From NCBI GenBank assembly GCA_035274845.1, contig DATENU010000015.1:310001-374000 (forward strand): 64,000 nt of DNA. The letters are read 5' to 3'. This stretch comes from Chthoniobacterales bacterium. Its GTDB lineage: Bacteria > Verrucomicrobiota > Verrucomicrobiia > Chthoniobacterales > UBA10450. The notes beneath the pieces are model-generated. The model saw only the letters and a list, made by a program, of their open reading frames with translations. It was not told the origin of the DNA and did not search any database. Within the stretch, counting starts at the first letter, position 1. Every line of letters begins with the position of its first letter. Shown piece after piece: positions 1 through 64,000 of this stretch. The position numbers were made by a program, and so were the translations under genes.

Positions 1-991
1 CGGCCACGGCCGAGACGACGAGCGGCACGACAAAATTGAGCAGTCCAAGGCTGGTGACCGCGCGCAATGGATAGGAGGGCCCGATCCAATACGGAGCGAT
101 CATCTGTCGCAGATAGAAAGCGAACACGGCCGGGACGCTGAGGATGGTTTCACCCAGGCTCGCGCCGCCTTCCGGTAATTGCTGCGCGGTCCCCAGGATC
201 AATTGTCGGATGACAAGGTAAACGAGGGCGAGCGCCGCAAACGGCCAGGCAATCGAGATCGCCGGGCTCCACGGAATTTCTTTCTCTCCCTGCTCGCGTC
301 CGCCGCGCGGCAGCACAAGGACAACGAGCGGAAACAGAATCGCGACCTCCTTGGCGCCAAGCGCCACCGCATAGAGCCCAATGGCCGCAGCCCATCGGAA
401 CGGAGTCGCTTTCTCACTCAGCAGAAGAACAAACCAAATCGAACCGAGCAGCGCCGCCGCCAGGATCAGATCCGGTGTTCCCGAAATCCATGCGACCGAT
501 TCGGTATGGACCGGATGGACGGCAAAGATCAGCGCGATGCCGCCCGCGATTGGCCGCGAAACATCCAGGCGCCGCAAGAGCGCGAAGAGCAGCGCGACGA
601 CTCCGACATGCAACAGGATGTTGGTTAGGTGCCAGCCAAAAGGCGCGAGTCCAAAGCACCGAAAATTAATAATCATCCAAAGGACATAGGAGGGCCGCCA
701 ATAGTTGCTGGCCGCCTGGTCGCCTCCCTTGAACGCCCACACGTCGGAGGTGAGGGCCCGCCAAAACTGCGAGCCATCCTGGATTAGCGTGTTGCGCACG
801 ATCTGGCGCAAATCGTCATAAACGAATTCGCCGTTCAGCGTGTTCGCGTAAATCAGGAAACCAAGCACCAGAGCCGGGAGCAGCCACCACAGCTCGGTCC
901 CCAGGCTGCGCGGTTCCCGCGGCGCCGAGGCCACCTTGATACTTTTCTCCCAGCGCTGAGCTGCCCGCCTGGCTTTATTCTTTTTCGCCAC
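1..991 (-). CDS. TMTC/GT39-like multi-span membrane protein (3' end outside window)
   Basis: Starting from GTG at 991, a frame of 330 residues runs open to the window edge, so the C-terminus is missing. After a basic N-terminus come alternating hydrophobic spans, a YDD acidic motif at residues 58-60 in the first extracytoplasmic loop, and HPVHTESVAWI at 159-169. These two motifs mark the N-terminal membrane domain of TMTC-like proteins, which have a GT-C glycosyltransferase fold and often carry C-terminal TPRs. The role would be sugar transfer from a lipid-linked donor to extracytoplasmic protein; this is inferred from the family. It begins 15 nt after the trhO stop on the same strand, so the two are probably co-transcribed. 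The substrate is unknown, and TPRs cannot be checked here. Confidence 0.75.
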   Translation of the reverse strand, partial: MAKKNKARRAAQRWEKSIKVASAPREPRSLGTELWWLLPALVLGFLIYANTLNGEFVYDDLRQIVRNTLIQDGSQFWRALTSDVWAFKGGDQAASNYWRPSYVLWMIINFRCFGLAPFGWHLTNILLHVGVVALLFALLRRLDVSRPIAGGIALIFAVHPVHTESVAWISGTPDLILAAALLGSIWFVLLLSEKATPFRWAAAIGLYAVALGAKEVAILFPLVVLVLPRGGREQGEKEIPWSPAISIAWPFAALALVYLVIRQLILGTAQQLPEGGASLGETILSVPAVFAFYLRQMIAPYWIGPSYPLRAVTSLGLLNFVVPLVVSAVA

Positions 992-1006
992 GTCTTGGTC
1001 CCGGTC

Positions 1007-1882
1007 TCAGTAGTCCGCCGTCTCAAAGGTGATTCCAGCCGTCAAACATTCCGGGCAGAGCCGGTGGTCCGGATTCTCCGCTTCCGCTTCGGCCGACAAA
1101 ATAAATAATTTGTGACAGGGATCGTGCAGGCAATTGACGAACCGGCTGCTCATTCGCCCGGAGTGTGCGCATTGGCCGATCTGAATCAATCCTTCTTCGA
1201 CGCGCACCGTCATTCGCTGGTCGAACACGAAACATTCACCCTGCCAATGGTCGTTCCCGAATTGTTCCTGGTAGGCCGCGATCCCGCCGTGGAGTTGAAA
1301 GACGCTGTTGAATCCTGCTCGCTTGAAAAGGGTGGAAGCTTTTTCGCAGCGAATCCCACCTGTGCAATACATCAGGACGGTTTTGTCCTTCAAACCCTCC
1401 AACCGATTCACGTAGCCAGGCAGCTCACGGAAATGTTCGATGTCGCATGCGATCGCGTTCGCAAATCGTCCCGCCGCTGATTCAAATCGATTGCGAATGT
1501 CGAGCAGCACAGTGTCGGGGTTTTCTTCCATCATCCGTTTCCACTCCGCTGGGCTCAGGTGATTTTCTCGGTCGGGCGGAAGCGGGCCCGCGTTTAGGGT
1601 CACGATCTCCGGCCGCACTTTCACCACCAGCTTTGGGAAGGTCCCGGCGTCGCCCGCGCTGACTTTGATCTCGATGTCGCTAAAACGCGCGTCTGTCTTG
1701 AGAGCCGCGACGTATTGATTGATTCCGTCGGCCGGCCCCGCCAGCGTCCCGTTGATTCCCTCGGTCGCGATGATGATCCGGCCCTTCAGCCCGAGGGAAG
1801 CGCAGAGCGTCCGTTGCTGGCTAGCCAGGACCTCCGGGTCCCGGACTTCGACGAACTGATAGAAGAGAATGACTGGATACAT
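1007..1882 (-). CDS. trhO: tRNA uridine(34) hydroxylase TrhO (rhodanese family)
   Basis: This 291-residue protein matches the TrhO/YceA family, which hydroxylates U34 of certain tRNAs to form 5-hydroxyuridine without a prephenate cofactor. An N-terminal acylphosphatase-like part is followed by a rhodanese domain with the active-site loop YCTGGIRCEK at about residues 172-181. The C-terminal tail has several Cys and His residues, as many family members do. The open frame reaches 1930, but the family start is a Met directly before a PVILFYQF-type strand, so the ATG at 1882 is chosen; the extra 16 residues look untranslated. The downstream membrane protein starts 15 nt after the stop. Confidence 0.9.
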   Translation of the reverse strand: MYPVILFYQFVEVRDPEVLASQQRTLCASLGLKGRIIIATEGINGTLAGPADGINQYVAALKTDARFSDIEIKVSAGDAGTFPKLVVKVRPEIVTLNAGPLPPDRENHLSPAEWKRMMEENPDTVLLDIRNRFESAAGRFANAIACDIEHFRELPGYVNRLEGLKDKTVLMYCTGGIRCEKASTLFKRAGFNSVFQLHGGIAAYQEQFGNDHWQGECFVFDQRMTVRVEEGLIQIGQCAHSGRMSSRFVNCLHDPCHKLFILSAEAEAENPDHRLCPECLTAGITFETADY

Positions 1883-2033
1883 TTGGGGTCGTTGCAGGGA
1901 ATGATCTCGCACAAAGTCCACGAAGGACACAAAGGGATTTTAGAATTTAGATCACGTTGTGGCCTTCGTGCCCTTCGCGTGAGCTTTCCGAAGCGTTTAT
2001 TTGGAGGGCGGAGCTCCGGCGACGCCGGGCTCG

Positions 2034-3092
2034 CTAGAGCAACGTCAGCTGTGAATCCGGCACCTCAACGCTGGCAAATCGCACTCCGAGTCCGATCAGC
2101 CGCACACTTTTCCTGGTCCGCGCAAACGCCTCCGCCAGCAAGATCTGAAATTGGTCCAACGTCGGTGGGAGACCGGCGCGCTCAATCGTCGTCCGGGTAA
2201 AATCGTGAAACTTAAGTTTCACGAATATCTTCGTCACGGCGCGGCTCGATTCCTTTTGGTCGAGGTCGGCCATCAGTTCTTCGAACAATTCCGGCAGCTT
2301 CTCCTCGCACTCGGTCAGCGTTTCGAGATCGGTCGAGAACGTTTCCTCGTTGCTGAGCGACTTCCGTTCGCGGTCCGGCTCGACGGGTCGGTCATCGATC
2401 CCCCGGCAGAGATCGTAGAGTTCTATCCCAAATTTCCCGAAATGCTCCTGCAACGCGACTCGGGAAAGGCGTTGCATGTCCCCGCAGGTCGCGATCCCGA
2501 GTTTATCGAGTTTTTGCTCGGTGACCTCGCCGATTCCCCACAGCTTGCGGACCGGCAACTTCGCCATGAAGGCCGGCACCTCCTCCGGCTTCACTTCCAC
2601 CTGGCCATTCGGCTTTTTCAGGTCGCTCGCAATTTTCGCCACGAGCTTGTTCGGCCCGATCCCGGCTGACGCCGTCAGTTTCGTTTTGCGAAAGATCAGG
2701 CCGCGAATGACCTGAGCCAGCGGGCCCGGAGCGCCCGGGTGCGCCGTCACGTCGAGGTAGGCTTCGTCGAGCGAGAGCGGTTCGACGAGCGGCGTGAAGC
2801 GATACAGGATTTCGCGAATCGCGGCCGATTCTTTCCGGTAAACGTCGAACCGGGTCGGGAGAATGATGAGGTTGGGGCAGCGTTGCAACGCCATGAACGT
2901 GGGCATCGCCGAACGCACCCCGAACTTCCGCGCCTCATAGTTGCAGGTGGTCAGCACTCCGCGCCGGTCGCGCGCGCCGCCGACTCCGACCGGCTTTCCT
3001 CTCAAGGCCGGTTGGTCGCGCACCTCGATCGCCGCGTAAAAGCAATCCATGTCGAGATGGATGATCTCGCGGGGAGTTTTGTCTGGCGCCAC
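2034..3092 (-). CDS. dinB: DNA polymerase IV (Y-family translesion polymerase)
   Basis: The 352-residue length is typical of bacterial Pol IV. Palm carboxylates are visible: D14 and D16 in HLDMDCFYA, and D109-E110 in SLDEAYLD. The fingers have the usual YEARKFGVRSAMP stretch, and the helix-hairpin-helix thumb (KLWGIGEVTEQKL) and little-finger region are present. It performs error-prone bypass of damaged template in the cytoplasm. The C-terminus ends LTLL and no clear clamp-binding QLxLF motif is obvious, although SQLTLL could serve. No LexA box was recognised upstream; a foldback repeat lies directly 5' of the start. Confidence 0.95.
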   Translation of the reverse strand: MAPDKTPREIIHLDMDCFYAAIEVRDQPALRGKPVGVGGARDRRGVLTTCNYEARKFGVRSAMPTFMALQRCPNLIILPTRFDVYRKESAAIREILYRFTPLVEPLSLDEAYLDVTAHPGAPGPLAQVIRGLIFRKTKLTASAGIGPNKLVAKIASDLKKPNGQVEVKPEEVPAFMAKLPVRKLWGIGEVTEQKLDKLGIATCGDMQRLSRVALQEHFGKFGIELYDLCRGIDDRPVEPDRERKSLSNEETFSTDLETLTECEEKLPELFEELMADLDQKESSRAVTKIFVKLKFHDFTRTTIERAGLPPTLDQFQILLAEAFARTRKSVRLIGLGVRFASVEVPDSQLTLL

Positions 3093-3108
3093 GCTGGATA
3101 TGTTGCCT

Positions 3109-3239
3109 CAAGGAGCGGCGGTTTGAAACCGCCGTCTTGGGTAGGGACGGCGCGCTGCGCCGTCCGCCAGCGTAATCAAGATTCGCTCATTAGCGGACGC
3201 CGCAGCGCTGCGTTCCTACCCAAAAGGTCACGCTCCTTG
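3109..3239. repeat. Nested foldback repeat (AAGGAGCG family) between dinB and the UPF0173 gene
   Basis: The 131-bp element is made of nested inverted repeats. TCAAGGAGCG opens it and CGCTCCTTGA closes it. Inside these TTGGGTAGG pairs with CCTACCCAA, and the central arms carry GACGGCGC/GCGCCGTC-type palindromes. Its left part is a small hairpin of GGCGG and CCGCC arms. Related AAGGAGCGGCG hairpins occur near 15.98, 16.42, 19.1, 19.3, 45.0, 45.4 and 55.1 kb. No protein is encoded. The shape is that of a non-autonomous foldback element. Confidence 0.8.
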
Positions 3240-3269
3240 AAAAAATTCACGGCTCCGTGATGTATCCTC

Positions 3270-3950
3270 ATGAAGTTCACCTACTACGGCCATGCCTGCT
3301 TCTCCGTCCAGGCGGGCGGAAAGATTCTCCTTTTCGATCCGTTTATTTCTCCAAACCCGCTCGCGAAGAAAATCGATCTCGACAAGGTCGGCGCCGATTT
3401 CATCCTGGTGTCGCACGGGCACGGCGATCATGTCGCGGATGTCGTGGCGGTAGCGAATCGGACGGGCGCAACGGTGATCGCTCCTTACGAAGTGGGCAGC
3501 TGGTTCGAAGGGAAAGGCGTGAAGAATGTCCAGGCGATGAATCACGGTGGCGCGGCGAAAACCGGCTTTGGCCGGGTCAAGCTGACCAGCGCCATTCACA
3601 GCAGCTCGATGCCGGACGGGTCCTACGGGGGCAACCCCTGTGGCTTCGTGGTCGAATCCAGCGACGGAAATTTTTATTACTCCGGCGACACCGCGCTGAC
3701 CTGTGACATGCGGCTTATTGGCGAATCGACCAGGCTACGTTTCGCGGTATTCCCGATTGGCGATTTCTTTACCATGGGAATCGATGACGCGTTGCGCGCC
3801 GCCGATTTCACCGGCGTTTCGAAATTCGTCGGCGTGCATTATGACACTTTCCCGCCGATCAAGATCGACCACGAAGCGGCCCGGGCCGCGGCCCAATCCG
3901 CCGGGAAAGAATTGCTCCTGCCTGCCATCGGCGAGACGATCGACATTTAG
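3270..3950 (+). CDS. UPF0173 family metal-dependent hydrolase
   Basis: The 226-residue protein has the full length of the UPF0173/YtkL branch of the metallo-beta-lactamase fold. The metal-binding signature SHGHGDH is at residues 48-54, preceded by YYGHACF at 5-11, a family hallmark, and followed by NHGG, YYSGDTAL and the late VHYDTFPPI loop. The enzymes are small cytoplasmic di-metal hydrolases with no settled substrate. The stop is followed by a strong hairpin that also serves the convergent LTxxQ gene, so it is probably monocistronic. Confidence 0.9.
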   Translation: MKFTYYGHACFSVQAGGKILLFDPFISPNPLAKKIDLDKVGADFILVSHGHGDHVADVVAVANRTGATVIAPYEVGSWFEGKGVKNVQAMNHGGAAKTGFGRVKLTSAIHSSSMPDGSYGGNPCGFVVESSDGNFYYSGDTALTCDMRLIGESTRLRFAVFPIGDFFTMGIDDALRAADFTGVSKFVGVHYDTFPPIKIDHEAARAAAQSAGKELLLPAIGETIDI

Positions 3951-3968
3951 GCCGTCAAAAAGCAAAGA

Positions 3969-3995
3969 CGGCGGCGATCTCAACAATCGCCGCCG
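3969..3995. terminator. Bidirectional terminator-like hairpin
   Basis: A 10-bp GC-rich stem with left arm CGGCGGCGAT and right arm ATCGCCGCCG and a 7-nt loop lies in the 69-bp gap between two convergent genes. Short pyrimidine runs follow on the plus side, but there is no long U tract, so termination is inferred from position and stem strength. Confidence 0.6.
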
Positions 3996-4019
3996 CCCCT
4001 TTCCGTCAACCCAATCCTA

Positions 4020-4427
4020 TTACGATTCCTTCAGCGCTTCGCGCATTTCCTGGCGTGCCTTGCGCATGTCTTCCCGCGCCTTTTTTATCGCGTCGAACTT
4101 TTGCTGCTGCACCGGCGTCAACAGCGGGCGAATCTGCGCCTGGGTGTTGTCCCGAATCGCTTTTACCTTATCCATCCCTTCCTTGCGGGCCGCGATGATC
4201 TGCGGCTTCGCCTGATCAAGAATGGGCTGGATTTTCGCCTGCTGATCCGGGGTCAGATCCAGCGCCTTGGTCATCCGTTCCATCGAGTTGCCCCATTTGT
4301 GATGGCGGTGGTTCTGCCAGTCCTGACGTTTCGAATCGGGACCTTTCCCGTCCTGCGCACCGGCGATTGAAATTGTGGCCAGCAGGGCGAGGCAAGTGGC
4401 CGTGAGAGTCATCTGTCTTAGTTTCAT
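4020..4427 (-). CDS. LTxxQ-motif periplasmic protein (Spy/CpxP-like)
   Basis: This 135-residue precursor has a signal peptide of about 24 residues ending ISIAGA-QDG. The mature part is Lys/Arg/Gln-rich and helical, with two LTxxQ motifs (LTPDQ at 58-62, LTPVQ at 103-107) about 45 residues apart, as in the Spy/CpxP family of periplasmic chaperones and metal/envelope-stress proteins. A His-rich stretch at about 40-43 could bind metal. No two-component regulator is adjacent. The family call is sound; the role in this organism is inferred. Confidence 0.75.
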   Translation of the reverse strand: MKLRQMTLTATCLALLATISIAGAQDGKGPDSKRQDWQNHRHHKWGNSMERMTKALDLTPDQQAKIQPILDQAKPQIIAARKEGMDKVKAIRDNTQAQIRPLLTPVQQQKFDAIKKAREDMRKARQEMREALKES

Positions 4428-4552
4428 TTTTGTTCTTTCTAACTGTGAGGAGATAACCCGGAAGAGTTGGCGAAGTTGCGTTCTTCTGTAAAAAAATTCG
4501 ACCGTTGCCGTTTCTTCTCCGCTCGGGAGAGCCTGGTTGAAGCGTCCCGCGG

Positions 4553-5110
4553 TCAGCGCCGGGTATGCGGATTCGGCAATTCCAGGCGAGCCACGATCGT
4601 CTGTGTGCCATCACTCAATTCAATGCGCCCATCGCCAATTTTCAGCACTCTCAGGGTAAGGGCCACCGAGGCCGTGGGGGTATGCAGAGTGAGCAACGCC
4701 CCTTCGCTTACCTGCTGATTGTTGATGATCGCCAGGCGGGGATGACCTAACGAAATCGCGGTCACGTGAATCAAATCGGCGTGCACCTGGACCAGGATCG
4801 GCGCCGGGCTCGCCTCCGGATGCTGAGAAGAAGAGACGCTATGGGTCGCGGCGGGCACAAGCTTACGCTGCGCTTCCCCATCCTGAGCGGCTACCCGGTG
4901 CCGGCTATAAAGAATGCCCACCGTCGAAAACGCCACTGCCCCGATGAGAAGGCCAAAAAGAATGGCTCGACCGTTCCCCGAAAAAAACGAGGCGTGGTGA
5001 GGAGAAAATTCTCGGTTTGAGGGCGCGCTCCGCGCGATCTCTTGCCTGGATTCTGGGACCAGAGAAGTCAGCAACCGCGGCGTGGGGGTCTCCTTGGGAA
5101 GGATACGCAT
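4553..5110 (-). CDS. Membrane-anchored protein with GspB-like C-terminal region
   Basis: The open frame extends to 5293, but that part overlaps the upstream gene, so the ATG at 5110, 37 nt after the upstream stop, is used. This gives 185 residues. One transmembrane helix lies at about 48-68, after a cytoplasmic N-terminus, followed by a low-complexity linker. The last ~70 residues (RLAIINNQQV, then beta-rich ALTLRVLKIGDGRIELSDG) resemble the periplasmic domain of type II secretion protein GspB, which holds 'no-tighter-than' reference and strength motifs. The match is weak. An orphan secretin N-domain protein lies 2.3 kb upstream in transcription order. It could equally be an unrelated lineage-specific protein. 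Confidence 0.55.
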   Translation of the reverse strand: MRILPKETPTPRLLTSLVPESRQEIARSAPSNREFSPHHASFFSGNGRAILFGLLIGAVAFSTVGILYSRHRVAAQDGEAQRKLVPAATHSVSSSQHPEASPAPILVQVHADLIHVTAISLGHPRLAIINNQQVSEGALLTLHTPTASVALTLRVLKIGDGRIELSDGTQTIVARLELPNPHTRR

Positions 5111-5147
5111 GACTCCTGGACAAGCATCGCTTGTTCCATGGGTGCAG

Positions 5148-5972
5148 TCATCTCTCTGTCTCGGCCAGGAAGAACTGCTGCAACTCCGAGTGGGGTGTTG
5201 CCTTCGCGAAGCCATCGAAGCCTCCCGTTCTTGCCAATTCCGCCGCGGCCGAAATAAAGCCACCCCACGCGGCGCGCGCGAGGCCGGAGCCAACGCTCAC
5301 CCGCCGCACCCCCAGCGCGGCGCAATCATCCATCGTCAGCCCCATCGGTCCGCTCACCAGAACATTGACCGGCTTCGGCGCCAAGGCTTTCACGACCGCA
5401 GAAATCTGTTCGCGCGTCCGGAGGCCCGGCGCGTAAAGGCAGTCGGCCCCCGCCTCCGCGTAGGCCGTCAGACGACGGATGGCTTCGTCGATCTTGGCCT
5501 GGCCAACGAGAAAACATTCCGCGCGGCCCACCAGCATTACTCCGCTATCGCCGATTGCTTCCCGCGCGGCCCGGATGCGTTCCACTGCGTGGCCGATTTC
5601 GTAAAGCGGCTTCTCTTTCTTCCCGGTCGAATCCTCGATCGACAAACCGGCGACGCCGGTTTCCACCCCAAGCCGGACATTCGCGAAAACTCCGTCCGGC
5701 TCATCTGCATAGCCATTCTCGAAGTCGGCATTCACCGGAATCTGAGTCGCTTCGACCAATTCGCGGATGTGCTCGATCATCATGTCGCGCGGCACGCCGT
5801 TATCCGGCAGCCCCCGCGAGAATGCGAAGCCTGCCGAACTCGTCGCGATCGCCTTGAATCCGAGGTGCTGGAGATAAAGCGCGCTCCCGATGTCCCACGG
5901 ATTCGGAAGGGCGAAACAGCCGCTTTGATGCAGCTCTCGAAACGCTCGTCGACGCTCGGTGATGCTCGGCAC
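5148..5972 (-). CDS. Isocitrate lyase/PEP mutase family protein
   Basis: A 274-residue TIM-barrel enzyme of the PEP mutase/isocitrate lyase superfamily. Visible features are LPNPWDIGSA near the start, the Mg-binding DFENGYAD at 83-90, IEDST at 112-116 and the loop GRAECFL, where classical isocitrate lyases have KKCGH. The missing Cys-Gly-His motif and the short length point to the oxaloacetate decarboxylase-like or 2,3-dimethylmalate/methylisocitrate lyase-like branch, which cleaves or rearranges C-C or P-C bonds of 2-oxo acids. The exact substrate cannot be read from sequence. Confidence 0.85.
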   Translation of the reverse strand: MPSITERRRAFRELHQSGCFALPNPWDIGSALYLQHLGFKAIATSSAGFAFSRGLPDNGVPRDMMIEHIRELVEATQIPVNADFENGYADEPDGVFANVRLGVETGVAGLSIEDSTGKKEKPLYEIGHAVERIRAAREAIGDSGVMLVGRAECFLVGQAKIDEAIRRLTAYAEAGADCLYAPGLRTREQISAVVKALAPKPVNVLVSGPMGLTMDDCAALGVRRVSVGSGLARAAWGGFISAAAELARTGGFDGFAKATPHSELQQFFLAETER

Positions 5973-6057
5973 GGGACGATTCTACCGTATCTCGATCCGT
6001 GGACTCAAGGATCTCGCTCCCAAAGTCCGTTCCGGCTCCCCGGCGTGGTCTTCTCGA

Positions 6058-6283
6058 GCGCCGGAGGCGCGGAGGAATAAAGCCCGGAGTGAGCAAAGCG
6101 AACTCCGGGAACGCCGGCAACGAACAGGCAAACCCCTGCAAGGGGTGACGGAATTTCTAAAATCGCCGCGACGTCACCTGTGCCTCCGATCCGCCGCCCC
6201 GTTCCCGGGGCTGGTTTTGTTGAAACAAAGGCCCCGGAGTTCCGCTGCGCTGAACTCCGGGCTTTATTCCGGCGTCCCTCCGG
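6058..6283. repeat. ~225-bp composite foldback element, copy A
   Basis: The left end carries GGAATAAAGCCCGGAGT and the right end carries its exact inverse, giving a 17-bp perfect terminal inverted repeat. Inside, CCCCTGCAAGGGGTGACGGA on the left is matched by TCCGCCGCCCC...GGGG on the right, so the whole element can fold back. There is no coding capacity. Copies B (6552-6774) and C (52071-52292) share the same order of modules. The form is that of a MITE-like non-autonomous element. Confidence 0.8.
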
Positions 6284-6367
6284 GACTGGGCCGCTCGCCG
6301 GGGCAAAGCAAGGAGCTTACAGAAGAGCAATGGCTCGTCGCGGAATCCCAATTAGATCCCGCAATTC

Positions 6368-6541
6368 TTACCGCTGGATCCGGCGCTGATAATTTAACGT
6401 CGTTTCCTGATGGAGAAACCCCGCCGTGAGCTGGAATTTGTCATTCCCAATTGTGCCGAGGATGTAGGATGAAAAATCTTCCCGGCCATATTTGCCGGCG
6501 ATTTCCCGTAGAGAAACCCCATTTCGCCGCCGTAATAAAAG
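6368..6541 (-). pseudogene. Broken 3' fragment of the secreted protein gene at 6858-7346
   Basis: Read on the minus strand, this stretch repeats the last ~57 codons of the downstream-duplicated gene (YYGGE, GFLYGKS, FSSYILGTIGND and KFQLTAGF are recognisable in DNA). One base is lost in the codons after GKS, which shifts the frame, and there are further substitutions and a short deletion near the end. There is no start codon or signal peptide. It is a remnant from the tandem duplication. Confidence 0.75.
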
Positions 6542-6551
6542 TCTTCGATCA

Positions 6552-6774
6552 GCGCCGGAGGCGCGAAGGAATTAGAGCCCGGAGTGAGCCCAGCGAACTC
6601 CGGGACTACACGGCAAACAAATGGAAAAACCCCTGCAAGGGGTGACGGAGCCCCGGCGTGGTCACGTGCGCCGAGTTTCGATCCGCCGCCCCTTTCGGGG
6701 CTGGTTGAATGGTGAATTCGGCCCCGGAGTTCCGCTTCGCTCCACTCCGAGCTTTACTCCGGCGTCCCTCCGGG
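6552..6774. repeat. ~225-bp composite foldback element, copy B
   Basis: This has the same module order as copy A: GGAGGCGC-type left tip, GAGCCCGGAGTGAGC, AACCCCTGCAAGGGGTGACGG, then the CCGCCCCTTTCGGGG hairpin, and the right arm CCGGAGTTCCGCTTCGCTCC with ACTCCGAGCTTTACTCC. The terminal repeats have diverged slightly from copy A. It ends about 84 bp past the stop of the intact gene at 6858. Confidence 0.8.
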
Positions 6775-6857
6775 ACTGGGCCGCTCGCCGGGGCAAAGCA
6801 AGGCGCTTACAGAAGAGCAATGGCTCGTCGCGCAATCCCAATTAGATCCCGCAATTC

Positions 6858-7346
6858 TTACCGCTGGATGATCCGACGCGGCTGGTAATTTAACGTCGTT
6901 TCCTGGTGCAGGAAACCCGCCGTGAGCTGGAATTTGTCATTCCCGATCGTGCCGAGGATGTAGGATGAAAAATCTTCCCGGCCATATTTGCCGGTCGATT
7001 TCCCGTAGAGGAAACCGATTTCGCCGCCGTAATAAAAACGGCTCGGGGCCGTCAGTTCGACAATGTTGTCGACTGGATTCTTGTCGTTCAGCGTTCTCGG
7101 CGCGGAGTAGCTCAGCTTTTCGGACGGATCGAAGGGAGGGAGATAATTCTCCGATGGCCGCATGGATCCGAAGGCGGTCGAGAAAAGAAAACGGTCGCGA
7201 TTTTCCAGGGAGATCCACGGCGACTGGGTATAATCCAGCGCGCTCCCGCCCAGAAGGAGTCGCTCCGGTCCCGACAGCTGCTGAGCGCCGACAGGGAGGC
7301 AAAACCCGAGAAATCCCGCCACCGCGAAAAGAACGCGCTTCGTCAT
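6858..7346 (-). CDS. Secreted protein of unknown function
   Basis: 162 residues with a clear signal peptide (MTKRVLFAVAGFLGF..., cleavage near VGA-QQ). The mature part is beta-rich with many aromatic residues and repeated GG and YGG turns, such as FYYGGEIGFLYGKS and FQLTAGFLHQ. That would suit a small outer-membrane or periplasmic beta protein, but no family is recognised. Its 3' third is present a second time as a broken copy 490 bp downstream. It is followed by a composite foldback repeat. It lies 68 bp downstream of the secretin N-domain gene and may be co-transcribed with it. Confidence 0.6.
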   Translation of the reverse strand: MTKRVLFAVAGFLGFCLPVGAQQLSGPERLLLGGSALDYTQSPWISLENRDRFLFSTAFGSMRPSENYLPPFDPSEKLSYSAPRTLNDKNPVDNIVELTAPSRFYYGGEIGFLYGKSTGKYGREDFSSYILGTIGNDKFQLTAGFLHQETTLNYQPRRIIQR

Positions 7347-7414
7347 GGCCGGAAATTCAACCCGAAAAAGGCCCCGACGCCAGTGAAATCTTGCCGTTTC
7401 TGCCGAGAACGTGC

Positions 7415-8179
7415 TTAAGGCTGTTTCTTCTGATCTGGAACATCCAACTCCTTTACGATATCGATAAGTTTTCGAATAACACTCGTGCGCTCAGTCACCA
7501 CGAGCGTATTGCTCTTTGGGTCCGCCAAAGATTGGGTCCAAGCCTGGGGAGGAGAAAGATACTGTCCGAAAAGCTGTCCCGTCTCCACGGCATCCCGATG
7601 CTTGAACCTGAAGATGAATGAGACAAGGCGCTCATGGGCCGGCAAAGCTTTGGCGTCTCTAATAACTGGAATGCCGATCGTGCGTGGGCTCCTGCCGAAT
7701 CCGGTGATTTCGACAATATCGGCATCAATTTGTGTAATCGCGTATCCGTTTGAAAAGAGGGTGCGTTCAATAATTTCCACTGCCTTCTCCGATGGGAATT
7801 TGGAGATGTCGTCCAGACAGATCTTCCCTTCCACGAAATTGTCTTTGATGATCTTCCAGTGAGTAAGCGAAGCGTATTGCGCAAGGACGTCAGAAACGAC
7901 CACGAGAGGCTGGCAAGGATTCGAAGTGTCCCGAGGCACTCGTCGCTCGATTGTTGACACGGCCGGAGGCGGCGGGCGATCGATCGGCGGCTTCGCCGCG
8001 GAAGGCCCTCGCTCGGGGGATGGCGTTTGACCGAATGCCGAAACCGATAATAGGGCTATGGCCGTAAGCGCCTTTCGCGCACGGCGTATCCCGAATCGAT
8101 AATAAGGTCCGCGATTGCATCGATAAAAAGGCAAACGAGTGCCGGCCCGGGTTTGCTCACATCGTACACGGAACTTCAT
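7415..8179 (-). CDS. Orphan secretin N-domain protein
   Basis: 254 residues. A basic stretch and hydrophobic segment at about 33-51 (ALTAIALLSVSAFGQ) look like a signal peptide, so the first ~35 residues may not be translated, but no better start codon is visible. A Pro-rich linker is followed by two alpha/beta repeats; the second ends NTLVVTERTSVIRKLIDIV-KELD, the classic N1/N2 motif of GspD/PilQ secretins. The C-terminal beta-barrel is absent, so it cannot form a pore itself. Only a possible GspB-like protein lies nearby, and no GspE or GspF is present. Confidence 0.7.
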   Translation of the reverse strand: MKFRVRCEQTRAGTRLPFYRCNRGPYYRFGIRRARKALTAIALLSVSAFGQTPSPERGPSAAKPPIDRPPPPAVSTIERRVPRDTSNPCQPLVVVSDVLAQYASLTHWKIIKDNFVEGKICLDDISKFPSEKAVEIIERTLFSNGYAITQIDADIVEITGFGRSPRTIGIPVIRDAKALPAHERLVSFIFRFKHRDAVETGQLFGQYLSPPQAWTQSLADPKSNTLVVTERTSVIRKLIDIVKELDVPDQKKQP

Positions 8180-8342
8180 CGTGCAGGGAAAATCGGGGAG
8201 TCCAAGAGTTCTTCCAAACTACGGTGATTGTGTTCGCTTTCAAGGCGATGAGCTTGAGAGTGAAGTCCGGGCCCGGTGGTTCTCACCTTGTCACGAAGTT
8301 TGGATTGACCGGGCGAGGGCGCCCCGGTCAACTGTGTCGCGG

Positions 8343-10160
8343 ATGTTCAGACGTATCTTGAAATGGACGCTGCGGATCGTGGCGCTGCTAATCCTCGTGG
8401 CGGCCATCTTTTTGGTCAATCTGATCTGGTTCCGTCCGTGGAGCTTGAACCTCTTTTACCAAAAGGTATTCGCGCAGGTGCTTTTCGAAGAGCCGGAGCT
8501 CCTCTCGTCGCTCGGCTTGGTCGAACAGTTCGGAATTACCAGCCACAATGGCAAACTCGGCGACGCCTCGCCGGCGCATCAGCAACGCTATTTCGATCGC
8601 GCGAAACAGAACCTGGCCGATCTCCGCGCTTATTCGATCGATCGCCAGACGCCGTCGCAGCGGCTTTCCACTCACATTCTCGATTGGTACATCAGCCGCG
8701 AGCTCGAGGGCGAAAAGTATCAGTGGCACAATTACCCGGTGAACCAGCTTTTCGGTGTCCAGAGCGAGTTCCCCTCATTCATGGCCGGCCAGCATCGGCT
8801 CCTCGCCCCGCGGGATTGCGAGTATTACCTCCAGCGGCTCGGCGCCGTCGGGACGAAGTTCGATCAATTGCTGGAAAGCCTGAAGGCGCGCGAACAAAGG
8901 CAGATTCTGCCGCCGCGTTTTGTGGTCGAGAAGGTCCTCGCCGAGATGAGCAGTTTCGTGGCCCAACCGGCCGCGCAAAATATTCTCGCCACTTCCTTCA
9001 GGGAGCGCGCCGCCAAGATCAAAGAACTGACTGACGCGCAGCGCGCCGATTTTCAAACGCGAGTGGAAACGGCGGTGACCAATCAGGTTTACCCGGCTTA
9101 CAAAAAGTTGATCGATTATTTCAATAGCGTTCTGCCGAAGACCACCACGGACGATGGCGTCTGGAAGCTGCCGGATGGCGATGCGTTTTATGCTTACGCC
9201 CTGCGCAAGAACACCACCACGACGCTGAAACCCGACGAGGTCCACGATCTCGGCCTGCGCGAAGTGGCGCGAATCGAAGAGGAGATGCGCGCCATTCTCG
9301 ATGCGAACGGGTTTGCCGGCCGCCCGATTGGCCAGGCGATCGACGAGCTCACCAAAGATCCGAAGTCTCATTTCCCGAACGACGACCAGGGCCGCCAGGA
9401 TGCGCTGGCCGAGTATACGCGCCTGATCTCCGACGCGATCGAACGGTCGAAACTCTTATTCCTGACCGTGCCGAAGGCGAAGGTGGAAGTGCGCCGCGTG
9501 CCGGAATTCAAACAAGCGACCTCTCCCGGCGCCTATTATCAGGGGGCGGCGATGGACGGCACGCGCCCCGGTGTTTTCTACGCGAACCTGCGCGATTTGA
9601 GCGAAATCCCGAAATGGTCGATGCCGACCCTAGCTTACCACGAAGGCGTTCCCGGACATCATTGGCAAATCGCGACAGCGCAGGAATTGAAGGGGCTGCC
9701 GCAGTTCCGGAAACTCATTCCGTTCACGGCCTACCAGGAAGGCTGGGCGCTTTACACCGAGTGGCTCGCCAAGGAGGCGGGCTGGTACGAGGGAAACCCA
9801 TTCGGCGATCTTGGGCGGCTGCAGGCGGAACTTTTCCGCGCGGTCCGGCTGGTAGTGGACACGGGGATTCACGCGAAGCGCTGGCCGCGGCAGCAGGCGA
9901 TCGATTACATGCGCGAGAAGACCGGCATGGGCGAAAAGGAAGTGACCGCCGAGATCGAGCGCTACATCGTAAATCCGGGCCAGGCGTGCGCCTACAAAGT
10001 GGGCATGCTCAAAATCCAGGAATTACGAAAGCGCGCGCAAACGGAGCTCGGAGCGAAGTTCGACCAGCGCCAGTTCCATGATGTGGTCTTGAAGAACGGC
10101 GCGTTGCCGCTCGAAATTCTCGAGGAGCAGATCAGCAATTACATCCAGCGGACGAAGTAG
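8343..10160 (+). CDS. DUF885 family membrane-anchored metallopeptidase-like protein
   Basis: 605 residues from ATG 8343; the frame is open back to 8139, but the hydrophobic anchor FRRILKWTLRIVALLILVAAIFL right after this ATG marks the start. One N-terminal membrane helix is followed by a large helical domain of the DUF885 family. The HExxx-HH motif is at residues 433-440 (HEGVPGHH), followed by YQEGWALYTEWL, which supplies the downstream acidic residue. These proteins are thought to be zinc peptidases facing the periplasm. It is divergent from the secretin N-domain gene, with a 160-bp gap that should hold both promoters. Confidence 0.85.
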   Translation: MFRRILKWTLRIVALLILVAAIFLVNLIWFRPWSLNLFYQKVFAQVLFEEPELLSSLGLVEQFGITSHNGKLGDASPAHQQRYFDRAKQNLADLRAYSIDRQTPSQRLSTHILDWYISRELEGEKYQWHNYPVNQLFGVQSEFPSFMAGQHRLLAPRDCEYYLQRLGAVGTKFDQLLESLKAREQRQILPPRFVVEKVLAEMSSFVAQPAAQNILATSFRERAAKIKELTDAQRADFQTRVETAVTNQVYPAYKKLIDYFNSVLPKTTTDDGVWKLPDGDAFYAYALRKNTTTTLKPDEVHDLGLREVARIEEEMRAILDANGFAGRPIGQAIDELTKDPKSHFPNDDQGRQDALAEYTRLISDAIERSKLLFLTVPKAKVEVRRVPEFKQATSPGAYYQGAAMDGTRPGVFYANLRDLSEIPKWSMPTLAYHEGVPGHHWQIATAQELKGLPQFRKLIPFTAYQEGWALYTEWLAKEAGWYEGNPFGDLGRLQAELFRAVRLVVDTGIHAKRWPRQQAIDYMREKTGMGEKEVTAEIERYIVNPGQACAYKVGMLKIQELRKRAQTELGAKFDQRQFHDVVLKNGALPLEILEEQISNYIQRTK

Positions 10161-10183
10161 CTTCTCCAAGACTTCGGCGCTGA

Positions 10184-12022
10184 TCAGAATAGATTCTGAA
10201 AAACGAGGCGAACGAACACGTTGCCCTTGTCGCCAAACGTCGGTCCGGAAATCGTGCGCAAATAGCCGGCTTCAAACTTGGCGGTCACAACCGTAAGCTG
10301 AATTCCGGCGCCTGCGGCAAACCAGGTTTCGTTGCTCCCGGCGGGCCCGGACAAACCGGCCGCGTCGAACATGAGGAGGGGTTTGATCGCGTAGAGGTTT
10401 GCCTCATCGATGATGAAGTGGGTGGCCGGCGTTACTTCTGCCAGAATCTCTTTCGCGCGCCGGGCAGCCTGGTCCGCGGTCAAGCCTTGTTGTTGCAGCG
10501 TTGCCGCCAGCAGGCTCGGGCCGGTGACGTCGATTTGCCTTCGGAGCAGCTGTTTGAGGGTAACCGGATTGCCATTGAGGTCGGGGATGTCGGTGTCTTC
10601 GTTTGGAATCAGCGGCATCGACCAGCGCGGAATTGGAATGGTTACGTTGAGGTTCACATTCCAGAACGTCTCGCCTCCAAAAGTGCTCGAGCCGTTTCGA
10701 AGATGCGCTTCGTTTTCTCCAAGGCTGCGAATTACCGGGCCGGCCGGCATATTCATCAGCGTGCTTCCGGTGGCGCTATCATAAAGGAACTGGCCCGGCG
10801 CGTTGCCGCCGAAAAACCTCGCGTAAGCGGGGACGTCCCCGAACGTGCGCCCGCCTCCGGCCACGACTTCGATTCCGATGGTTTGATTCGGAGCGACCGC
10901 GATCTCTTTTTCGTAACCAAGCCGCAACACCAACCGCTGGTAGGAGCTACCGGTTTGCCACGCGCTTTCCTCCCAAAGGGCCGCGCGAAAGAAACCGGTG
11001 ATCGTGGGCGGGATGGTATCCAAAAGAAGACGCGCGGTCTGTTCGTCCGCATCCTGGTTTGTCTTCGCTAACGTTTCGCCGTCGACGAAGCTGTCGCTGC
11101 TGCGGCGATAACCGGCGTTCGCATAAAAATGAGTATTCGGCGCGAGCTTGGATTTCAGGCCGAGAACGGCCGAGACCGCTTCGCCCGTATGCTCACCGGT
11201 TCCCAGCGGTTCCTTGATCGCGTCGAAGCCAGTCGAGAAGGTGAATTCTTCGAGGGCAGAACTCCGGTTGTTGAACGTGTAGGAAAAACCGGCGTTAGAC
11301 CGATAGAATGCTTCCTCGAGCGATTTCGTGCCCTCGGCCCGCAGGTCGATTTTATGAGTCAGTCCAAACGAATCGCTCATTCCGAACAGGGAAACGAGGT
11401 CTGTATCGATGCTCGCGGAAACGGCTGTGCCAAATGCGCGGTCATACGAAAGACTCGCTATCGGATTAAAGGCGCGCAGGGCCTCGGGCACATTTTTATA
11501 GATCGTGGCCCAGGGCGAGCGCGGGATTGGCAGCACATTGTTGCCGACCTCCACGAGCGAAATATCCACGTAGTAGGGTCGAAAGATTACGCCCACGGTT
11601 CCGTCCGCCGCCGACGTGTCGTAGTCGACCGTGATGTATAGGATGCCCACTTCACCCTTCGAGCGTAACCCAAGGCTGGTGTTCGCATTCGAAGTGATCG
11701 CGAGCCTTAGGGCATTCAGGGCGTCGGACAACTTTTCAGGCGTCAAGATATCGCCGGCGGCCAACGGTAATTTGATCTGCGCCATCCAACGCCCCTCAAC
11801 GGTAACAGACCGAACGCGCAAATCGTAAACGGCGCGGCGTGATGCGCCCGCGGTTTGTTCACGATCGCTTCGCCGGACCGCATTTTCCGCCGGGCCAAAG
11901 TCGAGGCTGACCGGCGCCGCATCCTGGCCCGCGCACCAATGCCCCAGGACGAAAATAAGCAGGAACAAGGAAAGTCCTGCCCCGGGCGGCGGCGAGCCGG
12001 TTAACCGAGGAGAGATTTTCAC
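10184..12022 (-). CDS. Omp85/two-partner-secretion-like outer-membrane beta-barrel protein
   Basis: 612 residues. A signal peptide (GLSLFLLIFVLGHWCAG) is followed by a POTRA-like region in which the VYDLRVRSVTVEG and LPLAAGDILTPEKLSDALNALR pattern is visible, then a ~400-residue beta-barrel with alternating aromatic strands. The C-terminus ends FVRLVFQNLF, with the terminal Phe recognised by the BAM machinery. The segment IRSLGENEAHL resembles the conserved (V/I)RGY-E motif of Omp85 barrels, although Arg-Gly is Arg-Ser here. It may insert or export a partner protein; no partner is adjacent. Its stop is convergent with the DUF885 gene, 23 bp apart. Confidence 0.7.
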   Translation of the reverse strand: MKISPRLTGSPPPGAGLSLFLLIFVLGHWCAGQDAAPVSLDFGPAENAVRRSDREQTAGASRRAVYDLRVRSVTVEGRWMAQIKLPLAAGDILTPEKLSDALNALRLAITSNANTSLGLRSKGEVGILYITVDYDTSAADGTVGVIFRPYYVDISLVEVGNNVLPIPRSPWATIYKNVPEALRAFNPIASLSYDRAFGTAVSASIDTDLVSLFGMSDSFGLTHKIDLRAEGTKSLEEAFYRSNAGFSYTFNNRSSALEEFTFSTGFDAIKEPLGTGEHTGEAVSAVLGLKSKLAPNTHFYANAGYRRSSDSFVDGETLAKTNQDADEQTARLLLDTIPPTITGFFRAALWEESAWQTGSSYQRLVLRLGYEKEIAVAPNQTIGIEVVAGGGRTFGDVPAYARFFGGNAPGQFLYDSATGSTLMNMPAGPVIRSLGENEAHLRNGSSTFGGETFWNVNLNVTIPIPRWSMPLIPNEDTDIPDLNGNPVTLKQLLRRQIDVTGPSLLAATLQQQGLTADQAARRAKEILAEVTPATHFIIDEANLYAIKPLLMFDAAGLSGPAGSNETWFAAGAGIQLTVVTAKFEAGYLRTISGPTFGDKGNVFVRLVFQNLF

Positions 12023-12083
12023 AAACGCGTCCGAAGACGTTTTCGAGTTCCCGGCGGCGACGAATTCCTGAGGTTTAATCAGG

Positions 12084-12497
12084 TCACACGCTCACGTTCA
12101 CTACCTGACTCATCGCATCATGAATGGCCTGCTTCTGCGCGTCCGTCGGATTCTGGTCACCGACGATGGCTTTGGCCGCCGGATAGACGTTGCTCACCAG
12201 TTGGTCGGCCTGAGGCTGCGTGACACCTTGCGCTGCCATCGTTTGCAAGCTTTGCTGTTCGACTGGCGTGCCTGAGGTAAAGGAGACATGAACCAGCAGC
12301 ACGTCGGGTTGTCCCGCCTCGACCTTCGAGAGATCGAAGACGAGCTTCCAAATAGCATCCGCCGTGGGAGTGCAGTCGCGTTCGACGCTGACGTTAAACT
12401 TAAATCCCGATTCGGGACTAAAAACCATTACGTCGAGAAGAAACGGTTTGCAGACTTTCGGTCCGCCAGGAACAACTGTGGTGGAAGAATCGGGCAT
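12084..12497 (-). CDS. Hypothetical protein
   Basis: 137 residues, soluble, with no signal peptide or membrane segment. The middle (GFKFNVSVERDCTPTADAIWKLVFDLSKV) looks beta-rich and the C-terminal half helical (QPQADQLVSNVYPAAKAIVGD). It ends NVSV. No family is recognised. It is 61 bp upstream of the Omp85-like gene on the same strand and could share its transcript. About 220 bp without any recognisable feature lie between it and the E1-E2 gene end. Confidence 0.55.
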   Translation of the reverse strand: MPDSSTTVVPGGPKVCKPFLLDVMVFSPESGFKFNVSVERDCTPTADAIWKLVFDLSKVEAGQPDVLLVHVSFTSGTPVEQQSLQTMAAQGVTQPQADQLVSNVYPAAKAIVGDQNPTDAQKQAIHDAMSQVVNVSV

Positions 12498-12716
12498 GGG
12501 TAGGTCCTCGGGTTAGGGCTAGGTGAGCCTGGGAGGTCGAACCTCGCGGCTGATTGCTTTTCGAGTACGATTAAGCCGCCAGCGTGGTCAAGACAATTCG
12601 CGACCAGCAAGTGTCACGTCATCCCGAGCGAAGCGCTGCGGAATCGAGGCACCCCGTCAAACGTCGTCCGAGTCCCACCAGGACGCCAGAGCCTGACAAC
12701 CCGCGCAAAACGCCGG

Positions 12717-15700
12717 TTATTTTCCAGCCGATGTCTTCGTCGCAGCCGGTATCGCGAAATTCTCGATCAATCCTTTGATCTCGTGGACAAAATTGGCGGC
12801 GCCGGCGCCATTCACAACTCTGTGATCGAAGGTCAGGGATAGGGTGATGACTTCGGCGGGCTCGGTCTTCCTTCCATCGCCAATCGCTTCGTAATGGGCG
12901 GAACCAACGAAGAGGGTGCCCACGGATGGCGGCACCACAATCGGCGCCGCGGCCCGGACACCGAATGCGCCCAAACTGCTGATGACCAACGGCGCGTTCA
13001 TCGCATCGACTCGCCCTTCGCGGGTCTCCGCGACAGTTTCGTTGTAGCGCTTCACAAAATCGGGCCAATCGCGCGTGTTCGCCTTCGTCACCACCGCGGT
13101 CGCCAACCGGTCGCCGTCGATTGCGACGGCAATGCCGAGATCGAATTCGTCGTTCTCGACGATGCGATCGTCGTCCAAAATAATGCGGCGAAACGGAGCG
13201 TGCTTCTCCATTGCCCTAACGACCGACCAAGCCACCATCACGGAGGGCGAAGCGGCATTCTTGCCTTCTTCCATCTTGGCCTTTTCGCGCGCGCTCCGAA
13301 TCGCGTCCCAGCGGGCGTCGATCTGCAGGTTTGCCGGGACGACGCGTCCAAGCCGCCGGACAATCGTCGGGGAAAGTGCCGGCTCGATCGTTTCTCTCGA
13401 CGGGACCTGCTTCTTCATCTCCCGAACGGGCGGAGCTACCTCTCGCCGCATCGATTCATCTTCAGCGCCGTTCGCCTTCTGTTGCGGCGAGGCTTCCGCG
13501 GCCGTTTCGAATTGCTCGGCGAACGAATCACCCTCCGCGAGGATTTCGCCGATCTCCTGTCCAATCTCGACGGTGTCGCCGACCTGCGTTTTCCATTCGC
13601 CCATCGTCCCGGCGAAAGAGGACTCGATCGGGTAAACCGCCTTGTCGGTCTCCACTTCGCAAAGCGGATCGTCGAGCTCGATCTTGTCGCCCGGCTTTTT
13701 CAGGAGCGTGACGACCTTGGCGTTGCGAATGCCTTCGCCCATGATCGGGATCGTGATCTTTTGTGCCCGCATTCTCTTGTTGTAGCCGGGATCGGCGCTC
13801 TCAGCAGGCTTTTTTGATAACGACGGCCCGCTTGGAGACGGCCCGCTTGGAGACGGCCCGCCATCGGGCCGTTGGGATTCAGCTGGAACCGCAGATTCGA
13901 CGGCAGATTCGACAGACCCCACGGCACGGGGGCGTGCCGTCTCCAAACGTGCCGTCTCCATGGAGATCGATCGCCTTAGCGCGGCGACGATGCGTTTCAC
14001 ATCGGGGAGCGCGGCATATTCGTAAATCGGGTTGTAGCCGATCATGACATTCGTTTTGCTTACGAGAATTGGCGGCGCGATCAGCTCGCTCCAAATCTCC
14101 GGGACACCAGCCAGATGCGAGACAATCATCTGGCCGACGCTGCAATTTTCGCTGTCCTCCTGGACAATCACGAGCCGGCCAGTGCGCGCCACCGATTCCT
14201 CGATCGCGGCGCGATCCCACGGAACGATCGAACGCAGATCAAGCAGATCGACACTGATTTCGTCGCCGATTTCCTGGAGCGCTTCGAGCGATTTCTCGAC
14301 CGTGTTTCCCCAGGCCACCAGCGTGACCTGGGACCCGCTGGCGCGTTTCCGCGCCACGCCCAACGGGACCGCGAGGACCGGCTCGGCGGATTCGTGTTCG
14401 GCCCAGAGAAGATGCTTCGGGATCAGGACGAAGGTCGGATCTTCGCAATGCATCGCCGTCCACAGGAGACCGGCGGCATCCTCCGGCGTGCTCGGAATGG
14501 CGACGTTGATTCCCGGATAATGGGCGAGCGCCGCTTCATTCGCCTGGCTGTGCCAAAGGCTGCCGCCCGGCAAATACGCTCCGTAAGGCGCATAGATCAC
14601 AACCGGACAGGTCCACGAGCCGTACGAGCGCCAGCGCAGCGTGGAAAGATTCGTCACGAGCTGGTTCCAGCCCGGCCCAATGAAGTCGATGAATTGCAGC
14701 TCGAAGACCGGCCGCTTCCCATACGAGGCCAGGCCACAGGCGACGCCCAGAATCGTCGATTCGGCCAGGGGCGAGTTGTAAACCTGTTTCGGAAATTCGG
14801 TCGAAAGTTTTTGGGTAAGACGGAAAACGCCGCCCTTCGGATCCTCCACATCCTCGCCAAAGATGATGCGAGCGGGATTCTTCTCGAGCCCGAGCCGGAG
14901 CGTTTTGTTAACCGTGTCGCCGATCCGGTATTTGCCCGCGGGCAAAACTTCGTCATCGAGCTGCGGCAGTTCTGCCGTGACCTGGACATTCAGCTCGTCC
15001 GCTGACGGATCTTCGGCGCGCTCGGCCTCCGCGAATTCGTTGCGGATCCGTTCCTTGATCTCCTTGTCGAGATTTGTGTATTCGTCCGCCGTGAGCACGC
15101 CCTCGGCGATCAGGCGCTCGCTCCAGGAGCGCAGCGGGTCGCACTTCTCGCATTCGGCCAGTTCTTCCGCGGTCCGGTAAAGTTTCTGGTCGTCGGAACT
15201 TGTGTGGCTGGAAAGCCGTTCCATGTTGACCCAGAAAAAGACGGGCCCGTTGCCAGCGCGCATCGACTCGAAAGCTTTCGTGCCTTCGTCGTAAATCTGC
15301 TGGATGTCGCTCCCGTCGATTTCCTTCCAGTCGTTAGGTTGAAGAACATCGAGAGCGCGCGGGTTGATCTTGCGCGTCGGGCTGCTGATTCCGTATTTGT
15401 TGTCCTCGACGACGAAAAGCACCGGCAGCTTGCGTTCTTTGGCAAAACAAACCGCCTCAAAAAAATCGCCCTGGCGCGTGGCGGCGTCGCCCACGGTGGT
15501 AACGACCACATTTTCTTTCTTATCGAGCTGGATTCCCCAGGCGATGCCGCACGCTGGCAGCAGCTGCGAACCGGTCGGAGTGGGGACGCTCCAGATCCCG
15601 CGGGATGCATAACTGTAATGCGACGGCATTTGCCGGCCGTGGCTCTGGCCCTTGCGTTTGGCAAAATAATCCAGGGCCAACTCGCTCGACGCGACCCCCC

Positions 15701-15917
15701 GTCCGAGAACGAGGCCGCGGTCGCGATAATAGGGCACAACGTAATCACCCTGCGTCATCGCAATCCCGAGCGCAGCCAGGCCTTCGTGGCCCATGCCGGA
15801 GACATGGAAATGGCCTTTGCCCTGGCGGTTTAGGTTTTGCTCGCGCAGATCGCCGTGCCGGCTCTCGAGCAGGATCGTGAGGAGGCGCAGCTTATCTTTT
15901 TTGGTCAAGGCGGGCAT
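12717..15917 (-). CDS. Fused 2-oxoacid dehydrogenase E1(alpha+beta)-E2 protein
   Basis: 1066 residues in one frame. Residues ~10-310 are E1-alpha, with the ThDP motif GDAATRQG at 143-150 and N173. Residues ~330-650 are E1-beta (FGEDVEDPKGGVFR at 353-366). A lipoyl domain starts at M716, with the lipoylated Lys in ETDKA at K759, and the E2 acyltransferase core ends with DHRVVNG at 1031-1037, where the usual Asp is Asn. It converts pyruvate or branched-chain 2-oxo acids to acyl-CoA. The E1-E2 linker (652-715) is encoded largely by a foldback repeat. An internal start at M716 (13772) could also give free E2. The frame opens to 16121 but begins inside a tRNA-like gene, so ATG 15917 is chosen. Confidence 0.85.
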   Translation of the reverse strand: MPALTKKDKLRLLTILLESRHGDLREQNLNRQGKGHFHVSGMGHEGLAALGIAMTQGDYVVPYYRDRGLVLGRGVASSELALDYFAKRKGQSHGRQMPSHYSYASRGIWSVPTPTGSQLLPACGIAWGIQLDKKENVVVTTVGDAATRQGDFFEAVCFAKERKLPVLFVVEDNKYGISSPTRKINPRALDVLQPNDWKEIDGSDIQQIYDEGTKAFESMRAGNGPVFFWVNMERLSSHTSSDDQKLYRTAEELAECEKCDPLRSWSERLIAEGVLTADEYTNLDKEIKERIRNEFAEAERAEDPSADELNVQVTAELPQLDDEVLPAGKYRIGDTVNKTLRLGLEKNPARIIFGEDVEDPKGGVFRLTQKLSTEFPKQVYNSPLAESTILGVACGLASYGKRPVFELQFIDFIGPGWNQLVTNLSTLRWRSYGSWTCPVVIYAPYGAYLPGGSLWHSQANEAALAHYPGINVAIPSTPEDAAGLLWTAMHCEDPTFVLIPKHLLWAEHESAEPVLAVPLGVARKRASGSQVTLVAWGNTVEKSLEALQEIGDEISVDLLDLRSIVPWDRAAIEESVARTGRLVIVQEDSENCSVGQMIVSHLAGVPEIWSELIAPPILVSKTNVMIGYNPIYEYAALPDVKRIVAALRRSISMETARLETARPRAVGSVESAVESAVPAESQRPDGGPSPSGPSPSGPSLSKKPAESADPGYNKRMRAQKITIPIMGEGIRNAKVVTLLKKPGDKIELDDPLCEVETDKAVYPIESSFAGTMGEWKTQVGDTVEIGQEIGEILAEGDSFAEQFETAAEASPQQKANGAEDESMRREVAPPVREMKKQVPSRETIEPALSPTIVRRLGRVVPANLQIDARWDAIRSAREKAKMEEGKNAASPSVMVAWSVVRAMEKHAPFRRIILDDDRIVENDEFDLGIAVAIDGDRLATAVVTKANTRDWPDFVKRYNETVAETREGRVDAMNAPLVISSLGAFGVRAAAPIVVPPSVGTLFVGSAHYEAIGDGRKTEPAEVITLSLTFDHRVVNGAGAANFVHEIKGLIENFAIPAATKTSAGK
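13832..13960. repeat. GGAGACGGC foldback element inside the E1-E2 coding region
   Basis: The ends carry TTGGAGACGGCCCGC repeated on the left and GCGTGCCGTCTCC and CGTGCCGTCTCCA on the right. Interior arms CGGGCCGTTGGGATTC and CCCCACGGCACG repeat the architecture of the thrC-lysC intergenic element at 17584-17680. It encodes the Pro/Ser/Arg-rich segment METARLETARPRAVG... through GPSPSGPSPSG between the E1-beta and lipoyl domains, and all three-base phases stay open. Confidence 0.8.
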
Positions 15918-15980
15918 TTCGCCCAAATACTCAACTCTCCAGCGAAGCGCGGCAACTCGCGTTTCGCGTCGCGACAAACC

Positions 15981-16012
15981 AAGGAGCGGCGATTTGAAAT
16001 CGCCGTCTTTTT
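15981..16012. repeat. AAGGAGCGGCG hairpin upstream of E1-E2
   Basis: A single palindrome (GGCGATTTGAAATCGCC) preceded by AAGGAGC and followed by GTCTTTTTTC. Read on the plus strand, the T run after the stem looks like an intrinsic terminator. It lies between the E1 start and the tRNA-like gene. Confidence 0.6.
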
Positions 16013-16047
16013 TCCGAAGCGGGTAGTGTCCTAATTTGAAATTGACG

Positions 16048-16135
16048 CGCCCGCCGCAGGACTCGAACCTGCATCTCCGCCATAGGTTTCCGCTGGCACG
16101 GATTGGCGGCGTTCTTTCCATTCTACTAAACGGGC
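16048..16135 (-). tRNA. tRNA-like gene with enlarged anticodon loop, type undetermined
   Basis: The minus strand folds as a cloverleaf. Acceptor GCCCGTT pairs with GGCGGGC (two G-U), and the T arm is canonical, with GCAGG, loop TTCGAGT and CCTGC. The D-loop contains AATGGAAA with the usual GG, although the D stem GTAG/GAAC has two mismatches. The anticodon stem CCGCC/GGCGG encloses 23 nt instead of 7, itself able to form TCCG/CGGA. Total length is 88 nt and CCA is not encoded. No register gives U33 before a standard anticodon, so the amino acid cannot be named; D-loop A20 and a CCT near the 3' side of the loop would suit Arg. It may be degenerate. Confidence 0.55.
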
Positions 16136-16217
16136 CTCTTCCACGAGAAGAGACCCGACTTCAGTTCGCAATTTTTTTCTTTTTTCTAAATTAGAAAATT
16201 CTAAAGAAAAGAATTGA

Positions 16218-16382
16218 CTATTGCTGCCGTGAAGCGGCGGCAATCGCCACTTTGACGGCGGTCTGCGGTGAATCCACTGGCGGAATTTCTAGGACGGCGA
16301 CGGTCTTGGTTTTGTCGTCGTCGTCTCGATATTGCCACGCGTACGCGCGCTGGGCTTTGTCATGCCCCAATAAATAGGACAC
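16218..16382 (-). CDS. Possible small protein (54 aa)
   Basis: A GTG-initiated frame (a second GTG lies at 16385) encodes 54 residues: VSYLLGHDKAQRAYAWQ, then an acidic RDDDDK run, then VAVLEIPPVDSPQ and an Ala-rich end. The residue pattern looks coding, and the other frames here are broken or rich in Arg/Pro. No clear ribosome-binding site is visible and no family is recognised. A foldback repeat lies directly upstream, which may have displaced the original start. Confidence 0.35.
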   Translation of the reverse strand: MSYLLGHDKAQRAYAWQYRDDDDKTKTVAVLEIPPVDSPQTAVKVAIAAASRQQ

Positions 16383-16415
16383 CACCCCGGAGCGAGGCCG
16401 CTGGACAAGACGATT

Positions 16416-16441
16416 CGGCGGTTTTGAACCGCCGCTCCTTG
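16416..16441. repeat. AAGGAGCGGCGG hairpin upstream of thrC
   Basis: CGGCGGTTTTGAACCGCCG followed by CTCCTTG is the inverted form of the AAGGAGCG family. It sits 35 bp before the thrC start, between divergent genes. Confidence 0.65.
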
Positions 16442-16475
16442 TAAAAGACAGCGGCTTGCGACACTTGTTCTTCGA

Positions 16476-17582
16476 GTGAACAAGTCGCCGGAAATCATGC
16501 CGAACCGGGGCAGGGGAGTAATCGCCCGATACCGCGAGTTTCTTCCCGTCACGGACGCAACCCCGATCGTCTCGTTAGGCGAAGGCGGGACGCCGCTCAT
16601 CTTCTCGCCCCGGCTCAGCGCCATCGTCGGGCGCGGCTGCGAAGTCCATTTGAAATACGAAGGCCTCAACCCGACCTGCTCCTTCAAGGATCGCGGAATG
16701 ACCGTCGCCGTTTCCAAAGCCGCGGAGCGCGGAGCGGCTGCGCTCATTTGCGCATCGACCGGCAACACCTCCGCCTCGGCGGCCGCCTATGCCGCTCGCG
16801 CCGGCCTTCGTTGCGTGGTCGTTTTGCCGGCGGGAAAAATCGCCAGCGGTAAGTTGCTCCAGGCCTTTGCCTACGGCGCTAAAGTGATCGCGATCGACGG
16901 CAACTTCGACGACGCCCTCCTCATCGTCCGGAAACTGGGCGAGCGGGCGGATTTCGCGATCGTGAACTCGATCAATCCCGACCGCATCGCCGGCCAAAAA
17001 ACCGCCGCCTTCGAAATCGTGGATGAACTCGGCAACGCGCCCAATTTCCATCTTCTCCCGCTGGGCAACGCCGGGAACCTCACGGCGTATTGGGCCGGTT
17101 ACCGGGAATATCAGAACGCGGGCAAATCAACGACGCTGCCCGCCATGCTCGGTTTCCAGGCTGCCGGCGCTGCCCCAATTTTTCACGGGCGCGCCATCGA
17201 GAACCCGGAAACGATCGCGTCCGCGATCCGGATCGGCAATCCGGCCAGCTGGAAAGCGGCGTCACAGGCCGTCGCCGATTCCAGGGGCGCAGTGGATATC
17301 GTGACCGACGAAGAGATTCTCGCCGCGCAACAATGGCTGGCGAGGAACGAGGGGATTTTTGTCGAGCCGGCCAGCGCCGCGCCAATCGCGGGGTTGTTCA
17401 AGTGTTGCGAGCCGAAGCGAAATCCCGCGTATACCTTTTCGCAAATACCCGAGGAAAGCCGGATCGTTTGCACGGTGACCGGCCACGGCTTGAAAGATCC
17501 CGAAGCGATGGCGAATCAGACAAGCGCCCTGACTACAGTCGCCGCAAATGAGCGCGCTGTTCTCGACGCGATTGGCTTTTAG
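16476..17582 (+). CDS. thrC: Threonine synthase
   Basis: 368 residues, PLP fold type II. The PLP-binding Lys is K71 in CSFKDRG, with [20 protein letters not shown] as the phosphate/Asn loop and a late [10 protein letters not shown] motif, all typical of the shorter threonine synthase class. It makes threonine from O-phosphohomoserine. A second ATG at 16497 is also possible. It is followed by lysC on the same strand after a foldback repeat, so the first and last steps of the aspartate-threonine branch sit side by side. Confidence 0.92.
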
Positions 17583-17583
17583 G

Positions 17584-17680
17584 TGGAGACGGCTCGCCGC
17601 CGAGCCGTTGGGGGTAACCCAGCGCAGGCTCTCAACGGTTACATCGCAGGTCCCAACGGCCTGGGGGCAGGCCGTCTCCA
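17584..17680. repeat. GGAGACGGC foldback element between thrC and lysC
   Basis: It starts TGGAGACGGC-TCGCCGCCGA-GCCGTTGGG and ends CCCAACGGCC-TGGGGGCA-GGCCGTCTCCA, that is, two hairpins as inverted copies of each other. The unit has the same layout as the element read in frame in the E1-E2 gene. It starts right after the thrC stop and could attenuate read-through into lysC. Confidence 0.75.
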
Positions 17681-17763
17681 AAACCTTCGCGGGTTGACAG
17701 CCGGCCCACATACGCGAGACCATCCGCCGTGATTCCTCGCCTTCATCCTGGCCCGGCTTTGCC

Positions 17764-19011
17764 ATGCGCCTGATCGTCCAGAAATACGGCGGCACATCGG
17801 TCGGTTCTGCCGAGCGGATCCGGAATGTCGCGCGCCGATTGCTCGAAACGCAGCGGGAAGGTTGCCGCGTCGTCGCGGTGATTTCCGCGATGGCCGGCGT
17901 CACCGACAACCTGATCAAACTGGCGCGGGAAACTTCACCCCAGCCAAGCGAGCGCGAGCTCGACACCTTGCTCGCCACCGGCGAACAGGCCGCGATCGCG
18001 CTCACCGCCATGGCCGTCAACGCCCTGGGCGGGAAAGCGATTTCCCTCACGGGCGCGGAAGCCGGCATCCTGACCGATCGCGCCCATACCCGGGCCAAGA
18101 TCGCCAACATTTCTCCGCGACAAATCCACGCCCTCCTGGCCGATGATTACATCGTCGTTGTGGCCGGGTTTCAGGGACAGAACGCCGAGGGCGAAACCAC
18201 CACGCTCGGCCGCGGCGGCTCCGACCTGACCGCGATCGCGCTCGCCGGAGCGTTAAACGCCGATGCCTGCCAGATTTTTACCGACGTCGATGGCGTTTTC
18301 ACCTGCGATCCCCGGGTGGTCCTGGATGCAAAGAAACTCGACGAAGTTGCCTACGACGAGCTCCTCGAAATGGCCGGCGCCGGCTCAAAGGTCATGCAAT
18401 CGCGCGCCGTCGAATTCGCCAAAAAATTCGGGGTCGAATTCGAAGTTCGCTCCAGTTTCAAGACCGACCCGGGCACGATCGCGAAGGAGGAAACCGCGAA
18501 TATGGAGGATGTGGTCATCCGCGGAATCAGCGTCGAGCGGCACCAGGCCAAGGTCACGGTGGACGATGTCCGGGATGAGCCGGGGGTCGCGAGCCGGATT
18601 TTCTCGGTGATCTCGAGCGGGAATATCATCGTGGACATGATCGTCCAGAGCGTTTCCAAGCACGGCACGACCGATATTTCCTTTACCATTCACGAAAACG
18701 ACTTGGACGCCGCGACGAAACTCCTGGAACCCGTGGTGAAGGAAGTCCGGGCGGCGGGTTTGATCACCACCAGCGGCGTGGCCAAGCTCAGCGTGGTCGG
18801 GATCGGGATGCGGTCGCATTCCGGCGTGGCCGCGCGGCTGTTCGATTGCCTGGGCAAGGGTGGGATCAATATCCAGCTTATCTCGACCTCCGAAATCAAG
18901 ATCGCGGTAATCATCGACGGAAAAGACGCCGACCGGGCCGCCCAACTGACCCACCAGGAGTTCGGCCTGTCCCGATTCACGCCCTCAGAACCTGCGGCCG
19001 AGGACGAATGA
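17764..19011 (+). CDS. lysC: Aspartate kinase
   Basis: 415 residues. The kinase domain opens with VQKYGGTSVGSAERI at 5-19 and contains FTDVDGVFTCDPR, the family signature. Two ACT domains follow from about residue 265 (VTVDDVRDEPGVASRIFSVI and LSVVGIGMRSHSGVAARLF), the usual sites for feedback control by lysine or threonine. It phosphorylates aspartate as the entry step to Lys, Thr and Met. A GACGGGC/GCCCGTC hairpin follows the stop without a U tract. Confidence 0.95.
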   Translation: MRLIVQKYGGTSVGSAERIRNVARRLLETQREGCRVVAVISAMAGVTDNLIKLARETSPQPSERELDTLLATGEQAAIALTAMAVNALGGKAISLTGAEAGILTDRAHTRAKIANISPRQIHALLADDYIVVVAGFQGQNAEGETTTLGRGGSDLTAIALAGALNADACQIFTDVDGVFTCDPRVVLDAKKLDEVAYDELLEMAGAGSKVMQSRAVEFAKKFGVEFEVRSSFKTDPGTIAKEETANMEDVVIRGISVERHQAKVTVDDVRDEPGVASRIFSVISSGNIIVDMIVQSVSKHGTTDISFTIHENDLDAATKLLEPVVKEVRAAGLITTSGVAKLSVVGIGMRSHSGVAARLFDCLGKGGINIQLISTSEIKIAVIIDGKDADRAAQLTHQEFGLSRFTPSEPAAEDE

Positions 19012-19126
19012 CGGGCGAATCTGGTCCTGATGCCCGTCGCAAGCAGTTATAAATTGTATTCCGGAAAGTGCGTGAGAACAATATGAAGGTCTTTATGGCG
19101 TGACCGTTAAGCTGGACGAATAGCCT

Positions 19127-19306
19127 CAAGGAGCGGCGGTGTCTGCACCGCCGACAATCGCCAATAACGCGCAGACCCGAAATTTGCCCGACGAGCGAGT
19201 ATTGACCGATAGCGCGTTGGAATTCTCATTCGTTATCCGACCCAACGGCCGACCGCGGCGGAGCCCGCCGACGGAATTCCGGCGGTTCGGAAAGCGCCGC
19301 TCCTTG
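19127..19306. repeat. AAGGAGCG foldback element downstream of lysC
   Basis: CAAGGAGCGGCGG at the left and CGCCGCTCCTTG at the right form terminal inverted repeats of 12 bp with a ~155-bp interior that also contains GCGG/CCGC arms. It has the same family outline as 3109-3239. Confidence 0.7.
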
Positions 19307-19458
19307 GTTTACCTTATGTCCCGGACCATCCGGGTAGCCGTCGTTTCGAAGACGATAGACCGGCCGGTGCCGCCCTTTGCGGCTGGCGAACTTGAGCCCG
19401 TTGAGGGGATTCTACGCTACAGGCAATCCCAAACCATTCCTTCCATTACATCATACAA

Positions 19459-19476
19459 TATATGTCATATGAAATA
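19459..19476 (+). repeat. Direct repeat, left flank of accessory patch
   Basis: TATATGTCATATGAAATA is identical to 22028-22045, and weaker similarity continues ~50 bp further (both reach GGTGYTG and TTATGGAG). The pair brackets 2.55 kb that holds IS remnants and unknown genes. It could be a duplicated target, a recombination scar or a shared regulatory sequence. Confidence 0.6.
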
Positions 19477-19560
19477 GTAGGGTGTTGCTGCTATATGGTT
19501 ATGGAGATTCTATATGAGCGATTCCACTACCTGCCGACCGGTCCCGCAACTTTCGCTCGA

Positions 19561-20133
19561 TCAACGGTATGACCGTCCCGAGAAAAGCGCGCCGATCAAG
19601 CTTCGTGATATCATCACGTTGATGCCTTGAAGGAGTTGCGAGTCGATGACCTCGCCAACGCGGTTTTGTGTCCCCCGGCTGACGATATGTGGGTTTTCGG
19701 CGATGAAACGCACAGTGAACGAGAGCATTAGCGGTGTCATTTGGCCGTAGAGCGACTCGTGAATTGAGGCCGATTCCAAGATCAGCATTTCGCCGTACAG
19801 GGGCGAATACCGCGCTTCGCCGAGTAGGTCTTTGAAACCGTGCTTAAAAAAGTTTTGGGCATAGAGCAGCGCCTGTTGGACTGGCGGCGTCTGGCCGTCG
19901 AACCACTTCTTGACCAAGGTGGGAGCTGCCCCTTTATGCCTCCCCATCGCGCGATAACAGTCGTTCGCGGCTACGGCGAGCGTGTGAATCGATACGCTTT
20001 CGGCGGTCTGGAACCACAGCATGATCGCGCTTTCGATTTGCCGAAGCGCTGCTGTCTTTTTATCAACCCGAAATATCGGGGACGGTAGGTTAGGCGGATT
20101 CAAGGTCAGCGAATGCTGCCTCGAATTTAGCAT
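19561..20133 (-). CDS. Hypothetical protein, possibly HEPN-like
   Basis: 190 residues, mainly helical. The phrase ESVSIHTLAVAANDCYRAMGR resembles helical, HEPN-like unknown proteins that often have IHTLxxAAxD, but the RX4-6H catalytic motif is not evident. Its start lies 44 nt inside the upstream IS1-type gene; no in-frame start exists just after that gene's stop, so the ATG is kept with doubt. The gene lies inside the 18-bp direct-repeat-bounded patch. Confidence 0.6.
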   Translation of the reverse strand: MLNSRQHSLTLNPPNLPSPIFRVDKKTAALRQIESAIMLWFQTAESVSIHTLAVAANDCYRAMGRHKGAAPTLVKKWFDGQTPPVQQALLYAQNFFKHGFKDLLGEARYSPLYGEMLILESASIHESLYGQMTPLMLSFTVRFIAENPHIVSRGTQNRVGEVIDSQLLQGINVMISRSLIGALFSGRSYR

Positions 20134-20902
20134 CTTCTTTCCGGCGAAGGAAATCCGCCGTCAGGTCCACGACCCGTTCTAAACTCCAACGTTCCAATTC
20201 CACGCCAGCCGCGACCGCTGGCGTGGTCCCTAGCGTCTTGTGAACTCGAACAAGGTTGTAGATGCCGAAATGCAGCGCCACGGCTGCCTTGTGCATTTCC
20301 AGGTCCTTCGAGTAGCCAAGCCCCTTCCGTTGGAAGCGCTTCAATTCCTGCCGGACGGTCAGGAAGACGCGCTCAATGTGCGAAGTCGTGAGGCTGCCTA
20401 AGTCCGGCGAGCCGATTACTGGTTCCCGGCTCACCGTCACCATCTTGCGAACGCCCTCGTTCTTTCCAAGACGTGCCAGCGTGCCGTCCAGCATTTCAGG
20501 CTCGCCGAATACCTTTGTTTCCATTCCGAAAGTGAAACCCTCGTAACCGAACGCTTCGCGAATCAGCCACGGATAGCGCAGAAAATTGTCGGTCGCGATC
20601 TGCACCGGCCCTTTCACGCGCTCCCGCACATCGCCAACGAAATCCCGGCCCGTATTGCTGTCCCGCTTCCCGATCTTGTGGGAGAAAACCAGCTTCGTGT
20701 CCGCGTCAATGCAGGCCCACAGCCAGAAATCGCCGCGATTCGGATGCCGTTCCCGCTCCCAGATGTGCGGCGATTTCTTCATCCGTCCGGCATGGCAGCC
20801 GACATACTGCCATTGCTCATCCATTTCGATGCGGGAGCACGGCAGGTCGCGAAACTCGCGGTCCATGTATTCGGCCAGCGCTTCGCCCGGCGCAATTTGC
20901 AC
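20090..20902 (-). CDS. IS1-type transposase, N-terminally short
   Basis: 270 residues from a GTG start. EMDEQWQYVG (D28) closely matches the catalytic region of IS1 InsB. ATDN (D105) and SHIERVFLTVRQELKRF (E177) complete a DDE triad, and VRVHKTLGTTPAVAAGVE is the usual tail of this group. The N-terminal zinc/HTH part expected in full-length relatives (~50 residues) is absent: the frame closes with a TAG ~75 nt upstream of the GTG. No IS1-like terminal inverted repeats were found at either side. It is probably a decayed or domesticated copy. The stop codon overlaps a GCCTAACC motif. Confidence 0.75.
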   Translation of the reverse strand: MQIAPGEALAEYMDREFRDLPCSRIEMDEQWQYVGCHAGRMKKSPHIWERERHPNRGDFWLWACIDADTKLVFSHKIGKRDSNTGRDFVGDVRERVKGPVQIATDNFLRYPWLIREAFGYEGFTFGMETKVFGEPEMLDGTLARLGKNEGVRKMVTVSREPVIGSPDLGSLTTSHIERVFLTVRQELKRFQRKGLGYSKDLEMHKAAVALHFGIYNLVRVHKTLGTTPAVAAGVELERWSLERVVDLTADFLRRKEDAKFEAAFADLESA

Positions 20903-20978
20903 CGCTGGCTGAGGCGCTGAGAACAGCGTCCCGGCCTGTTCCGCGAATTCGCGCTATTTCGTTTCCCAAAGGGACTAT

Positions 20979-21392
20979 CTATTGCGGTGGTAGCGGCTCG
21001 TGAATCTCTGCGTACCTCTCCAGTGTGTCCTGCACGGAAGCAGCAAAGAACTGCATCGGCGAATTTCTCGGGTCAACCAGCTTGCCAATCTTTACTTGGT
21101 AAAACTGATCTGGATGTTGTTCGTAATGCTCATCCAGCATTGTCGCGAAATTCAAAACCCTTAGTGCCGCTTCTGGATGGGCTGCTATGGCTTGTCGCAC
21201 CGCGTCTGGCGACGTGGCGGCTCCTAAGACGCTTAGAAAATCAGTACATTGCCGCAGTGGAAGGCGAGCAAGCTTCCGGCGTTCCTCTTCGGGTATCGCT
21301 TGTTCAAATTCGATCCAGGCTCGACTTAGACAGCTTCGCCAAAGAGCACGGGCCTCGTCTCTTGGACGCTCAAAATTTGGTTTGTCCGGCAT
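20979..21392 (-). CDS. Hypothetical protein
   Basis: 137 residues, helical and charged, without signal or membrane segments: N-terminal RPRDEARALWRSCLSRAW, middle RQCTDFLSVLGAATSPDAVRQAI, then VLNFATMLDEHYEQHPDQFYQV. No family is recognised. It starts with ATG and ends 77 bp before the IS1-type gene. A long plus-strand frame overlaps it but has weaker protein character. Location inside the IS-rich patch suggests horizontally acquired cargo. Confidence 0.55.
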   Translation of the reverse strand: MPDKPNFERPRDEARALWRSCLSRAWIEFEQAIPEEERRKLARLPLRQCTDFLSVLGAATSPDAVRQAIAAHPEAALRVLNFATMLDEHYEQHPDQFYQVKIGKLVDPRNSPMQFFAASVQDTLERYAEIHEPLPPQ

Positions 21393-21489
21393 GGATCACA
21401 GACCCAAAAGCAGCGTCCATACCTCCGATTTTCGCAAAGGCCGAATTATGAATTTCCATAACGATAGGCACCCCAACACCAATAGTAGC

Positions 21490-21614
21490 GACCCTCGATC
21501 GTTGTTCAGACTGCCTTCCTCGATCACTTCCCCTTTGCCATCCAGCACACAAAACCGGTGTCGCTTCTCTCCCAGATCCAAGCCGATAGTTTTTTGCTTC
21601 TTTTCTTGCTTCAT
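21490..21614 (-). pseudogene. N-terminal fragment of an IS110-family transposase
   Basis: The minus strand reads MKQEKKQKTIGLDLGEKRH, then RFCVLDGKGEVIEEGSLNND: the first beta-strand of the DEDD (RuvC-like) domain of IS110/IS1111 transposases, with its first Asp in GLDLG. Similarity stops after about 40 residues and the frame continues into unrelated sequence, so ~300 residues are lost. It lies directly beside a GCCTAACC half-site of attC type. Confidence 0.7.
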
Positions 21615-21707
21615 AGGCGTCGAGTTTACCCGAGCGCGCAACGCTCAGGCTCTCGCTGCCTTCTCATCTAATCTGGTTAGGCGGCAAACTGTCCACGGAG
21701 TAAGTGC

Positions 21708-21917
21708 TCATGTGGAATGCGATCTGCCGAAAAGCATGACTGAGCCGAAGAGTATCAGCCAGCCGATTCCTATGAAACGAATCACGAGTCTTGAGGGCAT
21801 CTTCACTCGGCCACGATGAAACCACGAATAGAAGCGGACGACAGTGCCTGGCAAAAGAATCCACCACAACCCGAAACCGCCAAACAAGGCCACCGCGCCA
21901 AGATCAAAAGCGTTCAT
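21708..21917 (-). CDS. Small membrane protein
   Basis: 69 residues with two hydrophobic segments (~6-28 and ~47-64) separated by a basic, aromatic loop (RFYSWFHRGRVKMPSRLVIR). No family name is known; similar two-span small proteins are frequent as integron cassette products. Upstream it carries TCTAATTCTAGTTAGG, nearly the same as the sequence before the cassette-like gene at 48602, and 35 nt after its stop it has GCCTAACC. Confidence 0.6.
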   Translation of the reverse strand: MNAFDLGAVALFGGFGLWWILLPGTVVRFYSWFHRGRVKMPSRLVIRFIGIGWLILFGSVMLFGRSHST

Positions 21918-21963
21918 TCGAGAGACTTAAGGGCAACATGCCACCTAACTAGAATTAGACGAA

Positions 21964-21991
21964 TGTTCGCCTTAAAAGGCGAACAATTTTT
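21964..21991 (+). terminator. Terminator-like hairpin
   Basis: Stem TGTTCGCCTT / AAGGCGAACA (10 bp perfect, 2-nt loop) followed by ATTTTT on the plus strand. It is oriented away from any plus-strand gene, so it may instead be part of a recombination-site arm. Confidence 0.4.
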
Positions 21992-22027
21992 CGCCTATCA
22001 CTGGGGTGGGCGCACAAGACACGTTGC

Positions 22028-22045
22028 TATATGTCATATGAAATA
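22028..22045 (+). repeat. Direct repeat, right flank of accessory patch
   Basis: Second copy of TATATGTCATATGAAATA, followed by diverged sequence that still aligns with the left copy (GGTGCTG, GTTATGGAG). It lies just downstream of the gene ending at 22107. Confidence 0.6.
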
Positions 22046-22106
22046 CATTGGGGTTGGTGCTGATTCCGTATGCTTGTTATGGAGCCTCGCGATTTTGCTC
22101 CTCTGC

Positions 22107-22601
22107 TTAATCCTGCCTCTTGGCTAACGGGATGTGGGCAGTTCTCAACAAGTTATCAAGGACCTCGGATGATCCGCGGGCCCCAATTGAGCCTACGGCC
22201 GTGTCGCCCACCAAAACGTCAAGCCGATCGCATTCGTAGCAGATCAGGAAATCATATGTCTTTGTCTCCGTCGTCACTCGAAGCGCGTGGCGCGGGAAAA
22301 AGCAACTGGCACCCTTGTGCTCAGCGGCGGCAATTGCCGCCTTCAACGCGGATATTGCCATTTCCGCCTGGCTCGAATCAAGCAGGACGAACCCCAGAAT
22401 GTTATGTGAAGGAAGACCGGCGCTCGTTTCAACGCCAGGCACTGGTCCTATGCCTAGAGGCTCAAGAGAGTAGAGACTGACGGATTTGTGATAGCGTAAC
22501 GCTCGCTGCGCCTCGGGCGGAAGCTCTTGCTTTCGCCCCTCCCCGCCAAAGAGAGTTCCGATTCCAAGCCCAAGCAGAAAAAAAACGTTCCGGAATTTCA
22601 C
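22107..22601 (-). CDS. Hypothetical secreted protein
   Basis: 164 residues from GTG 22601, chosen because VKFRNVFFLLGLGIGTLFG then begins the protein as a signal peptide and avoids overlap with the upstream gene; an ATG at 22643 gives 178 residues. The mature part ends with CYECDRLDVLVGD and an RGSSEVLDNLL segment, a pattern familiar from small Verrucomicrobia/Planctomycetes unknowns. The two cysteines (CYEC) may bind metal or form a disulfide. It is 22 bp downstream of the next gene on the same strand. Confidence 0.6.
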   Translation of the reverse strand: MKFRNVFFLLGLGIGTLFGGEGRKQELPPEAQRALRYHKSVSLYSLEPLGIGPVPGVETSAGLPSHNILGFVLLDSSQAEMAISALKAAIAAAEHKGASCFFPRHALRVTTETKTYDFLICYECDRLDVLVGDTAVGSIGARGSSEVLDNLLRTAHIPLAKRQD

Positions 22602-22623
22602 AGCGGTTGAGAAAAGGGCGGAT

Positions 22624-23217
22624 CTACCGCGATGTGATTCCAAGCGCCCGGAGAAATTTCGCGAGGTCGTCGAAGCCTTCTTTGCTCAGGAACGTCCCCC
22701 GATAATAAAGCAGAAATTCGCCGATTTGAACGACTCCGAACTCGTCATAGACCGACTTGCCGTCGTACTTGGGAGACGAAACGAGATGAAGATTGATCTT
22801 GTGTCCCTTTCCCCGTTTGCCGTGTGCCTGGTAAAGCAGATCGGAGGAACTCTCAAACCCAATCTTTCCGGCGTTCTTGAGTAGCAATGGCCGATAGTTT
22901 CTAAAGAACGGCGTGGCATAATCCCGCTGCCGCGGCAGGTTGACGGCAGCGCGGTGAGTCAGATAGATATCTATCATTCCTTTTTCCCCCCAATACTCGA
23001 AACGAGAAATGCCATCCCGCGAAAAAGTATAGGCATTAATACCCTTAAATCCGCCCATGTACTGGGTGAACGAGACCCCGGTTTCTTTGTTGGCATAGAA
23101 TCCCGCGGCCGGGTTCATGTCCCAAACGGGGTCCAGTTTTGAATGTTCGATTTTTTGGGCGTGGAGAGCGGCTGGCATAACGGCCAGCCAAAGAGCAATT
23201 ACTCGGGTTAATCTCAT
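22624..23217 (-). CDS. Hypothetical secreted protein
   Basis: 197 residues from ATG 23217. The longer frame (to 23274) is rejected because the signal peptide MRLTRVIALWLAVMPAALHA starts here. The mature protein is mixed alpha/beta with many aromatics (FTQYMGGFKGINAYTFSRDG, RFEYWGEKGMIDIYLTHR) and ends FDDLAKFLRALGI. No domain is recognised. Probably exported to the periplasm and co-transcribed with the following gene. Confidence 0.65.
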   Translation of the reverse strand: MRLTRVIALWLAVMPAALHAQKIEHSKLDPVWDMNPAAGFYANKETGVSFTQYMGGFKGINAYTFSRDGISRFEYWGEKGMIDIYLTHRAAVNLPRQRDYATPFFRNYRPLLLKNAGKIGFESSSDLLYQAHGKRGKGHKINLHLVSSPKYDGKSVYDEFGVVQIGEFLLYYRGTFLSKEGFDDLAKFLRALGITSR

Positions 23218-23433
23218 ATTGGGCTCGATGCGGTGCTTGCTGAGAGTCAGCAACCGATGCCGATCAACTGTCAAGGCTCTTAAGCGTCAGTGGCCCTTTG
23301 GAGCGACGTCTAAAACCCTCCGCTCCGGCTTGCCGCTGCAATAAGAAGCCGAAATCCGGCTTAGGCGGCGCCCTTTCCGGAATCCCGAGGCGGTCGATTC
23401 ACGCCCAGATCTCGAGGAATGTCCGGCTGGCGG

Positions 23434-23958
23434 CTACCGATCCCGGTAGCCCATGATGCCCATACCGTCTTTGAACATGCTGCTGTCTTTGTCATTCACC
23501 GGCCCGAAATGCGCCCCCCTGTACTCAAGGCTGGCGACAGCGACGCCGCGATATTTGGCGGGCACGAAGCGGCGCATCTGTATCTGGTTGATCACGTGAT
23601 CGGCGACCCGCGGGTCAGTCGATTCCAACACTCTCAGGTCTTTTACGTAACCTTCGGCGGTAATGATGAAACCGACGGCGGCTTTGGCTGGCGTTTTCGT
23701 CTCGCGCATCGGGCGCGGATCGTAGTATCCGAAATAGACGTCGTTGCCTTTTACCCGCGCGGGAACAAACTCCCCGCCTGGTTTGATTGTGACAACCCGA
23801 TATTCGTCGGAAAACAGTTTCGCGGCAGTTCGATCCAGCACCGGCGCTTTGCTGCTGACCGTGTAAACGACGCTCGCTGGCTCTGCCGGCTTCCCGGCGA
23901 TGACCTGGGCGACCGCTACGATGATGGCGCAAGCCGTGGCAGCCGATCTAACTAACAT
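23434..23958 (-). CDS. Secreted protein with TonB-C-like region
   Basis: 174 residues from ATG 23958 (an ATG six codons upstream is also possible). A signal peptide is followed by a region whose second half, KAAVGFIITAEGYVKDLRVLESTDPRVADHVINQIQMRRFVPA, has the alternating pattern of TonB C-terminal domains (GxVxxVxVxxSTxxxLD...AlxxWrFxPA). There is no membrane anchor beyond the signal, so it is not a canonical TonB; the family call is tentative. It starts about 50 bp before the Kelch gene end. Confidence 0.55.
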   Translation of the reverse strand: MLVRSAATACAIIVAVAQVIAGKPAEPASVVYTVSSKAPVLDRTAAKLFSDEYRVVTIKPGGEFVPARVKGNDVYFGYYDPRPMRETKTPAKAAVGFIITAEGYVKDLRVLESTDPRVADHVINQIQMRRFVPAKYRGVAVASLEYRGAHFGPVNDKDSSMFKDGMGIMGYRDR

Positions 23959-24026
23959 GGGAAAATGGAGGAACATTGATGGTTAAGTCCGCTTTCTCGC
24001 GTCGAACGAGGCTCGGATCAAAAACA

Positions 24027-26033
24027 TTACGGAAGGTTGTAAACCTCGACCAACCCTGTGCCGGTAGTGTTGTTTACTCCGCGGACAATGGCGGTGTAAT
24101 TGCCGGCTGGGAAAGTTTGGAGCAACGCTGATTCCAAATCGTTGGCAGGTTGAAGACCTGTCGCTTCGATTTCGGCTTGCTGGCTGCTGCCATCAGGGTG
24201 CGTCTTCCAGTTGTCGTTGGAAGCGAGCAGGGTCCCGCTCGCATCGCGCAGCTCGAGGGTGGAATCCGCCAAGCGTCCCGTTACGGGAACCGATGGTCCT
24301 ACGGCGCGCACCAACACCCTCGCCATCGAGCCTTCGGTCCCTCCCCCGACAATAAACCCGCCGATGAGGATGTTGTCTTCCGTTTGGACAAGCCCGCGCG
24401 TTGAGACGTTAGCCAGTTTCGAGTCAGCGGCATAATCGAGATCGTAGGCGTCGAATAGGCCGGTGCCCGGGGCGCCGTTTTTATTCCGCACAATGACCGT
24501 ATAGGCCCCGGGATTGATCACGCCCCAAAGCGCCGATTCCAAATCGTTCGCCGGCGCCAGCCCGCTATCGATGATTTGCTGTCTGGTCAGGGCGTCACCC
24601 CAGTTGTCATTGGCGCCAAGGAGCTCGCCCGAAGGACCGTGAACTTCGATGGTTGGGTCGGCGACCGCCCCCGGCAAGCCGAGCGAGGGTCCAATCCCGC
24701 GAACGATCACTGTCTTGGGCTCTGTGCCGGTAATGATGAATCCGCCGATCATGGCGTTGTCACCTGTTTCCACCCGCACACGGGTGGAGATGTTCAGCAA
24801 CGTAGGTATTGGCTCGTACAGTTCCGCGTAATCGTAATAGGTGGTGCCGTACCCTAACCACCCGCCCCCGGCGACTAACACCTTGCCGTTGGACAACAAC
24901 GTCGCCGTAAAGAAAGGCCTGGCGACGCCAAGGGGCCCGGTCGCTGTCCAGGTCCCGGTCGCCGGGTTGTACAATTCCGCGCTGTTGAGAAGGATGCCTC
25001 CTTGTTTGTATCCTCCGACGACGAGCACCTTGCCGTTGGCCAGCAAACTCGCCCGGTGAGTAATTCGAGCGTTGGCCATGCTCCCCGTCGTTGTCCAGGT
25101 GCCGCTAGCGGGATCGTACAGTTCCGCGCTCGCGAGAATATTTTGCCCGCTTTGGAAAAAGTGTTCCCCTCCGGCAACGAGGAGTCTGCCATCGGGCAGC
25201 AACGTTGCTGTATGAGAAAAGCGTCCCGTGGCGAGAGAGCCAGTCGCCGTCCAGGTTCCGCTGGCCGGATCGAACAGTTCCGCGCTCGCGAGAGTGTTGA
25301 GGTTGATGCCCTCCTCTAGGCCTCCCGCGACAAGCACCTTGCCATTCGGTAGCAATTCCGCCGTATGGAGGAAGCGTCCGGTGGCGAGGCGGTCGGTCGA
25401 TGTCCAGGTACCACTGGCTGGATCGTACAATTCCGCGGTCCAGAGCGTGGATCCGCCGCCATAACCCGATCCGTAATGAATACCACCCGCGACGAGCACC
25501 TTGCCGTTGGGCAGCAACGTTGCGGTGTGCTGACTTCGGGCGCCGGAGAGACTGCCGGTAGTCGTCCAGATTCCCGTCGCGGGGTCGTAGAGCACTGCGC
25601 TGGTGAGATCGTCCTCGTCGACGCCAATTCCACCTGCGACGAGCACCTTGCCGTTGGCCAGCAATGTGGCTGTGTGCTGCCGCCGCCCCATCCGGAGGCT
25701 GCCGGTGCTGGTCCATGTTGCGCTTGCCGGATCGTAGAGTTCTGCGGTCGCGAGAATATTGATGCCCGGGTTGTTGGTGCCAGCTCCACCCGCGACCAGC
25801 ACCCTTCCATCAGGAAGTAGCGTCGCCGTGTGCTGAGTGCGTGCGGTCAGGAGGCTCCGCGTGAACCCAAAACCAAAGGCAGCGCCGCTGCATGGTTGGA
25901 CGAATACCAGGCCGGCGCTCAAGAGGATCAATAGGAATGCGATCGGCTTGGACACTCGCAAACCTCGATGGGCAGCCGTTACCCAAGGAAAACTGGAGGG
26001 CGATGGAGGTTCCGCGGGAGTTTCTACGGTCAT
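24027..26033 (-). CDS. Secreted Kelch-repeat protein with duplicated C-terminal domain (paralogue 1)
   Basis: 668 residues. The start ATG (MTVETPAEP) is chosen because it aligns with the starts of the two paralogues. Next is a hydrophobic export segment, then seven repeats of ~55 residues with consensus ARxxHTATLLPNGKVLVAGG and SAELYDPASGTWT, predicted to close a seven-bladed Kelch propeller. The last ~245 residues are two copies of a ~120-residue domain starting LLNISTRVRV and LANVSTRGLV, with GFIxxGxxxKxVIVRxxGPS and NDNW motifs, ending VEVYNLP. Probably extracellular adhesion or matrix. It forms a tandem array with the next two genes. Confidence 0.85.
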   Translation of the reverse strand: MTVETPAEPPSPSSFPWVTAAHRGLRVSKPIAFLLILLSAGLVFVQPCSGAAFGFGFTRSLLTARTQHTATLLPDGRVLVAGGAGTNNPGINILATAELYDPASATWTSTGSLRMGRRQHTATLLANGKVLVAGGIGVDEDDLTSAVLYDPATGIWTTTGSLSGARSQHTATLLPNGKVLVAGGIHYGSGYGGGSTLWTAELYDPASGTWTSTDRLATGRFLHTAELLPNGKVLVAGGLEEGINLNTLASAELFDPASGTWTATGSLATGRFSHTATLLPDGRLLVAGGEHFFQSGQNILASAELYDPASGTWTTTGSMANARITHRASLLANGKVLVVGGYKQGGILLNSAELYNPATGTWTATGPLGVARPFFTATLLSNGKVLVAGGGWLGYGTTYYDYAELYEPIPTLLNISTRVRVETGDNAMIGGFIITGTEPKTVIVRGIGPSLGLPGAVADPTIEVHGPSGELLGANDNWGDALTRQQIIDSGLAPANDLESALWGVINPGAYTVIVRNKNGAPGTGLFDAYDLDYAADSKLANVSTRGLVQTEDNILIGGFIVGGGTEGSMARVLVRAVGPSVPVTGRLADSTLELRDASGTLLASNDNWKTHPDGSSQQAEIEATGLQPANDLESALLQTFPAGNYTAIVRGVNNTTGTGLVEVYNLP

Positions 26034-26131
26034 CGCTGAACATACTCCCCAAATAGCCTTTCGCAACGGCCAAACAGGCTGTTTCGGAAGGACTACCAGA
26101 GGCAGCCGAACGCCTGACGAACGCCCCGGAA

Positions 26132-28120
26132 CTAGGGCAGGTTGTAAGCCTCGATCAAGCCCACGCCGGTCGCGTTGTTTACGCCGCGGACAATGGCCGT
26201 GTAATTGCCGGCCGGGAAAGTTTCGAGCAGAGCCGATTCCAATTCATTCGTGGGGATCAGAGCCGTAGCTAGGATTTCCGCGGACTGATCGCTGCCGTCA
26301 GGGCGCACCCCCCAGTTGTCGTTGAAAGCTATCAGGGTGCCGCTGCCATTATGCAGCTCCAGGGTGGGATCCCCCAGGGCGCCCGCTACCGGAACCGATG
26401 GTCCAAGTGCGCGCACCAGCACTTTGGCCGTGCCGGCGCCGTTGTTCCCCCCGACAATCAGTCCGCCGATCAGCACGCTGTCGCCATTCTCCACCACGCC
26501 ACGCGTCGAGACATTGGCCAGCCTGGAATCGGCTGCTTCGTCCAAGTCGTAGACTTCGAACACACCAATACCAGCAGCGTTGTTCTTACCCCGGACCACG
26601 ACGGTATAACTGCCGGGATTGATCACGCTATAAAGGGCTGACTCCAGATCATTACTCGGCGCCAGCCCGCTATCTATAATTTCCTGGCGGCTGGGCGCGT
26701 CCTTCCAGTTATCATTGGTGTCGGTCCGGACCCCGGAAGAATCATAAATTTCGATGACCGGATCCGCCAGCGCTCCGGGCACCGACAGGGAAGGTCCGAT
26801 CGCACGAACGATCACGGCCTTCGGCTGCGTCCCCGCAATGATGAATCCGCCAATCATGGCATTGTCGCCAGTCTGGACATGCACCCGCGCGGCAATGTTG
26901 AGCAAACCGGGTTTGGGCCCGTAAAGTTGCGCGCTTGCTAAACTAACAGGGCCCAAAGTACCTCCTGCGACAAGCACCTTGCCGCTGGACAACAAGGTGG
27001 CCGTGTGTTCCCAACGCATGGTGAAGGGGCTGCCGGTCGCCGTCGAACTCGCGCTCACCGGATCGTAGAGTTCGGCGTTTATTGGAGGGGAGAATTGACT
27101 AAATCCATCTGATACAAAGAGCACCTTGCCGCTGGGCAGGAGCGTCGCCGTTGGTTCAAAGCGCGGGTTAACGAGACTGCCGGCCGGTGCCCAGGTGCCG
27201 CTTGCCGGGTCGAAAAGCTCCACTCTCGAGAGCCATCCGCTGCTACCGTTACCGCCTCCTGCGACGAGCACTTTGCCGCCGGGCAGCAATGTCGCTGTGT
27301 GGCCACTGCGTTCCGCCGTGAGACTGCCGGTCGCCGTCCAGACTCCGCTGGCCGGATCGTACAGCTCCGCGGTAGCTATCTCGCGATAGGACGGTTCTGT
27401 GGTCACACCTCCCACCACGAGCACCTTGCCGCTGGGCAGCAATGTCGCCGTGTGGCCACTGCGGCCCCCAGCGAGGCTGCCAGTCGCCGTCCAGGTCCCG
27501 GTCGCCGGATCGTACAGTTCCGCACTGTTCATAGCGGGCCCGTAAAGAGTACCGCCTCCCGCCACGAGCACTTTGCCATTGGGTAGCAATGTCGCTGTGT
27601 GGCCTACGCGGGGCTTCACGAGGTTCCCGGTAGTCGTCCATGTCCCGGTTGCTGGGTCGTAGAGTTCCGCGGAGTTGGTGGTAGGGATCGAAGAGTCCGT
27701 CTGACCTCCTGCGAGGAGCACCTTGCCGTTGGGCAGCAACGTCGCGGTGTGACCGCAGCGGCCGGTTTCGAGGCTTCCGGTGGCACTCCAGGTTCCGCTC
27801 GCCGGATCGTACAGTTCAGCACTCGTAACAAAGAACCGCGTTGGATAGTTATCCTCGTAATGAAAGCCACCTGCTATGAGCACCTTGCCGCTGGGCAACA
27901 AGGTCGCGGTGGGCGCAGAGCGGGCGATCAAGAGGTTCCCGGTGTTCTCAAAACCATCAGAAGCCGCGCCTCGGCACGGCTGCGCGACCAGAAAGGCCGA
28001 GGCAAACAATAGAAGCGCGCCCCGCTTTTTCACCGCATCCCGCAGGCATCTGAGGCAAGGGGCCAACCATTGAGGGCGAAATGGGGGCTCACGCTTTGCC
28101 GCGGGGGCTTCTGCAGTCAC
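26132..28120 (-). CDS. Secreted Kelch-repeat protein with duplicated C-terminal domain (paralogue 2)
   Basis: 662 residues from GTG 28120, picked by alignment with the other paralogues; upstream sequence to 28165 overlaps the preceding stop. A hydrophobic signal (GALLLFASAFLVAQPCRGAAS) is followed by seven Kelch blades (GRSGHTATLLPSGKVLVVGG type), then two C-terminal domains (LLNIAARVHV and LANVSTRGVV). It is the most diverged of the three in its blades, while domain edges are strictly kept. It ends IEAYNLP. Lies 98 bp upstream of paralogue 1 and 44 bp from paralogue 3. Confidence 0.85.
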   Translation of the reverse strand: MTAEAPAAKREPPFRPQWLAPCLRCLRDAVKKRGALLLFASAFLVAQPCRGAASDGFENTGNLLIARSAPTATLLPSGKVLIAGGFHYEDNYPTRFFVTSAELYDPASGTWSATGSLETGRCGHTATLLPNGKVLLAGGQTDSSIPTTNSAELYDPATGTWTTTGNLVKPRVGHTATLLPNGKVLVAGGGTLYGPAMNSAELYDPATGTWTATGSLAGGRSGHTATLLPSGKVLVVGGVTTEPSYREIATAELYDPASGVWTATGSLTAERSGHTATLLPGGKVLVAGGGNGSSGWLSRVELFDPASGTWAPAGSLVNPRFEPTATLLPSGKVLFVSDGFSQFSPPINAELYDPVSASSTATGSPFTMRWEHTATLLSSGKVLVAGGTLGPVSLASAQLYGPKPGLLNIAARVHVQTGDNAMIGGFIIAGTQPKAVIVRAIGPSLSVPGALADPVIEIYDSSGVRTDTNDNWKDAPSRQEIIDSGLAPSNDLESALYSVINPGSYTVVVRGKNNAAGIGVFEVYDLDEAADSRLANVSTRGVVENGDSVLIGGLIVGGNNGAGTAKVLVRALGPSVPVAGALGDPTLELHNGSGTLIAFNDNWGVRPDGSDQSAEILATALIPTNELESALLETFPAGNYTAIVRGVNNATGVGLIEAYNLP

Positions 28121-28164
28121 GTGTCGAGGGTGCCTTCCACGATCTTTTTCCGCAACTAAAAACA

Positions 28165-30108
28165 CTAGGGCAGGTTGTAAGCCTCGATCACGCCAACGCC
28201 GGTTGTGTTGTTTACGCCGCGGACAATGGCCGTGTAACTGCCGGCTGGGAAAATTTGAAGCAACGCTGATTCCAAATCGTTGGCAGGTTGAAGACCGGTC
28301 GCTTCGATTTCGGCTTGCTGACTGCTACCATCCGGCTGCGTCTTCCAGTTGTCGTTGGAAGCTAGCAGCGTCCCGCTGGCATCTCGCAGCTCCAAGGTAG
28401 GATCTGCCAGGGCGCCTGAGATCGGAGCCGATGGTCCAATCGCGCGCACCACTACCTTCGCGGTCCAACCTTCCGTCCCTCCTCCAACAATAAATCCGCC
28501 AATCAGAACGTTGTCGCCCGTTTGGACGGGGCCGCGCGTCGAGACGTTACCGAGGTTCGAATCCTCTGCTTCACCGAGATCATAGGCTTCGAACAGGCCG
28601 ATGCCCGCTGCCTCATTCTTGCCGCGCACAATTACCGTGTAAGCCCCGGGATTGATCACTCCCCAAAGCGCCGATTCCAAATCATTGGTTGGAGCCAGCC
28701 CGCTATCGATGATTTGCTGTCTGGTCAGCGCGTCACCCCAATTGTCGTTGGTTGCGAGAAGCTCGCCGGAAGGACCATGCACTTCGATATTCGGGTCGGC
28801 GAGCGCTCCAGGCACACCAAGCGAGGGTCCAATCCCACGGACGATCACGGTCTTCGGCTCTGTCCCGGTAATGATGAATCCGCCGACCATGGCGTTGTCT
28901 CCTGCCTGGACATTTACCCGCGTGGAAATGTTGAGCAGTGTAGGCTTGGGCCCATATAGCTCGGCGCTCGCGAGAGCGCTCGTCTCACTTGCCCCAACCA
29001 CAAGCACCCTGCCGTTGGGCAGCAACGTGGCTGTGTGAGCACTACGACCCTCGTTAAGGCTGCCGGTGGCCGTCCAAGTACCCGTCGCCGGGTCATAGAG
29101 TTCTGCGCTGGCTTTCGCGGTAATGCCGCCTCCACCGCTGACGAGCACCGTGCCGTCAGGCAGCAACACCGCTGCGTGATAACTGCGGGAAACGGACATC
29201 CCCATGGTCTCCGCCCAGGTGTTACTAACCGGATCGTACAAAGACGCTTTATTAAGGTAACCGCCCGTCACCAACACGTTACCATTAGGAAGCAACGTTG
29301 CCCTGTGACCTATGGAATAATAATTCGGGATCAAGCCGGCTGAGGACCAGGTCCCGCTTGCCGGATCATAGAGTTCCGCAACGGGCGCAACGTAAAGACC
29401 AGCCGAAAATCCCCCGCTTTGACCTCCTGCCACGAGGACTTTGCCGTTAGACAGCGATGTCGCCGTGTGACTTTCGCGGCTGCGCTGGAGGTCACCGCTC
29501 CTGGTCCAAGTGCCGCTGACCGGATCATACAACTCCGTGCTCGCGTTGGTGGGGTGAAACTGCCACCACTGGGAGGGCTGCGGAATACCTCCTGCCACAA
29601 GGACTTTGCCGTCGGGCAATCGTGTTGCCGTGTGTGCATAGCGAGGGACCGCCATGCTGCCGGTCATCGTCCATGAGCCGGTAGCCGGATCGTAAAGTTC
29701 TGCGGTGGTGAGCCCGGATTGGTAGAACCCGCCTGCCACAAGAACTTTGCCATTGGAAAGGAGCGTGGCTGTGAACCCCGACCGGGACTGAAGAAGACTA
29801 CCGGTTGCCGCCCATGTCCCGCTTGCCGGATCATAGAGTTCGGCGCTGCCGTTGATTCCAACGACAAGCACCCGGCCGTCTTGAAGTAAAGTTGCAGTGT
29901 GGCCCGCTTGTACCTGAGCAAGGTTACCGGTCCTTTCAAAACCGAAGGAACGGCCCTCAGCGGGCTGAACCATCAGCAATCCCGCACCCAGGACCAGCAA
30001 CAGAAAGACCACCCGCTTGGCGGCCAACAATCCCAAACCTCGACGGGCAGCCGTTACCCAGTGAAAACCGGAGAGCGCTCGATGTTCTGCGGGAGTTTCT
30101 ACGTTCAT
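28165..30108 (-). CDS. Secreted Kelch-repeat protein with duplicated C-terminal domain (paralogue 3)
   Basis: 647 residues, start MNVETPAEH aligned to paralogue 1. The DNA around and upstream of the start (ATACTCCCCGAATCGC..., ATACTCCCCAAATAGC...) is also shared with paralogue 1, which points to recent duplication including the promoter or 5' region. It has a signal segment, seven Kelch blades (blade 5 degenerate, IPNYYSIGHRATLL), then two C-terminal domains closely matching paralogue 1 (LLNISTRVNV, LGNVSTRGPV), ending IEAYNLP. It is probably the first gene of the three-gene transcript. Confidence 0.85.
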   Translation of the reverse strand: MNVETPAEHRALSGFHWVTAARRGLGLLAAKRVVFLLLVLGAGLLMVQPAEGRSFGFERTGNLAQVQAGHTATLLQDGRVLVVGINGSAELYDPASGTWAATGSLLQSRSGFTATLLSNGKVLVAGGFYQSGLTTAELYDPATGSWTMTGSMAVPRYAHTATRLPDGKVLVAGGIPQPSQWWQFHPTNASTELYDPVSGTWTRSGDLQRSRESHTATSLSNGKVLVAGGQSGGFSAGLYVAPVAELYDPASGTWSSAGLIPNYYSIGHRATLLPNGNVLVTGGYLNKASLYDPVSNTWAETMGMSVSRSYHAAVLLPDGTVLVSGGGGITAKASAELYDPATGTWTATGSLNEGRSAHTATLLPNGRVLVVGASETSALASAELYGPKPTLLNISTRVNVQAGDNAMVGGFIITGTEPKTVIVRGIGPSLGVPGALADPNIEVHGPSGELLATNDNWGDALTRQQIIDSGLAPTNDLESALWGVINPGAYTVIVRGKNEAAGIGLFEAYDLGEAEDSNLGNVSTRGPVQTGDNVLIGGFIVGGGTEGWTAKVVVRAIGPSAPISGALADPTLELRDASGTLLASNDNWKTQPDGSSQQAEIEATGLQPANDLESALLQIFPAGSYTAIVRGVNNTTGVGVIEAYNLP

Positions 30109-30192
30109 CGCCGAATATACTCCCCGAATCGCTTTTCGCAACGCCCATCAGGCTGTTCGGCGAAAAGTCTTTCGGCGGGCATATCCCCCACC

Positions 30193-30948
30193 TTATTTGA
30201 GCTCAACCCTGCCAAAGGCTCCGAGCATTTCTGCTTCGGACGGCGGCCCAAAAACGTTTCGGTCCGCAAAGGAGCAAGCTTGCGGATAGCTGGTCGTCCG
30301 AATGCGCTCCGCTGCTTTGGCGAGATCATAGGACGTATTCCGGAGTTGAATCTCAGGCCCGAGAAGAACCCAGTAGCCCCCTGGTTCTCCGAACGGCATC
30401 CCAACGCTGCCGGCGTTAATGACCCGCACCCCGCCGATTATTCGTTCGAACTGCATGTGAGTGTGACCGCAGACGACAAAATCGACGTCGAGATTTTGAA
30501 AAAGCGGCAGCAGTCTTTTCTCGGGCGTCAACCGGGTGAACACGTCGGTGTCGTTCCGCGGCGTGGCGTGGCAAAAGAGGACGTCCCCTAACCCCTCCAC
30601 TTTCATCCGGATTGTCTTCGGCCACGTCGCCAGCACTTTCTGGTGTGCGGCGGTCAATTGCCGGGCATTCCAGCGAATCTGTTCCCGGAATGGTTCCGGC
30701 ACTTCACCCGGCTCTTCGCCACGCATGGCGCCGAGCACCACCCGATCGCCGTTGCCTTGAAGAAACCGGGCGGGAAGATCGAGATCGAGCAGACGATCCA
30801 ACGTCTCGCGCGGCATCGGGCCCGGAACGACGTCGCCGCCCACGACAATCTCGTCGGCGTTTACCTGGCGAATCTCAGCGAGGACCGCCTCGAGCGCGGG
30901 AAGATTGCCGTGAATATCGTAGATGGCCGCGACCCGCACGTCAGACAA
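30193..30948 (-). CDS. Metallophosphoesterase (YfcE/MJ0936-like)
   Basis: 251 residues with the complete calcineurin-type signature: D11-H13-N15 in YDIHGN, D39 in VGGD, N66-D68 in GNGD and GHTHMQFER late. The short single-domain form belongs to the group of phosphodiesterases/nucleotide phosphatases close to MJ0936/YfcE and the ApaH-like enzymes. It hydrolyses phosphoester bonds with two metal ions in the cytoplasm; natural substrate unknown. It lies 84 bp upstream of the Kelch array on the same strand and is divergent from the secreted gene at 31056. Confidence 0.85.
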   Translation of the reverse strand: MSDVRVAAIYDIHGNLPALEAVLAEIRQVNADEIVVGGDVVPGPMPRETLDRLLDLDLPARFLQGNGDRVVLGAMRGEEPGEVPEPFREQIRWNARQLTAAHQKVLATWPKTIRMKVEGLGDVLFCHATPRNDTDVFTRLTPEKRLLPLFQNLDVDFVVCGHTHMQFERIIGGVRVINAGSVGMPFGEPGGYWVLLGPEIQLRNTSYDLAKAAERIRTTSYPQACSFADRNVFGPPSEAEMLGAFGRVELK

Positions 30949-31055
30949 TCGCCACGAATTTGATCATGGCAAAATCTGCCGGGTTCGAATATCAAAAAGA
31001 AAGGAAAGCTCCGGCGTCCAGGATTGCCAGGAGCGTTCCTGAACGACTTGATTCG

Positions 31056-31553
31056 ATGAAAATAGGGGTTTCGACGGCGCTTCTGGTTCTCTTCTCGAGC
31101 GGATTTGGTGCGTCGCTCCGAGCGGAATCGGTCGGATTTCCCAAGGACAAACCCGTATTCACGATCGATCTACCGTCGGGTTGGAAAGCGGATTGGATCG
31201 AGGCCGGCGACCTGGCCGGCGCGCCCAGGCTTCAGCTCATGGCCGGCGGCGGCGAGGCCGACCTTTCCATAAAGGCGCTCCCCGCCAGTGCGGGGATCAC
31301 GGATGACGCCTCGGCAAAAGCGAACCTGACGAAAATGGCCCTGCTGGACATGCAGGAAATGGAGGCCACCAAAAGCGGCGCCCCGGAAGAAACAACTGTG
31401 GCCGGCCACAAGGCGTACAAGGCGAAGGTCACCACCGATCTCGGGTTCATGGAATACACGATTTTCACTCCGGACGGGAAAACCTACTTCTCGATGTTTT
31501 CCATGAACGGCGGCGCGGAGCCGGTGATTGCGGCGATCAAGCCTGCGGAATAA
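31056..31553 (+). CDS. Hypothetical secreted protein
   Basis: 165 residues from ATG 31056; the long open frame starting at 30612 is antisense to the phosphoesterase and lacks protein character. A signal peptide (MKIGVSTALLVLFSSGFGASLRA) is followed by FTIDLPSGWKADWIEAGD, the pattern of secreted domains that begin with a 'lP.gW' strand, and by a later IFTPDGKTYFSMFSMNGG. No enzyme motif is seen. Stand-alone gene. Confidence 0.65.
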   Translation: MKIGVSTALLVLFSSGFGASLRAESVGFPKDKPVFTIDLPSGWKADWIEAGDLAGAPRLQLMAGGGEADLSIKALPASAGITDDASAKANLTKMALLDMQEMEATKSGAPEETTVAGHKAYKAKVTTDLGFMEYTIFTPDGKTYFSMFSMNGGAEPVIAAIKPAE

Positions 31554-31693
31554 CGCCGCCGGCCGGCCCTCCCGGAAGTATCCAACCGGCAAAAAACCGA
31601 GATCGGGTATTTTTTACGCTCGATGCATTCCAAGATCGGACGGTTGACGAGCGCCCTTTGCTTAGGACATTGCCTGCTCGGAACTTTCACACC

Positions 31694-32896
31694 ATGACCA
31701 AAACGACTTTCTTGCGTTGCCTGCTGGCCTTGACGGCGCTCGCGGCACTTCCTTTCGCGGCGTCCACTGTTCGCGCGGCCGCCGACGACATTCTGGAGAC
31801 CAACGAGACCAATATCCTGCGCTTCAGACCGGTCGGCGGAACCCCGACCACGTTCGTCAGCGGATTGAGCAATCCCAAGGGCATCGTTTGCGACGGCCTG
31901 GGGAAAGTGTACGTGTCGGACCCAGGGCGCAGCCAGATCGTGACGTTTACCCTTCCCGACGCGACGGCATCCACTTATGCCACCGGACTCAGTGCCCCGA
32001 ACGGCCTGGTGTTCGATCCGGCGGGTAATCTCTACGTCGCGGAGTCCGGCAGCGGCAATATTCTTAAGTACGACAGGGTTCGAAACCGGACGACTTTCGC
32101 TACCGGCCTCGGAAACCCTTCGAGTCTGGCGTTTGATAGCGGGGGAAACCTTTTCTCCACGAGCTTCTCCGGCGGCCAGGTTTACAAAATCGCCCCCGAT
32201 GGAACAAAGGAGACTTTCGCGAGCGGCCTCAACTTTCCGGCGGGCATCGCCATCGACAGCGCGGACAATGTTTTCGTGGCGATTTCGGAAGACGGAACGA
32301 TCCTCAAATTCGCGCCGGACGGGTCGCGGACCACGTTTGCATCCGACTTGAGCCGCCCGTATGGCCTGGCTTTTGAAAGAGGGGGCACGCTCGTCGTGGC
32401 GGACAATGGAAGTGGCGGCACGTTCCGCTACACCGCGAGTGGGTCGCGCAGCAACATTTTCTCCAGCGAATTCAACACGCCGGCGTTCGTCGCCATCGAG
32501 CCCGCCCCGCATGTCCTGCTCAACGTGAGCACCCGCGGACTGGTCCAGGGTGGCGACAACACTTTGATTGCCGGCTTCAACGTGGGCGGCACAGGCCAGG
32601 TGGGCACGAGAATTATTGTGCGAGCACTAGGCCCGTCGCTTTCCGCGTTCGGCGTGACCAACGCGCTGCCGGATCCAGTGATTGAATTGCGTAATGCCGC
32701 GGGGACCCTGATCGCCTCGAACAACAATTGGCGGGACACCCAGGAACAGGATATTGTCGACACCACTCTGCAGCCAACGAACGACAATGAGGCAGCGATC
32801 GTGACCTTCGTCGCTGGGGGAGCGTTCACGGCCGTGGTCGGCAGCGCTACCGGAGAAGCCGGGACCGCAGTGGTGGACGTTTACAATCTGCAATAA
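31694..32896 (+). CDS. Secreted NHL/SMP-30-like beta-propeller with shared C-terminal domain
   Basis: 400 residues from ATG 31694, where the signal peptide begins (MTKTTFLRCLLALTALAALPFAA). About six repeats of the type FASGLNFPAGIAIDSADNVFV form a six-bladed NHL/Vgb-like propeller (residues ~35-280). The last ~125 residues are one copy of the domain found twice in each Kelch protein: LLNVSTRGLVQ, GGDNTLIAGFNVGG, IIVRALGPSL, NNNW, ending VDVYNLQ. That shared tail suggests the same surface or export location. Function unknown. Confidence 0.8.
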   Translation: MTKTTFLRCLLALTALAALPFAASTVRAAADDILETNETNILRFRPVGGTPTTFVSGLSNPKGIVCDGLGKVYVSDPGRSQIVTFTLPDATASTYATGLSAPNGLVFDPAGNLYVAESGSGNILKYDRVRNRTTFATGLGNPSSLAFDSGGNLFSTSFSGGQVYKIAPDGTKETFASGLNFPAGIAIDSADNVFVAISEDGTILKFAPDGSRTTFASDLSRPYGLAFERGGTLVVADNGSGGTFRYTASGSRSNIFSSEFNTPAFVAIEPAPHVLLNVSTRGLVQGGDNTLIAGFNVGGTGQVGTRIIVRALGPSLSAFGVTNALPDPVIELRNAAGTLIASNNNWRDTQEQDIVDTTLQPTNDNEAAIVTFVAGGAFTAVVGSATGEAGTAVVDVYNLQ

Positions 32897-32989
32897 GCGC
32901 CGCGCAATGGAGCTGGCACGCCTTCGTGCCGGAGAGGTTAGGCTCTGCTGCAGAATTCTGCAGCGTATTCGCTTTCCTGCTTCATGCCT

Positions 32990-33020
32990 TGGCTCCACGG
33001 CCTGAGGGCAGGCCGTCTCC
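32990..33020. repeat. Half of a GGAGACGGC-type foldback element
   Basis: GGCTCCACGGCC-TGAGGGCA-GGCCGTCTCC matches the right half of the elements at 17584 and 13832. The left half is not visible, but two GCCGGAGAGGTT direct repeats (32928 and 33026) surround it. It lies in the gap between two convergent genes. Confidence 0.55.
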
Positions 33021-33038
33021 ATCCTGCCGGAGAGGTTG

Positions 33039-33284
33039 CTACAGCTTCCAAAGCGCCATGATCAAAAGATCCATGGCCAGGATCCAGACCAGGATGACCT
33101 GCCACAGGCGCAGGTTGCGGGCGCCGTAATGATCGCCGGTCACTTGCGGATCGCGATCGAAGAGACGTTTGCGGATGCGGAAGATGTAAAGGCCGCTGAA
33201 GAAAACGATCGCGAGCAGAATGCTGAACACGATTCGTAGCGCCAACACCGAATCGCTGTGGGCGTGAATGACGGCCATGCTCAT
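33039..33284 (-). CDS. Small two-span membrane protein
   Basis: 81 residues, hydrophobic at ~14-35 and ~60-78, with a charged loop (FRIRKRLFDRDPQVTGDHYGARNLRLWQ) between. The start overlaps the nadK stop by four bases (ATGA), strong evidence of translational coupling. No family is recognised. It is last gene of the tlyA-nadK transcript. Confidence 0.65.
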   Translation of the reverse strand: MSMAVIHAHSDSVLALRIVFSILLAIVFFSGLYIFRIRKRLFDRDPQVTGDHYGARNLRLWQVILVWILAMDLLIMALWKL

Positions 33285-34147
33285 ATGTTACTCCCGCTCC
33301 ATTTTAGTTTCTGCCGGACCACTCCGAAGAAAGAGACACCTGGCAGCGAAGCCAGGGGCAAAACGTGGCCGGACTTCCTGATCCCGACGATCGTCCCGGT
33401 CTCGATCCGAAGCGGCTCCCGGCCATCCACCGTCAGGAAGACAGGATACTCTCGTTCACTGACTTCAATTTCGATGAGCGCGTCCTCGCCCACGATGATC
33501 GATCGGTTGGTCAGGACGTGCGGACAGATCGGCGTGATCACAAACGCGCCCGACTCCGGCGCCAGGATTGGGCCGCCGGCGGAGAGCGAATAGGCGGTCG
33601 ATCCGGTCGGCGTGGCGACAATCAAACCGTCAGCGTTGAATTCGGTGAGCGGTTCGCCGTTCACGCTCGCCTTTAACTGGACCAGCCGCGAAACTTCACC
33701 GCGGCTCAGCACAACGTCGTTGAGACCGGTCATGGCCGTGCTCGCCTGGCCGGGAATTTTCACCTCGACGTTCAACAGGGTTCTTTCGCTAAAAACCATC
33801 CTTCCGCCCGCGATCGATTCCACCGCTTCGACGTAGGCGGCGGAGTTCGCGCAGGTCAGAAACCCGAGCGCGCCCATGTTGATTCCGAAGACCGGCTTGA
33901 TGTTGTCGCCGAGCTGTCCGACGAGATGAAGAATCGTCCCGTCTCCACCGAGAACAACCAGCAGGTCTGTTTCGCGGCCCAGGTCCGGAATGCTGCGGCC
34001 GGGTTTCATTCCGGCCAGATCGGCGGTGTCCGCTTCGAGCAAAACCGACAAACCGACGCGCTCAAATTCCTTCACCAGGGTGCCGGTCAATTCCGCCACA
34101 CCCGGCTTCCCGGTGTGCGCGATCAGGCCGATTTTGTTCGGACGCAT
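33281..34147 (-). CDS. nadK: NAD+ kinase
   Basis: 288 residues. GGDGT at 67-71 binds the nucleotide phosphate, followed by GINMGALGFLT, NADGLIVATPTGSTAYSLSAGGP and PICPHVL, the ordered signatures of bacterial NAD kinases. It makes NADP from NAD using ATP. Its start overlaps the tlyA end by 25 nt and its end overlaps the next gene by 4 nt, so the three genes are one operon. Adjacent tlyA-nadK is common in bacteria. Confidence 0.95.
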   Translation of the reverse strand: MRPNKIGLIAHTGKPGVAELTGTLVKEFERVGLSVLLEADTADLAGMKPGRSIPDLGRETDLLVVLGGDGTILHLVGQLGDNIKPVFGINMGALGFLTCANSAAYVEAVESIAGGRMVFSERTLLNVEVKIPGQASTAMTGLNDVVLSRGEVSRLVQLKASVNGEPLTEFNADGLIVATPTGSTAYSLSAGGPILAPESGAFVITPICPHVLTNRSIIVGEDALIEIEVSEREYPVFLTVDGREPLRIETGTIVGIRKSGHVLPLASLPGVSFFGVVRQKLKWSGSNI

Positions 34148-34872
34148 ATGAAAAATTCCTGGTTGCCATCCGTGCCCGTGATCCTGGAGGCAGCCAAACC
34201 AATCACATTGTGTCCCGCATTGAGCACGAAATCGCGAATCTTATTTTGCGCTTTCTCATGCAAAGCCGGATCGCGCACGATTCCGCCGCGGGCCACCTCC
34301 GAAGCCTGAAGCTCGAATTGCGGTTTGATCAAGGCCAGGATCACACCGTTGGGAGTTACCAACTCGAAGACGGCCGGCAAGATCAAAGTCAGCGAGATGA
34401 AAGAAACATCGATGACGCAGAGGCCGATCGGTTCGGGAACATCGGCGCGGCTCAGAAAGCGCGCGTTCAGTTTCTCGCGGACAACAACCCTGGGATCGTT
34501 CCGGATTTTCCAGGCCAGTTGCCCATGTCCAACGTCGATCGCGTAAACCTTCGTCGCGCCGTGCTGGAGCAAACAATCCGTGAACCCGCCCGTGGAAGCG
34601 CCGACATCGAGCCCGGTCGTTCCGGCAACATCGAGCCCGAAGTGCTCCAGGGCCCCCTCGAGTTTGAGGCCGCCGCGGCCCACGTAGCGCGACTGCGCCT
34701 CCACTGAAACCGGCGCGTCCTGGGCGACGGTAACGGAAGCCTTGTCGACGACTGCGTCCCCTACCTTCACTTCGCCGGCCATGATGGCGCGTTGCGCTTG
34801 CTCACGGCTCGGGAAAAACCCCCGCTCGACGAGAACCATGTCCAATCGCGCGCGTTTTGGTTTAGCAGCCAC
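34123..34872 (-). CDS. tlyA: TlyA-family rRNA 2'-O-methyltransferase
   Basis: 249 residues. An N-terminal S4 RNA-binding domain (RLDMVLVERGFFPSREQAQRAIMAGEV) is followed by a Rossmann methyltransferase with GLDVGASTGGFTDCLL as the SAM loop and the KDKE-type tetrad region (D in AIDVGHG, K in KPQFE). TlyA methylates ribose of 16S/23S rRNA cytidines; some are described as hemolysins. The gene heads the operon with nadK. Confidence 0.9.
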   Translation of the reverse strand: MAAKPKRARLDMVLVERGFFPSREQAQRAIMAGEVKVGDAVVDKASVTVAQDAPVSVEAQSRYVGRGGLKLEGALEHFGLDVAGTTGLDVGASTGGFTDCLLQHGATKVYAIDVGHGQLAWKIRNDPRVVVREKLNARFLSRADVPEPIGLCVIDVSFISLTLILPAVFELVTPNGVILALIKPQFELQASEVARGGIVRDPALHEKAQNKIRDFVLNAGHNVIGLAASRITGTDGNQEFFICVRTKSA

Positions 34873-34907
34873 GCTTCCTCTGATAGCTCATCTACGTCGT
34901 TTAGGAC

Positions 34908-35168
34908 TTATTCCTCCCGCGCATACGTGCGCAGCAGTTTCTCGATCGAATCCAGGTCCTCCGAAGAGGCTCTGCGCCGCTGATATTTCCGGAAAACGAT
35001 GTCCTTGAGCGCCAGCAAATCATCGAGCAACGGACGATCGTAATACGTCCAGTCGCTTTCATCCGTGTATTTCGATTGGAAACGCCAGGCTCCGCCGAAC
35101 TTCGTCACGCGCACTTCGCGTTTCCGGCCGTCGCCGTCCTTCTCCTTCCATATGTGTTGACTCCGCAT
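34908..35168 (-). CDS. Conserved hypothetical protein
   Basis: 86 residues, strongly charged, starting MRSQHIWKEKDGDGRKREVR and containing WRFQSKYTDESDWTYYDRP, then a helical C-terminus with EDLDSIEKLLRTYARE. It lacks signal or membrane segments. Probably a small cytoplasmic protein; I recognise the type as widespread in this phylum but no function is known. Divergent from the CPBP gene with only 25 bp between starts. Confidence 0.6.
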   Translation of the reverse strand: MRSQHIWKEKDGDGRKREVRVTKFGGAWRFQSKYTDESDWTYYDRPLLDDLLALKDIVFRKYQRRRASSEDLDSIEKLLRTYAREE

Positions 35169-35193
35169 CCGCCGGGAATCTTACATTAGCCTC

Positions 35194-36069
35194 TTGAAAG
35201 ACGCAGCCAGATTGCTCGGCTATTTCGCCGCCACCATTCTCTTCGGGGCGCTCGCCGCCCCCCTTCTCTTCTGGGGCGCGCAATGGCTCGCCTCGCACGG
35301 AATTCTCCCCGTGCTCGCCACGTTTGATTTCGAGGCATTTTTCCATCGCGCTCTCATGATCGGCGCGATTCTTTTTCTCTGGCCGCTTTTGCGCTCGCTT
35401 CGCATCCGCGGCCTGCGGGATCTTGGGCTGGTTCGCAACCCGCATCGCGCCCGCGATGCCATGGCCGGATTTCTCCTCGCGGCTGTTCCGCTCTTTTGCG
35501 GCGGAATTGTCCTGCTGTTCGCCGGCATCTACCGGCTCCGCGCCGATATTCCCTGGCTGGCCATCGCCAGCGTTGCGCTCACCACTGCGATCGTTCCGTT
35601 GATCGAAGAACCGCTCTTTCGCGGATTATTCCTCGGCGTCCTCCTCCGCGGCAGCCGGCCGCTTGTCGCCAGCCTGTTGAGCGCCGGCATTTTCTCGATC
35701 GTCCATTTTCTCAAGGCTCCGGAGGAAATGACGTCGGTGGTCACCTGGACCTCAGGTTTTGTCTCGATCGCGCATTCCCTGGATCAATTCGCCGAGCCGC
35801 TTTTGCTCCTGGCCGGATTCACGACCCTGTTTCTTATCGGTTGGATCCTGGCGGAAGCGCGATTGCGGACCCAATCGCTCTGGCTCCCGATCGGCCTCCA
35901 CGCCGGGTGGATCTTTGCCGCCGGCGCCTTCGGCAAGATCGCGCACCGCGAGATTCTCGCCTTGCCCTGGCTGGGCAAGAACCTCCAGATTGGGATCGTG
36001 CCTTTGGGCATTGGCCTGGGCACCTGGGCTCTGCTTAGGGTGTGGTTGAGATATGCTCGCGAACGTTAA
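35194..36069 (+). CDS. CPBP-family intramembrane protease
   Basis: 291 residues from a TTG start, with about eight hydrophobic spans. The catalytic motifs of the CPBP (CaaX prenyl protease 2/Abi) family are present: EEPLFRGLFLGVLLRG, FSIVHF and GLHAGWIF, which supply the Glu-Glu, His and second His ligands. A membrane protease with uncertain substrates. Its end overlaps comF by 17 nt, so it leads the CPBP-comF-accD-folC operon. Confidence 0.85.
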   Translation: MKDAARLLGYFAATILFGALAAPLLFWGAQWLASHGILPVLATFDFEAFFHRALMIGAILFLWPLLRSLRIRGLRDLGLVRNPHRARDAMAGFLLAAVPLFCGGIVLLFAGIYRLRADIPWLAIASVALTTAIVPLIEEPLFRGLFLGVLLRGSRPLVASLLSAGIFSIVHFLKAPEEMTSVVTWTSGFVSIAHSLDQFAEPLLLLAGFTTLFLIGWILAEARLRTQSLWLPIGLHAGWIFAAGAFGKIAHREILALPWLGKNLQIGIVPLGIGLGTWALLRVWLRYARER

Positions 36070-36775
36070 TCCCCTCCCCGCGCTCTGTTCGCTCTTTTAC
36101 CCGGCCGCGTGCGTGGTCTGCTCGAGCGAAGTTGAGCGGACCGAATACATTTGCGAACCCTGCCGCAAACGAGCGCCGCGCATCGTCGCCCCCTTCTGCG
36201 CGAAATGCTCGGAGCCCTTTACGGGCGCGATCACCCAGACCTTCAGCTGCGCCAATTGCGAGCATCGTACCTTGCATTTCGATTCCGCCGTCGCGGCCTA
36301 CCGGAGCCGGGGCCTGGTTCGCAAACTGGTCCACGAATTCAAGTACGGACATCATCGTTATCTGCGTCACCCGCTCGCGAACTGGCTCGGTGAAACCCTC
36401 CACGATCCCCGGCTCCACGGACGGCAGTTCGATTTGCTGATCCCGGTTCCGCTTCATCCGGCCCGGGAACGGGAGCGCGGTTTCAACCAGGCCGCGCTCC
36501 TGGCCGAATTGCTCGGCCAAAGGACCGGCCTTCCGGTTCGCCCGCTCCTGGAACGGATCCGCTACACCACCACCCAGACCGCCTATGATCGCTCCGAACG
36601 CATGGAAAATTTGCGCGACGCGTTTCGTTTACGAAAAAACCGGGACGTGCGAGGGTTGCATGTGCTTCTGATCGACGATGTATTAACCACCGGCTCGACC
36701 CTGAGCGAATGCGCCCGGGTCCTGAAACGGGGCGGGGCGCTTTCCGTTTACGCGGCCACCGCGGCCCGCGCCTGA
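36053..36775 (+). CDS. comF: ComF family phosphoribosyltransferase-like protein
   Basis: 240 residues. An N-terminal zinc-finger region with paired cysteines (CVVCSS, CEPCRK, CAKCSE, CANCEH) is followed by a PRTase domain with VPLHPARERERGFNQA and the PRPP loop LLIDDVLTTGSTL. ComF/GntX proteins take part in DNA uptake in competent bacteria, in a cytoplasmic step, but many non-competent bacteria have them. Six bp separate it from accD. Confidence 0.88.
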   Translation: MLANVNPLPALCSLFYPAACVVCSSEVERTEYICEPCRKRAPRIVAPFCAKCSEPFTGAITQTFSCANCEHRTLHFDSAVAAYRSRGLVRKLVHEFKYGHHRYLRHPLANWLGETLHDPRLHGRQFDLLIPVPLHPARERERGFNQAALLAELLGQRTGLPVRPLLERIRYTTTQTAYDRSERMENLRDAFRLRKNRDVRGLHVLLIDDVLTTGSTLSECARVLKRGGALSVYAATAARA

Positions 36776-36781
36776 TTATCC

Positions 36782-37633
36782 ATGGCTATTTTCAAAAGAC
36801 CTCCTATTGGCGGTGGTGGCGGCAAGAAACGCCGCGGCGATATTCCGCAGGGGCTTTTCCAAAAATGCCCGGGTTGCAAGGAGGTCGTGCACGAGATCGA
36901 GCTGGCCCAGAACCAGCGCGTCTGTCCGCATTGCGATTATCATTTCACCCAGTCCGCCCGCGAACGGATCGAGAGCCTGCTCGATGCCGACACTTTCGTG
37001 GAGCGGGACGCCAACCTTCGTTCCGTGGACACCCTCCAGTTCCAGGGAATGGCCACTTACAAGGACCGGCTCAAAAAATATCAGGACGCCACCGGCCTGA
37101 CCGATGCGGTCCTGAGCGGGCACGGAATGATCGACGGTTACAAGGTGTCGATCGCGGTGATGGACTTCAGTTTTCTGGCCGCGACCATGGGGTCGGTCGT
37201 CGGCGAACGGATCACCCGCGCGATCGAGTATGGGACCGCTCACCGCTGCGCCGTTGTCATCGTTTCCGCTTCCGGCGGCGCGCGCATGTATGAAGGCATG
37301 CTCAGCCTGATGCAAATGGCCAAGACCAGCGGCGCCCTCGCCCGGCACGCCTGCGAACGTCTCCCTTACATTTCCGTCCTCACCAATCCCACCACCGCCG
37401 GAGTCATGGCCAGCTTCGCCTCGTTAGGCGACGTCATTTTGGCGGAGCCGAAAAGCATGATTGGTTTCGCCGGGCCGCGCGTCATCAAGGAAACGACGCA
37501 CCAGGATTTGCCGGAACGATTTCAGACCGCGGAGTTCCTGGAAGAACACGGGCTGATCGACCTGATCGTCCATCGCAAAAGATTGCGGGCGCAGATCAGC
37601 CAGTTCCTCACTTTCTTTTCCACCACGCAGTGA
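36782..37633 (+). CDS. accD: Acetyl-CoA carboxylase carboxyltransferase beta subunit
   Basis: 283 residues. An N-terminal zinc ribbon with C29-C32 and C48-C51 is followed by the crotonase-fold carboxyltransferase with SGGARMYEGMLSLMQMAK and FAGPRVIKETTHQDLPE. Together with AccA it moves carboxyl from carboxybiotin to acetyl-CoA, giving malonyl-CoA. The stop overlaps the GTG start of folC (GTGA). The accD-folC pair is a classic arrangement. Confidence 0.96.
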   Translation: MAIFKRPPIGGGGGKKRRGDIPQGLFQKCPGCKEVVHEIELAQNQRVCPHCDYHFTQSARERIESLLDADTFVERDANLRSVDTLQFQGMATYKDRLKKYQDATGLTDAVLSGHGMIDGYKVSIAVMDFSFLAATMGSVVGERITRAIEYGTAHRCAVVIVSASGGARMYEGMLSLMQMAKTSGALARHACERLPYISVLTNPTTAGVMASFASLGDVILAEPKSMIGFAGPRVIKETTHQDLPERFQTAEFLEEHGLIDLIVHRKRLRAQISQFLTFFSTTQ

Positions 37634-38907
37634 ACGTGGGAGAGGCCCCGGTGCCGCGACCTTCTCCGTCCTACCCTGAAGCGCTCGGCTGGCTTTACGG
37701 CACCCAGCGTTTCGGGATCAAGCTCGGGCTCGAGAATGTCCAGCGCCTTCTTCGCGAGCTGAAGGTCCCGGGGAAAAATCAACGCATCATCCACGTCGCC
37801 GGCACCAACGGCAAAGGGTCGGTCTGCGCGATGATCGATTCGATCTGCCGGGCCCAGGGATTTTGCACCGGCCTGTTTACCTCCCCTCACCTCGTCACCT
37901 ACCGCGAGCGAATCAAAGTGGATGGCGAAATGATTGCCGAGGAAAAAGTCGCGGCCGGTCTCAATCTGATTCGGGAACTCGTGGCGAGCTGGGACCCGCA
38001 TCCCACCTTTTTTGAAATCACCACGGCGCTGGCTCTGATTCACTTCAAGGAATGCGGCTGCGAATTGATCGTCCTCGAGACCGGACTCGGCGGACGGCTC
38101 GATGCCACCAACGCCATCACACCGGTGGTTTCCGTCATTACCCCCATCGGCTACGACCACGAGAAATGGCTCGGCCATACTCTGGAAGCGATCGCCTCGG
38201 AAAAGGCCGGCATCATCAAAGGGAATCGACCCGTGGTTTCGGCGATCCAGGACCCGGCCGCTGAAAAAGTGATCCGCGCCCGAGCAGTCGAATGCAATTC
38301 TCCGCTGGAATTTGTAACGGCGATCTCCGACCGCTGGTTCGACGTTGCCCTGGCCGGCGGTCATCAGCAGCAAAACGCCGCGCTCGCAATCGCCGCGCTA
38401 CGCGCCGGCAACGTCTCCGTTACTGATGACGCGATTGTTCGCGGCTTGGCCAACGTCGAATGGGCCGCCCGCTTTCAGCGCTGGGACGAGCGCATCGTGA
38501 TCGACGGCGCGCATAATCCCGCTGGCGCAAGCGTCCTCGCCAAAACCTGGCGAGAACAATTTCCCAACGAGCGCGCCACCATCATCCTCGCTGTCTTACG
38601 CGAGAAAGACCTAAACGGAATCTGCCGCGCACTATCCCCTATCGCCGCGCGCTTCCTCCTCCCCCAAATCCGCACCGAACGCGCCCTTCCACCCTCCGAA
38701 GCCGCGCAGATAATCTCTTCCATTACTCCATCACTCCCAACCGCCAGTCCGGCTCGGACCTCCATCACTCCATCGCTCACCGCCGCCCTCGAATCCGCGC
38801 GCTCCAATCCCGACCGCGTCCTCATCACCGGCTCGTTGCATTTCGCCGGTGAAGCGCTGGCGCTCCTCGCTGGCGATCCGGATTCCCTCGAAGATTGCGC
38901 CCAATAA
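37630..38907 (+). CDS. folC: Folylpolyglutamate synthase/dihydrofolate synthase
   Basis: 425 residues from a GTG that overlaps the accD stop. The P-loop GTNGKGS is at 58-64, TSPHLV follows, and ETGLGGRLDATN is the family signature. It adds glutamate to folates (and possibly to dihydropteroate). In the C-terminal domain a Ser/Thr/Pro-rich insert (SITPSLPTASPARTSITPSL) is encoded by repeated CATCACTCC-type DNA and is unusual for the family. Three identical palindromes follow the gene. Confidence 0.93.
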   Translation: MNVGEAPVPRPSPSYPEALGWLYGTQRFGIKLGLENVQRLLRELKVPGKNQRIIHVAGTNGKGSVCAMIDSICRAQGFCTGLFTSPHLVTYRERIKVDGEMIAEEKVAAGLNLIRELVASWDPHPTFFEITTALALIHFKECGCELIVLETGLGGRLDATNAITPVVSVITPIGYDHEKWLGHTLEAIASEKAGIIKGNRPVVSAIQDPAAEKVIRARAVECNSPLEFVTAISDRWFDVALAGGHQQQNAALAIAALRAGNVSVTDDAIVRGLANVEWAARFQRWDERIVIDGAHNPAGASVLAKTWREQFPNERATIILAVLREKDLNGICRALSPIAARFLLPQIRTERALPPSEAAQIISSITPSLPTASPARTSITPSLTAALESARSNPDRVLITGSLHFAGEALALLAGDPDSLEDCAQ

Positions 38908-39349
38908 TTCCAAGGAAGCGCGCTTTCCAAACCGCCCCCAAAAAACGCTGTCCGTAAGACGCCTCCTTGCCGCGGTCCAAACTTGACGGCTTTAAGCCGT
39001 CAAGATTCATCCGGCGCTAATACGTCTTATTGCCGCAATAGCTAAGCGGCGGTTCAAACCGTCAAACCGGCACTCCGTGGCTTGCCCAAACTTGACGGCT
39101 TTAAGCCGTCAAGATTCATCCGGCGCTCCTTGCCGCGCACTAACTTGACGGCTTTAAGCCGTCAAGATTCCTCCTCCGCCAGCAACTTAATCCGTGCGAT
39201 CGCCTGCTGCGTCTAATCGAACTCGCTCATCGCCGTCCTGTAGCGGCGGTCTCAGACCTCGCCCCTGCTCTCCCACGTATGGCTCTCCCCAAAACCGCAA
39301 CGCCGGGCTTTTCAATTCTTACGCTCGCTGCCAATCTTCCTATTCGACC
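38908..39349. other. 442-bp intergenic region with repeat cluster
   Basis: No gene is supported. It holds three identical 27-mers of the CTTGACGGC family (see 38982-39170), a diverged palindrome GGCGGTTCAAACCGTC near 39050, and a TGTAGCGGCGGTCTCAGACC arm at 39238-39258 related to the cluster at 44794-44939. Confidence 0.7.
38982..39170. repeat. Three identical CTTGACGGC palindromes
   Basis: 27-mers at 38982, 39091 and 39144: arm CTTGACGGCTT, one central T, arm AAGCCGTCAAG, then ATTC. Two further identical copies are at 44962 and 47865. Several share the tail ATCCGGCGCT. Spacing is irregular (109 and 53 nt). Confidence 0.85.
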
Positions 39350-39961
39350 ATGAAAGACCGGCCCTGGCTCACCCAACTGATCATTCAGCCGATCATGATT
39401 GTTCTCAGTATTTTGGCCGCGCTTGGGGTGGACAACTGGCAGAAATCCCAGGCCAAAGTGAGGCGTGTGGCCGACACCAAGGCCGCGTTCGTGAAAGAAA
39501 TCACCGCGAACAAACAACTTCTTCAGTCGCAGAATTACCTTCCTTTTCATCGCAAGCTCCAAGCCGAATATGCCGCCGCGGTGAAAAACAACGCGCCGGA
39601 TCCCGGCACGTTTTTCGAGAGCGGCCCCCACTCCGCTCCCCTGCGCGATTCGGCCTGGCGAGTGGTCTCCGGGACCTTCACCCTGATGGAACTTCCCTCC
39701 GGGTTCGTGCTTGCGCTCACCGACATCTACCGGCTCCAGGATTCACTCGAGAAACATAATCAAGGCTTTCTCAGCTCCCTGAGCACTCCGCGCTCCGATC
39801 GCGAGACGCCGGCTTATGCAAAAGACCTCACCCATTCCATCAGTCTTTTTCTCAACGAGCTCGTTCCGGCGGAAGAAAGACTGATCCGCAACTACGACCA
39901 CCTTTTGGAACGGTTCGCCGCCGACAAACCAGCCTGGGCAGACGAAATGGCGACGAAGTAG
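39350..39961 (+). CDS. Membrane-anchored hypothetical protein
   Basis: 203 residues from ATG 39350; the open frame reaching back to 39194 runs through repeat DNA. One N-terminal transmembrane segment (LIIQPIMIVLSILAALGVD) is followed by a helical extracytoplasmic region with WRVVSGTFTLMELPSGFVLALTDIYRLQD. This resembles other anonymous 'one helix plus helical bundle' proteins of soil bacteria, in which the W(x)nN motif after the anchor is common. Function unknown. Confidence 0.65.
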   Translation: MKDRPWLTQLIIQPIMIVLSILAALGVDNWQKSQAKVRRVADTKAAFVKEITANKQLLQSQNYLPFHRKLQAEYAAAVKNNAPDPGTFFESGPHSAPLRDSAWRVVSGTFTLMELPSGFVLALTDIYRLQDSLEKHNQGFLSSLSTPRSDRETPAYAKDLTHSISLFLNELVPAEERLIRNYDHLLERFAADKPAWADEMATK

Positions 39962-39990
39962 CAGCCAAGCGTTTCGCGTGCTTTTCCAAT

Positions 39991-40049
39991 TGTAGGGCAA
40001 CCGCTCCGGTTGCCACCGCATAAACCGGCAGGCGGTGCGCCCGCCTACA
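39991..40049. repeat. TGTAGGGC foldback element overlapping acpS stop
   Basis: TGTAGGGCAACCGCTCCGGTTGCC at the left and GGCAGGCGGTGCGCCCGCCTACA at the right: two hairpins with inverted outer ends. Its last bases include the acpS stop codon TAG, so insertion near the gene end may have supplied it. Confidence 0.75.
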
Positions 40050-40428
40050 AGCCCTCCAGCACGATCATCGCCATCGCGTGATGTTCGGTATGGCTCAACG
40101 TAACCCAGACGGAGCCGATCCCGCGTTCTTCCGCCAGTTTCTTCGCGCCCCCCTCGAGAACGACGAAAGGTTCGCCGCTCGGTTTTCGGTGAACGTCGAT
40201 GTCTTTCCAGCCCATCGTTTTTCCGATGCCGGTCCCAAACGCTTTCGAGACCGCTTCCTTGGCCGCGAAACGCGCCGCCAGATGGCGGGCCGGAAACTTC
40301 ATCGACTGCGAATACTCGATCTCCCCCGCCGTAAAAACGCGATGGAGAAACCGTTCGCCGAATCGCTCCAGCGAATGCTCGATCCGCGCGCACTCCACCA
40401 GATCGACGCCGATGCCCAGGACGCTCAT
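40045..40428 (-). CDS. acpS: Holo-[acyl-carrier-protein] synthase
   Basis: 127 residues from ATG 40428 (five codons shorter than the longest frame), so that the protein begins MSVLGIGVDLVECARIE, the standard AcpS start with the Mg-binding Asp. FAAKEAVSKAFGTGIG is the second signature. It moves 4'-phosphopantetheine from CoA onto ACP. Paired with pdxJ upstream, as in many bacteria, but a foldback element separates them. Confidence 0.93.
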   Translation of the reverse strand: MSVLGIGVDLVECARIEHSLERFGERFLHRVFTAGEIEYSQSMKFPARHLAARFAAKEAVSKAFGTGIGKTMGWKDIDVHRKPSGEPFVVLEGGAKKLAEERGIGSVWVTLSHTEHHAMAMIVLEGL

Positions 40429-40446
40429 CGGTTGCGAATACACGAT

Positions 40447-40506
40447 TGTAGGGCAGGCGCTCCGCCTGCCGAACGCGACGGTGGTAACCGATGCGGTTGC
40501 CCTACA
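40447..40506. repeat. TGTAGGGC foldback element between pdxJ and acpS
   Basis: Left TGTAGGGCAGGCGCTCCGCC, right GATGCGGTTGCCCTACA. The outer 9 bp are perfect inverted repeats. Same family as 39991-40049, 400 bp away on the other side of acpS. Confidence 0.75.
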
Positions 40507-40566
40507 AGTCTGCCACCCCCGCTGGTCCTTAATTCGTCATTCGTCATTCGGATTTCGTCATTCGAA

Positions 40567-41322
40567 CTATCCTTTGTAATTCTCCATCAGCGCCAGCATT
40601 TCGCGCACGGCCGTTTCAAAGCCAACAAACACCGACCGCGCAACGATGGAATGTCCGATGTTCAATTCCACCAGGTGCGGAATCTTGAGAATGAGCGCCA
40701 TGTTCCGGTAATTGATCCCGTGGCCCGCGTTCACCTGAAGCTTGGCTCCGGCCGCCGCGTCCGCGGCCGCGCGTAGCCGTTCCAGCTCCTGTTGCGCGAT
40801 CTTGTCAGTAAACGCGTTCGCGAGTTTGCCGGTGTGCAGTTCCACCATGTCCGCCGCCAGCTCCGCCGCGGCGTCAACCTGCTCCAGCTTCGGATCGATA
40901 AACATGCTCACCCTGACCCCCGCTGACTGGAACCGCTTCACGGTCGTGGCCAGCTCCTTCCGGTTCGCCACCAGGTCCAGGCCGCCTTCCGTCGTCACCT
41001 CCTGGCGTTTCTCCGGGACGAGGCAAATTTCATCCGGCAAAATCCGGAGCGCGATATCGACGATTTCCGGCGTGTTGCCGAGCTCGAGATTCAGCTTCGT
41101 CATGATGCTCTCGCGCAGCCGCTCGATGTCGCGGTCCAGAATATGCCGCCGGTCCGCCCGCAGATGGGCCGTGATCCCGTGCGCCCCCGCTCGCTCACAA
41201 ATCCCGGCAATCGCAATCGGGTCCGGCTCCGCATTCTTCGATTCCGGCATGGTCGCATACCGCGCCTGCCGCAGCGTCGCCACATGATCGATATTGACCC
41301 CCAGCTTCAATCCGTCTGTCAC
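40567..41322 (-). CDS. pdxJ: Pyridoxine 5'-phosphate synthase
   Basis: 251 residues with KLGVNIDHVATLRQAR at the start and GAHGITAHLRADRRHI, then LVPEKRQEVTTEGGLD and VNAGHGINYRN: the ordered motifs of PdxJ. It condenses 1-deoxyxylulose 5-phosphate with 3-amino-2-oxopropyl phosphate, the last step of the DXP-dependent vitamin B6 route. Full length, nothing unusual. Confidence 0.96.
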   Translation of the reverse strand: MTDGLKLGVNIDHVATLRQARYATMPESKNAEPDPIAIAGICERAGAHGITAHLRADRRHILDRDIERLRESIMTKLNLELGNTPEIVDIALRILPDEICLVPEKRQEVTTEGGLDLVANRKELATTVKRFQSAGVRVSMFIDPKLEQVDAAAELAADMVELHTGKLANAFTDKIAQQELERLRAAADAAAGAKLQVNAGHGINYRNMALILKIPHLVELNIGHSIVARSVFVGFETAVREMLALMENYKG

Positions 41323-41408
41323 GGATGGAATAGGATGCAGCCACGTCGCGCGGGCAAGTTTTCGTTGAGGTCATCCCGATCGCGTCCCATTCGGGACGAA
41401 TTGATAAT

Positions 41409-41571
41409 AGCCCAGCGCTTTAGCGCTGGATTAACGTTGTCTTTTCGATCAAGTCCCGAAGGGATGGCAGAAACCATGACTGGGTCCCCTCGCAAATTTG
41501 GCGCTCCTTCCGTCCCTGAAGGGATTTTGCCTGATCCCGTTTCCAGATTCCCAGCGCTAAGGCGCTGGGCT
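41409..41571. repeat. 163-bp AGCCCAGCGCT foldback element, left copy
   Basis: Terminal inverted repeats AGCCCAGCGCTTTAGCGCTG and CCAGCGCTAAGGCGCTGGGC, and an interior with AAGTCCCGAAGGGATGGCAG matched by CCGTCCCTGAAGGGA. It lies 102 bp before the EthD-like gene. The 350-bp gap 41323-41672 holds nothing else. Confidence 0.85.
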
Positions 41572-41672
41572 TTTCAGGAGGTAACGAGCAACGATTGACG
41601 AGCGTTTTCGGATTGACGACGCGCAGCGATTTGTGTTGCCTCGATTACCAAATCGTCCCCGAGAATCTCGCC

Positions 41673-42068
41673 ATGGTGAAGCTCGTCTATTGCCTGTGCC
41701 GGCGCGCCGACATCTCGCCCGAAGAATTTTACGACTATTGGCTGAACACGCACGGCCCCAAGGTCAAGGACGCGGCCGAAGCGATGCGCGCGCGCCGCTA
41801 TGTGCAGAGCCACACTTGCTCGCCCGAGTTGAACGAGGTCTTCCTCAAGTCGCGTGGCCTGGCGCCGGCCTACGACGGTATCACTGAAGTCTGGTGGAAC
41901 AGTGTCGAAGACCTTAAGGCCGCCATGGCGTCGCCCGAGGGCTCGGAGGTCATGGCGAAACTAATGGAGGATGAAACCCATTTCATCGATTTCTCTCAAT
42001 CATGTGTCTTCATCACCACCGAACATTCGATCTTTGATTCCACAACGAGTGCGGAATCGCCGGGATAA
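41673..42068 (+). CDS. EthD-domain protein
   Basis: 131 residues from ATG 41673. MVKLVYCLCRRADISPEEF, then WLNTHGP, a central GITEVWWNSVEDLKAAMASPEGSEV and a late ETHFIDFSQS follow the EthD/ferredoxin-like alpha-beta fold, in which the conserved HxP motif is present in WLNTHGPKV. Such dimeric barrels join small oxidative or degradative pathways. Catalysis has not been shown for most. It is bracketed by two 163-bp foldback elements in the same orientation. Confidence 0.8.
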   Translation: MVKLVYCLCRRADISPEEFYDYWLNTHGPKVKDAAEAMRARRYVQSHTCSPELNEVFLKSRGLAPAYDGITEVWWNSVEDLKAAMASPEGSEVMAKLMEDETHFIDFSQSCVFITTEHSIFDSTTSAESPG

Positions 42069-42098
42069 TATTTCTTCTGCCCGCGGAATGCCGAGAAT

Positions 42099-42261
42099 AG
42101 CCCCGCGCTTCAGCGCTGGGTGAACGTTGCCGCTTTCATCGAGTCCCGCAGGATGGCAGAAACCATGATTGCGTTCATGCGCAAATTTGCCCCTGCTTTC
42201 CGTCCCTGATGGGCCTTTGGCTGCTCTCCTTTCCAGATTCCCAGCGCTAAAGCGGTGGGCT
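42099..42261. repeat. 163-bp AGCCCAGCGCT foldback element, right copy
   Basis: Same length and module order as the copy at 41409 (terminal AGCCCCGCGCTTCAGCGCTG and CCAGCGCTAAAGCGGTGGGC, interior GATGGCAGAAACCATGA and CGCAAATTTG), at about 75-80% identity by eye. Confidence 0.85.
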
Positions 42262-42274
42262 ATTTTCAGGAAAC

Positions 42275-42673
42275 ATGGTCATGAAAAAAACGCCGGCCGC
42301 CTCCAGTCCGGATGAGTATGTTGCGGCGCTGAGCGGTTGGCGCCGGAAGAGCGTCGAGCAGCTTCGCGCAACGGTTCGCCGCGCGGCCGGCGTCGACGAA
42401 GTCATCAAGTGGGGCCATCTCGTCTATTTTTCCAACGGGCCTTTGCTGCTGATCCGGGCGGAGGATGAGCGGGTGCTGTTTGGATTTTGGCGGGGCCAGC
42501 GACTTCGGAAAATTGAGCCGCGACTTAAACCGGGCGGCAAGTACGAGATGGCGACGCTTGAACTTCGCGCAGGAGACGCGATCGACGAGAAGACAATCCA
42601 GGAACTGACGAAAACCGCGGTGGCTCTCAACAAAAAGCTGGGCGATCCAACGGTGGCAGCAAAACGCCCATGA
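42275..42673 (+). CDS. DUF1801 domain protein
   Basis: 132 residues (ATG 42275 or 42281). SSPDEYVAALSGWRRKSVEQLRATVRRA, VIKWGHLVYF and RAGDAIDEKTIQELTKTAV follow the DUF1801 (YdhG/iron-chaperone-like) pattern: a small alpha/beta protein of uncertain role, sometimes linked to frataxin-like folds. It overlaps the next gene by four bases (ATGA). Confidence 0.8.
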   Translation: MVMKKTPAASSPDEYVAALSGWRRKSVEQLRATVRRAAGVDEVIKWGHLVYFSNGPLLLIRAEDERVLFGFWRGQRLRKIEPRLKPGGKYEMATLELRAGDAIDEKTIQELTKTAVALNKKLGDPTVAAKRP

Positions 42674-42918
42674 ATCGATACATGGTGATCGAGCACTTCG
42701 CGCCGGAAGCGAAAGAGAAGATCTACGAGCGTTTCCGGGCCAGGGGTCGGATGCTCCCGGACGGATTGGTTTACATCGATAGCTGGCTGGAGAAAGAAGG
42801 CGGTCGCTGTTTCCAATTAATGGAAACGAGCGATCCAGCGCTCTTCGACCGGTGGACCGAGAACTGGCGCGACCTGGTCCGATTTGAAATCATCGAGCTG
42901 GGCGAGAAGCCAGCTTGA
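42670..42918 (+). CDS. DUF3303 family protein
   Basis: 82 residues, MNRYMVIEHFAPEAKEKIYERF, WLEKEGGRCFQLMETSDPALF, WRDLVRFEIIEL: a short ferredoxin-like alpha/beta domain of the DUF3303 type. No signal or catalytic motif. Its ATG overlaps the DUF1801 stop, so they are translated together. Confidence 0.8.
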   Translation: MNRYMVIEHFAPEAKEKIYERFRARGRMLPDGLVYIDSWLEKEGGRCFQLMETSDPALFDRWTENWRDLVRFEIIELGEKPA

Positions 42919-42934
42919 AAACGCCTCCTGAGGA

Positions 42935-43258
42935 TTAGCGATCTTTCTTCGCCGATTTGTTTCGCCAGGCGAGCTCGAGCGCTCGCTGCAATGTCGTCTT
43001 GTCGACGAGCTCCAGCCGCACCGTCGTGCTCCCTCGCTTTCCCCAGGCGCCTTTAGCCGGCGCAAAGACTTTCGGATGAGATTTGATCAGCTTCGCTTGT
43101 TCCTCCGGTGGCAGGACCACCATGCCGTGTTCGGCGTCCGGATAGCCAAGCGTCGCGAAGATCCTTCCCCCGGCGCGGAAATCAGGATGATTCATGTGCG
43201 CGTTTTCCGAAGCACCGGCGAAACTCAGCGCGATCTTGCGAAACTGCGTGGGCGTCAT
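42935..43258 (-). CDS. MmcQ/YjbR family protein
   Basis: 107 residues from ATG 43258. The longer frame to 43387 would add an Arg/Gly-rich leader encoded by simple repeats and is rejected. MTPTQFRKIALSFAGASENAHMNHPDFRAGGRIFATLG is the characteristic start of the MmcQ/YjbR fold, with the conserved HPDFR. DNA-binding-like fold, unknown role. Confidence 0.85.
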   Translation of the reverse strand: MTPTQFRKIALSFAGASENAHMNHPDFRAGGRIFATLGYPDAEHGMVVLPPEEQAKLIKSHPKVFAPAKGAWGKRGSTTVRLELVDKTTLQRALELAWRNKSAKKDR

Positions 43259-43320
43259 GGCGTTCCAATCATCATACCGAAGGCTGGCGCCAATAGGAAG
43301 TTCCTCATCACCCCATCTGC

Positions 43321-43372
43321 CTCGTCCCCCTGCTCGTCCTCGCACTCGTCCTCGTCCTCGTCCTCGTGCTCG
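43321..43372. repeat. CTCGTC/CTCGTG hexanucleotide microsatellite
   Basis: About eight imperfect units of CTCGTC, CTCGCA or CTCGTG in a row, placed ~65 bp upstream of the MmcQ/YjbR start and ~80 bp upstream of the M48 gene on the other strand. Could vary in number and affect promoter spacing. Confidence 0.7.
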
Positions 43373-43451
43373 AACCCCGATTCGCATGAGCGCCCCGCTC
43401 CGTAGTAACTCTCATTGACGCCGTCTGTCGTTTCTTTACCCTCGCCGCCGT

Positions 43452-44765
43452 ATGAAGTCATTCGTGCTGATTTTGTTATTCGCTCTTTCCGTGCTGCTGG
43501 CGGCTTCACCCGCGTTGGCCCAGGAGCCCCCCCCGTCTCCCTCTCCTGCGCCGTCCGCCTATCCCACTCCTTCCATCGCACCCGGCACCGATCCCGCCAC
43601 GGCAACGCGCGCCTGGCTCGACACCGTTCCGCCGGACAAGCGCCAGAAGTCCGACGCCTACTTCGAAGGCGGCTACTGGCTCATCCTCTGGAATTTCCTG
43701 GTCTCGGCCTCGATCTCGATTTTTCTGCTGGCTTCACGCATCTCGGCGCGAGTGCGCGATTTCGCGGAACGCACCACCCGGTTCAAGTCCATGCAGATCC
43801 TTCTCTATTCGATCCCGATTCTGCTCATCATCTTTCTTCTGAACTTCCCGCTGCACTATTACGAAAGTTTTGTCCGGGAACACGCCTACGGAATGGCGAA
43901 CCAAAATTTCGGCCAGTGGATGAGCGAACAGGTGAAGTTCGTCATTCTGAACCTGATCATAACGAGCCTGCTCCTGATGGGGCTCTACGCTGTTTTTCGC
44001 GTTGCGCCGCGCTCCTGGTGGGTTTGGGGAACCATCGTCGCAATCATTTTCACCGTGCTCGGCATCATGCTTTCGCCGGTCTATATCGAACCGATCTTCA
44101 ACACCTATAAGCCGCTGAACGACCCGACGATCAGCGAGCCGATCCTGGCCATGGCGCGCGCCAACCAGATCCCGGTCACTCAGGTTTTCGAAGTGGATGC
44201 TTCGCGGCAGACCAAACGGGTCAGCGCGAATGTCGCCGGATTCCTCGGGACCACCCGGATCGCGCTCAACGACAACCTACTGAAGCGCTGCACCCTGCCG
44301 GAAATCCGTGAAGTGATGGCCCACGAAATGGGCCATTATATTTTGAACCACAGCTTCAAGCTCGTCATCTACTTCAGCCTGTTCTTCCTTCTCGGGTTCG
44401 TGGCGCTCCGGGCCTTTTTCGCCGTGGCCGTGTATCGGTGGGGCGAAAGATGGGGCGTCCGCGGCATTTCGGACGTCGCCGGTCTTCCGCTCCTCTCCCT
44501 GATTTTCACCACCGTCTTCTTTGTTCTTACTCCGGTAATCAACACTGCGGTCCGGGTGACGGAGCGGGAAGCGGACGCCTTCAGCATCAACACCGCCCGG
44601 GAACCGGATGGGATGGCGCAAGTGGCCCTCAAATTAGGCGAATACCGAAAGCTGGACCCGACTCCGCTCGAGGAATTTGTCTTCTTCGATCATCCCAGCG
44701 GCCGGGCCCGGATCCGGATGGCCATGGATTGGAAAGCCGCCCATTTGCCCGCCGGCGGCGAATAG
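43452..44765 (+). CDS. M48 family (Ste24-like) membrane metalloprotease
   Basis: 437 residues. A signal peptide is followed by a Pro-rich stretch (EPPPSPSPAPSAYPTP), then about six transmembrane segments and the zinc motif HEMGH at 291-295, with the third ligand in EREADAFSI. This is the CaaX protease 1/Ste24 architecture, cutting in or near the membrane. Housekeeping protein quality control is likely. Followed by repeat-rich DNA. Confidence 0.9.
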   Translation: MKSFVLILLFALSVLLAASPALAQEPPPSPSPAPSAYPTPSIAPGTDPATATRAWLDTVPPDKRQKSDAYFEGGYWLILWNFLVSASISIFLLASRISARVRDFAERTTRFKSMQILLYSIPILLIIFLLNFPLHYYESFVREHAYGMANQNFGQWMSEQVKFVILNLIITSLLLMGLYAVFRVAPRSWWVWGTIVAIIFTVLGIMLSPVYIEPIFNTYKPLNDPTISEPILAMARANQIPVTQVFEVDASRQTKRVSANVAGFLGTTRIALNDNLLKRCTLPEIREVMAHEMGHYILNHSFKLVIYFSLFFLLGFVALRAFFAVAVYRWGERWGVRGISDVAGLPLLSLIFTTVFFVLTPVINTAVRVTEREADAFSINTAREPDGMAQVALKLGEYRKLDPTPLEEFVFFDHPSGRARIRMAMDWKAAHLPAGGE

Positions 44766-44793
44766 CCTCGGCTGCGATCTCCGATCGCCTTTC

Positions 44794-44939
44794 TGTAGCG
44801 GCGGTCTCAGACCGTCGCCCCCTTATCCGCCCTTGCAGCGGCGATCTCAGACCGTGGACGCTTTTCCCTTGTAGCGGCGGTCTCAGACCGTCGCCGCTTT
44901 TCTTCATTCGTTTTCGACGGTCCGAGACCGCCGCTACAG
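44794..44939. repeat. TGTAGCGGCGG repeat cluster
   Basis: Three direct copies of TGTAGCGGCGGTCTCAGACC(GT) at 44794, 44835 (variant GCAGCGGCGATCTC) and 44871, closed by an inverted copy GGTCCGAGACCGCCGCTACA ending 44939. TGTAG and CTACA form the outer ends. A 27-mer CTTGACGGC palindrome follows at 44962 and a GGCGGTTTCAAACCGCC hairpin at 45013-45040. Confidence 0.8.
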
Positions 44940-45052
44940 TGTGCATGCAACCCGCCCAAATCTTGACGGCTTTAAGCCGTCAAGATTCGGCATCGCTCCG
45001 GGACAACGACATCGGCGGTTTCAAACCGCCGCTCCCTGGGGTAAGAAAGCTG

Positions 45053-45379
45053 ATGAGAAAGTTGCTTCTGTTTTGCGCGGTAGTTGTCGGTCTGACGAAT
45101 CTCCTTTCCGCGGCGGATGAAAAGCCGGCGATCATTGCGGCGACCAAGAGTTACGTCGCGGCGAACTCGGGGATGACCAAGATAACAGTGACCGTCGAGC
45201 AGGTCGCCGACGATTTCGCCCGGGTTAAAGTGGCGCCAGAAGACCAGGACGCGACCGATCCGGCCTGGGTGTTCTTGAAGAAGAAAGATGGAACATGGAC
45301 CGGCCTTATCCTGGGAACGGGCTTTACGACCGAGGATTACCAGCAACTCGGCATTCCAAACGCGCTCCGCATTCCTTAA
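45053..45379 (+). CDS. Hypothetical secreted protein
   Basis: 108 residues from ATG 45053. Signal peptide MRKLLLFCAVVVGLTNLLSAA; the mature part (KPAIIAATKSYVAANSG, VTVEQVADDFARVKVAPED, WVFLKKKDGTWTGLILGTG) is the pattern of small periplasmic DUF-type proteins with a 'aWvflkK.dG.W..v..Gt' ending. No function can be assigned. The foldback DNA starts right after its stop. Confidence 0.65.
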   Translation: MRKLLLFCAVVVGLTNLLSAADEKPAIIAATKSYVAANSGMTKITVTVEQVADDFARVKVAPEDQDATDPAWVFLKKKDGTWTGLILGTGFTTEDYQQLGIPNALRIP

Positions 45380-45380
45380 G

Positions 45381-45607
45381 AAGATTTTGCCCGCGAATGA
45401 ACGCGAACAGGCGCGAATAGAAGGACAAGGAGCGGCGGTTTACAAACCGCCGGCAGGGAAACCGCGGATTACGCGGATTTCACGGATATTAAGACAAAGC
45501 AGAGTTCTGATTCCCCATCCGAGTCATCCGCGTAATCCGCGGTCGATTGCTGCTGTTTCCGATCTGTTCCATTCGCGCAAATTCGCGTTCATTCGCGGGC
45601 AAATCTT
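45381..45607. repeat. Large nested inverted repeat
   Basis: Outer arms: 45381-45418 (AAGATTTTGCCCGCGAATGA, then ACGCGAA...CGCGAAT) and 45571-45607 (ATTCGCG...TTCGCGT, then TCATTCGCGGGCAAATCTT). Inner arms: ACCGCGGATTACGCGGAT at 45461 and its perfect inverse at 45526-45543. Between the left arms lies an AAGGAGCGGCGG hairpin (45427-45452). The whole 227-bp gap folds as one branched foldback. A single ACCGCGGATTACGCGGAT also occurs at 51001. Confidence 0.85.
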
Positions 45608-45653
45608 CCTTCAGTTTGCGCGCCGGGCCGAGCCGCTTTATCGGTTTCGCTCT

Positions 45654-47774
45654 ATGAAACGCTCTTTGTCGATCTTCGCCGCCGCCTCACTCCTGACCAC
45701 GCTGCTTTTCGCGGCCGAAGAGAAGATCGCTTATCCGCAGCCGCCGAAGAGCGACCAATCCGACGATTATTTTGGCACCAAGGTGGCCGATCCTTACCGG
45801 GACCTGGAAAACCTGGACTCGGAGTCGACCAGGAAATGGATCGAGGCCGAGAACAAGCTCACTTTCGATTACCTCGCCGCCATCCCGGAACGGAAGAAAA
45901 TCAACGACAAAATGACGGCGCTCTGGAACTACGAAAAGTTCACCGTGCCGTATCACGAAGGCGGCCGCTATTTCTTTTCCAAGAACACCGGCCTGCAAAA
46001 CCAGAACGTCGTTTATACCAGCGACAAGCTGCCCGGCGAAGGAAAAGTCCTGATCGATCCCAATACCCTCTCGGCCGACGGCACCGTGGCGCTGAGCGGG
46101 ACCGACGTCACCGATGACGGCAAGCTGATGGCCTACGGAATCGCGGTGGCCGGCTCCGACTGGCAGGAATGGAAAGTCCGCGACATCGAGACGGGCAAAG
46201 ACCTGAGCGACGACGTCCAGTGGGTGAAGTTTTCGACGGCCTCGTGGAAAAAGGACGGGAGCGGATTCTTTTACAGTCGCTACGACACCCCGGCCTCCGC
46301 GGAGCAGCTCAAGCAGGCGAACTATTTTCACAAAGTTTATTTCCACAAGCTCGGGACGGGGCAATCCGAAGACCAGCTGGTTTACGAGCGAAAGGACCAC
46401 AAGGATTGGAACTTCAACGGCACGGTGACCGAAGACGGCCGGTTCCTCATCATCCACGTCTCGCAAGGGACCGATTCGAAGAACCGCATCTTTTACAAGG
46501 ACCTCCAGAAACCGGACGCGGCCGTGATCGAGCTCCTGAACAAACAGGACGCCGCTTACAGCTTTCTCGGTTGCGACGGCAACCACTTCTGGTTCAAGAC
46601 GGACCTGGCCGCGCCCAAAGGCCGGATCGTGGCGATCGACATCACCAAGCCGGACGAAATCGCGACGGTGGTGCCAGAAGCGGCCGACAAGCTCGAGGAC
46701 GTGGAGGTAGTCGGCGATCGTTTCATCGCCAGCTACCTCAAGGACGCGCATTCGACAGTCCGGCTTTTCGGTCTTGCCGGAAAGCCGGAAGGCGAGATCA
46801 AGCTCCCCGGGCTCGGCACCGCGAGCGGTTTCCATGGGAAGCGCAAAGACACCGAGACTTTTTATTCCTACGTCAGCTTCACTGAGCCCACGACGATTTA
46901 TCGTTACGACCTGAAGAGCGGCCAGAGCACGGCGCTTTTCCGGCCAAAGGTCGATTTCAAATCGGACGAGTTCACGACCGAGCAGGTTTTCTATTCGAGC
47001 AAGGACGGGACGAAGGTGCCGCTGTTCATCACCTACAGGAAAGGGCTCGAGAAAAACGGGAACAATCCCACGATGCTTTACGGCTACGGCGGGTTCGATG
47101 TTTCGATTACGCCTTCCTTTTCACCTGGCGTCGCGACCTGGCTGCAAATGGGTGGCGTTTATGCGGTGGCGATCCTGCGCGGCGGTGGGGAGTATGGCCA
47201 GGAATGGCATCTCGCCGGGACCAAGTTGCGCAAGCAAAACGTGTTCGACGACTTCATCGCGGCAGGCGAATGGCTGATCTCCAACAAGTACACTTCCACT
47301 TCGAAACTTGCGATCAGCGGACGGAGCAACGGCGGACTGCTTATCGGCGCGGTCCTGAATCAGCGGCCCGATCTTTGGGGCGCCGCCCTGCCGGGAGTCG
47401 GCGTAATGGACATGCTGCGCTTTCAGAAGTTCACGATCGGTTGGGCCTGGAAATCCGATTACGGATCGTCCGAGAACGCGGAAGAATTCGCGGCCATCTA
47501 CAAATATTCCCCGCTCCACAACATCAAGCCCGGCACGAAATATCCCCCCACCCTCGTCACCACGGCCGACCACGACGATCGCGTTTTCCCGGGGCACAGC
47601 TTCAAGTACGCGGCTGCTTTGCAAGCCGCCCAGGCCGGCCCCGCGCCGGTCTTGATTCGGATCGAAACCAGGGCTGGCCACGGCGCCGGAAAACCGACGA
47701 GCAAGATCATCGAGGAGACCACCGACCAATGGGCCTTCCTCGCGAAAAGCCTCGGCATGAAGCTGCCCTGGTAG
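45654..47774 (+). CDS. Prolyl oligopeptidase family serine peptidase (S9A)
   Basis: 706 residues from ATG 45654 with a signal peptide (MKRSLSIFAAASLLTTLLFAA). YPQPPKSDQSDDYFGTKVADPYRDLE is the typical N-terminus, then a seven-bladed propeller, and the alpha/beta hydrolase domain with the nucleophile S558 in GRSNGG, Asp in DHDDRVF and His in RAGHGAGK. It cuts short proline-containing peptides, here in the periplasm. Full length and intact. Confidence 0.95.
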   Translation: MKRSLSIFAAASLLTTLLFAAEEKIAYPQPPKSDQSDDYFGTKVADPYRDLENLDSESTRKWIEAENKLTFDYLAAIPERKKINDKMTALWNYEKFTVPYHEGGRYFFSKNTGLQNQNVVYTSDKLPGEGKVLIDPNTLSADGTVALSGTDVTDDGKLMAYGIAVAGSDWQEWKVRDIETGKDLSDDVQWVKFSTASWKKDGSGFFYSRYDTPASAEQLKQANYFHKVYFHKLGTGQSEDQLVYERKDHKDWNFNGTVTEDGRFLIIHVSQGTDSKNRIFYKDLQKPDAAVIELLNKQDAAYSFLGCDGNHFWFKTDLAAPKGRIVAIDITKPDEIATVVPEAADKLEDVEVVGDRFIASYLKDAHSTVRLFGLAGKPEGEIKLPGLGTASGFHGKRKDTETFYSYVSFTEPTTIYRYDLKSGQSTALFRPKVDFKSDEFTTEQVFYSSKDGTKVPLFITYRKGLEKNGNNPTMLYGYGGFDVSITPSFSPGVATWLQMGGVYAVAILRGGGEYGQEWHLAGTKLRKQNVFDDFIAAGEWLISNKYTSTSKLAISGRSNGGLLIGAVLNQRPDLWGAALPGVGVMDMLRFQKFTIGWAWKSDYGSSENAEEFAAIYKYSPLHNIKPGTKYPPTLVTTADHDDRVFPGHSFKYAAALQAAQAGPAPVLIRIETRAGHGAGKPTSKIIEETTDQWAFLAKSLGMKLPW

Positions 47775-47891
47775 GGACGCCGCGCTGCGGCGTCCGAGCG
47801 ACCTTATGGCGATCCCACAAACGCGGGACCGTCGCCACCCCTAGAGCAATTCTATCTTCTCAATCTTGACGGCTTTAAGCCGTCAAGATTC
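47772..47891. repeat. Palindromes downstream of the prolyl oligopeptidase
   Basis: A GTAGGGACGCCGCGCTGCGG palindrome (with CGTCC) starts at the POP stop codon, and a CTTGACGGC 27-mer lies at 47865-47891. The first is of the same type as 3141-3168, where GTAGGGACGGCGCGCTGCGC occurs. Confidence 0.7.
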
Positions 47892-47955
47892 AGCCCCCGA
47901 ACGTCGTTGCAAATTGGCTTTCCCGGAAAAACCCGCGCCGTTATCCTCCGCTCCC

Positions 47956-48495
47956 ATGAACCGTAGATTAGCAAACATTTGGGCTCTCCTTTGCCTTGCC
48001 GCGTTAGTTCAGCCGCTCGCGGCAAGCGCGCAGACGCCGAAAGTTGAAACGATCGCCGAAGCGGCCATGAAAGCTGACGCGGCCAACTTCAAAGGCAACA
48101 TCCAGGATGCCGAACTTTCCGAGGACGAGCACCCGAAAGCGCCGCTGTTCAAGCGATATGGAACGCGGACATTCGCGACTTTTCAGAAACACCCTGAGCT
48201 GGTCGCCTCTCTCAAGAAACTGAATCCGAAGTTCGATCCCCACACCATGGCAACCTCGGGCCTGAGCCAGATCGCTACGTTCGAGGGCAGGACCGTGCTG
48301 CTGCTGAACGGCTGTTTCCCGCACAACTGCGGCGGAACCCAGCAGGTGGTCGCGTTCGAGCCGGCGACGAAGAAAGTTTATCTCCTTCAACCGACCAACC
48401 TCGGCCCCGATACCGAACCTTCCGGAAAATTCTACCTCTACGGCGACCCCGATGCCTCCATGCGCGCCGCGATATTCAAGGCCTATCCGGACTAA
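47956..48495 (+). CDS. Ivy-like (inhibitor of vertebrate lysozyme) secreted protein
   Basis: 179 residues from ATG 47956 with a signal peptide ending AASAQ. The loop GCFPHNCGG corresponds to the Ivy-family CKPHxC loop, whose His reaches into the lysozyme active site; the Lys is Phe here. The sequence after it, QQVVAFEPATKKVYLLQP, also follows the family pattern. Would protect peptidoglycan from host, phage or rival lysozyme. Family call moderately sure. Confidence 0.7.
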   Translation: MNRRLANIWALLCLAALVQPLAASAQTPKVETIAEAAMKADAANFKGNIQDAELSEDEHPKAPLFKRYGTRTFATFQKHPELVASLKKLNPKFDPHTMATSGLSQIATFEGRTVLLLNGCFPHNCGGTQQVVAFEPATKKVYLLQPTNLGPDTEPSGKFYLYGDPDASMRAAIFKAYPD

Positions 48496-48601
48496 TGGGC
48501 AGACATTGCGTTCCGCCCGGTAGTAGAGGACAACGAATCGTGGTAGATGCAAGAAATCAACGCCTTCAAAGACGAATAACGTCTAATTCTCGTTAGGTCT
48601 G

Positions 48602-48979
48602 ATGAACTTCTATGATGTCACCGTCCAGCTGGTCGACTCATCAGTCGACGAGAGCGGGCCGGGAGGTGAGATCGCAGCAGACAAGCTCGTCGAAGCGTTC
48701 CACAAATTCCCCTTTGCCGAAGAGGTCGCAAGAGGACTTGCGATGGAGGATGGCGTCACCTTTCCGACAATTATATTTAAGAGACAGAGCGACGCCGAAG
48801 AAATCGCTATTTGGACCGAAAATGCGGACCGGTTTGACCTGTGCTTCGTTCATGGTGGGAAGAAGAGGTTCCTCAATAATCAGTCAAAGGACGAAGTTGA
48901 GACGATCTTGTGTCGTTTCGCGACGGAATCGGTCCTTGCCATTCAGCCACGCAGCTTTTGGTCGCGCCTGTTCCGATGA
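48602..48979 (+). CDS. Cassette-like hypothetical protein
   Basis: 125 residues, acidic, cytoplasmic, beginning MNFYDVTVQLVDSSVDESG. The central WTENADRFDLCFVHGGKKRFLNN is followed by a short helical end and RSFWSRLF. No family is recognised. GTTAGGT lies directly before the start, and a full attC-like site follows within one base of the stop, so the gene sits exactly as in an integron cassette. Confidence 0.6.
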   Translation: MNFYDVTVQLVDSSVDESGPGGEIAADKLVEAFHKFPFAEEVARGLAMEDGVTFPTIIFKRQSDAEEIAIWTENADRFDLCFVHGGKKRFLNNQSKDEVETILCRFATESVLAIQPRSFWSRLFR

Positions 48980-49110
48980 GGCCTAACCACGCGATGCGGC
49001 GAACCGCGAGCAAGCCTGCGACTGACATTTTGCGTGTTCGCCATCGACGCTTCCGCTTCGTGGCAGGTTGCAGTGGGCTCGCGGCCGCTGATCTTGAGTC
49101 TCGTTAGGCC
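48980..49110. other. attC-like recombination site 1
   Basis: 131 bp bounded by GGCCTAAC and GTTAGGCC, an 8-bp perfect inverted pair. Inside, GCGGCGAACCGCGAGC at the left pairs, with a short bulge, with GCTCGCGGCCGC at the right, and further complementary bases (CCTGC with GCAGG) follow. Size, R''/R' boxes and the imperfect palindrome are those of integron attC sites. No integrase gene is in the window. Confidence 0.7.
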
Positions 49111-49111
49111 C

Positions 49112-49648
49112 ATGCGCAATCTGTCGGCACTCAAATGGCCCATAATGATTTGCGTAGTGGCGGCAGGCGCTGGGGCGTGGCTCATCTTCTCACTGCTTCC
49201 CGGGACAGGTATTTCATTGGTCATTCCTGACGACAGCGCGTTCACCATTACCAAAACCGGCCGATACACTCTCTGGAGCCAGGTCGAGTCGTCGTTTCAA
49301 GGCAAGTTGATGACATTCCCTACGGGTTTGCCACCAGGCGTGACCATAGCGGTGACAAAGCCAGACGGCTCGATTGTCTCGCTGGAAAGTCAGTGGCCGA
49401 CCACGCACAAGGAGACGGGCGGCGGAGCTTTTCAGGTGGCGATCGGCACGATTACGTTCGATTCGCCGGGCTCTTATCACCTCACGACGCAGGGCCTCCA
49501 GGAGAAGCGAGCGCTATATCTCGACCAGTCTGATATGCGATATTTCTTCCTGAAGGTCCTTTTGGCGATGCTTATTCCAGCCGTAATCGTCGGCTGTCTA
49601 ATTTGGGGCATTCTGATATTCTTTCTCCGGCGTCACAAACCGGCCTAA
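49112..49648 (+). CDS. Cassette-like membrane protein of unknown function
   Basis: 178 residues from ATG 49112, two bases after attC-like site 1. Hydrophobic segments at ~10-30 and ~150-172 hold an extracytoplasmic beta-rich domain between them (FTITKTGRYTLWSQVESSF, PPGVTIAVTKPDGSIVSLES, ITFDSPGSYHLTTQG). The stop codon is inside the GGCCTAAC box of the second site. Unknown role; layout is typical for a gene cassette. Confidence 0.65.
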   Translation: MRNLSALKWPIMICVVAAGAGAWLIFSLLPGTGISLVIPDDSAFTITKTGRYTLWSQVESSFQGKLMTFPTGLPPGVTIAVTKPDGSIVSLESQWPTTHKETGGGAFQVAIGTITFDSPGSYHLTTQGLQEKRALYLDQSDMRYFFLKVLLAMLIPAVIVGCLIWGILIFFLRRHKPA

Positions 49649-49764
49649 CCATGCGACGGAGCGAACGGCGGACCGCTGTGCGGTCCATTTTTAAGATGGT
49701 TTCCACACAAACATTCCGAGCGACGAGCGCCCATGTCCGCCGTCCCTAATCTTTTTCTCGTTAA
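49642..49764. other. attC-like recombination site 2
   Basis: It starts GGCCTAACCATGCG and ends CTCGTTAAA. ACGGCGGAC on the left pairs with GTCCGCCGT on the right, and GGACCGC-TGT-GCGGTCC forms an inner hairpin. The right box is GTTAAAT instead of GTTAGGC. The ATG of the next gene overlaps the box. Confidence 0.65.
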
Positions 49765-50304
49765 ATGTTCCAGTCATTGCGCGCTGATGTTGACGGCGAA
49801 TCGTGGAAGTCATTCCTCACCGTCTTTTTTGGGACGTGGCTGGCCGTCTGGTTCTATGCGGCCGTGCACAATCAGTACCTGATTCGCATCGCGCCGGAGC
49901 ATTTCACGGTCTGGCATTACAGGATGCCGTTCACCCAGGATTACACGCTTCTCGGCATTCTCTATGCAGGCGGAGCGTCGGTTTCGCCGGGCGGAATTCT
50001 GGGCGCACTTCTTTATGTTGCGGGCAGACTGTTCGACCGCCCGCGAGTCCCGGTGCGTAAGCTAATCCTGAGCACGGCATGGGTGTGGCTCGCTGTCGAG
50101 GTCTGCGCCCTCGCCAGCGGATTGGTGGTCTGGCGCACCGGCCGGCCGCTCTATCCGGAGGATCTCTATCCGGCGAACTCGCTGGGCCTGTTGATCACGC
50201 AGACGATCCAGATTACTGCCTATTCCACAGGCGCATTGTTTTCCATCGGATTGCTTTTCTTGACCTGGCGCGCCCGCAAACATTTGAGCCGGGCAAGGCA
50301 ATGA
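49765..50304 (+). CDS. Multi-span membrane protein of unknown function
   Basis: 179 residues with about four hydrophobic spans (FLTVFFGTWLAVWFYAAV, LLGILYAGGASVSPGGILGALLYVAGRLF, LILSTAWVWLAVEVCALASG, GLLITQTIQITAYSTGALFSIGLLFL). A DYTLLGILY stretch and periplasmic aromatic loops suggest a small transporter-like or sensor membrane domain, but no family is recognised. It starts directly after attC-like site 2; no site follows its stop, so the cluster may end here. Confidence 0.65.
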   Translation: MFQSLRADVDGESWKSFLTVFFGTWLAVWFYAAVHNQYLIRIAPEHFTVWHYRMPFTQDYTLLGILYAGGASVSPGGILGALLYVAGRLFDRPRVPVRKLILSTAWVWLAVEVCALASGLVVWRTGRPLYPEDLYPANSLGLLITQTIQITAYSTGALFSIGLLFLTWRARKHLSRARQ

Positions 50305-50361
50305 ATGAAAGCTGCTGGAGTCGCTAATCTGGTGTCCCATTGAACAGCTGAGAGGTAACAG

Positions 50362-50562
50362 ATGCTGGACCTTGTGGAAATAATTGCAGCGATCGGCGAG
50401 CTCTTTGCCTCCTGGCGATTTTGTCTTTGCTGCGGCAACGCTGCTGGTCTCATTGCTCTCGTTTATTGGTGGATGCCAGATCCCTGGCGCCTCATGATTT
50501 CTATTCCCATCGCGGTCATCGCTGCCACGATCTGGATTTTGTGGGAGCGACGCGGATGGTGA
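50362..50562 (+). CDS. Small two-span membrane protein
   Basis: 66 residues: one segment near 20-36 (FCLCCGNAAGLIALVYWW), one near 44-60 (MISIPIAVIAATIWILWE), WERRGW end. Small proteins ending in 'aa.iWe.R' with two spans are often seen in soil genomes as short cassette-type genes. It overlaps the DUF1801 start by 7 nt. Confidence 0.6.
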   Translation: MLDLVEIIAAIGELFASWRFCLCCGNAAGLIALVYWWMPDPWRLMISIPIAVIAATIWILWERRGW

Positions 50563-50987
50563 CTCGATCTGGCAGCCGGGTGCGGCAGAAAAGCCGGCCT
50601 GAACATGATGACCCCGAAGCTGTCACAACGTTCCTGGATGCGCTTAAGCATCCGATAAAGCCGGTTCTGCACGCGGTGAGAGCGGCGATTTTGAGCGCGG
50701 ACAAGGCGATTACGGAAGGGATCAAGTGGAATACGGCGAGCTTCTATCTCCACGGATGGTTCGCGACCATCAATGTGCGGGCCAAAGCCGGCGTGCAGAT
50801 CATTTTGCATCACGGCGCGAAGATCCGAGCCGGCGGCAGTTTGACGGAAACGATCAAGGACCCGTCGCGTTTGCTGGAGTGGCTCGGGAAGGATCGCGCG
50901 TCAGTGACATTTGCCGATGCCGAGGATTTCCAGAAGAAGCGGGCGGCATTCGTCAAGATCATCAAGCGGTGGGCAGCGCAGCTCTAA
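50556..50987 (+). CDS. DUF1801 domain protein
   Basis: 143 residues from ATG 50556, coupled to the small membrane gene. A basic leader (TRSGSRVRQKSRPEHDD) is followed by FLDALKHPIKPVLHAVRAAILSADKAITEGIKWNTASFYLHGWFATINVRAKAGVQIILHHG, the DUF1801 signature. A second copy of the family lies at 42275, but the two are not close paralogues. Confidence 0.8.
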   Translation: MVTRSGSRVRQKSRPEHDDPEAVTTFLDALKHPIKPVLHAVRAAILSADKAITEGIKWNTASFYLHGWFATINVRAKAGVQIILHHGAKIRAGGSLTETIKDPSRLLEWLGKDRASVTFADAEDFQKKRAAFVKIIKRWAAQL

Positions 50988-51134
50988 AAAGAATTTGAGA
51001 CCGCGGATTACGCGGATGGCACGGATGCGGAGGTTGAGTTGCCGATCGAAGCGATCGGGGATCAACAACACGAAGCGCATTGACCCTGAGAATCGAATGT
51101 GATTTCATGACCGCTCATTCAAAAAGGAGGCTGT

Positions 51135-51348
51135 ATGGCGCATCACTACACTGATTACGACGGCTCCTTTTTTCGAGCGCACTAGCAAACGCCGTCGAGG
51201 ATTCCCGTCTGAAACAAACGTCAAACGGGGCGTCCGCGTCGTTCACGGGGACAAACATCTGTCGGAAAAGCTCGGTCGCAACGACCCATGTCCTTGCGGT
51301 TCCGCGCGCAAGTTCAAGCTGTGCTGCATGCAGTCGGGCTTTTTTTGA
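51135..51348 (+). pseudogene. SEC-C zinc-ribbon protein, frame broken at a T6 run
   Basis: After a strong ribosome-binding site (AAAAAGGAGG, 5 nt before ATG), [13 protein letters not shown] is read until TAG at 51183. If one T of the run at 51168-51173 is skipped, the frame continues for 70 residues and ends with [19 protein letters not shown], an intact SEC-C metal-binding motif as found at the SecA tail, then MQSGFF. So the gene is one base out of frame: mutation, assembly error in a homopolymer, or slippage. Confidence 0.7.
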
Positions 51349-51402
51349 CGGCTCCGATCGTGACTGCTTTTTTCAGAGAGTAACCTTCTTGTCGTCCCGC
51401 AA

Positions 51403-52053
51403 ATGATGAGGTGGGCATTCATCGCGGTGCTGATGGGCATCGTGGAGGCGATGGCGGCGGCGCCCGGCAGCGAAGAGGCAGATCGATCGCATCGGCAGAA
51501 TTCCACCAGGGCTAATTCATTGCCATCCTTGGATGCGCGTGGAGTGACCGGCATCCGGGAGATCAGCAGGCCGGAGTTGGAAAAGCTCATGTCGAAGTCC
51601 AGGGAACTATCGCTGGGGGAAAAGGCAGAGCTCGATCGGGGCTGCCCGGGTCTGGTTTGCCTGTATCAATCGTTAGGCGTGAAACGATGGCCTGAGTCGG
51701 CCGTCCACACGGTTGCTTATCTTGAATTGAGGGATGCCTTGCAGCGTCGCTGTTCAAGTGGCCAGGAGAATTTCCTTTTCGTAAAGCAAGGTTGGTGGCT
51801 GGGAGGCCGCCGGCCCTCGGTTCCGCGGGCAACTCCGCTGTCGGTGGAGTCGGTTACCCGAGTCAGGCCGGGAGGGTTTACTTTCAATTACGCCGTTTAC
51901 TTTCCTGATACCGCCACTTACGCGTGGATGAATCATCGGGAATACGGATTCCCGCTCAACCTTTTCCAACCGCAAAAGGCCTATCTGTCGTCTTCCCCGC
52001 CCCCTCTCGAGGAGACGCGCACAGCCCAGATTTTTTGTTCGACGTGCCGGTAG
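51403..52053 (+). CDS. Hypothetical secreted protein
   Basis: 216 residues with a short signal peptide (MMRWAFIAVLMGIVEAMAAA). The centre GCPGLVCLYQSLGVKRWPESAVHTVAYLEL and a Trp-rich stretch (FLFVKQGWWLGG) are followed by FPLNLFQPQKAYLSSSPPP. Cys residues occur near the middle and as FCSTC at the C-terminus. The middle faintly recalls secreted amidase or transglutaminase-type folds, but no catalytic set is clear. A composite foldback element follows at once. Confidence 0.55.
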   Translation: MMRWAFIAVLMGIVEAMAAAPGSEEADRSHRQNSTRANSLPSLDARGVTGIREISRPELEKLMSKSRELSLGEKAELDRGCPGLVCLYQSLGVKRWPESAVHTVAYLELRDALQRRCSSGQENFLFVKQGWWLGGRRPSVPRATPLSVESVTRVRPGGFTFNYAVYFPDTATYAWMNHREYGFPLNLFQPQKAYLSSSPPPLEETRTAQIFCSTCR

Positions 52054-52070
52054 TGCACCGCGCCTTACTC

Positions 52071-52292
52071 CCGACGGGACGTCGGAATAAAGGCCGGAGT
52101 GAAGCGTAGCCGAACTCCGGAGAGGCAATCCCCCAAACTAATTAACCCCTGCAAGGGGTGACGGATCCCGGAATTGGAGTTACGCGCGCGCCGTCCTCGA
52201 TCCGTCGCCCCTCCGGGGCTCGTTCGTTGACCCACCGTCCCGGAGTTCCGCTTCGCTTCACTCCGGGCTATATTCCGTCACGCCTGCGGCGT
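52071..52292. repeat. ~225-bp composite foldback element, copy C
   Basis: GGAATAAAGGCCGGAGTGAAGC near the left end pairs with CTTCACTCCGGGCTATATTCC at the right end. The inner AACCCCTGCAAGGGGTGACGGA and TCCGTCGCCCCTCCGGGGC pair likewise. Same module order as copies A and B, 46 kb away, proving dispersal. It lies between a secreted protein and the chrA end. Confidence 0.8.
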
Positions 52293-52321
52293 TCAATCGC
52301 GCGCGGGAACTGTCGCTTGTC

Positions 52322-53653
<1,332 letters not shown>

Positions 53654-53955
53654 GAGGCGGGTTCGAGGAGATTACAAAACGAGGATAGCGGTCAAATGAA
53701 TTGATGATGGCGGCGAGTCATGCTGAGCGAAGGTCGCGCCGCGACCGAAGTCGAAGGCCTCCGCACTGGTCAGGGCGATGCCGAATCGCCCTCCGATAAT
53801 AGCCCAGCGCTGTAACGCTGGGAAACCGCGCCGCGAATATCAACCGTCCCTTCGGAGACCAACGTACGACGTTCGCTTCGGCGCGTCCGATCTTCGCGGA
53901 TCCTGGCTTCACCAAGCTTGACAACGCCTATCGTTTCTTATTCCCGTTAGTCGCC
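53654..53955. other. 302-bp intergenic region between divergent genes
   Basis: No gene is supported. It contains a half AGCCCAGCGCT palindrome at 53801-53822 (related to 41409 and 42099) and, right before the next start, CCGTTAGTCG, which may be an attC box remnant. Promoters for chrA and the secreted gene should lie here; none was identified. Confidence 0.55.
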
Positions 53956-54477
53956 ATGAATACCCTGCAGTCTTTTCTCGGCGCGGCCTTCGTCGTTTTG
54001 TTTTCTTCGAATATCCAGGCGAAGTCCCCCGCCTCGTATGGGTTTATTTCGGGTGTTTACCAGAAGGGCCACAACGTGACCGAACCACGTGCGAAATCGT
54101 CCAAGTTCGTTCAGTTGACTGATGCGGGCTTTTTCGTCAGCGGGTCTCAGGCGTCATATTACGTGAGCATCCAGATGTCAGCCGAAACACCTGCCCCATA
54201 CTTCATGCAAGCAATCTTTGAGAATCCGAATGATCCGAAGAAACCATTTGTGGAGCAAAAGGTAATATCTCCTGGAGAACCCGCCCGGTCGATTTTTCAT
54301 GGGCCGGTCAAAGGGCTTCGCATTTCACGCTCTTATCATTTAACGATTAAGCTGTTCCGGAAGAAGGATGAGCCAACCCCATTCGATGTCCTCGAGCAGA
54401 CCGTTCGCTCATACATCGACACCACCGGGCCTGAGATCAAAATAAAGAAGGGAATGGCCTATCAACCACTTCAGTAG
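53956..54477 (+). CDS. Hypothetical secreted protein
   Basis: 173 residues. A signal peptide (MNTLQSFLGAAFVVLFSSNIQAKS) is followed by a beta-rich mature part (SASYYVSIQMSAETPAPYFMQAIFENPNDPKKPFVEQKV) like a small Ig-like or lipocalin-type domain. The tail DTTGPEIKIKKGMAYQPLQ is basic. No family is recognised. GC content is visibly lower than in its neighbours, and a GTTAG motif precedes the start, so lateral origin is possible. Followed by tRNA-Ala on the other strand. Confidence 0.6.
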   Translation: MNTLQSFLGAAFVVLFSSNIQAKSPASYGFISGVYQKGHNVTEPRAKSSKFVQLTDAGFFVSGSQASYYVSIQMSAETPAPYFMQAIFENPNDPKKPFVEQKVISPGEPARSIFHGPVKGLRISRSYHLTIKLFRKKDEPTPFDVLEQTVRSYIDTTGPEIKIKKGMAYQPLQ

Positions 54478-54524
54478 CGGGACGAAGAAAACCGGCATTT
54501 CCCGGCCTGCCTGGTGATTTGGGG

Positions 54525-54600
54525 TGGTGGAGCCTAGGGGATTCGAACCCCTGACCTCCTCAATGCCATTGAGGCGCTCTACCAACTGAGCTAAGACCCC
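54525..54600 (-). tRNA. tRNA-Ala (anticodon GGC)
   Basis: A complete cloverleaf of 76 nt: acceptor GGGGTCT/AGGCTCC with the G3-U70 pair that identifies alanine tRNA, D arm with TTAGCTCAGTTGGTAGAGC, anticodon stem CCTCA/TGAGG with loop ATGGCAT, T arm AGGGGTTCGAATCCCCT, and an encoded CCA end. No degeneracy. Confidence 0.97.
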
Positions 54601-54682
54601 GCGGAAGAATTTCGATTTTCGCCCCGGCGTCGCGTTTTGCAACGGGAAGTTGCATCCGCGGCCCAGGAATCTACCATGACGA

Positions 54683-55072
54683 ATGCCGATGCTAGGACGT
54701 ATTTTGGTGATCGCATGGCTCACCTGCGTCATTCTGCCCGCCGCTCTCGCCGCCGATCAGACCACTGCGGTCTGGAGTGATGGCCACATTTCCCCGCTGA
54801 GCGACGAGGAACTAACTCGTTATGCCACAGCCTCGCCCGGTGCGGGATATCCCGAAGAGGCGCAGAAAACGAATGCCACCGGGAGCGGCCTTTACGAACT
54901 TCGGATCGATAAGGGCGGCAAGGTCACCGTCGTGGCGATCGTTAAAAGCAGCGGCAACGCTGTGCTCGATAAAGCGGCGACCACCACCTTCCGGAAATGG
55001 CGGTTCAAACCGGCGGTCTTTCGCTCGGTCAGAATCCCCGTGAGCTGGTCGGTGAACAAAGTTCGTAAATAA
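54683..55072 (+). CDS. TonB C-terminal domain protein
   Basis: 129 residues (ATG 54683; ATG 54689 also fits). A signal/anchor (ILVIAWLTCVILPAALA) is followed by AGYPEEAQKTNATGSGLYELRIDKGGKVTVVAIVKSSGNAVLDKAATTTFRKWRFKPA, the full TonB-C pattern with YPxxA, G-x-V-x-V, LD-AA and W-x-F-x-P. There is no proline-rich spacer long enough to span the periplasm, so it is a stand-alone exported TonB-C domain. Adjacent to tRNA-Ala, divergent. Confidence 0.8.
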   Translation: MPMLGRILVIAWLTCVILPAALAADQTTAVWSDGHISPLSDEELTRYATASPGAGYPEEAQKTNATGSGLYELRIDKGGKVTVVAIVKSSGNAVLDKAATTTFRKWRFKPAVFRSVRIPVSWSVNKVRK

Positions 55073-55090
55073 GACGCGGCGCGGCTGGAA

Positions 55091-55143
55091 CAAGGAAGGG
55101 CGATTTGAAATCGCCCCGGCGGTTTCAAACCGCCGCTCCTTGA
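55091..55143. repeat. AAGGAGCG-family hairpins downstream of the TonB-C gene
   Basis: CAAGGAAGGGCGATTTGAAA, then TCGCCCCGGCGGTTTCAAAC and CGCCGCTCCTTG: two adjacent hairpins with converging AAGGAG ends. Lies between convergent genes and may work as a terminator. Confidence 0.7.
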
Positions 55144-55150
55144 AGCGCAA

Positions 55151-55960
55151 TCAGCAGGCGACGATGGAGATGTTCGAACGCGCGGCGGCCTCGACGAGGG
55201 TTTCTTTCTCGAGCAAGAGGGTCCGGCCGGACTCGATCGCGATCACGCGCAGACGCGCTTCCGTCGCGACCTCGACCGTTGCGACTCCGATCACCGGGAC
55301 ATCGAAGCGCATGTCCTGAGCTGGTTTTGCGACCTTCACCATGACGGCCTCTTTCCGTCCCAGCGCACCGCCGCGCTTGATCGCTTCGTTGGTTCCCTCG
55401 AAACCTTCCACCGCCAGGACCGTCCCGTTTTTCACGACGACCGTTTGCCCGATATCGAGCCGGCTGATTTCCCGGGCGATTTCGAAACCGAAAGTCACGT
55501 CTTCCTCTTCGCGGCGGCTCAATTTCCGGCCGGCAATCAAACCCGCGGGCGCCAGACAATCCTCCAGAAAGGAAGTCGCCGGCAGGAGCGTGATGCCGGC
55601 TCGCGCCAGCTCGTCGCCGATCGCGGCGAAAATGGACTCGGCGTTCCGGCGTTTCAGGCGCGCCAGGAGGAGCAGCGTTTTCCAATCTGGCCGCAGGTCA
55701 AAAAGATTCCTGGGCGCGATCTGCCCTGCCATGATGGCGTTGGTGACGTTCGCGCTCCGAAAAGAAGAAATCAGCCGGCCCAGTTGCCCGACGCGCATCC
55801 AATGGATTTCATCGACGGTGGCAGCGAGACGATCGTCGGTTTCATCGAGGAACGCAGCGGCCACGATCCGTTTCACTCCGGCGCGGCGGGCGGCGTCCAC
55901 CAAGAGCCGCGGATAAACGCCGTTGCCGGCAATGATTCCGAGAACGTCTGGCGTTTGCAC
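55151..55960 (-). CDS. lpxI: UDP-2,3-diacylglucosamine diphosphatase LpxI
   Basis: 269 residues from GTG 55960. The ATG at 55996 lies in repeat DNA and adds a non-homologous leader. VLGIIAGNGVYPRLL at the start and ITLLPATSFLEDCLAPAG, DIGQTVVVKNGTVLAVEGFEGTNEAI, then DMRFDVPVIGVATVE follow the LpxI (formerly DUF1009) order. It makes lipid X from UDP-diacylglucosamine in lipid A synthesis, so the cell has an LPS-type outer membrane. Directly downstream of atpC beyond a foldback repeat. Confidence 0.93.
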   Translation of the reverse strand: MQTPDVLGIIAGNGVYPRLLVDAARRAGVKRIVAAAFLDETDDRLAATVDEIHWMRVGQLGRLISSFRSANVTNAIMAGQIAPRNLFDLRPDWKTLLLLARLKRRNAESIFAAIGDELARAGITLLPATSFLEDCLAPAGLIAGRKLSRREEEDVTFGFEIAREISRLDIGQTVVVKNGTVLAVEGFEGTNEAIKRGGALGRKEAVMVKVAKPAQDMRFDVPVIGVATVEVATEARLRVIAIESGRTLLLEKETLVEAAARSNISIVAC

Positions 55961-55976
55961 GAGGCGACAGTAGCGG

Positions 55977-56037
55977 TGTAGAGGCGCTTGTGCCAAGCGC
56001 CGGTATCGGTTAGGCGCTTCGCAGAAGCGCCTCTACA
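55977..56037. repeat. TGTAGAGGCGC foldback element between atpC and lpxI
   Basis: TGTAGAGGCGCTTGTGCCAAG at the left and CTTCGCAGAAGCGCCTCTACA at the right: 11-bp perfect outer inverted repeats and two small hairpins. It starts one base after the atpC stop, so it probably ends the ATP synthase transcript. Outer TGTAG/CTACA as in the 40-kb and 44.8-kb families. Confidence 0.8.
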
Positions 56038-56445
56038 TCAACCGTGGCGGCGACGTTTGACGTGCAGCTGAGCGAGGGCCTTCTGAAGCGACGCCTGGAC
56101 AGCGACGACTTCCTCCGCGCCGAGATCTTCCTTCATGGCTTTCCGGGCCCGCTCGACCGCGGCTTCGGCCGCATTTTCGTCAATAACCGCAGGCTCCAGC
56201 GCCATGTCGGTCAAAACCGAAACCGAAGCGCCGGTGATTTCGACGAAGCCTTCGCCGATGGCCAGAAAAGTTTCCTTTCCGCCCTTGAGCACACGGACTT
56301 CGCCGGGATTCAGGGTGGTGAGCAATGGGACGTGATTCGGATAAACGCCGAGTTCGCCCTCCGCGCCTGGCAGAGTGACCATCTCGACGTCCTCGGAGTA
56401 CGCGGTCGCCTCGGGCGTAACGATCTCAAGTTTCAGCGTGGCCAT
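56038..56445 (-). CDS. atpC: F1Fo ATP synthase subunit epsilon
   Basis: 135 residues. MATLKLEIVTPEATAYSEDVEMVTLPGAEGELGVYPNHVPLLTTLNPGEVR is the standard beta-sandwich start, followed by a helical hairpin (AVERARKAMKEDLGAEEV). Inhibitory and coupling subunit of F1. Last gene of the operon, 13 bp after atpD. Confidence 0.95.
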   Translation of the reverse strand: MATLKLEIVTPEATAYSEDVEMVTLPGAEGELGVYPNHVPLLTTLNPGEVRVLKGGKETFLAIGEGFVEITGASVSVLTDMALEPAVIDENAAEAAVERARKAMKEDLGAEEVVAVQASLQKALAQLHVKRRRHG

Positions 56446-56458
56446 AACTCAACTTTCG

Positions 56459-57880
<1,422 letters not shown>

Positions 57881-58759
57881 TTAGCCGCCGACCGCCATCT
57901 GGGCGGTCGAGATTTCGAGCAGCTCGGTAGTGATGCTCGCCTGGCGCATCTTGTTGTATTCGAGGGTGAGATCCTTGATGAACTGCTTCGCGTTGTCGGT
58001 CGCATTCTTCATCGCCACCATGCGCGAGCTGTGCTCCGAAGCGCGGGCGTCGAGGATCATTTGGTAAACCTGGTAGTGGAGGTAATACGGGAGCATCACG
58101 TCGAGCACGCCTTCGGGAGTTGGCTCGAAGAGGTAGCCGATCATCGGGTCCTGGCTCCCATTCGCCTCGGCGCCTTCGGCCGCAGCCTGCGGCAATTCGA
58201 AGCTCGAAATTGGCAGAAGCGTCCGCACCACCGGTCGCTGATTGATGGTGTTGATAAAATGAGTGAAAAGCACCGAGACCTTGTCGACTTCGCCGTTGAG
58301 AAATTTCTCGATGCAAAACCGGGCGATATCCTTGGTCTCGACGAAGGCGGGCGCATCCTTCAATTGAAAATCCGCCAGCAAATCCCGCCGGGTGCGCGCG
58401 ATGAACTGCCGCGCTTTCGCGCCCGAGACCACGTAACTGGTTTTGTCGTTATCGAACTTGGCTACTTCGCGAAACAGGTTGGTGTTCAACGCGCCGGCGA
58501 GGCCTTTGTCGGTGCTGATCACGACCACGAGCTCCTTTTTCACTTCCCGGACCTGGAGAAGCGGGTGGAGCTTTGAATCGGTGCGCTGCTGGAGGGAGAC
58601 CAGGACGCGATTCATCAGGGTCGAATACGGACGGCCGGAAAGGGCGAGGTTCTGCGCCTTGCGCATCTTCGACGCGGCCACCATCTGCAACGCCTTGGTG
58701 ATCTGCGACGTGTTCCGGATCGACTTGATCCGGCGCCGTATGTCTTGGGTGTTCGCCAT
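57881..58759 (-). CDS. atpG: F1Fo ATP synthase subunit gamma
   Basis: 292 residues, central stalk. MANTQDIRRRIKSIRNTSQITKALQMVAASKMRKAQ at the start and the C-terminal AMKNATDNAKQFIKDLTLEYNKMRQASITTELLEI are the two conserved coiled-coil helices. The gene comes 3 bp after the inserted ORF6N gene, not directly after atpA as usual. Confidence 0.97.
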   Translation of the reverse strand: MANTQDIRRRIKSIRNTSQITKALQMVAASKMRKAQNLALSGRPYSTLMNRVLVSLQQRTDSKLHPLLQVREVKKELVVVISTDKGLAGALNTNLFREVAKFDNDKTSYVVSGAKARQFIARTRRDLLADFQLKDAPAFVETKDIARFCIEKFLNGEVDKVSVLFTHFINTINQRPVVRTLLPISSFELPQAAAEGAEANGSQDPMIGYLFEPTPEGVLDVMLPYYLHYQVYQMILDARASEHSSRMVAMKNATDNAKQFIKDLTLEYNKMRQASITTELLEISTAQMAVGG

Positions 58760-58762
58760 TTT

Positions 58763-59341
58763 CTAAGCTCTCCCTTTCGCGCCGTAGCGGGCCCGGCGCT
58801 CGCGAACATGAAAACCGATCTCCCGTCTCTGTTTTTGAGACGGCGCGAGCAATTGTCGGATGGCCGCAAAAAGCTGGGCGATTGCCTCATCGTGGCTGTC
58901 CAGCCGCCGTTCGAGCTGGGAGAACTTCGCGGCCAATTCCGTATTCGCCGAAATCATTTCGCGCAAGCGGACGAAGGCACGCACGACGCGCACGCTCGCT
59001 TCCACGGCGATGTCACTGTTCAGGACGCTAGCTAACATAATCGCACCATGCTCGGTAAACACCCAGGGCCGATATCTCCGGCCACCTTGTTTTGAGGTCG
59101 CAAATTGCGACCTCAAACTCACAAGCTCCTCCGTTGTAAGTTGAAAGGCGAAGTCCTTGGGAAATCTCTGCCGGTTCCGCTTGAGTTGCTCATTCAAACG
59201 CTTGGTCGTGACTCCATAGAATGCCGCCAAATCCGAATCGAGCATGACGCGCTGGCCACGCACGAGATGGATCGCGTTTTCAACGGCGACAATCTCCTGG
59301 GGGCGGGTCATATCCGGTTCGAAATTCCGCAGTGAAATCAT
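58763..59341 (-). CDS. ORF6N-domain protein inserted in the ATP synthase operon
   Basis: 192 residues; alternative start ATG 59311. [50 protein letters not shown] is the ORF6N (KilA-N-linked) domain, followed by [40 protein letters not shown] and a basic coiled-coil tail. These proteins are DNA-binding regulators or antirepressors of phage and mobile DNA. It abuts atpA (TAA then ATG, no gap) and is followed 3 bp later by atpG, so it must be co-transcribed with ATP synthase. No other phage gene is near. Confidence 0.9.
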
Positions 59342-60880
<1,539 letters not shown>

Positions 60881-60892
60881 AGGATGGTTAGG

Positions 60893-61285
60893 TTAAAGTT
60901 GTTGCTGGAGCCGATGGAGGCGGTTGCGCACGCTGCTGTCCCAGACATCGCTGCCGACGCGGATGCGCATGCCGCCAAGCAGCTCAGGGGTCACGACAAA
61001 TTTCGCGGTCAGGTCGCCGCCATATTTGCGTTTCAAATTGGCGACGATCTGCTCGCCCGCTTCCGGGGGAAGCTCGGTCGCGGTCTCGATCGTGGCGCTG
61101 CGTTTTTCCACTTCGAGGCGGAGGAGACGTTTGTAGGCCTCGAGCGCCTTGATGTAATTGCGCGGCTTCTTTTCGATCAACGACTTGACCAGGGACGCGA
61201 CCCGGCTGCTATCGAGCCGGCCATCGACGTAACTCGCGCGAAGAAGTTCCTTCGCCAGTTGCCGCGTCTCTTTGTTGATCTTCAT
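60893..61285 (-). CDS. atpH: F1Fo ATP synthase subunit delta (short form)
   Basis: 130 residues, where ~175-185 is common. The conserved C-terminal part is present (ELPPEAGEQIVANLKRKYGGDLTAKFVVTPELLGGMRIRVGSDVWDSSVRNRL, including the GGxxIRVGD-type motif). The N-terminal six-helix domain, which binds alpha, is shortened to about 70 residues (SRVASLVKSLIEKKPRNYIKALEAYKRLL). The frame has no evident earlier start, so the short form is probably real. Confidence 0.88.
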   Translation of the reverse strand: MKINKETRQLAKELLRASYVDGRLDSSRVASLVKSLIEKKPRNYIKALEAYKRLLRLEVEKRSATIETATELPPEAGEQIVANLKRKYGGDLTAKFVVTPELLGGMRIRVGSDVWDSSVRNRLHRLQQQL

Positions 61286-61297
61286 GGCGCCGTTGTT

Positions 61298-61843
61298 CTA
61301 GGAGGCGAGCTGGCGGGACGCTTCATCCTGCAAGCGCCTCTGATCTTCCGAAGTCAGGACCTTACCGGTGACTTTCGCCGTGGTGTCCACGACGAGCCGC
61401 CCGAGCTCCCGCTTCAATTCCGCCATCGTCTTTTCGTGCTCGATCGCGCTCGCTTCGCGCGCCTTGGCCATGATCTGTTCCGCGGCCGTGACGGCTTCCT
61501 GCTGTTTGCGTTCGGCGACGTTGGCCGCGCTTTCCCGCGCTTCGTCAATCATCTTTTGCGCTTGGGCGTTGGCCTGGGCCAGGATCTCCGCATGGCGTTG
61601 CTCCGCTTCCGCGAGCTGCTGCTTGATCTTCTCGGCATTCAACAGGCCTTCCGCGATCCGCTGCCGGCGCTCTTCGAGCACCTGCAGGATCGGCTTGTAA
61701 GCGAACTGCTTCAGGACCAGCGCGACGATAATGAAACTGATGACCTGCGAGAGGAACAACTTTGGTTCCCACCCGAACTGTTCACCAGTTTCGCGCGCCT
61801 GGTCGAGAATGCCCGCGGCTAAGTGCAACGCGATCATTCGCAA
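61298..61843 (-). CDS. atpF: F1Fo ATP synthase subunit b
   Basis: 181 residues: one N-terminal membrane span (FLSQVISFIIVALVLKQFAYKPIL) and a long charged coiled coil (EERRQRIAEGLLNAEKIKQQLAEAEQRHAEIL...). Stator stalk of Fo. Only one b-type gene is present, so the stalk should be a homodimer. Starts 3 bp after atpE. Confidence 0.95.
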   Translation of the reverse strand: MRMIALHLAAGILDQARETGEQFGWEPKLFLSQVISFIIVALVLKQFAYKPILQVLEERRQRIAEGLLNAEKIKQQLAEAEQRHAEILAQANAQAQKMIDEARESAANVAERKQQEAVTAAEQIMAKAREASAIEHEKTMAELKRELGRLVVDTTAKVTGKVLTSEDQRRLQDEASRQLAS

Positions 61844-61846
61844 TCC

Positions 61847-62050
61847 TTATTTCGGTGCGAGGTAGAGCGCGTAAAACACGATCGCTTCCGCGAACGCGAT
61901 TGCCAGAATCGCCTGCACGAGAATTGGCGTCGCCGCGCCGGGATTGCGGCCGACCGCCGAGGCCGCGCCCATGCCGATCAAGCCCACGCCGATGGCCGCG
62001 CCAAGCGCCGCCAGACCGATGTGAATGCTTCCGCCCATTTCAGCTAACAT
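61847..62050 (-). CDS. atpE: F1Fo ATP synthase subunit c
   Basis: 67 residues from ATG 62050 (MLAEMGG); an ATG four codons upstream is also possible. Two membrane helices with the loop GRNP, and the ion-carrying Glu in FAEAIVFYALYL. The position that is Gln in sodium-type rings (before the loop) is a hydrophobic residue, so proton coupling is inferred. Confidence 0.95.
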   Translation of the reverse strand: MLAEMGGSIHIGLAALGAAIGVGLIGMGAASAVGRNPGAATPILVQAILAIAFAEAIVFYALYLAPK

Positions 62051-62131
62051 TGGTATGAACATATTTTTTCTTTCTACTTGGTGTTGGTTTAGCGGCCTCC
62101 GCGGGAACCACGGTCATAACCGCCAAAGTTT

Positions 62132-63061
62132 TTAGTGGTGAGCCTCATGTCCCGGCTCGTGTTGCGCGATCAACAGGGTGAAGACCGCGGTCAAAAGCAT
62201 GAAGACCAGCGCCTGCACCAGGCCGACCAGAAGCTCCATGAAATAAAATGGAATCGGGAGGAGCCACGACAAGGAAGGCACCATGGTCGACATGGTTTCG
62301 AGAATCGTTTCGCCGGCATAAACGTTGCCGAAAAGCCGGAAACTCAGCGAGATAGGCCGGAACAGGATGGAAACAATTTCCAGCAATCCGACCGCGAAGA
62401 AAATCCCGACCATGGCGATTTTCATCAGGCCTTTGCTGTCGCCTTTCGGACCAAAAATGTGGACGAGAAATCCCCCGACACCGTTGGCCTGAATGGCCCA
62501 GATAATCCAGCAGGCGAAAAAGATCATCGCCATCGCGGTGGTCATGTTGAGGTCGGCGTTACCGCCGCGGAGCAATGGGCGAGTGAGATGAAACTGGCCA
62601 TTCGCGGCGTGTTCTCCCCAGCCCACGGTGCCTACGCCGGGGATCAGCCCGAACCAGTTCACGAAGAGAATGAAAATGAAAATTGTGGCGAAAAACCAAA
62701 ACGTCCGTTTCACCAGCACGGCGCCGATCATTCCTTCCAGGAAGTTGTGCAGGCTTTCGACCAGCCATTCCCAGAAGTTTTGCAAACCCGTGGGCACTGG
62801 TTTGATCCGTCGGGTAGCGAGACGAGCGCAGATCAAAATCCCCGCGGCGACGATCCAGGTCACCACCATCGAATTGGTCACGGCCAGCGGGCCGACGTTA
62901 AAAAGAATATCGGGCTTGAGCGGGATCCCGTGTTCTTCCTTAACCGCGTGCTCGTCCTTCACTGCCTGCTCGGGCTCTGCCGCGAAAGCCGGGGCGGCCA
63001 GGCCGCCGAACAGGCCGAGGATCAGCGCGATAAGGATGAATAAGGAAAAACGGCGGAGCAT
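62132..63061 (-). CDS. atpB: F1Fo ATP synthase subunit a
   Basis: 309 residues from ATG 63061, just before the first hydrophobic segment (MLRRFSLFILIALILG); the ATG at 63157 would add 32 residues without family support. After a signal-like segment and an acidic stretch rich in Glu/His come five or six spans, with the essential Arg in PISLSFRLFGNVYAGE and WFGLIPG near the middle. Ion channel subunit of Fo, first gene of the operon. No atpI upstream. Confidence 0.93.
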   Translation of the reverse strand: MLRRFSLFILIALILGLFGGLAAPAFAAEPEQAVKDEHAVKEEHGIPLKPDILFNVGPLAVTNSMVVTWIVAAGILICARLATRRIKPVPTGLQNFWEWLVESLHNFLEGMIGAVLVKRTFWFFATIFIFILFVNWFGLIPGVGTVGWGEHAANGQFHLTRPLLRGGNADLNMTTAMAMIFFACWIIWAIQANGVGGFLVHIFGPKGDSKGLMKIAMVGIFFAVGLLEIVSILFRPISLSFRLFGNVYAGETILETMSTMVPSLSWLLPIPFYFMELLVGLVQALVFMLLTAVFTLLIAQHEPGHEAHH

Positions 63062-63253
63062 GGATTGTTTCTTGGAGAAGCCGCGGCCCGATGTTTCCGG
63101 GGCTGTGGCGGCCGCGGAAGCGATGCACACCATACAAGGGGCGCTGGCGTCGCGCATACCAAAGCGTGTTTTATCGCGATGACAAGAGTGAAAATTGTGA
63201 ATTGTGATCAGTGAATCGTGGATTGCCTTAACCGGCCGTCACTATTCACCAAA

Positions 63254-64000
63254 TCACTTCACCGGAACGCGCGCGGCAAACCTTTCCTCAACGACCTCGA
63301 CCTCCGGCTGCGCCACTCTCTCCTCGGCGCCGGCCAGGGCGATCGCCTCGTCATAGTGGGCCTCCAGCTGCCTGATCTGCTCGCGCTGCTCGAAATTCGC
63401 GGCCACCGATTCGCTGGCCAGGGCGCCCATTTCCCGAAACGCGAACGGGGAACGAACCAGGTTTTTCATCGCGGCGGCGAGGGCTTCAAAATCCCGTTCT
63501 TCCACCAGGCTCCCGGACCGGCCTTCCTCAACCGCTTCGGGAATTCCTCCATGTTTTGTGGCGAGGACGGCGAGTCCCGTCGCCATCGCTTCAAGAATCG
63601 AATTCGGAATTCCTTCCTGGTTCTGGTCGGGCGGCGTTTCGCTCGGATGGAGGAAGCAATGCGAGCTCGCGTAAAGGTCGAGCAATTCCTGTTGGGAAAG
63701 AAATCCGCGGAAATGGACCTTGGAAACAATTCCGAGCTCCTCGGCCAGTTCTTCCAGGTGCGACTGGAGAGGGCCCTTCCCGGCAATGATCAGTTCGGCG
63801 TTGGGAAATTCCTTCTGGAAAATGGCGAAGGCGCAGAGGGAGGTGGCCACCCCTTTTTTCGGGATGAGCCGGCAGGCCTGCATGAAACGCCAGCGGCCAT
63901 TCGTGGGCGCGTCTCGCCGAATGAACGGAAATTCGTGCAACGGCACGCCGGTCCGATTGATCCGCAAACGCTCGGGCGGACAGCCGAGAGTCAGCAGTCG
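63254..64000 (-). CDS. Glycosyltransferase family 4 (5' end outside window)
   Basis: The frame runs open to the window edge; ~248 C-terminal residues are visible. QACRLIPKKGVATSLCAFAIFQKEFPNAELIIAGKGPL and HPSETPPDQNQEGIPNSILEAMATGLAVLATKHGGIPEAVEEG match the C-terminal Rossmann domain of GT4 enzymes, with the EX7E motif (E in EGIPNSILE). It moves a nucleotide-sugar donor onto a glycan or lipid, probably in envelope polysaccharide synthesis. Its stop is ~190 bp upstream of atpB, same strand. Confidence 0.88.
   Translation of the reverse strand, partial: RLLTLGCPPERLRINRTGVPLHEFPFIRRDAPTNGRWRFMQACRLIPKKGVATSLCAFAIFQKEFPNAELIIAGKGPLQSHLEELAEELGIVSKVHFRGFLSQQELLDLYASSHCFLHPSETPPDQNQEGIPNSILEAMATGLAVLATKHGGIPEAVEEGRSGSLVEERDFEALAAAMKNLVRSPFAFREMGALASESVAANFEQREQIRQLEAHYDEAIALAGAEERVAQPEVEVVEERFAARVPVK

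Follow-up and report, generated by a model that had tools for sequence, protein, structure and literature searches.

Organization of the locus

The window is a stretch of 64,000 nucleotides on the 379,043-base contig C15 of a draft genome of the Chthoniobacterales (G000; 24 contigs, 95.92% complete). It contains three small genes, ORF1 to ORF3, which follow an attI-like site and are separated by two attC sites (Table 1). The genes lie in one orientation with their starts beside right boxes, in agreement with the preliminary description of this DNA. The sites were analyzed with two models. R1, an attC covariance model, was built from 16 attC sites adjoining IntI in sister species (six stretches from IntI-adjacent contigs of five congeners) and contains no sequence of the window. 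R2, an attI model, is based on 13 IntI-adjacent attI sites, all from other genomes.

Table 1. Coordinates of the cassette array, of the second head in the window, and of further heads in the same genome
Feature	Position	Strand	Details
attI-like head of the array	48535..48598	+	R2 35.5 bits, E 4.7e-8; expected cleavage G|TTAGGT at 48592
Left box GTTAGGT	48592-48598	+	End of the 48535 attI-like site
ORF1, cassette 1 gene, 125 aa	48602..48979	+	ATG 3 nt after left box; stop 1 nt before site 1 R''
attC site 1	48981..49109	+	R1 61.7 bits, E 4.6e-16 (filters off); 129 bp
Site 1 boxes	R'' 48981-48987; R' 49103-49109	+	R'' GCCTAAC; R' GTTAGGC; from sequence
ORF2, cassette 2 gene, 178 aa	49112..49648	+	ATG 2 nt after site 1 R'; stop inside site 2 R''
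attC site 2	49643..49766	+	R1 84.4 bits, E 8.3e-23 (filters off); 124 bp; R' decayed to GTTAAAT
Site 2 boxes	R'' 49643-49649; R' 49760-49766	+	R'' GCCTAAC; R' GTTAAAT; from sequence
ORF3, gene for 179-aa membrane protein after attC 2	49765..50304	+	ATG overlaps site 2 R'
Second attI-like head	21943..22006	-	R2 38.4 bits, E 6.6e-9; extended hairpin, z -6.58
69-aa ORF, first-cassette position behind second attI	21708..21917	-	Starts 32 nt past box start
Possible collapsed attC CCGCCTAACCAGATTAG, closing the 69-aa ORF cassette	21668..21684	-	From sequence inspection
Other heads in G000 (at least 11 with the two in the window)	C8:61002; C8:75762; C9:18386; C19 at 28.3 kb; C19:73941; C20:339124; C21:29282; C23:1227; C24 at 297.3 kb		

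Searches of ORF1 to ORF3 against Pfam, NCBIfam, PADLOC, and PHROGs return nothing over the cut-off or below E 0.03, and none of the three has a match among the antiphage models. ORF1 and ORF2 have no match in any of 213 genomes of the order other than their own. AlphaFold2 models both with low confidence (pLDDT 54 and 55, respectively), ORF2 being predicted to consist of a helix, a beta region, and a long C-terminal helix. ORF3 has matches in 9 of the 213 genomes, its own included. Its homolog in genome G048 is 27% identical and lies between two attC matches (L121:1388-1488 and 2021-2121). A contig scan lists 12 ORF3-related loci in MAGs labeled Verrucomicrobia, Planctomycetota, Actinomycetota, Acidiferrales, and others; attC-like matches accompany two of the 12 when R1, which is tuned to the genus of the window, is used. 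The earlier statement that the encoded proteins have no recognized family thus stands as far as these four databases are concerned, but ORF3 and its relatives form a family with members in MAGs of Verrucomicrobiota, Planctomycetota, and others. Within the window, R1 finds no attC after ORF3; this gene is probably the last cassette of the array, its attC having been lost.

The flanking genes, named from a reading of their sequences, encode a prolyl oligopeptidase and a chromate transporter. The interval between them is ~4.5 kb in G000, ~2 kb with other content in G006, and only ~0.3 kb in G005; the cluster therefore sits in DNA that is absent from G005. In G001, G002, G004, and G007, the best matches of the flank genes are on different contigs, and in G003 the transporter flank alone is matched. 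In the orthologous intergenic region of G006 (L124, contig C25), the 3' end of the prolyl oligopeptidase gene is present as a duplicate, together with other small ORFs. An Ivy-like lysozyme-inhibitor gene (48495 being its last position and 47956 its first; PF08816, 20.4 bits, cut-off 21) lies just upstream of attI, and a DUF1801 gene (PF08818; 50421-50987) lies downstream of the cluster. By eye, a similar-looking ORF comes after the cassette cluster on contig C21. Dispersed palindromic repeats of the GGGACGCCGCGCTGCGGCGTCC and AATCTTGACGGCTTTAAGCCGTCAAGATT types, at 47768-47799 and 47859-47893, have many near-identical copies in the genome, and the GGGACGCCGCGCTGCGGCGTCC type is also found in G004, G005, and G007.

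attC sites

The two attC-like sites of the preliminary description are real: both are detected by R1, and their boxes lie within one or two bases of the positions given there. Beyond them, the best R1 match in the 64-kb window with filters off reaches just 14 bits (E 0.073). Both sites fit the motif RYYYAAC ... GTTRRRY (for attC anatomy, see PMC11641012). Site 1 (GCCTAAC/GTTAGGC) has R boxes that are complementary at 7 of 7 positions and a bulge in the L stem; site 2 (GCCTAAC/GTTAAAT) has the motif but pairs poorly. An attC site is further expected to have L boxes with one or more extrahelical bases, a spacer that stays unpaired, and a terminal structure that varies. The R1 structure includes two bulged positions, and both sites align along the full model, with some pairs broken in site 2. 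At their left ends, the sites are direct repeats, 83% identical over 29 nt. From the end of site 1 to the start of site 2, the distance is ~535 bp by R1 match coordinates, so that the window holds the two close attC sites that IntegronFinder 2.0, according to its description, takes by default as the minimum for a CALIN, a cluster of attC sites lacking integrases (PMC9024848).

Compared with dinucleotide shuffles, the folding energies of site 1 (z -1.94/-1.34) and site 2 (z -0.35/-0.37) are not much better. Since they barely beat the shuffles, the case for attC rests on homology and covariation. In the alignment of 16 attC sites, 97.3% of the cells are paired, versus 85.1% in shuffles and at most 49% in slid controls, and 38 cells are changed on both sides versus 11.0 in shuffles. 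The boxes and inner palindromes noted earlier are thus upheld as R1 sites, with the qualification that the R' box of site 2 has decayed and that folding is hardly above that of shuffles. A simple box-and-stem scanner found site 1, missed site 2, and returned nothing in L114 to L122, and is therefore judged insensitive. The Rfam search returned tRNAs only.

Relatives of these sites are abundant. With site 2 as a DNA query, 27 matches are found in its own genome; about ten of them are clear relatives, roughly 75 to 83% identical over 70 to 123 bases, on contigs C9, C19, C20, C23, and C24. R1 has at least 37 matches in G000 at E<=1, of which at least 34 have E<=0.01. It also has matches in all eight genomes of the genus, the counts being lower bounds throughout: at least 34 in G000, 12 in G001, 123 in G002, 24 in G003, 15 in G004, 38 in G005, 40 in G006, and 25 in G007.

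attI-like heads in the window

By definition, attI lies between intI and the first cassette and ends in G|TTRRRY. In integrase-bearing platforms, the first attC is preceded by such a site, whose end reads TTCTC G|TTAGRY. The head of the array at 48535 is homologous to the 13 IntI-adjacent attI sites of other genomes, with no intI beside it. The preliminary description had pointed out a right-box-like GTTAGGT before ORF1; the box is present, but that reading was incomplete, as the box forms the end of an attI-like site. In local alignments, the left junction of the array scores up to 29 against 15 attI sites (the best being from G005) and up to 15 against 22 attC right halves, and a score of 29 is not attained by any of 500 shuffles in which the last 12 bases are kept. 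A truncated attC, of which the left box would be the remaining right half, was dropped as an explanation in view of these scores and of an R1 value of 8.1 bits at this place. Folded alone, the 48535 unit has a decayed hairpin (z -0.24).

The second head, on the minus strand, precedes an ORF of 69 aa that has no match in Pfam. R1 misses the possible collapsed attC behind this ORF. Apart from the two heads, the next place in the window has an R2 E value of 0.22, and these two are the only attI units at E<=1e-3 on the whole of contig C15. By their matches to R1 and R2, the two attC sites and the attI-like head of the array are members of families whose definition comes from intact integrons in sister species. 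The attC sites are predicted to be recombined by IntI in the form of a folded strand.

Integrase genes and their remnants

There is no functional intI beside attI in the window, as there would be in a complete integron, and tblastn of three IntI proteins gives nothing better than E 0.2 there. The integron integrase profile TIGR02249 has no match over the cut-off in G000 and eight matches below it, in five places. In three of these places, profile positions ~180 to 236 are spanned by only 20 to 25 residues; we take these positions to be the integron-specific insert, which those proteins would lack. Six-frame searches of G000 find no fragments of the intI body, whereas several congeners do show such fragments. 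Among 58 genomes searched, G000 included, 28 have TIGR02249 matches over the cut-off; these include five of the seven congeners (G001, G002, G003 with one stop in frame, G005, and G007). G004 and G006 have none.

Two remnants are nevertheless found in G000. A locus on contig C23 aligns with the IntI platform of G007 (contig C18) at 72% identity in the flank, 80% in attI and the 5' end of intI, and 83% in the first attC; the body of intI is missing, with ~28 codons readable. Judging from these identities, the locus is orthologous to the intact platform, and integrase loss can be traced through an orthologous platform with and without intI. The second remnant (26 codons, 77% identical, E 6e-9) is at the 28-kb head of contig C19. 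In this search, three out-of-frame queries (L030, L045, and L056, with 5, 5, and 9 stops, respectively) gave matches that were discarded as noise; only matches of in-frame queries in L207 were kept, and a weak in-frame match in L197 (E 0.024) was set aside. Near the heads of the window itself, no intI remnant was found, so that a local loss of intI is putative.

attI-like heads in the genome and genus

Exact matches to the motif WTCTCGTTAGRY number 38 in G000, versus 8 for the reversed pattern. The attI core YCNAMWYCTCGTTAGRY is found 8, 3, 10, 7, 4, 4, 15, and 16 times in G000 to G007, respectively, 67 times in total versus 2 for the reversed pattern; the pattern was built from already-seen sites, and some of the 67 are not attI (one, for example, is inside an attC of G007). 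At least 11 heads are present in G000, a minimum from R2 scans of the window, contig C15, and selected loci. Nine of the 11 pass E<=1e-3 with R2, and the heads at C19:73941 and C20:339124 reach just 15.4 and 14.9 bits (E 0.05 to 0.08). At all 11, an ORF of at least 60 aa starts 5 to 46 nt past the box. The heads at C19:73941, C20:339124, and C21:29282 (L154, L160, and L166) have ~220 bp of upstream sequence in common, 70 to 84% identical, with GTGCAC repeats near the box, unlike IntI-adjacent sites. Behind the attI head at L210 (contig C24, ~297.2 kb, minus strand), the first cassette has a gene for a TIR-domain protein (PF13676, E 3.9e-25), possibly one with a role in defense.

Across the genus, 26 head loci were compared, namely those returned by the searches and hence a nonrandom set (8 of G000 and 18 of congeners, with L176 and L188 being repeats). 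R1 finds a same-strand attC downstream at 23 of the 26, one attC being common to two heads 1 kb apart, and none at L171 (at a contig end), L175, and L187. Pieces of intI (tblastn E<=1e-3) are found at just five, L172, L182, L183, L193, and L195, with one piece common to L183 and L195. The heads are units of ~58 nt that mostly lead attC arrays, mostly have no integrase nearby, and have unrelated DNA upstream.

Heads of different species are alike mostly over the ~55 to 62 nt up to the box, many of them at 80 to 98%. Thus, L171 of G007 and L184 of G002 are 98% identical over 54 nt and unrelated upstream. In an alignment of 15 heads, the mean identity of the 11 long ones is 0.70 to 0.86 across the final 60 columns; it falls to 0.36 for the 15 columns before these and to less than 0.33 farther out, where the alignment is rich in gaps. 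A second core lies at this edge and reads GTTAGRC or GATAGRC in many copies. The head unit has the form of an inverted repeat: 92.0% of the cells pair in the 15 aligned units (85.8% in shuffles), 10 cells are changed on both sides (1.8 in shuffles), and the covariation is 0.230 versus 0.121 (0/500). Support is weaker for the 13 IntI-adjacent attI sites (63.6% paired; covariation 0.224 versus 0.135, 1/500). Folded alone, four of five units fold well (z -6.58, -4.30, -3.14, and -2.52).

Origin of the cluster

The preliminary description interpreted the cluster as a CALIN, and proposed a covariance search, a search for intI, and a search for further sites. The lineage-specific R1 hits both sites, at least 34 attC matches (E<=0.01) are found in the genome, TIGR02249 has no match over the cut-off there, and five of the seven congeners have intI. 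For these reasons, we consider the feature a genuine CALIN. The outcome said to speak against it, scores below threshold for both sites with nothing similar in the genome or in relatives, did not occur.

Very probably, the cluster is an integron cassette array with attI and two attC sites, now without its integrase, and its cassettes were captured at a dispersed attI by an integrase later lost. An ancestral IntI would have inserted circular cassettes in one orientation at the G|TTAGRY of the 48535 attI, and numerous attI sites dispersed over the genome would have been served by it in trans. Once IntI was lost, the arrays would have been frozen and left to decay, as may be seen in the R' box of site 2 and in the hairpin of the 48535 attI; the cassettes would become mobile again only with IntI supplied from elsewhere.

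It is plausible, if short of probable, that attI never moved and that all attI-headed arrays were once complete integrons, each of which lost its own intI by deletion in place. The truncated intI genes kept at two heads of G000 (C23 and C19 at 28 kb) and the intI pieces at the heads of G007:C4 and G003:C3 are what such deletions would leave behind, but only 5 of the 26 genus loci have a piece of intI, and heads that are 80 to 98% alike across species over ~55 to 60 nt, with unrelated DNA upstream, are hard to explain from full platforms. A more tentative proposal, which we regard with some doubt, is that attI is a portable, foldable unit of ~58 nt, with the second core upstream and G|TTAGRY downstream, much like a gene-less leading cassette. 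Arrays might then travel with their own attI and be served in trans by one or few integrases, as a distributed integron, of which the window could represent the state after the last integrase was lost. Such movement or spread of attI is what we infer from the comparison of heads; a sharp edge of identity would also arise from functional constraint on attI combined with decay of the rest.

An integrase that sits in an assembly gap, with the array still active, is improbable. It has to be considered because the genome is a draft of 24 contigs, 95.92% complete, in which contig C23 has attC matches within ~0.8 kb of one end and ~0.4 kb of the other, and arrays of similar sites break assemblies; against it stands the lack of any intI-body fragment in the six frames of G000, when several congeners show them. 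Far less credible is a classical CALIN formed by off-target insertion at attG-like secondary sites, with a chance resemblance of the left junction to attI. Off-target insertion is one of the CALIN origins given in the source cited here (PMC8618304), but the junction carries 64 nt of attI, well beyond the G before TTAGGT, and the attI core greatly exceeds its reversed control in the genus. Finally, dispersed REP- or MITE-like palindromes unrelated to integrons, which scattered copies of ~80% identity and the other dispersed palindromes of the genome might suggest, are rejected, since the same sites form arrays beside intact IntI in congeners and have covarying L boxes, a conserved extra base, a uniform orientation, and one small gene in each unit.

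Relation to known integrons

Integrons are usually drawn with one integrase, one attI, and one array, and the sedentary chromosomal integrons of Vibrio have VCR-like repeats in one large array. The window resembles the latter in the length of its sites (~120 to 130 bp), in their likeness within the lineage, and in the many unknown small genes, whereas here the arrays are short and dispersed on many contigs and the integrase is missing.

Integrons are known in Verrucomicrobiota, and origins of CALINs have been discussed (PMC8618304); a further source deals with distribution (PMC2426708). CALINs, as described with IntegronFinder 2.0 (PMC9024848), resemble the window in having two attC sites, small genes that all point the same way, and no intI nearby, but in the window the array has retained an attI head, one of many at dispersed places in an intI-less genome. 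In Xanthomonas, intI was lost in part of the genus and CALINs are found at loci away from intI (PMC12444791). Partial intI loss in the genus and CALINs away from the intI locus are seen here too; unlike in the window, no attI heads are described in the parts of that report considered here. The CALIN of Shewanella prophage M16-3 has its own attI at the start of the array, like that of the window, and the prophage also holds a complete integron (PMC9892861); that is one case in a prophage, against at least 11 heads here in a genome where searches found no intI. CALINs are reported to be usable in trans (PMC9668308), and reactions between attI and attI-like sites, as well as the GNT core, have been described (PMC10127599). 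In the literature on orphan or multiple attI sites that we covered, mostly outside subscription journals, there is no description of many dispersed heads per genome. CALINs as such, and in one instance a CALIN headed by attI, have already been published; the many dispersed orphan attI units look like a variant that is new.

A genus in which attI-headed arrays are numerous and integrases scarce or absent bears on the origin of CALINs, and a portable attI, if true, would be a mechanism that can be tested by a simple recombination assay. Models of attC and attI are now available for the little-studied Verrucomicrobiota.

In the usual integron layout, intI is divergent from the cassettes. At L039 (G005), L038 (G020), and L056 (G009), intI is codirectional with the cassettes and ends shortly before attI.

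Follow-up and report, generated by a model that had tools for sequence, protein, structure and literature searches.

An ORF6N gene within an ATP synthase operon carries in its reading frame a palindrome that is probably the binding site of its own protein

The stretch of DNA analyzed here (the window, 64,000 nucleotides of the Chthoniobacterales bacterium assembly GCA_035274845.1, contig DATENU010000015.1) contains an ATP synthase operon on its minus strand in the order atpB-E-F-H-A-[ORF6N]-G-D-C, raising the question of what an ORF6N gene does between atpA and atpG and which DNA its product might recognize. According to the list of open reading frames, supported by Pfam matches for the two neighbors of the ORF6N gene, atpA (F1 alpha) occupies window positions 59342-60880 and atpG (F1 gamma) 57881-58759, with the upstream part of the operon, atpB, atpE, atpF and atpH, at 60893-63157, and atpD (F1 beta) and atpC (F1 epsilon) read at 56459-57871 and 56038-56445, respectively. 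The ORF6N gene (58763-59341, minus strand, 192 amino acids) begins with an ATG at 59341, directly after the atpA stop codon that ends at 59342, and 3 bp (58760-58762) separate its stop codon from the ATG of atpG. Its product matches the ORF6N profile PF10543 over positions 2-86 of 86, at E 1.4e-33 and with a score of 115.4 bits where the cut-off is 27.8; for Phage_pRha (PF09669) it scores only 19 bits, below the cut-off of 29.9. The intact gene with 0- and 3-bp junctions described in the initial annotation is therefore borne out by the coordinates and the profile match. A sequence scan of the minus strand found neither a sigma-70-like promoter nor a terminator within the ORF6N gene, which fits co-transcription with the atp operon. 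The term phage-type fits the gene only in part: in three phyla the family is frequent on chromosomes (in 36 of 145 genomes, 37 of 148 and 31 of 249), a viral collection yielded only 34 relatives, and with atp genes on both flanks the window copy does not lie in a phage or prophage. Elsewhere in the window, a tRNA-Ala (GGC) gene lies at 54525-54600 on the minus strand, beneath a spurious listed reading frame (54409-54732).

Whereas atpG was found in all eight genomes of the genus, an ORF6N gene occupies the atpA-atpG junction in this genome (G000) and in G006, in gaps of 582 and 581 nt, compared with 85, 84, 34, 42 and 37 nt in the genomes lacking it (G004, G002, G005, G001 and G007, respectively). 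The reading frame is open in both copies, which share 65% nucleotide identity and for which dS is saturated. In G003 (locus L023) the end of atpA is altered, reading STWQ where relatives have TNPV-type ends, and is followed by a relic, an ATG resembling the beginning of an ORF6N gene together with a perfect palindrome of the ORF6N type; no other trace of an ORF6N gene was found in the atpA-atpG gap of that genome. Given the shared insertion in G006 and the relic in G003, an assembly artifact is very unlikely. A clade of G000, G006 and G003 with a shared ancestor, defined before the tree of the atpG-atpD region was seen, was rejected by that tree (p-AU 8e-5). Since G003 branches apart from G000 and G006, the insertion is either old and repeatedly lost or was gained more than once. 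In G004 (L021) and G002 (L022) a short inverted repeat, TGTAGGGCG...CGCCCTACA, stands in place of ORF6N, suggesting that the junction repeatedly accepts insertions. The absence of ORF6N from the site in five of the eight congeners indicates that the gene is dispensable, and the earlier suggestion that it is an addictive passenger finds no support.

Within the gene, positions 59091-59117 form a perfect 27-bp palindrome of two 13-nt arms around a single central nucleotide, which reads TTTGAGGTCGCAA-T-TTGCGACCTCAAA on the coding strand (59117 to 59091), encodes LRSQFATS, and is the putative binding site of the gene's own product. The surrounding FQL...LRSQ...FTEQG region of the protein is typical of the relatives that we retrieved. 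At the same locus in G006 the sequence is TTTGATATCGCAA-A-TTGCGATATCAAA, differing from that of G000 by four arm substitutions, each of which is compensated in the opposite arm. Throughout the genus, 17 of 18 loci with ORF6N hits contain a palindrome (some hits overlap one gene), the exception at the threshold of this screen being L016, and the palindromes vary in sequence between genes, with a few identical or almost identical exceptions (L008 and L011). We then turned to ORF6N genes gathered by protein or profile from many phyla, together with regions fetched by place, and kept those that had both flanking protein motifs and had not been chosen by palindrome; 24 duplicates, 29 rows in which the two anchors were not both present and 28 rows picked by palindrome (23 hits in L137-L155 and five from a viral pattern scan) were dropped. 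Among the resulting 233 distinct genes, 214 have a palindrome at the same place and 19 have none above threshold, whereas control windows of the same length contain one in only three genes upstream and ten downstream, leaving windows that run off the contig out of the count. The proportion is similar in each source: 59 of 63 genes from the window's phylum, 81 of 85 from mixed phyla, 25 of 29 and 22 of 25 from the phyla of genomes G152 and G153, respectively, and 27 of 31 viral genes. From ±2 to ±12, 106 of the 214 palindromes are perfect, and a single mismatch is present in another 86. That constraint on the protein gives rise to the palindrome was rejected by recoding the genes synonymously according to each gene's own codon use: 5.0 palindromes would be expected against the 214 observed, and 0.1 high-quality palindromes against 114. 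Codon choice yields to the palindrome: of 104 arginine codons located there, 79 are AGG, which accounts for 10% of arginine codons elsewhere in the same genes.

The pattern of variation indicates the level at which this constraint acts. Positions ±4 to ±13 form Watson-Crick pairs in 1973 of 2140 cells, the ±4 pair doing so in 211 of the 214 genes when 76 would be expected, and columns ±4, ±5 and ±7 to ±13 covary strongly; the bases at -6 (T), -3 (C) and -2 (A) are nearly fixed. The core is, moreover, read in two frames, by 188 and 26 genes, the smaller group having VVANCDHL in place of LRSQIATS. One could imagine that the palindrome functions as a hairpin in the mRNA, for attenuation or as an RNase site, because the arms covary and the ±1 pair shows no covariation across the 214 genes, which is compatible with a 3-nt loop. 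However, the coding strand shows no excess of G-T over A-C mismatches among the 2140 pairs (34 compared with 47), making a wobble-tolerant RNA stem unlikely, and an RNA stem would leave unexplained the code, described below, that links the palindrome to the helix-turn-helix of the protein. We regard an RNA function as very improbable. The palindrome sequences vary while their arms remain complementary with no G-U preference, and therefore, as judged from these alignments, the constraint on the palindrome is on DNA. Mutational upkeep, in which template switching perfects the palindrome and no function is involved, would agree with the observation that palindromes in arrays (see below) keep their symmetry even where the local protein does not match them; nevertheless, control windows of the same stretches contain almost no palindromes, and mutation by itself gives no reason to expect coupled change in residues 47, 48 and 51 of the protein. 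Upkeep of this kind appears the least probable of all the explanations considered.

That coupled change was revealed by scanning for associations between palindrome bases and protein columns in the 188 genes of the main frame, excluding the columns encoded by the palindrome itself and permuting within clusters of related proteins. Whereas the permutation maxima have 95% points of 4.2 to 5.5, base -4 is associated with column 51 at z 39.9 and with column 48 at z 21.7, and base -7 with column 47 at z 28.7; base -5 is associated with columns 48 and 51. Outer bases -8 to -13 are associated with columns 88-92, although these adjoin the palindrome-encoded columns and are thus weaker evidence of contact. 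Residues 47, 48 and 51 are encoded about 60-115 nt from the palindrome. Counting all 214 genes where the residue could be aligned, A at -4 accompanies Gln51 in 87 of 88 cases, G at -4 accompanies Glu51 in 75 of 82, and C at -4 accompanies Arg or Lys51 in 37 of 37, while Lys47 is found with G at -7 in 124 of 134 cases and with A at -7 in none of 73. Side chains are well known to have base preferences, Gln for A, Glu for C, and Arg or Lys for G, and the pairing of residue 51 with base -4 agrees with them. Genes of the second frame, which took no part in the scan, obey the code in 24 of 25 cases, as do 26 of 27 viral genes. On a tree built without the tested columns (204 of the 214 rows, 196 and 198 of them bearing the traits), base classes changed 68 times, residue classes 68 times and the joint classes only 70 times, and independent pairs never changed in the opposite direction. 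The same coupling separates the two copies at the atp locus, where, in both arms, G or A at -7 goes with Lys or Met at column 47 and G or T at -8 goes with Tyr or Lys at column 92 (G000 and G006, respectively). The palindrome and the protein have thus coevolved, base with residue, and binding of the protein to its own palindrome is strongly supported by these sequence comparisons.

An AlphaFold2 model of the window protein (mean pLDDT 85.7, pTM 0.70), with a structure alignment that used 83 of the 204 available sequences (the window's own and 203 references), places residues 46-55 in the second helix of a helix-turn-helix. Helices 35-42 and 46-55 precede a strand, helix 70-80, a loop (81-92) and a further strand (93-95), and the C-terminal part consists of helices 110-147 and 152-165. 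Helix 46-55 (codons at 59177-59206, minus strand), the second of the helix-turn-helix, would be the recognition helix, and its K47, R48 and E51 match G at -7 and G at -4 of the window palindrome. Residues 86-90 (GGRRY; 59072-59086, minus strand), are a candidate wing and equivalent to columns 88-92, which are associated with bases -8 to -13, and the long predicted helices of residues 110-165 (58847-59014, minus strand) may serve in dimerization. The ORF6N protein is therefore predicted, on the strength of the model, to be a winged-helix DNA-binding protein, with an N-terminal winged-helix domain and a C-terminal part of long helices. Similarity to known structures is limited: Foldseek returned no match at E<=0.001, a sequence search of the PDB gave two chance-like hits up to E 1, and winged-helix matches among solved structures were weak (Z at most 6.2). 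The predicted fold resembles that of MerR/RacA-like proteins (57 residues of RacA bound to DNA at 2.4 A, Z 5.1) and DACH/Ski winged-helix domains (Ski-like, Z 6.2); because every Z is below 8, perhaps only a common arrangement is shared with either group. The earlier designation of the gene as a regulator is well supported, as the predicted DNA-binding protein has a probable target that can be read directly in the gene.

Taken together, the explanation that we favor, with moderate confidence, is that the ORF6N gene encodes a small winged-helix protein, probably a dimer, for which the palindrome in its own reading frame serves as the cognate operator, most likely for autorepression. A cognate site within its own gene is what an autoregulator would be expected to have, and one appears to be present here. 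Residues 47, 48 and 51 of the recognition helix would read half-site bases -7, -5 and -4, with Gln51 pairing with A, Glu51 and Arg48 with G:C, Arg or Lys51 with C:G, and Lys47 with G, while the outer bases would probably be read by the wing. The bound protein would then most likely repress its own expression, the internal site acting as a roadblock to elongating polymerase or looping to a site at the promoter. With the operator inside the gene, the regulator would be self-limiting wherever it is inserted, even at a site without a promoter such as the one between the atp genes. To an operon of such importance, a roadblock in its interior could carry a cost. How far a bound repressor blocks transcription depends on the flux from the promoter, and several polymerases together can dislodge it, as described for LacI (PMC4132739), so that a strongly transcribed atp operon could read through the bound site and tolerate it. 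We infer physical binding, dimerization, repression and this tolerance from the alignments and the model.

The position of the palindrome within the operon and upstream of atpG, where a bound protein could be polar, could alternatively mean that binding tunes atpG-D-C relative to the upstream genes. This is hard to reconcile with the palindrome-bearing ORF6N genes found elsewhere in the genus and across phyla, and with the absence of the insertion from five of the eight congeners, and we consider such tuning quite improbable. Searching the eight genomes of the genus for near sites (0-2 mismatches) found eight, every one of them within an ORF6N gene, a gene fragment or the relic of G003, and hits with three mismatches were at the level of the control; no atp or other promoter is thus implicated, and the result speaks against any larger regulon built on near-perfect sites. 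Nothing therefore favors the initial proposal that the gene controls the atp operon, nor did anything in the analysis bear out that its product is made under energy-replete conditions. Similarly, the core GGTCRCAANTTGYGACC occurs at 28 distinct sites in 145 genomes of the phylum, where a control pattern has none; all but one fall within ORF6N genes or their remnants (27 sites), the single exception (in G020) comparing with an estimated 0.5 or so expected. In the viral collection the core pattern matches at least 120 stretches; five among the matches listed coincide with an ORF6N hit, and the matches are mostly due to chance.

Not all palindromes are explained by a single internal operator. A further palindrome is located 150-420 nt upstream in 25 of 210 genes, compared with 5 of 210 downstream, and some of these lie 27-60 nt ahead of an in-frame ATG; none was found upstream of the window's own ORF6N gene. 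Upstream palindromes resemble the gene's own site in the variable half-site bases (a resemblance reached in 0 of 2000 permutations), but they match residue 51 of the protein in only 14 of 32 cases (12.0 expected), so that plain duplication of the operator does not explain them. Upstream of the ORF6N gene at L375, four palindromes of different specificity with an exact spacing of 34 bp follow a truncated ORF6N gene, and at L404 three in-frame palindromes, only one of which fits residue 51, are spaced 33 bp apart and form an 11-residue protein repeat. Copies in one genome are for the most part 65-85% alike along the gene, and no shared ends were seen. Genome G146 (L310, L315-L321) is rich in ORF6N copies and remnants accompanied by local repeats, and several copies in G146 and G136 lie near contig ends. 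Simple autorepression accounts for the internal site, and the extra sites hint at cross-talk.

Such non-cognate palindromes and arrays near ORF6N genes would also be consistent with a system of immunity or incompatibility, in which the protein acts mainly in trans to silence incoming or neighboring ORF6N genes that share its specificity; the need of each newcomer to escape the resident would then drive specificities apart. The very frequent switching of specificity classes (68 changes on the tree of 204 rows, 196 scored), the 60 distinct six-base codes among 214 genes and the adherence of viral copies to the same code (26 of 27) point in this direction. However, among 69 pairs of paralogues in the same genome one pair has an identical code, compared with 3.5% between genomes, and mean identity is equal, so orthogonality is not clear; we regard immunity as a less likely alternative. 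The tandem spacing of 31-34 bp could instead reflect an origin or recombination site, the protein being an initiator that acts within its own gene, as does RepC of repABC plasmids, for which oriV lies within repC and RepC is described as an incompatibility factor (PMC3155836, PMC2783167). The majority of copies here are chromosomal, though, and Pfam finds no catalytic or replication domain in the window protein, leaving this alternative improbable.

If autorepression through an internal operator is correct, ORF6N would represent a large family of regulators from bacteria and phages, hardly studied so far, with the DNA target written in each gene, and hundreds of natural examples would supply a protein-DNA recognition code before any experiment. 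It would also suggest how a regulator can endure at a site that lacks a promoter, as in the atp operon, and would open the function of solitary ORF6N genes to direct testing. Furthermore, conserved motifs by which Pfam families are defined may stem from constraint on DNA and not from protein function.

Several known systems share parts of this arrangement. The O protein of phage lambda has binding sites within gene O, at the origin; these are several iterons, whereas ORF6N has a single covarying palindrome across the family. Intragenic operators with a transcriptional roadblock are exemplified by PurR at purB. As in our proposal, a repressor such as LacI bound within a transcribed stretch can stop polymerase (PMC4132739). 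Unlike in the LacI and PurR cases, the ORF6N operator would lie in the coding sequence of the regulator itself, throughout the family and with coevolving specificity. Among the sources consulted, RepC, with an origin within its own gene, appears to be the nearest precedent: like ORF6N it acts inside its own coding sequence and is tied to incompatibility, but it is a plasmid replication protein with an A+T-rich origin, and the word palindrome is absent from the main texts of the two papers (PMC3155836, PMC2783167). A search of the open-access literature found no description of an internal palindrome or DNA target for ORF6N, although an earlier description is possible. ORF6N and KilA-N are both listed in the Bro network of phage regulators (PMC10111431). 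Some palindrome was seen in 10 of 30 Bro-N loci, with no common center. Genes of the sister family KilA-N (PF04383; L416-L439) show the same kind of architecture, with an analogous palindrome that has a GAATTC-like center in 17 of 24 loci and arms that are paired and covary at ±5 to ±10 with several pair types, and it encodes the NPDFNxxEFDGIKxxAG stretch where the reading frame was found. Its center and arms differ from those of ORF6N. Tentatively, and with rather less than even confidence, we suggest that ORF6N and KilA-N genes are self-addressed, with a DNA address held in the reading frame, so that the motifs LxSQxxTS and NPDFNxxEFDG would be largely by-products of the palindrome; address and reader would switch specificity jointly, as phage immunity and plasmid incompatibility groups do, and the arrays of differing palindromes beside some genes would mark cross-talk between such elements.
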